IMG/VR virus record: IMGVR_UViG_3300042905_002575
Location: 1-23,752 of that record
Strand: one strand, 5' to 3'
DNA: 23,752 nt
From: a virus
Below, piece after piece: positions 1 to 23,752 of the stretch. The position numbers and the translations under genes are program-made. Positions within the stretch are counted from its first letter, which is position 1. Each line of letters begins with the position of its first letter. The notes under the pieces were generated by a model. It had not been told where the DNA came from, ran no database searches, and was given only the letters and a program-made list of their open reading frames with translations.

Positions 1-56
1 CCCCCTTCCGAAACTTGCGACGGCTCGTGCGTGACTAGGTGGTCGGTCTAGCGCGA
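1..56. other. Short non-coding left edge
   Basis: No gene is seen in this stretch. On the minus strand it ends at the window edge in a purine-rich GGAAGGGGG (positions 1-9), which could be the ribosome binding site of the next gene off the left edge. The position after an HNH gene is where a small terminase gene and sometimes a cos site are found, but nothing here proves either. Confidence 0.3.
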
Positions 57-383
57 TCAGGCCCTAGAGATGCGACCCGCCCTACCCCTATCGTTTCGAG
101 CGGTCTTGCGGCTGTGGCACGAATGACACAACGCGCGCAGGTTCGAGCGGTCGTCGCTGCCGCCCTTCGCCTTGGCCACGATGTGGTCGACATCGCTGGC
201 CAGGTGCCCGCAGCCTGGTGTCTCGCACACTGGCTGCTCGTGCAGGACCAGCAGGCGCAGTCGCTGCCACCGTGCACCGTAGCCCCTTGCCGCTGCTGTC
301 CCGCGCACCTGGTCGTGCTCACGATGTACGTCAGCACGCGTGCGGGACTGCGGTGGTTTGAACGTTGGCGCTCGGGTCGGCAT
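57..383 (-). CDS. HNH endonuclease, probably terminase-associated
   Basis: Predicted 108-aa HNH nuclease that would assist DNA packaging or cos cleavage together with terminase. The C-terminal half carries a zinc-ribbon HNH fold: Cys53 and Cys58, the DHI motif at Asp66-His67, Asn81, then the CHSCH segment with Cys86, Cys89 and His90. The N-terminus is basic and disordered-looking. HNH genes of this size very often lie just before the small terminase gene in siphophages; here the next gene would be off the left edge. The ATG at 383 is the first start after the hairpin at 395-415. No clear Shine-Dalgarno precedes it, so it may be weakly translated or start elsewhere. The HNH identity is firm; the packaging role is inferred from family context. 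Confidence 0.85.
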   Translation of the reverse strand: MPTRAPTFKPPQSRTRADVHREHDQVRGTAAARGYGARWQRLRLLVLHEQPVCETPGCGHLASDVDHIVAKAKGGSDDRSNLRALCHSCHSRKTARNDRGRAGRISRA

Positions 384-385
384 CA

Positions 386-415
386 GAAACACGAAAGCCC
401 GCGCGGGGCGGGCTT
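386..415 (-). terminator. Intrinsic terminator upstream of the HNH gene
   Basis: A perfect 8-bp GC-rich stem pairs 395-402 (AAGCCCGC) with 408-415 (GCGGGCTT) around a 5-nt loop. Read on the minus strand it is followed by an interrupted T-rich tail (TTTCGTGTTT). It lies between the gene ending at 480 and the HNH gene starting at 383, so it would stop early transcription before the late genes unless antiterminated. Confidence 0.7.
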
Positions 416-435
416 GTGTGCCGGACGAATCGGCA

Positions 436-479
436 GCTGAACATAATCTAACACAGTTATTCTCAAACCATACCCACAC
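436..479 (-). promoter_or_regulatory. AT-rich spacer, possible late promoter
   Basis: This spacer is clearly richer in A and T than the rest of the window. On the minus strand it contains TTGAGA (466 to 461) and TATGTT (445 to 440) separated by 15 nt, a poor but recognisable sigma70-like pair; TTAGAT (451 to 446) is an alternative -10. Its place after the antiterminator gene and just before a terminator matches a lambda pR'/tR' arrangement. The hexamer match alone is weak. Confidence 0.35.
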
Positions 480-710
480 CTACTTCCGCACGAGCTGCAG
501 CGGTTCCCCACTGCGGCCCTCGAAGAAGTTCGAGCCATTGCCGCCGACGTGCTTCAGGTACTCGATGTCGAGCTTCGCCGAGTTGATGAGCGTTTGTGCG
601 ACATCGCTGATGGCCTTGGCCCGCTCGATGTCCATCGGGTTCTCGTTGTCCGCCAGGCCTTCAAGCGCGGCGAAGAGATGATTCCTGAGATCCTCAATTT
701 TGTTTTTCAC
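480..710 (-). CDS. Conserved phage protein of unknown function
   Basis: A 76-aa acidic, helical protein without membrane segment or signal peptide. It resembles a small family common in phages of proteobacteria, recognisable by the NPMDIERAKAI segment followed by TLINSAKLDIEYLKHVGG near the middle. No biochemical role is known to me. It starts with GTG at 710, preceded by a strong AGGAGG at an appropriate distance, inside the 3' end of the upstream HNH gene. It is the last gene before the AT-rich spacer and terminator at 386-479, so it closes the early operon. A role in regulation or packaging is possible only by position. Confidence 0.75.
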   Translation of the reverse strand: MKNKIEDLRNHLFAALEGLADNENPMDIERAKAISDVAQTLINSAKLDIEYLKHVGGNGSNFFEGRSGEPLQLVRK

Positions 711-1356
711 TGTCGACCCTCCTGTTGATTTTCCTTTTCAGCGCACCGTTGAGCTGGACCACATGCCTGAGCTCAGGCGGCAGGACGGTGTGGATCGAGT
801 TCCTGCGCATGTGCTCGACGTGCGTGACGAGCTCGAGGTTGTCGATCCGGATGTCGGCCTTGTCGCCGTTCTTGAACGAAAGCCGGTGCCCTTTCGGCAC
901 GGGCCCGTGATGCTCTTCCCATACCAGGACGTGCACGAACTTCCAGTTAAAGCGGGCGTGCGACTGGCGTGAGTCCGAGATTTTCCGCTTCAGGTAGCCA
1001 TCGACGCCGATGACCTCGGTGCCGACCGGCACCGTGTTGTGCGGCAGTTGGCCGGGCTTGAACTGGTGCTCGACCGATCGCCCGCCGGCCCGGTAGCGCG
1101 TGCCCTTGTTCCAGCTTTTGAGGCCCGGCTGGAAGCGGTGTTTCATGCTGTTGGGAATGGTGCGACCTGGTGCGGCACGGCCCGATGCCGGGCCTGTCTT
1201 GAACGCGTCCGACTTGCCGAGGCCGAGTTTCTTCGCCTTGGAATGCACCTGGCACACGTTGCGCCCCAGGCGGGCCGCCACCTGGTGCGCCGGCAGATCC
1301 GGGTACAGCTCACGCATGAGCTGGCACTCGTCCTCGGTCCAGAGGCGCCGTTTCAT
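694..1356 (-). CDS. HNH endonuclease with N-terminal HTH-like domain
   Basis: A 220-aa protein of the HNH_3-like type typical of free-standing phage homing endonucleases. Residues 1-50 (LWTEDECQLMRELYPDLP onward) look like a SANT/Myb or HTH-like DNA-binding unit. The HNH core lies around residues 140-185: a VHVLVWEEHHG segment, then KGHRLSFKNGDK and IDNLELVTHVEH. The usual central His of the VNHxDG motif is replaced by Phe (SFKNG), a variant I recall from many phage members, so activity cannot be assumed lost. The start ATG at 1356 overlaps the stop of the upstream gene (ATGA). The central region is rich in Gly, Pro and basic residues and probably flexible. It is one of two HNH genes here, unrelated in sequence to the one at 57-383. 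Confidence 0.8.
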   Translation of the reverse strand: MKRRLWTEDECQLMRELYPDLPAHQVAARLGRNVCQVHSKAKKLGLGKSDAFKTGPASGRAAPGRTIPNSMKHRFQPGLKSWNKGTRYRAGGRSVEHQFKPGQLPHNTVPVGTEVIGVDGYLKRKISDSRQSHARFNWKFVHVLVWEEHHGPVPKGHRLSFKNGDKADIRIDNLELVTHVEHMRRNSIHTVLPPELRHVVQLNGALKRKINRRVDSEKQN

Positions 1357-1592
1357 GCGATCCCCATCGCCGCGCGCATCTTCGCGCCATTGCGGGCCCG
1401 GATGTCAGCGAGGCGCTGCGCACGGGCCGTGTCCTCGGTCGACGCCTTGGTTTCGGCGCGGCGCGTGTTCTGCTTGGCGATGATGGCCTCTCGCTTGGTC
1501 GCGTAGTATTCGCGGGCATACGCCTTGCGGGCTTCACGGTTGCGCTCGTAGTAGCTGCGCATTTCGGCCTTTCGCTTTTCGGGATCTCTCAC
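1353..1592 (-). CDS. Small basic phage protein, unknown
   Basis: A 79-aa highly charged protein dominated by Arg, Lys, Glu and Tyr. It contains the repeat-like run YYERNREARKAYAREYYAT, of a kind often found as an N-terminal region of phage HNH proteins. No HNH motif or other domain follows, so this could be a stand-alone nucleic-acid-binding protein or the remnant of a larger one. The chosen GTG start at 1592 overlaps the stop of the antiterminator-like gene (GTGA), and its own stop overlaps the start of the next gene (ATGA). An alternative ATG lies at 1562. No function is assigned. Confidence 0.65.
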   Translation of the reverse strand: MRDPEKRKAEMRSYYERNREARKAYAREYYATKREAIIAKQNTRRAETKASTEDTARAQRLADIRARNGAKMRAAMGIA

Positions 1593-1975
1593 GGTTTGAC
1601 CTCCTCGGCGAGCAGCACGTAGGCCGCTCGGAGTCTGCGGTAGTAGGTGGCGACGGAGCACCGGCACACGCGCGCCATCTCGGCCGGTGGCAGCACGTCG
1701 TCTGGGGTTGCGTGGTCGTGCATCAGCTTCACGACCAAATTGAACTCGGGCGGCAGCGACTGGATGGCGCGGTCGACGTCCAGCATCATCCGGTCGAACG
1801 CCGGGTTGTCGTGCTCGATGCTCGTCGAGCGCGGCGTGTCGTGCTTCGTGTAGCGTCCCAGCAGCGAGCCATAGCCGAGGCCGATGAGCAGGCCGCCGCG
1901 CTTCCACGCGCCCCACTGGTCGAGCCTGAGCTCGAGCCAGGCGAAGCTGTCAGCGGGTCTTGTGTTTGCAGACAT
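1589..1975 (-). CDS. Q-like late antiterminator (putative)
   Basis: A 128-aa protein resembling phage antitermination Q/RinA-type regulators, which bind near the late promoter and let RNA polymerase read through a terminator. Visible hallmarks are the N-terminal WGAWKRGG...GLGYGSLLGRY segment (about residues 15-45), a middle helix around the SLPPEF segment, and a C-terminal sigma-region-4-like HTH with AEMARVCRCSVATYYRRL (about 97-114). It starts at the ATG at 1975, overlapping the preceding HTH gene by 26 nt. Its place at the end of the early operon, upstream of an AT-rich promoter-like spacer and terminator (386-479), fits Q. Family assignment is by pattern, not by search. Confidence 0.6.
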   Translation of the reverse strand: MSANTRPADSFAWLELRLDQWGAWKRGGLLIGLGYGSLLGRYTKHDTPRSTSIEHDNPAFDRMMLDVDRAIQSLPPEFNLVVKLMHDHATPDDVLPPAEMARVCRCSVATYYRRLRAAYVLLAEEVKP

Positions 1976-2132
1976 CGCGCACCGTGAATCGTGACACTTC
2001 GAATTTCTTGCCGATGGCGCCATAGCCGAGGCCGGTGTCGTGCAGCTGGCGCACCAGGCGCACGTCATCGTCTGTGAGCTTCGCGCGCGGGTGTTCTTCG
2101 CCGCGGCGGTAGCGGTAGCCGCGGCGGGTCAT
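1950..2132 (-). CDS. Small HTH DNA-binding protein
   Basis: A 60-aa protein that is almost wholly one helix-turn-helix. After a basic start (MTRRGYRYRRGEEHPRAKLT) comes DDVRLVRQLHDTGLGYGAIG, then KKFEVSRFTVRDVC as the recognition helix, in the style of Hin/resolvase-type or RNA-polymerase sigma-like HTH units. Such mini-HTH proteins are frequent in phage early operons, where their targets are usually unknown. The ATG at 2132 overlaps the preceding stop (ATGA), which decides against the in-frame ATG 12 nt upstream. Its 3' end overlaps the antiterminator-like gene by 26 nt. It could be a transcription regulator acting with that neighbour; this is inference. Confidence 0.7.
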   Translation of the reverse strand: MTRRGYRYRRGEEHPRAKLTDDDVRLVRQLHDTGLGYGAIGKKFEVSRFTVRDVCKHKTR

Positions 2133-2467
2133 TTCGCCGCCCACCCTTCAAGCTCGGCGGGCTCGAGGTGCACGACGAGCTCGTCGGCGAGGCTGCCGGA
2201 CGTAGCGCACTCGACGCCGCACGCGGCATAGCCCGCCAGATCCACCCACGAATCGACGTGGCCGCTGTTCTGGGCCACGCGGGCGAGTTTCATCAGGGCC
2301 AGCAGGGCCGCGACGTCGTGCGCGGCCAGGAGCGGCCCGCACTCCGACAGGTAGGTCGTCCAGAACTTCGCGATGAGCCCGAACGAATCCTCGGGCGGCG
2401 AGTACACCGCGGCGCGGTTTTTCAGCACGCACTCGGCGGCCGTCTCCAGACATTGCTGTCGATTCAC
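2129..2467 (-). CDS. DUF6378-like phage protein
   Basis: A 112-aa protein matching the pattern of the DUF6378 family: an N-terminal TAAECVLKNRAAVYSPPEDSF segment in which the xxYSPPEDxF motif recalls the nucleotide-interacting RxxxYGxPExxF pattern, then DVAALLALMKLARVAQN, and the signature DSWVDLAGYAACG near residues 77-89. These proteins occur widely in phages; their function is not established, though a house-cleaning or nucleotide-related activity has been suggested for similar sequences. The start is GTG at 2467. A copy of the intergenic repeat (AGGTAGGGACC on the minus strand, 2479 to 2469) lies immediately upstream, and its AGGG could serve as the ribosome binding site. That would tie translation to the repeat array. 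Confidence 0.75.
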   Translation of the reverse strand: MNRQQCLETAAECVLKNRAAVYSPPEDSFGLIAKFWTTYLSECGPLLAAHDVAALLALMKLARVAQNSGHVDSWVDLAGYAACGVECATSGSLADELVVHLEPAELEGWAAK

Positions 2468-2468
2468 T

Positions 2469-2742
2469 GGTCCCTACCTCCCAACAGGTGGGGCCCAGGT
2501 AGGGACCCCGTAACCTGTTGTTCTATATGTAAAGTCCCCAAGGTCCCTACCTGTACACACAAATATGTACATCTGGGCGCGCGCGTCGCGCGTATACGTG
2601 GGCGCGCAGGTGTTTTGGTCGGAGGTAGGGCAAGCGTTTGATCCTGAACCGGAAAACCCGGTCCCCACTTGGTCCCTACCTTTTTCGAGGTAGGGCAAGC
2701 CGTTGATTTAAAAGGCATCGCGGTCCCCACCGGTCCCTACCT
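2469..2742. repeat. Array of alternating inverted repeats (AGGTAGGG/CCCTACCT)
   Basis: Seven copies of one 8-mer occur in strict alternation of orientation: CCCTACCT at 2472, 2545, 2674 and 2735, and AGGTAGGG at 2497, 2623 and 2688 (start positions). Five are extended to an 11-mer (GGTCCCTACCT or its complement): 2469-2479, 2497-2507, 2542-2552, 2671-2681 and 2732-2742. Two units, 2688-2742 and 2623-2681, are imperfect direct repeats of each other, each bracketed by the inverted arms and each with a GGTCCCCAC next to the 11-mer. The centre (2552-2610) has two TGTACA palindromes and a CG-alternating stretch. The right end runs into the 3' end of the VapE-like gene and encodes its GTGGDRDAF tail. 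It could be a replication origin, operator cluster or RNA structure. Confidence 0.85.
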
Positions 2743-4039
2743 CAACGGCGTTTTGCCGAACGTAGACGTACCTCGAGCCGGATTTACGGCCCGCCTTCCA
2801 CTCGCGCCGGACAAAGCCGAGCGACCGCAGGACCTTCGCGACGCGCATCTGCATGCCTCGCTCGTCCATCTTCGCGGGGTCGACCTTGATCGCATCCTGC
2901 AGCACCTGGTGCGTCGTGATCCCGTCGGTGTCCGACTGAATCGTGATCTCAGGCTGCGCGAGCCAGAGTCCGATGACCGACTCCCACGGGTCCTCGATGA
3001 GGCGCAGCGCCTGCTGCTCGTCGAACACCTCGCGGTGCTCGTCCTCGGGCCAGTAGGTTTCGCCTTCCTTCCACCGGTAGTAGGCCTCGGCCCACAGCTG
3101 GTCGCGGTCGCGCCTGAGATCGTCGGGCTTGATGCAGTGGGCGTAGACCGGCCAGTACCGCCGGTTGCCGGTCGAGTCGCGCAGGTAGGCTTCCTCGTTC
3201 GTGCTGCCGCTGAACACGCATTGCCTGGGCACGTCGATCGAGCGTCGCCCGTAGCTCGGGCGGTACGAGTCCACCGGTGACGAGAAGAAGGCCTTCGCCT
3301 TGGTGCTCTCGGCCTTGTTGAAGCTGTCGAGCTCGGCGAGCTCGATGATCCATTTCCCCCGCAGCATCTGGTACGCGTCCTTGTCGCCGAGGACGATCGG
3401 CGTATCGAGGAACCACTCGCCGCCGAGGATCCGCAGGGCCGTCGACTTGAACGCGCCTTGCTTGCCCTCGAAGATCAGCACGTTGTCGAACCGGCAGCCC
3501 GGCTTCATCACGCGCGCGACGGCGCCCATCAGCCACCACGAGCCCACCAGCCCGAGATAGCGCCGACAGTCGCCGCCGTGGCGCTGGTCGGCGCCTAGAT
3601 AGTCCATCAACCAGGTGTTGATCCGCACCTTGCCGTCCCAGGTGAGTCCGGCCAGGTACTCGCGCACTGGGTGCACCGGGTTCTGGCGCGCGACGATGTC
3701 GCACGCGTCATGCACGAGTGCTGTCTGCAGGTCGATGTTGAACTGCGAGTTGATGCGATGCCTGGCGTCGAGCGCGTCCTGATCTGTCCAGGCCTTGCCG
3801 CCCATGCGCGGCCAGGGCGCGTCTTTGACAATGGGCTCGCCGAGAAACTCGTCATAGCTCAGCCAGCGGTGCGCCTCGAGGCCCCACCGCAGCAGCAGGG
3901 CCGCGTTGTGGATGTCCGCCTTGATGTTGCCCAGTTGCTCTGGCTTGTCCTTCGGCGACGATGTCCGATGCAGCAGCGACTGCCAGTCGGTGCCGTCCTC
4001 GGCCATGGCGGCGCGGTATTCTTCGTCCTCGTAACTCAC
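2708..4039 (-). CDS. VapE-type P-loop ATPase, replication helicase/initiator
   Basis: A 443-aa virulence-associated-protein-E family ATPase, the kind that serves phages as a superfamily-3-like helicase or replication initiator. Residues 118-150 hold the conserved lead (NPVHPVREYLAGLTWDGKVR). The Walker A is at 190-200 (FEGKQGAFKST, with Lys199), a Walker-B-like strand at 230-238 (WIIELAELD) and the family's TGNRRYWPV at 290-298. The C-terminal region, about 350-430, looks like a winged helix ending in YVYVR. There is no Toprim or AEP primase domain, so a separate or host primase is needed. GTG at 4039 overlaps the upstream stop (GTGA). The last residues (GTGGDRDAF) are encoded by the repeat array at 2469-2742, suggesting the repeats have grown into the gene's end. 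Confidence 0.9.
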   Translation of the reverse strand: MSYEDEEYRAAMAEDGTDWQSLLHRTSSPKDKPEQLGNIKADIHNAALLLRWGLEAHRWLSYDEFLGEPIVKDAPWPRMGGKAWTDQDALDARHRINSQFNIDLQTALVHDACDIVARQNPVHPVREYLAGLTWDGKVRINTWLMDYLGADQRHGGDCRRYLGLVGSWWLMGAVARVMKPGCRFDNVLIFEGKQGAFKSTALRILGGEWFLDTPIVLGDKDAYQMLRGKWIIELAELDSFNKAESTKAKAFFSSPVDSYRPSYGRRSIDVPRQCVFSGSTNEEAYLRDSTGNRRYWPVYAHCIKPDDLRRDRDQLWAEAYYRWKEGETYWPEDEHREVFDEQQALRLIEDPWESVIGLWLAQPEITIQSDTDGITTHQVLQDAIKVDPAKMDERGMQMRVAKVLRSLGFVRREWKAGRKSGSRYVYVRQNAVEVGTGGDRDAF

Positions 4040-4860
4040 TTATTGCCCTTTACGGCATAGTCCTTGTGCACCATGCCCAGTTCCTTATTTCCGACGACGT
4101 GTGGTTGCACCCATGTCCACTCCCCGGGCTTGTATTCGCGAGGGTGCCCGCGACGTAGATGCACTCGCGGCGATGCATGAGTGCCGCCTTTGTCTGCTCT
4201 CTCGGTTGTGCCCCGGCTTAGTTCGACGTGCAGTGTCCAGTATGAAAACAGTGCCGCTCGGCCTTGCTTGGCGCGGCGCTTTTGGCGCGCAGAATCAGGT
4301 TTGTGCTCAAGCCGACTTATGTTCTTGCAATGAAGCGCAGAGAGAAATTTGCAAATTACAGTGCAAGCGAACTCAGCCTCGTCTTGTTTCAATCCGGCTG
4401 CTGGATCAAATCGCAACACCATGTCGGCTTTCGGATTCCCAGCAATGGCGCCTGCGTGCAGCAACGTCACCATGGTTACGCCAACGAACCCAAACTCTCC
4501 TTCGGCTTGATTCGGGACCGATACCCAGAGGAAAAGCGACAGTGTCCGACCGCGGCACGCTTGGTCGATGACCTCTGGGATAGGAACGTTGCATTCGTCC
4601 TCAAACACCAATGCGCCCCAGCGCTCGATGCCCAGGTCCCATTCAAACCAACATGTTGAAAATGGAAGACGAACGAGCTCCGTGATGACCTTGAAGTCAT
4701 CCACACTCATCGCATCACCAATATCGAAACACTGCGCAGACTTACCGCGACGCCTGAGTATCGCCCCCGCATTGTCAACATCCTCAACTCTGGCAACGCC
4801 CCAGTGCTGAAGTTGGCCGGATTGCAGCCGGTCAAATATCCTGTGCAGCGAGACACTCAC
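4036..4860 (-). CDS. Conserved phage protein, AT-richer than neighbours
   Basis: A 274-aa protein of unknown function. Its C-terminal 45 residues carry a pattern recurring in phage proteins: HASPRVHLRRGHPREY, then WTWVQPHVVGNKELGMVHKDY, which looks like a small basic nucleic-acid-binding module. The N-terminal 170 residues look like a globular alpha/beta domain with no motif I know. GTG at 4860 overlaps the upstream stop (GTGA), and its own stop overlaps the VapE-like start. Most of the gene, especially about 4200-4850, is visibly less GC-rich than everything around it, and its third positions are mixed rather than G/C. That suggests recent acquisition of this gene or of its N-terminal part. 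Operon position next to the ATPase suggests a replication or recombination role, by inference only. Confidence 0.7.
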   Translation of the reverse strand: MSVSLHRIFDRLQSGQLQHWGVARVEDVDNAGAILRRRGKSAQCFDIGDAMSVDDFKVITELVRLPFSTCWFEWDLGIERWGALVFEDECNVPIPEVIDQACRGRTLSLFLWVSVPNQAEGEFGFVGVTMVTLLHAGAIAGNPKADMVLRFDPAAGLKQDEAEFACTVICKFLSALHCKNISRLEHKPDSARQKRRAKQGRAALFSYWTLHVELSRGTTERADKGGTHASPRVHLRRGHPREYKPGEWTWVQPHVVGNKELGMVHKDYAVKGNK

Positions 4861-5303
4861 GCGCTCACCTTCTCGCGACGCTGCTGGATGTAGTTCCACC
4901 GATCGCAACGCTGCGCGTAGCGGTGAGCCTGCTCATCCGACCAGCAGGTCGGCCACGCATGGCCGGGTCGCGGCCAGCGCATCGCGTACATCAGGTAGTC
5001 GATTTCGACTACACCGCCGTCGACGCCGTCGATGAGCACGGGCGCGGCGTAGCCGGCGACGTCGGCGGCGAACACCGCGAAGTCGTCCCAGCTCGCGTCA
5101 TGGTTGGTCAGCACGGCCGGCAGCCCGGCAAGCCACGCCCAGGACGAATACTCCCGGGCGGTGTACTCGCGGGCCATGACCATCACGGCATGCGCCGGAT
5201 ACTGGCCGGCGCACCAGCGGTGCGTGTACACCAGGTGCACGCGCTTCGGGTGATGCCCAGCATCGCGCGACGCCTTGATGCGTCTTGCGTTAGGTGGCAG
5301 CAA
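4857..5303 (-). CDS. Phage early protein, unknown
   Basis: A 148-aa soluble protein with no recognised domain. Its features are an N-terminal RRIKASRDAGHHPKRVHLVY segment, many Trp and Tyr residues, and an acidic middle (VLIDGVDGGVVEIDYLMY). The most upstream start compatible with its neighbours is TTG at 5303, which overlaps the preceding gene by 14 nt; a weak GGGAT lies upstream. No better ATG or GTG precedes the conserved-looking RIKASRDAGHHP. It may work with the following 274-aa protein, whose start it overlaps, but I cannot assign a job. Confidence 0.65.
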   Translation of the reverse strand: MLPPNARRIKASRDAGHHPKRVHLVYTHRWCAGQYPAHAVMVMAREYTAREYSSWAWLAGLPAVLTNHDASWDDFAVFAADVAGYAAPVLIDGVDGGVVEIDYLMYAMRWPRPGHAWPTCWSDEQAHRYAQRCDRWNYIQQRREKVSA

Positions 5304-5517
5304 GGCACAGATCCCGGATAGTCGCGCGGTAACAGTCGCACATCGCCTCGTGCTCGCCGTCGATGATGGCCGCGCAATGCTGGGCGTGTGGTGCGGTTTT
5401 GATCTGGCGCAGGATCGCGCCGAAGGTCAGGTCGACCGCCTCGAGACGCGCCTCGTGGGCGTCGATGATGAGATCGGCGATGCCCTTGTGCAGGCGCAGG
5501 AGCTCCATCTCACTCAT
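5290..5517 (-). CDS. Small early phage protein, unknown
   Basis: A 75-aa helical protein (MSEMELLRLHKGIADLIIDA onward) with four Cys or His residues in the second half, including QHCAAIIDGEHEAMCDC. A small metal-binding site is therefore conceivable, but the spacing fits no standard zinc finger I know. It starts at ATG 5517, overlapping the upstream stop (ATGA). The reading frame stays open well upstream of this ATG, but the overlap pattern in this operon favours the short form. It lies among small genes of the early operon and its function is unknown. Confidence 0.6.
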   Translation of the reverse strand: MSEMELLRLHKGIADLIIDAHEARLEAVDLTFGAILRQIKTAPHAQHCAAIIDGEHEAMCDCYRATIRDLCLAAT

Positions 5518-5702
5518 GGGCCCGCCCTCATCGGCTTTTCCATCGCCTTGATCTCGCGCTTCGAGCGCTGGCGGTGCAGTTCCTTGATCCGGTTCCAGAG
5601 GACGTGCCGGCGGATGCGGTTGTGCTCGCACTGGAAGCGCAACATCAGCTCGTCGAGCCGCTGCTGCAGTCTCACGTCGGCGGGGTGCGTTGATCTGCTC
5701 AT
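5514..5702 (-). CDS. Small basic early phage protein, unknown
   Basis: A 62-aa, Arg/Glu-rich, almost wholly helical protein: an LQQRLDELMLRFQCEHNRIR helix, then NRIKELHRQRSKREIKAM. This looks like a short coiled coil or nucleic-acid-binding helix pair. It starts at ATG 5702 overlapping the stop before it (ATGA), and its stop overlaps the next start. No family is recognised. It is kept as a gene because of the tight overlaps on both sides and the amphipathic pattern. Confidence 0.6.
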   Translation of the reverse strand: MSRSTHPADVRLQQRLDELMLRFQCEHNRIRRHVLWNRIKELHRQRSKREIKAMEKPMRAGP

Positions 5703-5905
5703 AGTTCCACCTTTGGCCCGATGTAGGTCCATCGGTCGGTCTGTGGGTTCATTGAAACGAGGCGCCGCTCCTCAAGCTCGAGGAGGATGCCGCGCGTCGC
5801 GGCGATCCCCTCGCGCGTCTTGTCCGGCGAAACCTCGCGCAATAGCAGCGCGCGATTTGAGCGGCGGAGCGCCTGAATAATCATTGCGCGGGTGATGACG
5901 GTCAC
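5699..5905 (-). CDS. Small winged-helix-like protein, unknown
   Basis: A 68-aa protein whose arrangement resembles a small winged helix: helices MIIQALRRSNRALLLREVS and REGIAATRGILLELEERRLV, then a beta-hairpin NPQTDRWTYIGP. That order (HTH-like helices followed by an LEERRLVxxxxxxRWxY wing) is common in small DNA-binding proteins. The GTG start at 5905 overlaps the upstream stop (GTGA); an alternative ATG is at 5884. The DNA-binding role is inferred from fold-like pattern only. Confidence 0.55.
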   Translation of the reverse strand: MTVITRAMIIQALRRSNRALLLREVSPDKTREGIAATRGILLELEERRLVSMNPQTDRWTYIGPKVEL

Positions 5906-6141
5906 ACCGGCACCAGCGAGACGTGCGCGGCGAAAGACACCGGCTGCCCACGCATTCGGGCGACGTGCGTCTCGCGCAGGTACTGCACGAAACGGAACGC
6001 TTTCCCCCACTCGTAGCCGACCACCGGCGAGTCCAGCCTGCGGCCTGCGGCGTCGTACCAGGTCCGGCGCAGCCAGGTCACCCTGACCGGCTCAGAGGGC
6101 CGGTCGAGGTTGTACTCGGCGACGCGGATGGCGTATTTCAC
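5902..6141 (-). CDS. Small early phage protein, unknown
   Basis: A 79-aa basic protein with a likely beta-rich N-terminal half (VTWLRRTWYDAAGRRLDSPVV) and a helical middle (WGKAFRFVQYLRETHVARMR). No family is recognised. The GTG start at 6141 overlaps the stop of the 37-aa membrane peptide gene (GTGA), and the frame upstream is Arg/Ala-rich shadow sequence, so the short form is preferred. It is soluble, with no signal peptide. It is part of the early operon that begins at 6430. Confidence 0.6.
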   Translation of the reverse strand: MKYAIRVAEYNLDRPSEPVRVTWLRRTWYDAAGRRLDSPVVGYEWGKAFRFVQYLRETHVARMRGQPVSFAAHVSLVPV

Positions 6142-6251
6142 GGCAGCCAGCGCGCGCTGATGGCGCCAACGACGAAGGCTGCGATGCCGATGATGATCAG
6201 CATCGGCAAGCCGGCAATCAGCATCAGTACGACGCGCAGCAGCGGATTCAC
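6138..6251 (-). CDS. 37-aa single-pass membrane peptide
   Basis: A very small gene: GTG at 6251, TGA at 6138. The peptide is one long hydrophobic stretch, beginning VNPLLRVVLMLIAGLPMLII and continuing IGIAAFVVGAISARWLP. That is one transmembrane helix with an Arg near each end. Its start overlaps the previous stop and its stop overlaps the next start (GTGA at both ends), which together with the hydrophobic pattern argues that it is translated. Phage early operons often carry such inner-membrane micropeptides, some of which act in superinfection exclusion or host membrane modulation. That role is only a possibility here. Confidence 0.6.
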   Translation of the reverse strand: MNPLLRVVLMLIAGLPMLIIIGIAAFVVGAISARWLP

Positions 6252-6430
6252 ATGCGCGCCCGCCTGGCCTCGCCGTAGAAGTACCGGCCGCGCTTTGGCG
6301 CGTTCTTCGGATGCAGCACCCAGCGCTCGCCGAGCCAGGCAATGGCGGCGGCGCGCTTCTCTTCTAAGGTCTGCGGAACGCGGCCGACGCGGGCCGCTGC
6401 GGAGACGTAGTCGCTCAGGATCTGAGTCAT
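6248..6430 (-). CDS. First gene of the early operon, unknown
   Basis: A 60-aa protein (MTQILSDYVSAAARVGRVPQ onward), helical then basic, ending in GRYFYGEARRARM. No family is recognised. The ATG at 6430 has a good GCGAGG about 6 nt upstream, lying inside the repeated CACTGCGAGG element (minus strand, 6445 to 6436). It sits directly after the strong terminator at 6447-6474, so its expression needs read-through or a promoter within the few bases between. That position is where an antitermination-dependent first gene would be. An N-like role cannot be shown: it is not especially Arg-rich at the N-terminus. Confidence 0.65.
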   Translation of the reverse strand: MTQILSDYVSAAARVGRVPQTLEEKRAAAIAWLGERWVLHPKNAPKRGRYFYGEARRARM

Positions 6431-6446
6431 GTGAACCTCGCAGTGG

Positions 6447-6474
6447 TTAAAAGAGCCCCGGCATAAGCCGGGGC
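6447..6474 (-). terminator. Strong intrinsic terminator in the early leader
   Basis: A perfect 8-bp stem pairs 6455-6462 (GCCCCGGC) with 6467-6474 (GCCGGGGC) around a 4-nt loop. On the minus strand it is followed by TCTTTTAA. It is about 180 nt downstream of the promoter-like sequence at 6655-6683 and directly upstream of the first early gene, in the position of lambda tL1/tR1. Confidence 0.85.
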
Positions 6475-6626
6475 AGGACAGCAACGCTGGGCAGGGAGGA
6501 GCTGAACGAAAAGGTGCGCGGCTGGTTCACTGCGAGCGGACCCGGAGGAGGGACCATCGCGCCGACGCCAGCCCAGCCGCGCGCTGGCGCCGGGTGCGAG
6601 TTCTTGGAAGTTTGTATCTGGTCCAT
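6447..6626 (-). CDS. Possible leader peptide ORF (doubtful)
   Basis: A 59-aa frame starting at ATG 6626 behind a GCGAGG-type ribosome binding site that is itself part of the repeated CACTGCGAGG element. The peptide starts MDQIQTSKNSHPAPARGW and is rich in Pro, Ser and Ala. Its last residues (LPRLMPGLF) and its stop codon are encoded by the terminator hairpin and T-run. It resembles no family I know. It may be a translated leader that couples ribosome position to the terminator, or simply a chance frame in a non-coding leader. Confidence 0.3.
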   Translation of the reverse strand: MDQIQTSKNSHPAPARGWAGVGAMVPPPGPLAVNQPRTFSFSSSLPSVAVLPRLMPGLF

Positions 6627-6654
6627 GTCCACCTCGCAGTGACGAGATGGGGTA

Positions 6655-6683
6655 ACGCTACTTTCGTTCTGCAAACTTTGCAA
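6655..6683 (-). promoter_or_regulatory. Candidate early promoter, minus strand
   Basis: On the minus strand TTGCAA (6683 to 6678) is followed after exactly 17 nt by TAGCGT (6660 to 6655). The -35 is fair and the -10 poor, so it may need activation. The -35 overlaps the first operator-like element (6670-6682), as expected of a repressible promoter. It would drive the leader and the early operon. Assignment is by pattern only. Confidence 0.4.
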
Positions 6684-6729
6684 CGGCTAACTTTGCAGAT
6701 CGAAGACTTGCGGATCGAATAGCTGGATT
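6670..6729. promoter_or_regulatory. 15-bp-periodic operator-like array
   Basis: The first element, 6670-6682 (TGCAAACTTTGCA), is a perfect palindrome apart from its centre. The second, 6685-6697 (GGCTAACTTTGCA), matches it at 10 of 13 positions, starting exactly 15 bp later. Two more degenerate units follow at 6700 and 6715, and the direct repeat GATCGAA at 6698 and 6713 has the same 15-bp spacing. The array lies between the divergent regulator gene (6782, plus) and early operon (minus), where a phage repressor/Cro-like protein should bind. Confidence 0.55.
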
Positions 6730-6781
6730 TTTCTCGGGAAAAGAGCTACAAAAGATCCATCACTGCGAGGAGATTTTCCCA

Positions 6782-7360
6782 ATGAAGACCAGCAACGACA
6801 TCTTGGATGCCGTGGCCAAGAAACTCGGCGGCGTCAACGATCACACCATTGCGCGCGAGACGGGATTGACTCCGGCCGCGATTTCGTTGGTGCGAACAGG
6901 GCGACGATCGATCTCGCCGCGCGATTGCAAAAAGGTCGCGGCGGTGCTGGGTTGCGAGGTCGGCGCCTTGGTCGCCATTGCGACAGCCGAGCGCGAAGAT
7001 GACCGGGCGATTAGGGAAAGCTTGCTGAAGCTGGCCGAGGGCAGTTTGAAGATAGCTGCCCAGACCGGAAAGGCGAGACGGAAGGTCGCGGCGGCAGCGC
7101 TGCTTGCGGTTGGGCTGCAGGTGGCCCCTACTCCGCCCGTGCAGGCCGTGCAGGCCGTGCAGCAGCAACCAGCAGCCTGTTTATTATGTAAAGTCGCGCC
7201 GCCGCGCCGGATCCGCCGCCGCGAGCGCCGCGGCGTGGCCTACCCCAAACGGATTAAGCCTACGGTATACAGAGGCTTGGCCGGGATTCCCGAGATCAAA
7301 CCTCGATTCCTCCTACGGAGTTTGTCTGACACGGTGTCGCTACATCGGGACGTCGCATAA
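6782..7360 (+). CDS. HTH regulator, DUF3693-like, with possible membrane segment
   Basis: A 192-aa protein with an N-terminal Cro/CI-like HTH: MKTSNDILDAVAKKLGGVND, then TIARETGLTPAAISLVRTGR and DCKKVAAVLGCEVGALV (about residues 1-65). The opening strongly recalls the DUF3693 regulator family of phages. A hydrophobic stretch near residues 104-118 (VAAAALLAVGLQVAP) may be a membrane segment, then comes a Pro/Gln-Ala-Val repeat and a very basic tail. No LexA/CI-type peptidase follows. It starts at ATG 6782, after GGAG in the CACTGCGAGGAG element. It is divergent from the early operon and probably binds the array at 6670-6729. The tail beyond residue 150 could be non-conserved read-through sequence, since 7237-7384 also holds regulatory-looking DNA. 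Confidence 0.7.
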   Translation: MKTSNDILDAVAKKLGGVNDHTIARETGLTPAAISLVRTGRRSISPRDCKKVAAVLGCEVGALVAIATAEREDDRAIRESLLKLAEGSLKIAAQTGKARRKVAAAALLAVGLQVAPTPPVQAVQAVQQQPAACLLCKVAPPRRIRRRERRGVAYPKRIKPTVYRGLAGIPEIKPRFLLRSLSDTVSLHRDVA

Positions 7361-7384
7361 CTTCCGGAAAGGAGTCCCGTCCCG
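7328..7384 (+). promoter_or_regulatory. Palindrome and SD-framing stem upstream of 7385
   Basis: GACACGGTGTC at 7328-7338 is an 11-bp palindrome (perfect 5-bp arms around one base). Further on, CGGGACG (7346-7352) and CGTCCCG (7378-7384) form a 7-bp perfect stem ending directly at the ATG of the next gene, with its AAGGAG ribosome binding site in the 25-nt loop. It may be an operator and/or a translation-control hairpin. No binding protein is known. Confidence 0.4.
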
Positions 7385-7726
7385 ATGATCGACTTGCCGA
7401 CCCTCGCCTGGCGCAGCGGGCGTCCCCGGCGCGAGCTCGCTGGCGCGCTCGGGGTGAGTGTGCCGACGCTTGAGCGGTATCTCAAATTGAACCACGCGCC
7501 CGCGCCGATGGTGCAGCTGCTCGAGATCCTGGCCGGCCGCATGCCGTGGGACGGCTTCGAGCACATGACGGCGTACCGCGGCGCCATTTACTACCGGGAT
7601 CAGCTCGACGGGCTGCCGGCGGCCGAAATCCCGGCCTACCACTGGCGCCTGAAGGAGCTCGAGGCGGTGCGGGTGGAACTGTCGCGCTACCAGCGCGCGC
7701 CGGCGCAGTACCTGCTGAACCTGTAA
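7385..7726 (+). CDS. HTH protein, DUF3653-like (putative)
   Basis: A 113-aa protein with an N-terminal HTH (RSGRPRRELAGALGVSVPTL, then ERYLKLNHAPAPMVQLLEIL), followed by a small domain with WDGFEHMTAYRGAIYYRDQL and a helical end (ELEAVRVELSRYQRAPAQYL). This layout, an HTH plus a short Trp-centred domain and final helix, recalls the DUF3653 family that accompanies phage regulators; my confidence in that name is moderate. AAGGAG lies 10 nt before ATG 7385. It follows the other plus-strand regulator with a 24-nt gap, so the two probably form one transcript. It converges on the late operon, whose last stop is only 32 nt away, and no terminator is visible between them. Confidence 0.7.
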   Translation: MIDLPTLAWRSGRPRRELAGALGVSVPTLERYLKLNHAPAPMVQLLEILAGRMPWDGFEHMTAYRGAIYYRDQLDGLPAAEIPAYHWRLKELEAVRVELSRYQRAPAQYLLNL

Positions 7727-7758
7727 GGATTACTTGCAGGTTCGCTGACCGCGCGACG

Positions 7759-8175
7759 CTACCGGGTGGCGCCGCGCAGTTTTTCCAGCGAGCGCATGCC
7801 GCCGAGCCCGAGCATGCCGCAGAGCAGCACCAGCAGGTCCCCGAGTTCGACTTCCGGAATGGGCGTCTCGCCGCCCGTCATCAGCAGCACCCAGGAGGCG
7901 AGCGGACGCCCGATGTAGTGCCAGCCAAGCGCAACGCCGCAGATCCAGCCGATGAAGGGCCGCCACCGCGAGACGAACGGATCCGCGCTCGCCGCCTCGA
8001 CCTGGTTGACGGCGGTCTGCTGCCGCGACGCTTCGAGCTCGGCGTCGAGCCGCTTGAATTCGCCGGCCTGCTGCAGCTCGGCCAGCGCCTGCGCGGCCTG
8101 CGCGCGGGCCGCGGGATCCGGCCAGGCGCGGTCGATGAGCTTGCCGAGCAGGGTCGCGATCGCGTCGCCGATCAC
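7759..8175 (-). CDS. Holin, 3-TM (GTA_holin_3TM-like)
   Basis: A 138-aa inner-membrane protein that would permeabilise the membrane and trigger lysis. The first 65 residues are soluble and helical (Ala/Gln/Glu-rich, KRLDAELEASRQQ). The membrane part begins at about residue 68 with SRWRPFIGWICGVALGWHY, has a second hydrophobic segment (PLASWVLLM), then LGDLLVLLCGMLGLGGMRSL, and ends EKLRGATR. The RPFIGW...MLGLGGMRSLEK pattern is that of the three-TM phage/GTA holin family. GTG 8175 overlaps the upstream stop (GTGA). It is the last gene of the late operon, behind the lysis accessory protein and endolysin. Confidence 0.85.
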   Translation of the reverse strand: MIGDAIATLLGKLIDRAWPDPAARAQAAQALAELQQAGEFKRLDAELEASRQQTAVNQVEAASADPFVSRWRPFIGWICGVALGWHYIGRPLASWVLLMTGGETPIPEVELGDLLVLLCGMLGLGGMRSLEKLRGATR

Positions 8176-8390
8176 CGGACGATCCCGAGCACCGCGGCCA
8201 GCTTGGCCATCGCCGCGCCGGCGGCGCCGGCCGCGCCGCCGACCAGCATCAGCGTCTTCCACCCGCCCCGGGCCTCGGCCAGCGTCTGGCGGATCTCGGC
8301 CAGCTCGTGCCGCATCTCGCGCAGCTCGTACTGCAGGTGCTCGATGCTCGCGCTGTGCTGGCCGACCCGCTGGTGCAATTCGTCGTTCAT
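8172..8390 (-). CDS. Coiled-coil plus TM lysis accessory protein
   Basis: A 72-aa protein: residues 5-40 form a coiled-coil-like helix (ASIEHLQYELREMRHELAEI, then RQTLAEARGG), and residues 44-68 form a glycine/alanine-rich membrane helix (TLMLVGGAAGAAGAAMAKLA). Proteins of this shape (XhlA-like or holin-associated) sit beside holins in many phages. The membrane anchor is C-terminal, the reverse of Rz, so it is not an Rz spanin, and no nested lipoprotein frame is seen. ATG 8390 overlaps the endolysin stop (ATGA) and its stop overlaps the holin start (GTGA). Topology is inferred from sequence. Confidence 0.7.
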   Translation of the reverse strand: MNDELHQRVGQHSASIEHLQYELREMRHELAEIRQTLAEARGGWKTLMLVGGAAGAAGAAMAKLAAVLGIVR

Positions 8391-8740
8391 TGTCGCCCCC
8401 CGTGCGCGATGCTGTAGTGATTGCCGTCACCGAAGCGCCCGCCCCACCGGCACAGCGGGTGCAGGCCTTCCCAGAATTCGCCGAGCGGCCGGTGATCGTC
8501 GCTCGCGTCGAGGTAGCGGCCGGCCCGGAACAGGTGCAGATCGATCGCGAGGCGCTGCAGGTGCAGGCTGTTGGCGATCCCCCTGCCCTGCGCCGCGTTC
8601 TCCGCGGCGACCGCCGGTCGGCGCTCGAGCTCGCCGCCGCGCACCGCGTAGCCGAGCCCGTGCGCGTGATCGAGCAGCCGCGGCAGGAGGCGCATCAGCA
8701 GCTCCTGCTTTTCGCCGAGCGACAGCGGGTTCGCGCTCAT
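8387..8740 (-). CDS. Endolysin, M15 (VanY/L-Ala-D-Glu type) peptidase
   Basis: A 117-aa peptidoglycan peptidase. The metal site of family M15 is visible: His60 and Asp67 in SLHLQRLAIDLHLF (SxHxxxxAxD form), and His108 in GDGNHYSI, preceded by the RWGGRFGDG loop. The length equals other minimal phage M15 endolysins without a cell-wall-binding domain. There is no signal peptide or SAR segment, so release depends on the holin at 7759-8175. The start at ATG 8740 overlaps the upstream stop (ATGA) and is preferred to an in-frame start 12 nt earlier. It would cleave peptide stems of Gram-negative peptidoglycan; bond specificity cannot be read from the sequence. Confidence 0.88.
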   Translation of the reverse strand: MSANPLSLGEKQELLMRLLPRLLDHAHGLGYAVRGGELERRPAVAAENAAQGRGIANSLHLQRLAIDLHLFRAGRYLDASDDHRPLGEFWEGLHPLCRWGGRFGDGNHYSIAHGGRQ

Positions 8741-9213
8741 TGCCAGATGCACTCGATCACGACGTGGTAGACGACCGGCCCGTTGGCCCCGTTGCCGACG
8801 GTCTCCAGGCTCAAGGTCGAGCCGGCGCGCGTCGACAGCAGCCAGCGCATCTGCGTCGTCACGTCAACGCCGCCGCTGACCGGCGTTTGCGCATTGGCGC
8901 GCAGCACGGTGGCGATCGGGTAGTTGCCGAGCGCCGTGTGGGCCAGCACCCGCAGCCCGGTCGGTGAGGCCCCGGTCTGCGGGTTCATGCTGTACGCGAC
9001 CCGGCAGGAGTCGATCGCCAGATCGAGGTGAGAGTAGACCTGGACGGTCGACGCCGACCACGCGGTGCCGGCGCGGTGCCACTGGCCCGACGCGCTGCCG
9101 GTCAGCGGCACGACCGGCGAGCGGTAGAGTGTCCATTCGGTCTGGTAGAGCCGGGGCGCCGTCGCCGCCGCGGGCAGGGTCAGCAGCGCGAAGAGGAAGC
9201 CGAGGGCTCTCAT
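8737..9213 (-). CDS. Secreted phage protein of unknown function
   Basis: A 158-aa protein with a clear Sec signal peptide: MRALGFLFALLTLPAAATA, with cleavage likely after the ATA near residue 19. No lipobox Cys is present. The mature part is beta-rich, opening PRLYQTEWTLYRSPVVPLTG, with internal SSTVQVYSHLDLA-like strands, and ends with VVYHVVIECIWQ. ATG 9213 overlaps the stop of the fibre gene (ATGA); its stop overlaps the endolysin start. A signal peptide is unusual for a virion protein. It may act in the periplasm or outer membrane late in infection, for example in receptor blocking or envelope disruption. No family is recognised and the role is open. Confidence 0.7.
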   Translation of the reverse strand: MRALGFLFALLTLPAAATAPRLYQTEWTLYRSPVVPLTGSASGQWHRAGTAWSASTVQVYSHLDLAIDSCRVAYSMNPQTGASPTGLRVLAHTALGNYPIATVLRANAQTPVSGGVDVTTQMRWLLSTRAGSTLSLETVGNGANGPVVYHVVIECIWQ

Positions 9214-10265
9214 TTCTTGAACGCGTACATGCGAGCAGTGCCGCTCGAAATGTTGCCGCTCGAAAACATCAGGCGGAAGTAGGTGTAGGCCGCGGCGACA
9301 CTGACCCCCATGCCGTTGATCATGTAGTAGCTGCCCGACGCGTTTTCGCCGCTCAGGCGCCACGACACGCGCACCCCCATGCCGCCCGCTGACGTGATTT
9401 CGATGGTGCCGCTGATCTGCTCGCCGTCCTGGTTGCCGACCGCGTTGGCCATCAGCAGCTTGGCGTCGGAGGTTGAGCCGGCCAGGCCCTCGCTCGCCGC
9501 GTCCGTCAGGTTGTGCCGCGACCACCGATAGCCCGTCGTGGCGTAGGTCACGCCGTCGCTCGACAGCCGGCCCCAGAACTCGACGCCGTCGGTGGCAGGC
9601 TTCAGGTTGTCGATGTGGATGACGTGGCGGGCGTAATTCGTGAGATCGAGAGCGAAATCGAGCGTGGCCGACGCGCTCGCCGTTTCGGTTTCCAACAGCG
9701 CGCAGGCCCCGCCGAGGCTTGCCGTGATGAGGTTCGGCGGCGTGATTTTCTTGACCGTGCCGGCCGACTCGTCCCACACCTGGAGCAGATCGTCGGTCGC
9801 GATGGTGGTGAGCGCGGTCAGGTCTTCCGTCGGCACGAAGCGGTGCAGCTCAACCCAGTCGGTGCCCGAACGGCGCAGGAACAGGACAGCCGAGGCGCTG
9901 GCGAACACGAAGTCGGTTGCGTCGTAGAGCAGGATCTGACCGGTGCCGCCGGCCGCGTGGTTGACGGTGACGACCCGCGCCACATTCTCGGCGCGCAGCG
10001 CGATGACCTGCCCGTCGCGCGTGTTGGTCTGCGTGATGGTGTCGAGCGTGTCCGATGCCGCGTTGCCCTCGGTGTCGAGGCGGAAAATGCCGCCCCCTAC
10101 CCCCTCGGCCGGCGTGACGGCGCCGCTCGCGATAGTGAGCTCGGCCCCGGCCTCGCCGCCGACGCTTTCCGCCATGATGTCGCGCAGGGCCTCGAGCGCG
10201 ACTTTCATCTCCGCGTAGGTGCGCGCTGCGTTCTCGAGATAGCCGGCGGCCGGTAGTGTGCTCAT
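9210..10265 (-). CDS. Tail-tip accessory fibre protein
   Basis: A 351-aa protein directly downstream of J. Residues 1-40 are helical (YLENAARTYAEMKVALEALR). A middle region (about 60-140) shows the repeated beta pattern of phage fibres: DTITQTNTRDGQVIALRAEN, VVTVNHAAGGTGQILLYD, then FLRRSGTDWVEL. The C-terminal half (about 210-351) looks like a beta-sandwich, with ARHVIHIDNLKPATDGVEFW and GEQISGTIEITSAGG. This is typical of receptor- or glycan-binding side proteins attached to the tail tip. The ATG at 10265 follows the J stop by one base, and the stop overlaps the secreted protein's start. Fibre function is inferred from pattern and position. Confidence 0.75.
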   Translation of the reverse strand: MSTLPAAGYLENAARTYAEMKVALEALRDIMAESVGGEAGAELTIASGAVTPAEGVGGGIFRLDTEGNAASDTLDTITQTNTRDGQVIALRAENVARVVTVNHAAGGTGQILLYDATDFVFASASAVLFLRRSGTDWVELHRFVPTEDLTALTTIATDDLLQVWDESAGTVKKITPPNLITASLGGACALLETETASASATLDFALDLTNYARHVIHIDNLKPATDGVEFWGRLSSDGVTYATTGYRWSRHNLTDAASEGLAGSTSDAKLLMANAVGNQDGEQISGTIEITSAGGMGVRVSWRLSGENASGSYYMINGMGVSVAAAYTYFRLMFSSGNISSGTARMYAFKK

Positions 10266-10266
10266 T

Positions 10267-13200
10267 TCAATACCCCTGCACGACCGCATCGACGAGGCCT
10301 GTCACTGCCGTCCCGGCAGCGTTCAGCACTTCGATGTCAGGGCCGAGCGTTTCGTCTTTGTCGATGATGCGCGCCGAGATCCCGCCATTCCCGTCGGTCT
10401 GCACGGTGACGTTCACGACCTTGATCGCGCGGTAACTCTTGGTGATGGGCAGCCGGGTCGACGTCGCCGACACGATGACGTCGTCGAACACCTCGACGAT
10501 GTCCGGCACGTCGATGACGATGTCGAGCTGCGAGGCAATGCCTTGCGTGGTCCCGGCCTGCGTCGTTAGGCGGAATTGATAGCTGTCAGCCGTCGAGTCG
10601 AACGGCCCGAGCGCGCCAGGGAACGGCAGCCACTGGCCGATCGTGTCGGCGTCCCAGAACAGCGCGCCATCCGCACCCCAGAACGCTGAACCGTCGGCGC
10701 CCCAGAACGTGCCCGAGGTCGAGATCCGATAGTCCAGCGTGTACGCGCCCGTGACGGTTGCGTCGATCTTCAGCACGCCATCGCCGAGCACATCCGAGGT
10801 CGGCGTGTAGGTGGCGACATACACCATGCTGTCGTAGGTGTTGGCGGCCCAGAATACATCGCCATCGGCACCCCAGAACAAAGCCGAGTCAGCGCCCCAG
10901 AACGGCGGCGAGGACAGCAGGCTGGCCTCGATGTCGGTGCCGGTGTCCGTGCCGCCCGTGAGCGCGCCGGCCCAGCCCGGCGCCTCGCTTTGCGTCACGA
11001 CGACGTTGCTGGTGACCAGATCCCCGAGATCGATGGTCACGGTCGCGGCCGTCGCCGACTCGATGCCCGAAGTGTCGACGGCCTTGATCAGGATCGTCTG
11101 CGTGCCGTGCAGCCCTGACATATCGAACGGCGGCGCGGTGACGACGCCCGGGTGCAGCGCGCGGGCCGTGCCCCAGTCGGTCGCGGTGCCGTAGTGAGCG
11201 CGGAGCACGAAGCCGGCGAGGTCGACGGGGGGCGTCGGGTACGGCCAGGTCAGTGCAGAGCCTTGCCTATAGAACCGTTCCACACTTGGCGGTGGCGTGG
11301 TCTTGCCTACGACCGTGTGCGTGATCTCGGTCCAGTCCGACGCTGCCCCGGCCTGCGACACGCTGCGGAGCTGCACGACGTAGGTCTGCCCGTCGTCGAC
11401 CGGCATGATCGAAATCTCGCCGGCCTGCGCCGGGAGGCTCGGCACGAACGCAAAATCCTGATTGCTGTCGGCCGGTCGGTAGCGCGCCTGGATGACTTCT
11501 GCCGGCACGAGCCCCTGCGACTGGATGACCGTGACCGACAGGAGGATGCGCGAGGTCAGCGTGCCGTCGCTGGCCCGGATCAGCGCGCCCTCGTCGGAAT
11601 TGAGGGACAAGATGACGGGCTTCGGCGGGCGCGGCCGGTTGATGGCCGGCGGCGTCGTGATCTGCGGATCGAAGTCCGGGATCGCGCCGCTGTCGCTGGT
11701 CTGGATGGCCGGCGCGTAGTCGACGAACGAGATCCGCGCGCTTAAGTCCGCGCCCGGCTCGATCGAGCGCACGAGCAGCTCGACGGACTCGGCCCCCAGC
11801 TCGCCGAACTGGATGAGATCCCCGACCCCCGGGCCCGACGCGGTCGCGACCGGTGTCGCAAGGTCGAGCTGCGTCTGATCGCCGACGACAGTCGTCAGCG
11901 TGTACTCGGCCGACGTCGAGGCCTGTCGTACACGGATGCCGTAAGTCGTGCCGCCGGCCATCGTCAGCGGCGCGTCGACGACGATCGCCGTGGTGTTCAG
12001 CCCGGAGGTCACCAGCGACTTGACACGCGCCTCGCCGAGGCCCCAGAGCATCAGATCATGGCGCACCCGCACCAGGTCGCCCCGGTTACACACCAGGTGC
12101 TCGAGGTCGGTCTCGCCTTCGTAGACTTCAGAGCGCAGGCGCGCGGCGAACATCGCCCGCCGGCCACGCTTCCACGCGGCCGCGGTGCTGGTCGTATAGG
12201 GCAGCTCGAGCGTCTCGAACAGCGTGCTGTTCGCGGCCGTGTAGCCGTCGTCATACACGAACAGTTCCTCGGCCTGATGGCCGGAGCTTTCCGGGTAGAA
12301 GATGACCTTCAGCGCGTGCGGCCTGACGGCGAACACTTTCGTCGAGCTGAAGCTGCGGAGGTTCCGCGGCGTGAAATGCTGGATCACGGTGTCGCGCGTG
12401 TTGTCGACGACGACCGAGAATTTCCCATCGGTCACGGTCGGCGAGGCGCAGGCGGTCGCGGCAATCTCCTGCAGGCATTCGTAGACCGATTGCCGGCGAT
12501 CAAACACGCCGTCGAACGTAAAGCCGTTCGCATCGCACCAGGCGGCCCACGCGAGCAGCGCGTCGAGATCGATCCGGCTGTCCGGCACCGGGCGCGCATT
12601 GGCCGAGCCGCGGAGCACGTCGGCAAAGGCCCACGCGGGATTGCGCGTGGCCTGCTCGACCCACGTCGATCCGTTCCACACCGGCAGCACCGAGGTCACG
12701 GTGCAGTTCAGTTGCTCGATGACGCCGGAGAGCTGATCGGTCGCCTGCGCGCGAACGGCAATTCGGGCGATCCCGGTGCGGGTGACCGGCGGCTCGTTCT
12801 GGTGCGAGCGCATCGCGGTCCAAAAAGACTGCTCGCTCGTGACCGACTGGTTGTCGCCGACGTTGTCGGACTGATCGTCGATGGTCAGGCGCTTGACTTG
12901 CACGTCCCATTGCCCGCGCGCCACCCGGAACCGGACCGATCGACGCACCGCGCTCTTGCTGTTGGCGGCGATTTCGAACGCCCCGCCGGTGATCGTGACG
13001 CCGAACGATTCCTGCAACAGCGTCGGGTTCTGCCACGGCCCGCCAGCGGTCGGCCGGATCTGAACTTCGAACTGCACCGCGACGCCGAACTTGATGTTGC
13101 GATCGCTGATCCGCTGCAGGCCGTTCGGGAAGGTGACATCGAGCGTGACTTCGTCGGTGTCGGGCTCGGTGGTGCGAATCGAGAACCCCGAGACCTGCTT

Positions 13201-13944
13201 CAGCTCGATGTTCAGCGACTGCTCGCGCACCTGATTGCTGAACAGCGTGATCGGCGTGTCGGTGCCGTAGCCCTCGCGCACTTGGGACTCGAAGTTTCTG
13301 AGCGTGCCGACGGCTTGATCGCCGACTCTGAGGTTCGTGATCTGCATCGGCCCGTAGCCGACATCGAACAACATCCGGATATATTGCTGCTCGCCCCAGT
13401 ACAGCTCCGTGTAGGGCTGCGCGGCGAGCAGCGGGTAGTAGTTGACCCGGCGGCCGTAGATGCGCGGCACGACGCCATAGGGCCGGGCCTCGTTCTTGAC
13501 ACCCTGTATCGAGAACCGCGCGGTCACCTGTTCGTTGTCCCGGCCGACCGAGCGCTGCTTCGGTGCTGGTGCCAGGGCCGAGGTCAGCAGCGCCGTGGTC
13601 AAGCCGATGCCGGCCTGCACGAGCCCGAGCTGCAGCGCGGTCAGCCCCAAGGTCGCCGCCCAGCTCGAGGCGGCAAAGCCGGTGATGGCGATCCCCAGGC
13701 TGATCGGATCGGCCGCCATCGCGCGCACGACCACGGTCCCGCGCTTCACCCGGACGTGCTTCCACTGCGATTTCGGGATCAGCCGATCCTCGAGCGCGAC
13801 GACCGCGTGCGCCATCGTCGACAGCGTCACCCCGCCCCGCTGCGCTGCCGATACGACGACATCCTCGACCGTCGGCCGGCCGGGCAATTCGTAGACGTGA
13901 CGCGTCAGCCGCAGCGGATGCGGCACGGCGACGACGGTGATCAT
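10267..13944 (-). CDS. Tail-tip host-specificity protein, J-like
   Basis: A 1225-aa central tail-tip protein, close to lambda J in size and place. Residues 1-75 look like a beta-grasp unit similar to gpI/MoaD-like tail proteins. About 78-125 is a long hydrophobic stretch (GFAASSWAATLGLTALQLGL and on). From about 140 the J-like body starts, with RPYGVVPRIYGRRVNYYPL and GYGPMQITNLRVGDQ. Two Fn3-like domains lie at about 780-960. Two clusters of three FWGAD-type repeats are at 1015-1035 and 1080-1100. It recognises the receptor and connects tube to fibres. ATG 13944 overlaps the NlpC/P60 gene's stop. The gpI-like N-terminal unit appears fused instead of being a separate gene. Confidence 0.9.
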   Translation of the reverse strand: MITVVAVPHPLRLTRHVYELPGRPTVEDVVVSAAQRGGVTLSTMAHAVVALEDRLIPKSQWKHVRVKRGTVVVRAMAADPISLGIAITGFAASSWAATLGLTALQLGLVQAGIGLTTALLTSALAPAPKQRSVGRDNEQVTARFSIQGVKNEARPYGVVPRIYGRRVNYYPLLAAQPYTELYWGEQQYIRMLFDVGYGPMQITNLRVGDQAVGTLRNFESQVREGYGTDTPITLFSNQVREQSLNIELKQVSGFSIRTTEPDTDEVTLDVTFPNGLQRISDRNIKFGVAVQFEVQIRPTAGGPWQNPTLLQESFGVTITGGAFEIAANSKSAVRRSVRFRVARGQWDVQVKRLTIDDQSDNVGDNQSVTSEQSFWTAMRSHQNEPPVTRTGIARIAVRAQATDQLSGVIEQLNCTVTSVLPVWNGSTWVEQATRNPAWAFADVLRGSANARPVPDSRIDLDALLAWAAWCDANGFTFDGVFDRRQSVYECLQEIAATACASPTVTDGKFSVVVDNTRDTVIQHFTPRNLRSFSSTKVFAVRPHALKVIFYPESSGHQAEELFVYDDGYTAANSTLFETLELPYTTSTAAAWKRGRRAMFAARLRSEVYEGETDLEHLVCNRGDLVRVRHDLMLWGLGEARVKSLVTSGLNTTAIVVDAPLTMAGGTTYGIRVRQASTSAEYTLTTVVGDQTQLDLATPVATASGPGVGDLIQFGELGAESVELLVRSIEPGADLSARISFVDYAPAIQTSDSGAIPDFDPQITTPPAINRPRPPKPVILSLNSDEGALIRASDGTLTSRILLSVTVIQSQGLVPAEVIQARYRPADSNQDFAFVPSLPAQAGEISIMPVDDGQTYVVQLRSVSQAGAASDWTEITHTVVGKTTPPPSVERFYRQGSALTWPYPTPPVDLAGFVLRAHYGTATDWGTARALHPGVVTAPPFDMSGLHGTQTILIKAVDTSGIESATAATVTIDLGDLVTSNVVVTQSEAPGWAGALTGGTDTGTDIEASLLSSPPFWGADSALFWGADGDVFWAANTYDSMVYVATYTPTSDVLGDGVLKIDATVTGAYTLDYRISTSGTFWGADGSAFWGADGALFWDADTIGQWLPFPGALGPFDSTADSYQFRLTTQAGTTQGIASQLDIVIDVPDIVEVFDDVIVSATSTRLPITKSYRAIKVVNVTVQTDGNGGISARIIDKDETLGPDIEVLNAAGTAVTGLVDAVVQGY
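10654..10902 (-). repeat. Two triplets of FWGAD-coding repeats, 24-bp period
   Basis: Inside the J-like gene the Phe-Trp codons recur at exact 24-bp spacing: 10897, 10873 and 10849, then 10702, 10678 and 10654. They encode FWGADSAL, FWGADGDV, FWAANTYD and FWGADGSA, FWGADGAL, FWDADTIG. The two triplets are separated by about 49 residues of ordinary beta-rich sequence. Confidence 0.9.
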
Positions 13945-14336
13945 CGTCGCCAGAACCCCGCGACGCGGCGCGACCAGGTCAGCGACTTGTACGACTCGAC
14001 GCAGCTATCGGTGCCGGGCCGTGCGTGCAGAAAACGCCCCTCCCCGACCACGATGCCGAGGTGCGACTCGGCACCCGCCATTTTGAACAGGACGACATCC
14101 CCGCGGCGCTCGGTGCCGGCCTTGACCGGTTGCCACTCGTCGGACGCCCCGCGCACGATCGCCGCAATCTGCCGGCGCTCCTCGAGGTCCAGCTCGCGCC
14201 CGTAGCGATCGCCGAACGACGGCAGCTTGAGGCCGCGCTGCTCGAGGTGATACAGCCGCACCAGGCCCCAGCAGTCGAGCCCGCGGCGATCCGTCCCGTG
14301 CAGCTCGAACGGGATCCCGACATAGTCCGCGATCAT
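13941..14336 (-). CDS. NlpC/P60 tail peptidase, gpK-like
   Basis: A 131-aa NlpC/P60 cysteine peptidase, the lambda gpK equivalent without its JAB half. The catalytic Cys22 is in GLDCWGLVRLYH, His92 is in ESHLGIVVGEG and the third polar residue is probably His104 in FLHARPG. The RRGDVVLFKM strand precedes the His as in the family. Lambda gpK acts in tail-tip assembly, and such domains may also cut peptidoglycan during DNA entry. ATG 14336 overlaps the DUF1833 gene's stop and its own stop overlaps the J start (ATGA at both). Confidence 0.9.
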   Translation of the reverse strand: MIADYVGIPFELHGTDRRGLDCWGLVRLYHLEQRGLKLPSFGDRYGRELDLEERRQIAAIVRGASDEWQPVKAGTERRGDVVLFKMAGAESHLGIVVGEGRFLHARPGTDSCVESYKSLTWSRRVAGFWRR

Positions 14337-14812
14337 CGGTCGACCGCGTCGAACAGTGCCGGGTTGGTGGTCGGCGTATAGGTGGCTTCCGGGAACGGCT
14401 CGTTCATGATGGCCTCCGTCCCGAGTTCGATCCGCAGCGTCCGATCGGAGATCCGCGCGGTGCGACTTTCGAACACGAACGGCCCGGCCTCGATGGTGTC
14501 CGGATCGGCAGCGCGCACGATCTCCTGCGTGATCGTGAACGGCGTCGACAGGCTGCGAAAAGTCGCGGTGAACTCGCGCGTGACGTTGTCGAGCATCAGC
14601 TCGAGCGTCGGCAGCTCGCCCTCATTTTGCGCGGGCAGGATCGGCGGGAACGACCAGGCGGTGAAGGTCTCGCCGTCGCTGACGATGTCCTCGGTATTGT
14701 TGACGAGCCGGATCGGCGTCGGCAGATCGGCGTGCTCGATGGTCAGGAGCTGCAGCCAGACCTCGTCCGTCTGTGCGGCGTAGAGGGACGCGCGGCCGTC
14801 GACCGAGGTCAC
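14333..14812 (-). CDS. DUF1833-family minor tail protein
   Basis: A 159-aa protein matching the DUF1833 pattern: LYAAQTDEVWLQLLTIEHAD near the start, then PIRLVNNTEDIVSDGETFTA followed by WSFPPILPAQNEGELP, and a C-terminal TYTPTTNPALFD. It takes the place of lambda gpL in the order M-L-K-J, so it should be part of the tail tip complex below the tube. GTG 14812 overlaps the upstream stop (GTGA). No metal-binding Cys cluster like that of lambda gpL is visible, so equivalence is by position and pattern. Confidence 0.85.
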   Translation of the reverse strand: MTSVDGRASLYAAQTDEVWLQLLTIEHADLPTPIRLVNNTEDIVSDGETFTAWSFPPILPAQNEGELPTLELMLDNVTREFTATFRSLSTPFTITQEIVRAADPDTIEAGPFVFESRTARISDRTLRIELGTEAIMNEPFPEATYTPTTNPALFDAVDR

Positions 14813-15156
14813 GGGAGGATTTCCAGCATGAGGGTCGTGCGCCAGTAACCGGCGCCGAGCGGCCGGTATTCAGGCCGGCCCCGGAAACGATACTCAACGG
14901 CGGCCAGCGTGCGGTGATGCACCCAGTCGAACGGATCGACCGCGCCGACCGTCACGTCGTAGAAGGTGTCGAGCAGCGCGACCTGCGCGGTCGTCAGCAC
15001 GAGGCTTGCCTGAAAGACTTTCACCTCGGCGGTGTAGCGCCGGCGCAATTTGGCCGGGCCGGTTTCCATCTCGGTGCGGATGACGTTCGGCTCGGCCGAC
15101 TCCGTGAAGTCGCCGAGCAGCACGCGCTGCGGCAGGGTGGCGGGCCAGACGGCCAT
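14809..15156 (-). CDS. Minor tail protein, gpM-like
   Basis: A 115-aa beta-rich protein beginning MAVWPATLPQRVLLGDFTES, with the FQASLVLTTAQVALLDTFYD segment, an FDWVHHRT motif and a final YWRTTLMLEILP. Phage tail proteins of this pattern occupy the gpM position directly after the tape measure and form part of the distal tail. ATG 15156 overlaps the tape-measure stop by one base (TGATG); its stop overlaps the DUF1833 start (GTGA). The assignment to the gpM role is from order and general pattern. Confidence 0.8.
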   Translation of the reverse strand: MAVWPATLPQRVLLGDFTESAEPNVIRTEMETGPAKLRRRYTAEVKVFQASLVLTTAQVALLDTFYDVTVGAVDPFDWVHHRTLAAVEYRFRGRPEYRPLGAGYWRTTLMLEILP

Positions 15157-17054
15157 CAGCGGGCCACCAGCGGCGCGCGTACGCCGAGCGGTGCCAGCAT
15201 GCCGCGCGAGGCCGCACGAGTGACTGAACCACCGACAAACACGTCAATGCCGCGGCTGTCGTTGGCTTCAGTGCGCACCGACTCGCTGCCATAGTTGTAG
15301 ACGTTGTTGACGATGGCCCCGCCACCGTTCGGGATGACGGTCCCGGCGGTGCCCGGGATGAGCAGCTCGGGCCCGCGCTCGCCGACGACGTAGGCGCGGC
15401 CGGCCGACACCGGGCCGCCGTTGGCGCGGAAACCGCCGAAGATCGACGAGAAAAAGCCGCCGATGCCGCCGCCGCCGGTGCCGGTCTTGAAAATGTTGCT
15501 CGCGAACTCCGCCAGCGGATCGGTCACGGTCTGCCGCAACAGCAGCCGCGCGATGTCCTGCCCGAGGCCGGCGAGGACGTCGGACAGGGAGCCGGCCGAG
15601 AAGATGGCCTCCTCGAATGCCGAGGAGAATGTCGCGCCCAGATCGGCGAAGGTGGTCCGGGCGCGCTCGCCGTTTTCGTCGAGCTTGCTGACGGTGGTGT
15701 CGAGTTCGTTGAACACTTCGATCGCCTTCCGGCCGTACTCCTCGGAGTCGGCGCCGAACACGCGCGAGAACTCCTGCAGCTCGCGCGTCGCGCGCTCCCG
15801 CGGTGTCGCGATGGACTCGCGCAGGGAGTCGAGGCGCGCGCGCGACTGCTCGACCTCGCCCTGAAAGGCCCGCTCCCGATCGCGCGCGTAGTCCTGCAGG
15901 TAGTCGCGCACCGAGTCGGTCTCGCGCTGCAGGGCATCGGCCACGCGCTGAGCTTCGCGGGAGGCTTTCTCAGCGGCCTTGGCGGCGGCTTCCGGATCGC
16001 CCTGCGCGTCGATGCCCGCGCTCGTGATCGTGCCGAGGATCGCGGCACGCCCTGCCGAGACGTCGGTTTCCTCGCGGCCGGTGCGGGCGGCGTTGCGGCG
16101 GACCCGCAATTTTTCCTCGAGGCCGTCGATGGTGTCGGCGGCCTGGTCGGCCTGCTGCCGGAAGCGATCCGAGTTGAACAGGCCCGCTTTGAAGGTTTCG
16201 AATTTGAGATTGAAGCGCTCGAGCTTGAGCGCGGTCTCGGTCAGGAAGGTGTCGAAGGTTTTGCCGAGGCCGCTGAGCGCCGGCGCGACTTGGGGCACAC
16301 CGGTCGCGATGGCGTTGAACAGCGTCGTCAGGGCGGGCGCGAGCGCGGTCGCGACGGCTTTGCCGGCGGCCTGCGAGGCAAGGTTGAGTTCGCCGATGGA
16401 ATCATTCAGCGCGTCGAACTTGTCGGCCTGGTCGCGGGTGATGGTGCCGTTGAGTTCGACGAAGCGATCGACCAGCCGGCCGATGCCGTCTTCGCCCTCG
16501 AGGATGAGCGGCGCGAGTTCCTTGAACTGTTTCCCGAACAGGGCAGCACCGGCCGCCGCGCGCTGGCTCGGGTTGTCGACGGCAGCGAGGGCGGCGCCGA
16601 TCTGGCCGATCTGAGACGCCAGGTCGACGCGCGCGAGCTCGTCGGCGGAGAGCTTGAGCAGGTCGAGCGCCTGCGCGGCTTTGGCGCCCTGCCCGTTCGC
16701 GATCTCGACGAGGTTCTTCGAGAGCCGCTGCGCGGCCGAGGAGATGGTATCGATCGACGTGCCCGACTGGCCCGCCGCGAAATTGAGGAACGAAAGTTGC
16801 TCGACCGACTGGCCGGTAGCGAAGGACAGATCGCGCAGCTTGTCGCCGAGGTCGATGACCTCGCGCGCAGCGCCCGCGATCGACGTAAGCGACAGGCCCG
16901 CGCCGATGCCGGCGAGGGCGGCCGTCGCAAAGGAGGCCGCGCGCTTGATGCCGCTCGACGCCCGGTCGACCACGGACACGGCGCGCGCCATGTCGGTCTG
17001 CAGTTTGCCGACGTTGGCGCCGAGTTCGACGACCAGCGAGCCGAGTGTTGCCAC
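15156..17054 (-). CDS. Tape measure protein
   Basis: A 632-aa protein that sets tail length and helps DNA entry. The N-terminus (MATLGSLVVELGANVGKLQT) and the following Ala-rich hydrophobic stretch (FATAALAGIGAGLSLTSIAG) are typical. The middle is helical and charged, and about residues 365-480 form long coiled coils (RDYLQDYARDRERAFQGEVE). The C-terminus has the gpH-like pattern of a Gly-rich patch, then FRANGGPVSAGRAYVVGERG and PELLIPGTAGTVIPN. It is short for a tape measure, so the tail should be short for a siphophage. GTG 17054 follows an AAGGG, 3 nt after the chaperone stop. Chaperones G/GT lie directly upstream. Confidence 0.93.
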   Translation of the reverse strand: MATLGSLVVELGANVGKLQTDMARAVSVVDRASSGIKRAASFATAALAGIGAGLSLTSIAGAAREVIDLGDKLRDLSFATGQSVEQLSFLNFAAGQSGTSIDTISSAAQRLSKNLVEIANGQGAKAAQALDLLKLSADELARVDLASQIGQIGAALAAVDNPSQRAAAGAALFGKQFKELAPLILEGEDGIGRLVDRFVELNGTITRDQADKFDALNDSIGELNLASQAAGKAVATALAPALTTLFNAIATGVPQVAPALSGLGKTFDTFLTETALKLERFNLKFETFKAGLFNSDRFRQQADQAADTIDGLEEKLRVRRNAARTGREETDVSAGRAAILGTITSAGIDAQGDPEAAAKAAEKASREAQRVADALQRETDSVRDYLQDYARDRERAFQGEVEQSRARLDSLRESIATPRERATRELQEFSRVFGADSEEYGRKAIEVFNELDTTVSKLDENGERARTTFADLGATFSSAFEEAIFSAGSLSDVLAGLGQDIARLLLRQTVTDPLAEFASNIFKTGTGGGGIGGFFSSIFGGFRANGGPVSAGRAYVVGERGPELLIPGTAGTVIPNGGGAIVNNVYNYGSESVRTEANDSRGIDVFVGGSVTRAASRGMLAPLGVRAPLVAR

Positions 17055-17057
17055 GGG

Positions 17058-17363
17058 TTACCCTTTGAGCGTGTCGATCAGATCCGAGAACGTGGTCGGC
17101 TTGACGGGCTCGGCGTCTCGGCGGCCCGGCAGAAAATCAGACGGCGTGAACGGGGGCGTGTCCTTGCCCCGGTTGACGTTGCACAGGATGGCGCACACTT
17201 GGGCCAGCATCGCGACCACGGCCCGCGAGCCCCACGGCTCGCGCTGGTAGTCGTCAAGGTGCCCGAGATACTCCTGCGCCGACATCGTGGCGCCCAGCTC
17301 GTCCACCGTGCGCCCCAGGTCACGCGCCAGAAAGCGCGCGAACGTCAGCCCGTCGGTGTCGTT
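17058..17363 (-). CDS. Tail assembly chaperone T domain, made by -1 frameshift
   Basis: The second half of the GT fusion. The frame runs unbroken from the slippery site at 17362-17371 to TAA at 17058: NDTDGLTFARFLARDLGRTV, then DELGATMSAQEYLGHLDDYQ and REPWGSRAVVAMLAQVCAIL, about 101 residues. MSAQEYxxWxxYxxxEPWG-type sequence followed by an Asn-rich NVNRGK segment is characteristic of lambda gpT-like C-terminal extensions. A GTG inside it (17306) gives an 82-aa frame, but it lacks a good ribosome binding site, so expression by frameshift is preferred. The fusion would be about 201 aa. It binds the tape measure and recruits tube protein during tail assembly. Confidence 0.85.
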   Translation of the reverse strand, partial: NDTDGLTFARFLARDLGRTVDELGATMSAQEYLGHLDDYQREPWGSRAVVAMLAQVCAILCNVNRGKDTPPFTPSDFLPGRRDAEPVKPTTFSDLIDTLKG

Positions 17364-17662
17364 TTTTTTTCGAGGCCGGTGAGCTTGATCACGACCTCGT
17401 AAAGCTGCAGCGATTCAGCGAGGCACGACGCCCCCCAGGCCTGCCACTCGTCGAGACTCAGCAGCGGCAGGCCCTGCTCGTCGATGGCGCACCAGGCAAG
17501 TACCTGCGCGATTTCGTCGTCCTGACTGTGCCGCGCGTTGCCGAGCTTGAGCATCTCCGACAGCGTAAGCTGACGCAGGATGATCTCGCCGCCCAAGGTC
17601 TCGACCGGGACGGTCTCCTTGCGCAGAACCGGCCGGACGATGGTCGACTTGTCGAGTGCCAT
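17345..17662 (-). CDS. Tail assembly chaperone G
   Basis: A 105-aa protein in the place of lambda gpG, between tail tube and tape measure. It begins MALDKSTIVRPVLRKETVPV, has the EIILRQLTLSEMLKLGNARH segment shared by tail assembly chaperones, an SLDEWQAWGASCL helix, and ends EKKTTPTG just after the A9 slippery run. Most ribosomes should stop here, giving G; a minority shift to give GT. The ATG at 17662 overlaps the tube-protein stop by one base (TGATG). G and GT coat the tape measure during assembly and are not in the mature virion. Confidence 0.88.
   Translation of the reverse strand: MALDKSTIVRPVLRKETVPVETLGGEIILRQLTLSEMLKLGNARHSQDDEIAQVLAWCAIDEQGLPLLSLDEWQAWGASCLAESLQLYEVVIKLTGLEKKTTPTG
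17362..17371 (-). other. Programmed -1 frameshift site (A9)
   Basis: The minus strand has G followed by nine A and then CG. In the G frame it reads GAA AAA AAA ACG. Slippage by one base backward gives AAC GAC ACC and joins the open T frame. The heptamer is of the A AAA AAA type. The upstream frame stops at 17345, only 15 nt beyond the A-run, as usual for G/GT sites. Confidence 0.85.
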
Positions 17663-18309
17663 CAGGTCGCGTACGCCTGCGACGCGTTGGCGTTCGCCTT
17701 GATGGTGATCGGCGTCGTCACGAGCTGCTGCGCCGATCCGGTCGGCGCCAGCGAGCAGCCGATGAAGCCGGTGGTGACCCACTTCGTGCCGTCCGCGAAC
17801 GTGAACCGGATCGCGCGGCGTGACTTGCCGTCCGAGGCGGTCTTCAGCGCCTGCAGGGCGGTCGAGGCCGGATCCCACTGCGCGGTCATGGCGAAGTTGA
17901 GATTGCTCGCGACACCGGGCTGCACCACCCGCACCAGGTCGTGGATCGTCGTGGTGTCGATGTCTTCGAACTCCCCGCCCGACACGGTGATGTCGGTGAT
18001 GAGCGACAGCGTGGTGCCGAACGTGATCACCTGCAGGTTGCCCGAGGTGAACGTGTCGAAGGCAGTCGAGTTGACGCCTTCGAGCTCGACCGTGTTGCCG
18101 GCGCCATTGACATTCGCCGCGCGCACGACCCGCTCGTCGAGCTGGTACATGCCCTGAATCGACGACAGATACAGATAGTCGCCGTTGACCGGATCGGTGC
18201 CGGTGTAGCTTGCGACCGCCGGATTTGCCTTCGTGATCGCGCTGATCGGCAGTGCCGTTGCGAGCGCCGACTGAACCGCGATCTGAACGCCTGACCATAC
18301 TTTCGCCAT
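17662..18309 (-). CDS. Major tail tube protein
   Basis: A 215-aa tail tube subunit. The N-terminus (MAKVWSGVQIAVQSALATAL) and the following ADPxxG-type loop (SYTGTDPVNGDYLYL), together with the central beta pattern (QVITFGTTLSLITDITVSGG then EFEDIDTTTIHDLVRVVQPG), match siphophage tube proteins of the lambda V/TP901-1 type. It sits just upstream of the chaperones. ATG 18309 has a strong AGGGGGA ribosome binding site, as expected for the most abundant tail protein. Unlike most neighbours it does not overlap the previous gene (12-nt gap), giving it independent initiation. No C-terminal Ig domain is present. Confidence 0.88.
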   Translation of the reverse strand: MAKVWSGVQIAVQSALATALPISAITKANPAVASYTGTDPVNGDYLYLSSIQGMYQLDERVVRAANVNGAGNTVELEGVNSTAFDTFTSGNLQVITFGTTLSLITDITVSGGEFEDIDTTTIHDLVRVVQPGVASNLNFAMTAQWDPASTALQALKTASDGKSRRAIRFTFADGTKWVTTGFIGCSLAPTGSAQQLVTTPITIKANANASQAYAT

Positions 18310-18321
18310 GAATCCCCCTAT

Positions 18322-18675
18322 CTAACTCAAGTGCTGAATCGCGAGCGTGACCACATAGGTGCGCGTATCGACATCGAAATCGCCCGCGCGGTTGACCATC
18401 AGAAACCCGGCCGCCATGACGGCGGTCTGCGCGGCGTCGGCCACGGCTTCAGCCGCGGCTCGGGTGACGCCGAACGACAGGACAGAGAGCTGCGCGCGAG
18501 TGAGCGCGATCGTGCCGTGGATGGTCGGCACGTATTCAGTCGTGTCGCGCGTGTAGACGATCGCCGGCAGGACGTCATCCTGCGGCCGCGCGTCCGGGTA
18601 GATCCGGGTCGACACGAGCGCGGTGACGCTAACGGCGCCATCGAGCGTCGACTTCAGCGCGGTTTCGGCGCTCAT
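18322..18675 (-). CDS. Tail terminator/completion protein, DUF3168-like
   Basis: A 117-aa protein with the DUF3168 pattern: MSAETALKSTLDGAVSVTAL, then VSTRIYPDARPQDDVLPAIV and YTRDTTEYVPTIHGTIALTR, ending in TYVVTLAIQHLS. Proteins of this family (lambda gpU-like position) cap the tail tube and connect it to the head. It lies between the HK97 gp10-like gene and the tube gene, the standard order. ATG 18675 overlaps the upstream stop (ATGA). Confidence 0.88.
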   Translation of the reverse strand: MSAETALKSTLDGAVSVTALVSTRIYPDARPQDDVLPAIVYTRDTTEYVPTIHGTIALTRAQLSVLSFGVTRAAAEAVADAAQTAVMAAGFLMVNRAGDFDVDTRTYVVTLAIQHLS

Positions 18676-19226
18676 GCGAGGCGCTCGAGCTCGGCGGCGA
18701 GGCGCGTTTTGATCGTGTTCAGCGCGCGCGGGCCGGCCGCGGCGAGGCCGCCGGCCAGGAACTTTTTACCCGGGATCAAGCGCCCGTAACTCGGGTTGCC
18801 GGCCTTGCGGTTGCCGCGCTCGCTGCGGTTCGCGGCCTTGCGCCGGCCGACGGCGGTGTAGCCCTGCTCCTGGAACCGGAAGTAAAACGGGTTGTCTCCG
18901 CGCTTGTCGTAGGCCGTCAGCCGGTTCGTGCGGGTCGCGCCGGATTTCGTCTTGTACTTGGTCTCGCGGGTGCGCACCTTGCCGTGCCGCACACCGACGA
19001 TCTGCCGCGCGGCGAGGCCGCGATCGAGCGACGCCCTGCCCCGCTTCGTGACGACGTTGCGACGCAGTGCACCGGTCGCGACCGGCGCCCGGCTTTTGAC
19101 TTCCTTGACCACCTCGCGCGCGCCGGCGCGCATCGCGGCGTTCAGCGCACGCCGCTGCAGCTTGGCCGGGAACGCCTTCAGCCGCGCCTCGAGCTCGGCG
19201 AGTCCTTCGACGCGGACTGTGGTCAT
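18672..19226 (-). CDS. HK97 gp10-like head-tail/tail completion protein
   Basis: A 184-aa protein with the HK97 gp10 pattern at the N-terminus: VEGLAELEARLKAFPAKLQR, then ALNAAMRAGAREVVKEVKSR and the signature APVATGALRRNV. The middle is extremely basic (Arg/Lys-rich from 60 to 145) and longer than in the simple family, and the C-terminus has the usual IPGKKFLAGGL segment. The family takes part in joining head and tail. ATG 19226 overlaps the upstream stop (ATGA). It is separated from the head-closure adaptor (22543-22872) by six extra genes. Confidence 0.88.
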   Translation of the reverse strand: MTTVRVEGLAELEARLKAFPAKLQRRALNAAMRAGAREVVKEVKSRAPVATGALRRNVVTKRGRASLDRGLAARQIVGVRHGKVRTRETKYKTKSGATRTNRLTAYDKRGDNPFYFRFQEQGYTAVGRRKAANRSERGNRKAGNPSYGRLIPGKKFLAGGLAAAGPRALNTIKTRLAAELERLA

Positions 19227-19534
19227 GTGATCGCGCTCAGGTTGCGCACCAGGTAGTCGTACTGGCTCTTGATCCCGTCGCCGGCGCCGTAGCCCGCCTC
19301 GACCGTGACCCGGCGGCGCTCGAACGGCCGGCTCCCGAGGATCGCGTTATGCGCCGGCGTGATGACGAGCTCGACCACGGTGCCCGGCGTCGCCGGCGTG
19401 GAGGCCAGCACCGCGGTGCCGGTCGTCAGGCAGTCGATGCGCCAGGCCACGCTGCTCGGCGCGACCGGTGCGCCCAGTTTGTCGAGGAAGCTGACGGACA
19501 GGTAGGCAGTCGTGCCCTCGTTCACGGTGTCCAA
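19223..19534 (-). CDS. Beta-rich structural protein, unknown
   Basis: A 103-aa protein with a strong beta pattern: GTTAYLSVSFLDKLGAPVAP, SSVAWRIDCLTTGTAVLAST, then TVVELVITPAHNAIL and RRRVTVEAGYGAGDG. This resembles an immunoglobulin-like or jelly-roll unit used in virion decoration or connector proteins. The name cannot be more precise. The best start is TTG at 19534, directly after the previous stop, with a GAGGG upstream; a GTG at 19525 is possible. It ends overlapping the gp10-like gene (ATGA), so it may be linked to connector assembly. Confidence 0.65.
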   Translation of the reverse strand: MDTVNEGTTAYLSVSFLDKLGAPVAPSSVAWRIDCLTTGTAVLASTPATPGTVVELVITPAHNAILGSRPFERRRVTVEAGYGAGDGIKSQYDYLVRNLSAIT

Positions 19535-20071
19535 TTAAGCTGCCCTCAGCAGGATGGTCGTTGCGCGCGTGCGGAGCACCCCGGGCGCCGAGCGCGTGGC
19601 GAGCTCGAAGGTGGCCGCGCGGCTCACGAGCTCGAAGCGCATCGCGATCGGCACGGGCGGCGTGGCATCGAGGCCTACCGCGGCGACGTTGCTGCTGCCT
19701 GCGGCGGCCGCGACCGATGCGATCGTCTGCAGACCCTGGCCGACGGCGCTGACCGCGGCCAGGCCTGCGCTGGCAGCCGCGGCCGCGCGCGTCGCCGCGC
19801 CCGTCGCCGCGGCGCTGGCGATGCCGGCCGCGGTGGCCGTAACAGCCTGCACGCCGCCGGCGGTCGCGCCGACGGCGGTGACGGTGGCCTGGCCGGCGCT
19901 GCTCGCGGTGCCGGCGTAGAGTGCGACGCCGGTGCCGCTGGCCGTCGCACTACCGGCACTGCTGGCGGCGGCGGCCGCGGTGGCCGCGCCGGTGGCGGTG
20001 ACGGTGGCCGTGCCCGCCGAGCTGCCGGCGCCCTCGTTGGACGCCTGGCTGGAGAACAGCAGCAGCAGCAT
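19535..20071 (-). CDS. Ala/Ser/Gly/Thr-repeat structural protein
   Basis: A 178-aa protein of which residues 10-125 are almost only Ala, Gly, Ser, Thr and Val. It has about six degenerate copies of a roughly 20-residue unit of the kind SSAGTATVTATGAAT, SSAGSATASGTGVAL and SSAGQATVTAVGAT. The C-terminal 50 residues are different and charged (PIAMRFELVSRAATFELATR). The N-terminus MLLLLFSSQ is short and hydrophobic but too brief for a signal peptide. Such repeats can form beta-helical fibre shafts; the unequal copies suggest slippage or recombination. ATG 20071 lies directly before the previous stop. The presumed role is fibre or head decoration, by inference. Confidence 0.65.
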   Translation of the reverse strand: MLLLLFSSQASNEGAGSSAGTATVTATGAATAAAAASSAGSATASGTGVALYAGTASSAGQATVTAVGATAGGVQAVTATAAGIASAAATGAATRAAAAASAGLAAVSAVGQGLQTIASVAAAAGSSNVAAVGLDATPPVPIAMRFELVSRAATFELATRSAPGVLRTRATTILLRAA

Positions 20072-20233
20072 TTAGGCGGCCTGCAGTCGGCTCAGCGTGG
20101 CTTCGCACTCCTCGAGTTCGGCGTCGAACCGCGCGACCTCGGCGGCGTCGCCTATGCGATCCGCCGCGGTGCGCAAGGTGCTCAGGTAGGCGATGCGACG
20201 GCGGGCCATTTCGATCAGTTGTTCGATGGTCAT
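20072..20233 (-). CDS. Small coiled-coil phage protein
   Basis: A 53-aa protein: MTIEQLIEMARRRIAYLSTL, RTAADRIGDAAEVARFDAEL, then EECEATLSRLQAA. Two amphipathic helices joined by a short turn would make a helical hairpin. Small proteins of this form are common between structural genes of phages, but their role is unknown to me. The ATG at 20233 overlaps the stop of the kelch-like gene by one base (TGATG), and its own stop (20072-20074) is directly followed by the next gene's ATG at 20071. These exact joins on both sides support it as a gene. Confidence 0.7.
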   Translation of the reverse strand: MTIEQLIEMARRRIAYLSTLRTAADRIGDAAEVARFDAELEECEATLSRLQAA

Positions 20234-21666
20234 CAGATCACCATGGCGCGCAGCAGCACCGTGCTGGTGTTCAGCAGCATGTAGATGTAGTCGATTTCGC
20301 TGCCGCCGTCCTTGTACGTTGCGTCGAACGCCGTGTCGCCGATCACCGCCGCGCCCTGGGTGTAGGTCATCGTGCCCCAGGGCTGCATCGAGTTCTCGGC
20401 AAAGTCATACGCGAACCAGCGGCCAGTCGCATCCTTCTGGATGTAGAGCCGGTTTTTGCTGTAGACGTACTTGGTGCCGGTGGTGAACGTCTCGTTCGCG
20501 GGCGCATAGGTGATCGCGGCCCAGGTATTGCCCGCGATGTCGTAGCGATCTATAGCCGTCGCCGCACCGCCGCGCACGCTGAAGATGTAACGCCCGTTCT
20601 GGATCGCGTCCTCGGCTGTCCAGTCGCTGGCGGACACGGAATGTATCCAGGAACCACCAGCGCCGAGGCCGGGAGCGGCGGCTCGCGCCGCGACCGGCGA
20701 CAAGGTCGACCACGTGTTGCCTACGATGCTGTAGCGATACATCGCGACCGCGCCGTTGCCCATCAGGTACAGGAAATCGTCGTTACCTTCCAGGCTGTAC
20801 GTGCTGGTAGCGTCCGGGTTCGTTGCCCAGTTGGACGACACGGTGATCGCCGTCGCAGTGTTGGATGACACCGTGCGGATCTGCCCCGCGCCAGTGCCTC
20901 CGGTGATCCGGAGCTGGTAATTCGTCCACTGGTTCGCCGTCCAGTTCTTCGCACTGTTGGACAGCGTGTTGGCGGTGCCCGCCGTGGCCGTGCCGGTGGC
21001 GAACGATTTGAATTCGGTGTCAATCCACGCCGGGGTGGCCACAAGGCGCCCGTCGGTGCCAAACGTGGCAGGCAAGCCGGTATTGGCCAGCGTGGTCCAG
21101 GTGTTCGTTGCGAAGTCGTACTTGCGGAACGAACCCGCTGCCAACGTGCCGCCGCCAAACACGTAGAACACGGGCGTCTTCAAGCGATACTGCGAGGTGG
21201 CGTCGAACGCGACGGCCTCGGCGTCCGTGAAGGTGATCACCGCATTGGTCCCGATGGTGTTCGATGCGATGGTTTTGAGCTTGCCCGCGTTGGTGCCGCC
21301 GACAAAGTAGACCGAGTAGCCGCGCAGGTCGCGAGCCAACGTCTGGTTGGTCGTGATCCTGGTGGTCGTGCCCGCACTCGCAGTCAGCGAGCTTGCAGCC
21401 ACCGTCGTGCCAGTGCTGAACGCCCCCGCCGTGCCACACGCCCCGGCGACGAAGGTCGCGAGCGCCGGTGACGGCACGGTAATCCAGCCGTCCTCCTGCG
21501 GCGCGTAGAGCTGCGCATTGGTTGTGGCCGTCACGAGCAGCTGCTGCTGGCGATAGTGTCGCGAGGAGATGATCAGATGCGCGGTCGTCGTGGCCTGCGG
21601 CGCAGGCGTGCAGAACTCCCAGCGCTTCAGATCGAGGATCTTTCGATTGCCGTTCGTCGTTGCCAT
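20233..21666 (-). CDS. Kelch-like, two-module structural/fibre protein
   Basis: A 477-aa protein with no signal peptide. Kelch-like blades are seen at about 167-192 (YVFGGGTLAAGSFRKYDFAT), 298-322 (MYRYSIVGNTWSTLSP), 359-385 (AIDRYDIAGNTWAAITY) and 406-432. Two copies of another module at about 99-163 and 231-292 share the pattern NYQLRITGGTGAGQIRTVSS and end in ATSxY. These modules break the propeller into pieces, an unusual order. Kelch-like propellers bind proteins or sugars, so this could be an adhesion or head/connector decoration protein. ATG 21666 overlaps the previous stop (TGATG). It lies in the head-tail connector region, not in the tail-tip cluster. Confidence 0.75.
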   Translation of the reverse strand: MATTNGNRKILDLKRWEFCTPAPQATTTAHLIISSRHYRQQQLLVTATTNAQLYAPQEDGWITVPSPALATFVAGACGTAGAFSTGTTVAASSLTASAGTTTRITTNQTLARDLRGYSVYFVGGTNAGKLKTIASNTIGTNAVITFTDAEAVAFDATSQYRLKTPVFYVFGGGTLAAGSFRKYDFATNTWTTLANTGLPATFGTDGRLVATPAWIDTEFKSFATGTATAGTANTLSNSAKNWTANQWTNYQLRITGGTGAGQIRTVSSNTATAITVSSNWATNPDATSTYSLEGNDDFLYLMGNGAVAMYRYSIVGNTWSTLSPVAARAAAPGLGAGGSWIHSVSASDWTAEDAIQNGRYIFSVRGGAATAIDRYDIAGNTWAAITYAPANETFTTGTKYVYSKNRLYIQKDATGRWFAYDFAENSMQPWGTMTYTQGAAVIGDTAFDATYKDGGSEIDYIYMLLNTSTVLLRAMVI

Positions 21667-22103
21667 CAGGTCACCGCGATGTTACGGCGCAGGCTGTCCG
21701 CAGCCACGCGCATGAGGGAGGGGATCTGCTCAGTCGCAGCCAGGCCGCCGACGTTCGTCTGGTTCGACAGGGTTGTGCACGTCGTCACCGTGCCGACCGT
21801 CGTGATCGTTGCCAGCGTCAGAGATGCGCTGATGGCGTCAATCGCGACGCGCAGGCGGCCAGCGACATCGGGCATGCCCTGCCCGACCATGCGGGTGAGG
21901 GCCTGGAGCGCGAACCGCTGCGCCTCGAGCGCCTCGACGAGCTCGCCGATGACGGCCACCGGCAGCGGATTGCTGTCCGAAACGTAGGTCGCCGTGCCGT
22001 CTTCACCGAATGCAGGCTTGAACGCCTGGAAATGCCGCCCGCTGATTTCGTCCGTCGCGACGGTCTCGCCGCTGCCCGGGGTGATTTGAATGTTGTCCGC
22101 CAT
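21666..22103 (-). CDS. Structural protein of fibre cassette, unknown
   Basis: A 145-aa protein starting MADNIQITPGSGETVATDEI, with the SDSNPLPVAVIGEL segment (NPLPV) near residue 50, a helical middle (VEALEAQRFALQALTRMVG) and a Thr/Val-rich region TLATITTVGTVTTCTTLSNQ. The N-terminal pattern of ITPGSGxTVATDExxGxxFQ followed by NPLPV is common in phage structural genes of this type. Its precise role is unknown; attachment to a fibre or head surface is likely. ATG 22103 is preceded by GAGGA; there is a 5-nt gap after the previous stop. Confidence 0.75.
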   Translation of the reverse strand: MADNIQITPGSGETVATDEISGRHFQAFKPAFGEDGTATYVSDSNPLPVAVIGELVEALEAQRFALQALTRMVGQGMPDVAGRLRVAIDAISASLTLATITTVGTVTTCTTLSNQTNVGGLAATEQIPSLMRVAADSLRRNIAVT

Positions 22104-22108
22104 GACGC

Positions 22109-22546
22109 TCAGTCCTCGGTGACGGTCGAGGCCGTGGTCAGCCGCGGCGTGACCCCGGAGGACACCGCAATGCTCGGGCTGACGGTGCCCTTGTACAGCA
22201 GCACGCCGGCGCCGCTGGACGCGGTGCCGATCCCGAAGTGCGTGATCGTCGCGGTGCCGCCGGTGCACGCCGGAAAATCGACGTTCGCCGCCGGGCTGAC
22301 GCTGTTGCCAGTCACGGTGAAGCCCGAGCCGGAGCGCGCGACGGACACGCGGGCGTAGCTCGTGTAGCTGGTTTCGTTGGTCGTCTGGTCGCCGGCCTCG
22401 CCGGGATCGCCCGTGTGCAGCGAGAAGAACAGGTTGCCGGCCGTGGTGCTGCCGCGCAGGCCCGTCGCGTCGCCGATATTCGCCAGGTTCGTGTTCTTGA
22501 AAATCAGCTCGAGAAGCCCGTTCTCCAGGCTGTTCGACTTGCTCAT
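22109..22546 (-). CDS. Fibre-like phage protein, TGDPGEAG family
   Basis: A 145-aa protein with a distinctive and often seen phage pattern: MSKSNSLENGLLELIFKNTN at the start, then GLRGSTTAGNLFFSLHTGDP, GEAGDQTTNETSYTSYARVS and a C-terminal FPACTGGTATITHFGIGTA. Annotated relatives are usually called tail fibre or hypothetical structural proteins; a direct demonstration is not known to me. It would form a beta-sandwich surface unit. ATG 22546 overlaps the stop of the adaptor gene (ATGA), so it is translated with the connector genes. Confidence 0.8.
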   Translation of the reverse strand: MSKSNSLENGLLELIFKNTNLANIGDATGLRGSTTAGNLFFSLHTGDPGEAGDQTTNETSYTSYARVSVARSGSGFTVTGNSVSPAANVDFPACTGGTATITHFGIGTASSGAGVLLYKGTVSPSIAVSSGVTPRLTTASTVTED

Positions 22547-22872
22547 GATTCGGCGACTCCCTCGGCGAGCAGCAGCTCGAGCTCGCGGTGTTTCAGTTCG
22601 CGGTCGATGACCGCCGTGATTGCGTAGATTTTCGACTCGAAGGAGATCCGCATCTTCGCGGTCACGCCCTCGAGGTAGCGGATGCGCGCACGGGCGGTCA
22701 CCTCGGCCTGCACCTGGGCGGCGGCGAACACCTCGCGCCCGGTCAAGGGTTCCAGCGAGCCGGGGACGGTGGCGAACGTCGACCAGGTCGCGACCGCCTG
22801 GCCATGCGCGTCGCGGGTTTCGGTGGCCTGCTCGATGGTCAGCGCATGGCGCAGCGCGCCGGCCCGGGTCAC
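22543..22872 (-). CDS. Head-closure/head-tail adaptor protein
   Basis: A 109-aa protein with the SPP1 gp16-like head-tail joining pattern: RAGALRHALTIEQATETRDA, GQAVATWSTFATVPGSLEPL, then GREVFAAAQVQAEVTARARI and a final RELKHRELELLLAEG. It should close the head pore and join the connector to the tail. The GTG at 22872 overlaps the upstream stop (GTGA) and leaves the conserved RAGxLRHxxTI start intact. A further in-frame GTG at 22887 is less likely. It follows the gp6-like connector, as in HK97-type phages. Confidence 0.87.
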   Translation of the reverse strand: MTRAGALRHALTIEQATETRDAHGQAVATWSTFATVPGSLEPLTGREVFAAAQVQAEVTARARIRYLEGVTAKMRISFESKIYAITAVIDRELKHRELELLLAEGVAES

Positions 22873-23480
22873 CACCGGGTGAAGCACCGGAACGGCATCA
22901 AGAGCGCTTCGATGCCGTAGGGCACACTTTGGACCGTCAGCGGCGAGCTCGCCTCGCGGTGCTCGTACAGGTGGCCGACGAGAAGCCGCAGCGCGTGCTT
23001 GATGCTCGTCGGCACCGACTCGTCGGTCGGCCCGTAGCCCGCGACGTAGGTCACCGTGACGCTGTCCGGGTGATGCAGCACGCCCGGCCAGGACTGGCCG
23101 ACCTTGAGGCGCACGCGGCCGGGCGTGGTGCCGAGCGCGAGCTCGTACACGCTGCTCGACAGCGTCTGCGTCACGTTGCTCTCATCCTGGTACTGGATGC
23201 TCGTCACCGACGCGAGCGGCGGATACGGCAGCATCAGCTCGTGCACCGAGTCGCAGCGCGGCGGATGGTCGAACCACGCGTCGCCCGGGAAGCCGTCAAC
23301 CTTGTAGGTGTAGGTGCGGTTGACCAGCGCCCGCCCGAGCCACGCCTCGACCCACGACGTCGCGACCGCGATCAGGGTTTCGAGGTAGGTGTCCTCGGTC
23401 GACGCCGTGCGCAGGTGCGCGCGGGCGTCGGCGGCCGTCAGCGCGGGGTTCGCGGCCGGGGTGGTCAGGGTGAGGTTCAT
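22869..23480 (-). CDS. Head-tail connector, gp6/phiE125 gp8-like
   Basis: A 203-aa connector protein that binds under the portal. It opens MNLTLTTPAANPALTAADAR, with the family's HLRxxxxxEDxYLExLIxxA pattern (HLRTASTEDTYLETLIAVAT), then WVEAWLGRALVNRTYTYKVD, a central YPPLASVTSIQYQDESN and a C-terminal ALRLLVGHLYEHREA. This matches phage gp6-like/phiE125 gp8 proteins. ATG 23480 has no strong ribosome binding site, and an inverted repeat lies just before it. Its stop overlaps the adaptor start. Confidence 0.88.
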   Translation of the reverse strand: MNLTLTTPAANPALTAADARAHLRTASTEDTYLETLIAVATSWVEAWLGRALVNRTYTYKVDGFPGDAWFDHPPRCDSVHELMLPYPPLASVTSIQYQDESNVTQTLSSSVYELALGTTPGRVRLKVGQSWPGVLHHPDSVTVTYVAGYGPTDESVPTSIKHALRLLVGHLYEHREASSPLTVQSVPYGIEALLMPFRCFTRW

Positions 23481-23538
23481 TCAGGCCAGCGCCCGCCTAA
23501 TTTTGCCCAGGTCGGCGGGCGTTCAAGGGTGTTTTGCA
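23481..23538 (-). other. Intergenic inverted repeat before the connector gene
   Basis: An 8-bp perfect inverted repeat, CGCCCGCC (23490-23497) and GGCGGGCG (23514-23521), flanks a 16-nt AT-richer spacer. On the minus strand no T-run follows, so it is not a standard terminator. It ends about 10 nt before the connector start codon and could affect its translation. Confidence 0.4.
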
Positions 23539-23752
23539 TTAGTTGGTTGCGCGCTGATATGCGGCGTATACGTCAATCAGGTCCGTGAACTTGTACAAGT
23601 CGAGCAATCCCTGCTTGCAGCGGCGCACCACGAAATCAAGCAGCGCATTCATATCCGCCTCGGTCCACTGAATTGTCCCTGCGGTCGTGTCGAAGCGGTG
23701 CCCCATGGCGACGAAAGTGCCGCCCACGGCTATCGCGTTGTCAATGTAGCCC
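23539..23752 (-). CDS. C-terminal end of an unidentified gene (cut by window edge)
   Basis: The frame is open from the right edge down to TAA at 23539, giving at least 70 residues: GYIDNAIAVGGTFVAMGHRF, DTTAGTIQWTEADMNALLDF, then VVRRCKQGLLDLYKFTDLID and VYAAYQRATN. The gene starts outside the window, so its length is unknown. A GTG at 23727 could give a 62-aa protein, but the coding pattern continues upstream of it. The end looks helical and soluble, and I do not recognise the family. It lies upstream of the connector genes, in the part of the genome that would hold capsid and portal. Confidence 0.55.
   Translation of the reverse strand, partial: GYIDNAIAVGGTFVAMGHRFDTTAGTIQWTEADMNALLDFVVRRCKQGLLDLYKFTDLIDVYAAYQRATN

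Follow-up and report, generated by a model that had tools for sequence, protein, structure and literature searches.

What is the function of the graded series of repeats lying between two divergent genes of a tailed virus, which protein reads it, and why are its units spaced by about 15 bp? The question is raised by positions 6670-6729 of the window, i.e., the whole 23,752-nt stretch of viral DNA analyzed (IMG/VR record IMGVR_UViG_3300042905_002575). Read directly from the sequence, TGCAAACTTTGCA (6670-6682; candidate operator site 1) is a palindrome of 13 bp, perfect around a single central base. Candidate sites 2, 3, and 4 follow at 6685-6697, 6700-6712, and 6715-6727, the last being weak. 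Identity to TGCAAACTTTGCA decreases from 13/13 at 6670 to 11/13 at 6685, 7/13 at 6700, and 6/13 at 6715, as expected from the original prediction of a palindrome decaying in 15-bp steps; the palindromic pairs left are 4/6 at 6685, and 3/6 at both 6700 and 6715. Outside the array, the 15-bp phases 6655 and 6730 match at only 5/13 and 2/13 positions. Right half-sites read TTTGCA at 6677 and 6692, CTTGCG at 6707; the heptamer GATCGAA, said to repeat with the same step, is indeed found at 6698 and again at 6713, and TTTGCAGAnCGAA has an inverted copy at 6675-6663. No further copy of the array motifs was found in the window or in the examined stretches of the sister contigs described below.

Within 6650-6781 the self-match score is 13 at lag 15, the runner-up lag scoring 6, and in this local test a score of 13 at any lag from 8 to 40 was reached in 1 of 2000 dinucleotide shuffles. 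Lag segments scoring 13 are common in the whole 23.7-kb window, mostly in coding DNA and at lags divisible by 3; shuffled whole windows (n=20) contain 0-4 of them each. Since repeats of equal score are so widespread, periodicity alone is a modest finding, and does not mark out the site. The array is real, and the decisive evidence for it is comparative.

When 2.9 million viral contigs (IMG/VR) were searched with the HTH protein encoded next to the array, two records were identified, L001 (31.4 kb) and L002 (19.0 kb), which may derive from related samples. Window and L001 are 97.6% identical over 1793 bp in the left flank, and 99.48% identical over 10430 bp in the right flank. Identity ends at 6649 and restarts at 7163, and the intervening 6650-7162 cassette has been replaced as a block, being divergent between the window and L001/L002. 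It includes the two promoter-like pairs, the array between them, and the portion of the 6782-7360 regulator gene that encodes the N-terminus. No motif is shared by the window and L001 in the replaced stretch. The L001 array is made up by four 14-mers, ATCACATTTGTGAT, ATTTCAAGTGTGAT, ATTGCGGTCGTGAT, and ATTTCCCTTGTGAT; the leftmost one, at 2881-2894 of L001 (counterpart of site 1), is the best palindrome and sits at the left promoter, the three weaker sites coming after. The step, originally given as exactly 15 bp, is so in the window (15, 15, 15) and is not rigid, being 15, 14, 15 in the sister allele. A four-fold 5-mer array with near-constant step was obtained in 1 of 5000 shuffles of the L001 replaced stretch, and the leading lag of that stretch, 29 (15+14), was equalled in none of 2000. 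As L001 and L002 have the same cassette, they count as one alternative allele, not two. Operators and DNA-binding domain thus co-vary between relatives whose flanks are near-identical. Relatives keeping only the first palindrome, an outcome regarded at the outset as adverse to the array, were not encountered: the sisters keep four sites in a ~15-bp layout, built from other sequence.

Viral contigs were searched with the window protein, an alignment of its N-terminal part, the downstream protein, a leftward ORF, the L001 N-terminus, and a flank pattern, and no further true relative emerged; genome-contig searches gave no match. One record (L179) was considered as a relative of the regulator and rejected, the match being confined to 20 residues within an unrelated ORF. 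In scans for other phages with such arrays, among at least 333 pattern matches, a number that includes repeat copies of loci, a relative of the regulator is adjacent to those of the two sister contigs only. Other matches examined are mostly tandem coding repeats, those in L094 and L098 residing outside ORFs of at least 60 codons. A second replaced stretch was noticed upon comparison of the window with L010, similarity ending at 4039 and coming back at 4857; the replaced DNA (4040-4856) takes in most of the 4036-4908 ORF.

Two promoter-like pairs delimit the array. The candidate left promoter (6655-6683, minus strand) is formed by TTGCAA (6683-6678) and TAGCGT (6660-6655) separated by 17 bp, the candidate promoter of the regulator gene (6724-6752, plus strand) by TGGATT and TACAAA, also 17 bp apart, with the -35 overlapped by site 4. 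The L001 counterparts are TTGAAA-17-TAGCGT and TTGATT-17-TATTAA. The position and the -10 of the left promoter are therefore kept in the sister allele, as are the 17-bp spacers, and the distance between the two pairs is 69 bp in the window and 68 bp in L001. No promoter was found in the array region by a consensus scan, and both candidates consequently rest on position and conservation within diverged sequence. The first element was originally placed over the -35 of a candidate early promoter. The overlap with TTGCAA of the minus-strand pair is there, while the -10 is poor and the scan empty, so that the promoter itself stays a candidate. The array spans the gap between the two pairs, and is strongest at its leftward end; an operator array between the regulator and a divergent, leftward early operon bearing VapE, as predicted, is well supported. 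The putative first small ORF of the leftward operon (6447-6626, minus strand; 59 aa) has 6 differences when examined for codon-position bias, affecting 3 synonymous and 3 nonsynonymous codons. In the same region a decamer, CACTGCGAGG, precedes three gene starts, on both strands, with one mismatch at most (6436-6445 and 6632-6641, minus strand; 6528-6537 and 6761-6770, plus strand). Nine such decamers are present in the window vs. 3.33 expected, a number reached in 0 of 100 shuffles; the decamer may be an extended ribosome-binding leader, or an RNA or DNA site.

The regulator (6782-7360, plus strand; 192 aa) is a predicted repressor of the XRE/HTH_3 type assigned to phrog_638, the profile matching the N-terminal domain with E values of 8.5e-16 in the window, and 3.5e-14 and 5.9e-14 in the sister records. 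Its DNA-binding domain is allele-specific: residues 1-88 are 51% identical to those of the sister protein, the remaining C-terminal part being identical. The structure model is good up to residue 90 (pLDDT about 84-90 in each block) and poor beyond. In the model, the HTH is formed by helices 20-27 and 31-38. The latter, predicted to be the recognition helix, has the sequence PAAISLVR in the window, replaced by QSTISMIR in L001; the first three residues and residue 36 are changed, I34, S35, and R38 are kept. A fold search with the model gave weak matches, including HigA, lambda CI, controller proteins, and Stl; at a best E value of 0.21, the result speaks for no more than a generic HTH fold. 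Among sequences of solved structures, the best match is 28tn_A (E 4.4e-4), a 'lambda repressor-like protein'. Upon tblastn against phages the whole regulator had no match at E 1e-3, its N-terminal 88 residues weak matches, including VGJ at E 8e-3; plasmids gave weak Streptomyces matches only. Each of the three records, which may be fragments, encodes a single clear HTH_3 protein.

The right half-sites (TTTGCA in the window, GTGAT in the sister allele) might be read as direct repeats bound by one subunit each, in the manner of the P2 C repressor. They are much more conserved than the left ones in both alleles; a P2 C dimer is reported to sit on two 8-bp direct repeats 22 bp apart centre to centre (PMC4752584), and Pf4r, an inovirus protein, is described as a non-palindromic binder like P2 C (PMC8402870). 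Yet site 1 is near-palindromic in both alleles, the step is 15 rather than 22 bp, and P2 C is absent from the best 50 rows of the fold search, whose matches are weak, all of which makes this arrangement unlikely. Replication-origin iterons bound by an initiator are very improbable. Direct repeats do occur here close to a VapE-type primase/helicase gene, and repeats resembling iterons, with a 15-bp step and the same hexamers, are found within an ORF of another phage (L134), but the array lies between promoter-like pairs and is swapped together with the DNA-binding domain of the repressor, while neither the 4857-6649 flank nor the VapE gene (92.8%) has been co-replaced. The repeats of L134 (4800-4935), as those at 8070-8190 of another record (L138), are TGCAAA/TTTGCA direct repeats with a 15-bp step inside an ORF; those of L134 translate to 5-residue protein repeats. 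Both sets look like origin iterons in a replication gene. A chance array, or a decayed tandem repeat devoid of function, would agree with the abundance of equal-score lag repeats across the window; it is scarcely credible given that the sister allele has the same number of sites at nearly the same steps, made from other sequence and outside coding DNA.

Hardly conceivable as the reader of the array is the second small protein (7385-7726, plus strand; 113 aa), which shows weak HTH matches (an HTH_3 score of 12.1 bits, under the cut-off, in two of the three records) and has 99-100% identity across the three: near-invariant across phages whose arrays are unrelated and share no motif, it cannot set array specificity. 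It occupies the place of the inovirus partner proteins, and gave nothing significant by phmmer against seven inovirus or phage partners. Both HTH proteins had been put forward as binders; the 6782-7360 protein is retained as the likely reader, as judged from the allele comparison, and the 7385-7726 protein, invariant between alleles, is not.

The 6650-7162 stretch is very probably the heteroimmunity cassette of a single-repressor switch, in a tailed phage presumed to be temperate; Phage_integrase had no match in any of the three records, which may be fragments. Dimers of the XRE repressor would bind the four nearly abutting 13-14-bp sites between the two divergent promoters, the strongest site lying on the leftward early-operon promoter, the weaker ones progressing to the repressor's own promoter. 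With increasing repressor, the leftward operon would be turned off first, the repressor gene next; the grading of the array, from the left promoter to that of the regulator, suggests that the early operon is strongly repressed, and that negative autoregulation sets in at a higher level. One HTH dimer per site fits, because the outer bases of the palindrome are about one turn apart in both alleles. Since 15 bp correspond to about 1.43 turns, i.e., a rotation of ~154 degrees (15 x 360/10.5, modulo 360), neighbouring dimers would occupy roughly opposite sides of the DNA, a geometric reading that suggests end-to-end packing. Exchange of the cassette as a block would generate heteroimmune sisters alike in geometry and unlike in operator alphabet.

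The spacing of repeats was monitored in relatives of the regulator. VGJ orf154 hit 75 phage records by tblastn, and the DNA upstream of the regulator was checked at eleven Vibrio inovirus loci (200 mononucleotide shuffles, p 0.05), several of which are closely related and not independent. A repeat lag of 21-25 bp was found in nine of the eleven at p 0.05 or better, about 22-23 bp being typical; Vf33 has a 45-bp lag, with 23 bp at p 0.055, and L166 nothing clear. Lag 15 reached p 0.05 in none of the eleven. In nine further loci (phiLF, SHP2, SMA7, Cf1c, XacF1, phiXv2, a Vinavirales Vibrio phage, a black-swan inovirus, and SMA9) no lag of 14-16 bp was found at p 0.05; three have other lags (48, 22, and 19 bp), and the Xanthomonas/Stenotrophomonas relatives mostly feature one palindrome. 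A ~15-bp array is thus missing in all 20 relatives examined, the inovirus ones being about 33% identical to the window regulator, and the step deserved to be called unusual, as the repeats of the relatives are about 22-23 bp apart. Vf33 (L161) and K04M1 (L162) are near-identical in the left DNA up to the array, where half-sites begin to differ; the 22/23-bp spacing is kept while DNA-binding domain and helix residues change. The pair may be read as a natural immunity swap in inoviruses, of the same kind as that seen in the sister phages.

A further trait may link the tailed phage to these inoviruses. TGTTTATTATGTAAAGT, at 7178-7194, matches at 14 of 17 positions the central region and the XerD arm of the bacterial dif consensus, and is the only dif-type match with four mismatches or fewer in the window. 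The match is situated within the 3' portion of the regulator gene, at 396 bp from the gene start, its first base being 15 bp inside the right-hand junction of the swapped cassette. In phiLF and phiXv2, whose recombination cores are annotated, and in SHP2, which has an unannotated dif-like match, the distance from the regulator start is 367-370 bp. As the cassette ends just short of the dif-like core, the tailed phage might conceivably integrate by host XerCD, like the filamentous donors of the regulator. A wider scenario, in which spacing is inherited while operator and helix are freely exchanged, the tailed branch passed from 22-23 to ~15 bp, dimers build a closed spiral, and XerCD possibly serves integration, is speculative and rather doubtful; if true, array spacing would be an inherited geometry of the repressor family, independent of operator sequence.

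Natural phages that are near-isogenic, and differ most sharply at the putative immunity cassette, provide a clean natural experiment. The sister comparison points to the likely reader of the array, and documents that the spacing persists through a change of sequence. The occurrence of a 15-bp and a 22-23-bp branch in one family makes the co-evolution of oligomer geometry and helical phase testable. A naturally swapped, putative immunity cassette in which a tight, near-15-bp operator geometry is retained is what appears to be new. No description of a 15-bp operator array for the phrog_638 family was met in titles and abstract openings of a literature mostly without subscription journals, in which the term DUF3693 does not occur.

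The locus resembles known switches in layout, and departs from them in spacing. In lambda and 434, an HTH_3 repressor acts on palindromic operators located between divergent promoters, and repressor and operators are swapped together among heteroimmune relatives; three operators are spaced at about 20-24 bp. The CI-type combination of HTH repressor, divergent promoters, and multiple operators is found in the window, the promoters being assigned by position and conservation only. Unlike lambda and 434, the window has four abutting sites at ~15 bp, and a Cro partner is missing in the window and sister records (three records, possibly fragments). The about-two-turn spacing (20-25 bp) of the lambda and inovirus type is not seen, steps being 15, 15, 15 in the window and 15, 14, 15 in L001. 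Operators differ also among heteroimmune Gifsy phages (PMC3121763). Similar in description is the RstR repressor of CTXphi, an inovirus protein with divergent alleles; rstR alleles confer allele-specific repression (PMC7326730), and RstR binds as a dimer of dimers (PMC8402870). P2 C and Pf4r are small phage repressors acting on repeated half-sites, and the non-palindromic 22-bp direct repeats reported for P2 C (PMC4752584) are unlike the ~15-bp array, whose first site is palindromic. Closest are the inovirus regulators of the VGJphi/fs1 and Cf1/phiLf types, which share phrog_638 and sequence similarity with the window protein (the phiLF record names its regulator 'DUF3693, Cf1cp8-like'). As in the window, the HTH is N-terminal and a divergent gene lies opposite; often a small second protein comes next, and a dif-type recombination core is annotated close to the 3' end of the regulator gene. 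The viruses carrying them are filamentous, whereas the window virus is tailed, and their arrays have 21-25 bp spacing in Vibrio, mostly a single palindrome in Xanthomonas/Stenotrophomonas, vs. ~15 bp in the window. The ~15-bp packing, with binding putative, would thus represent a new geometry within a known type of regulator and immunity switch.
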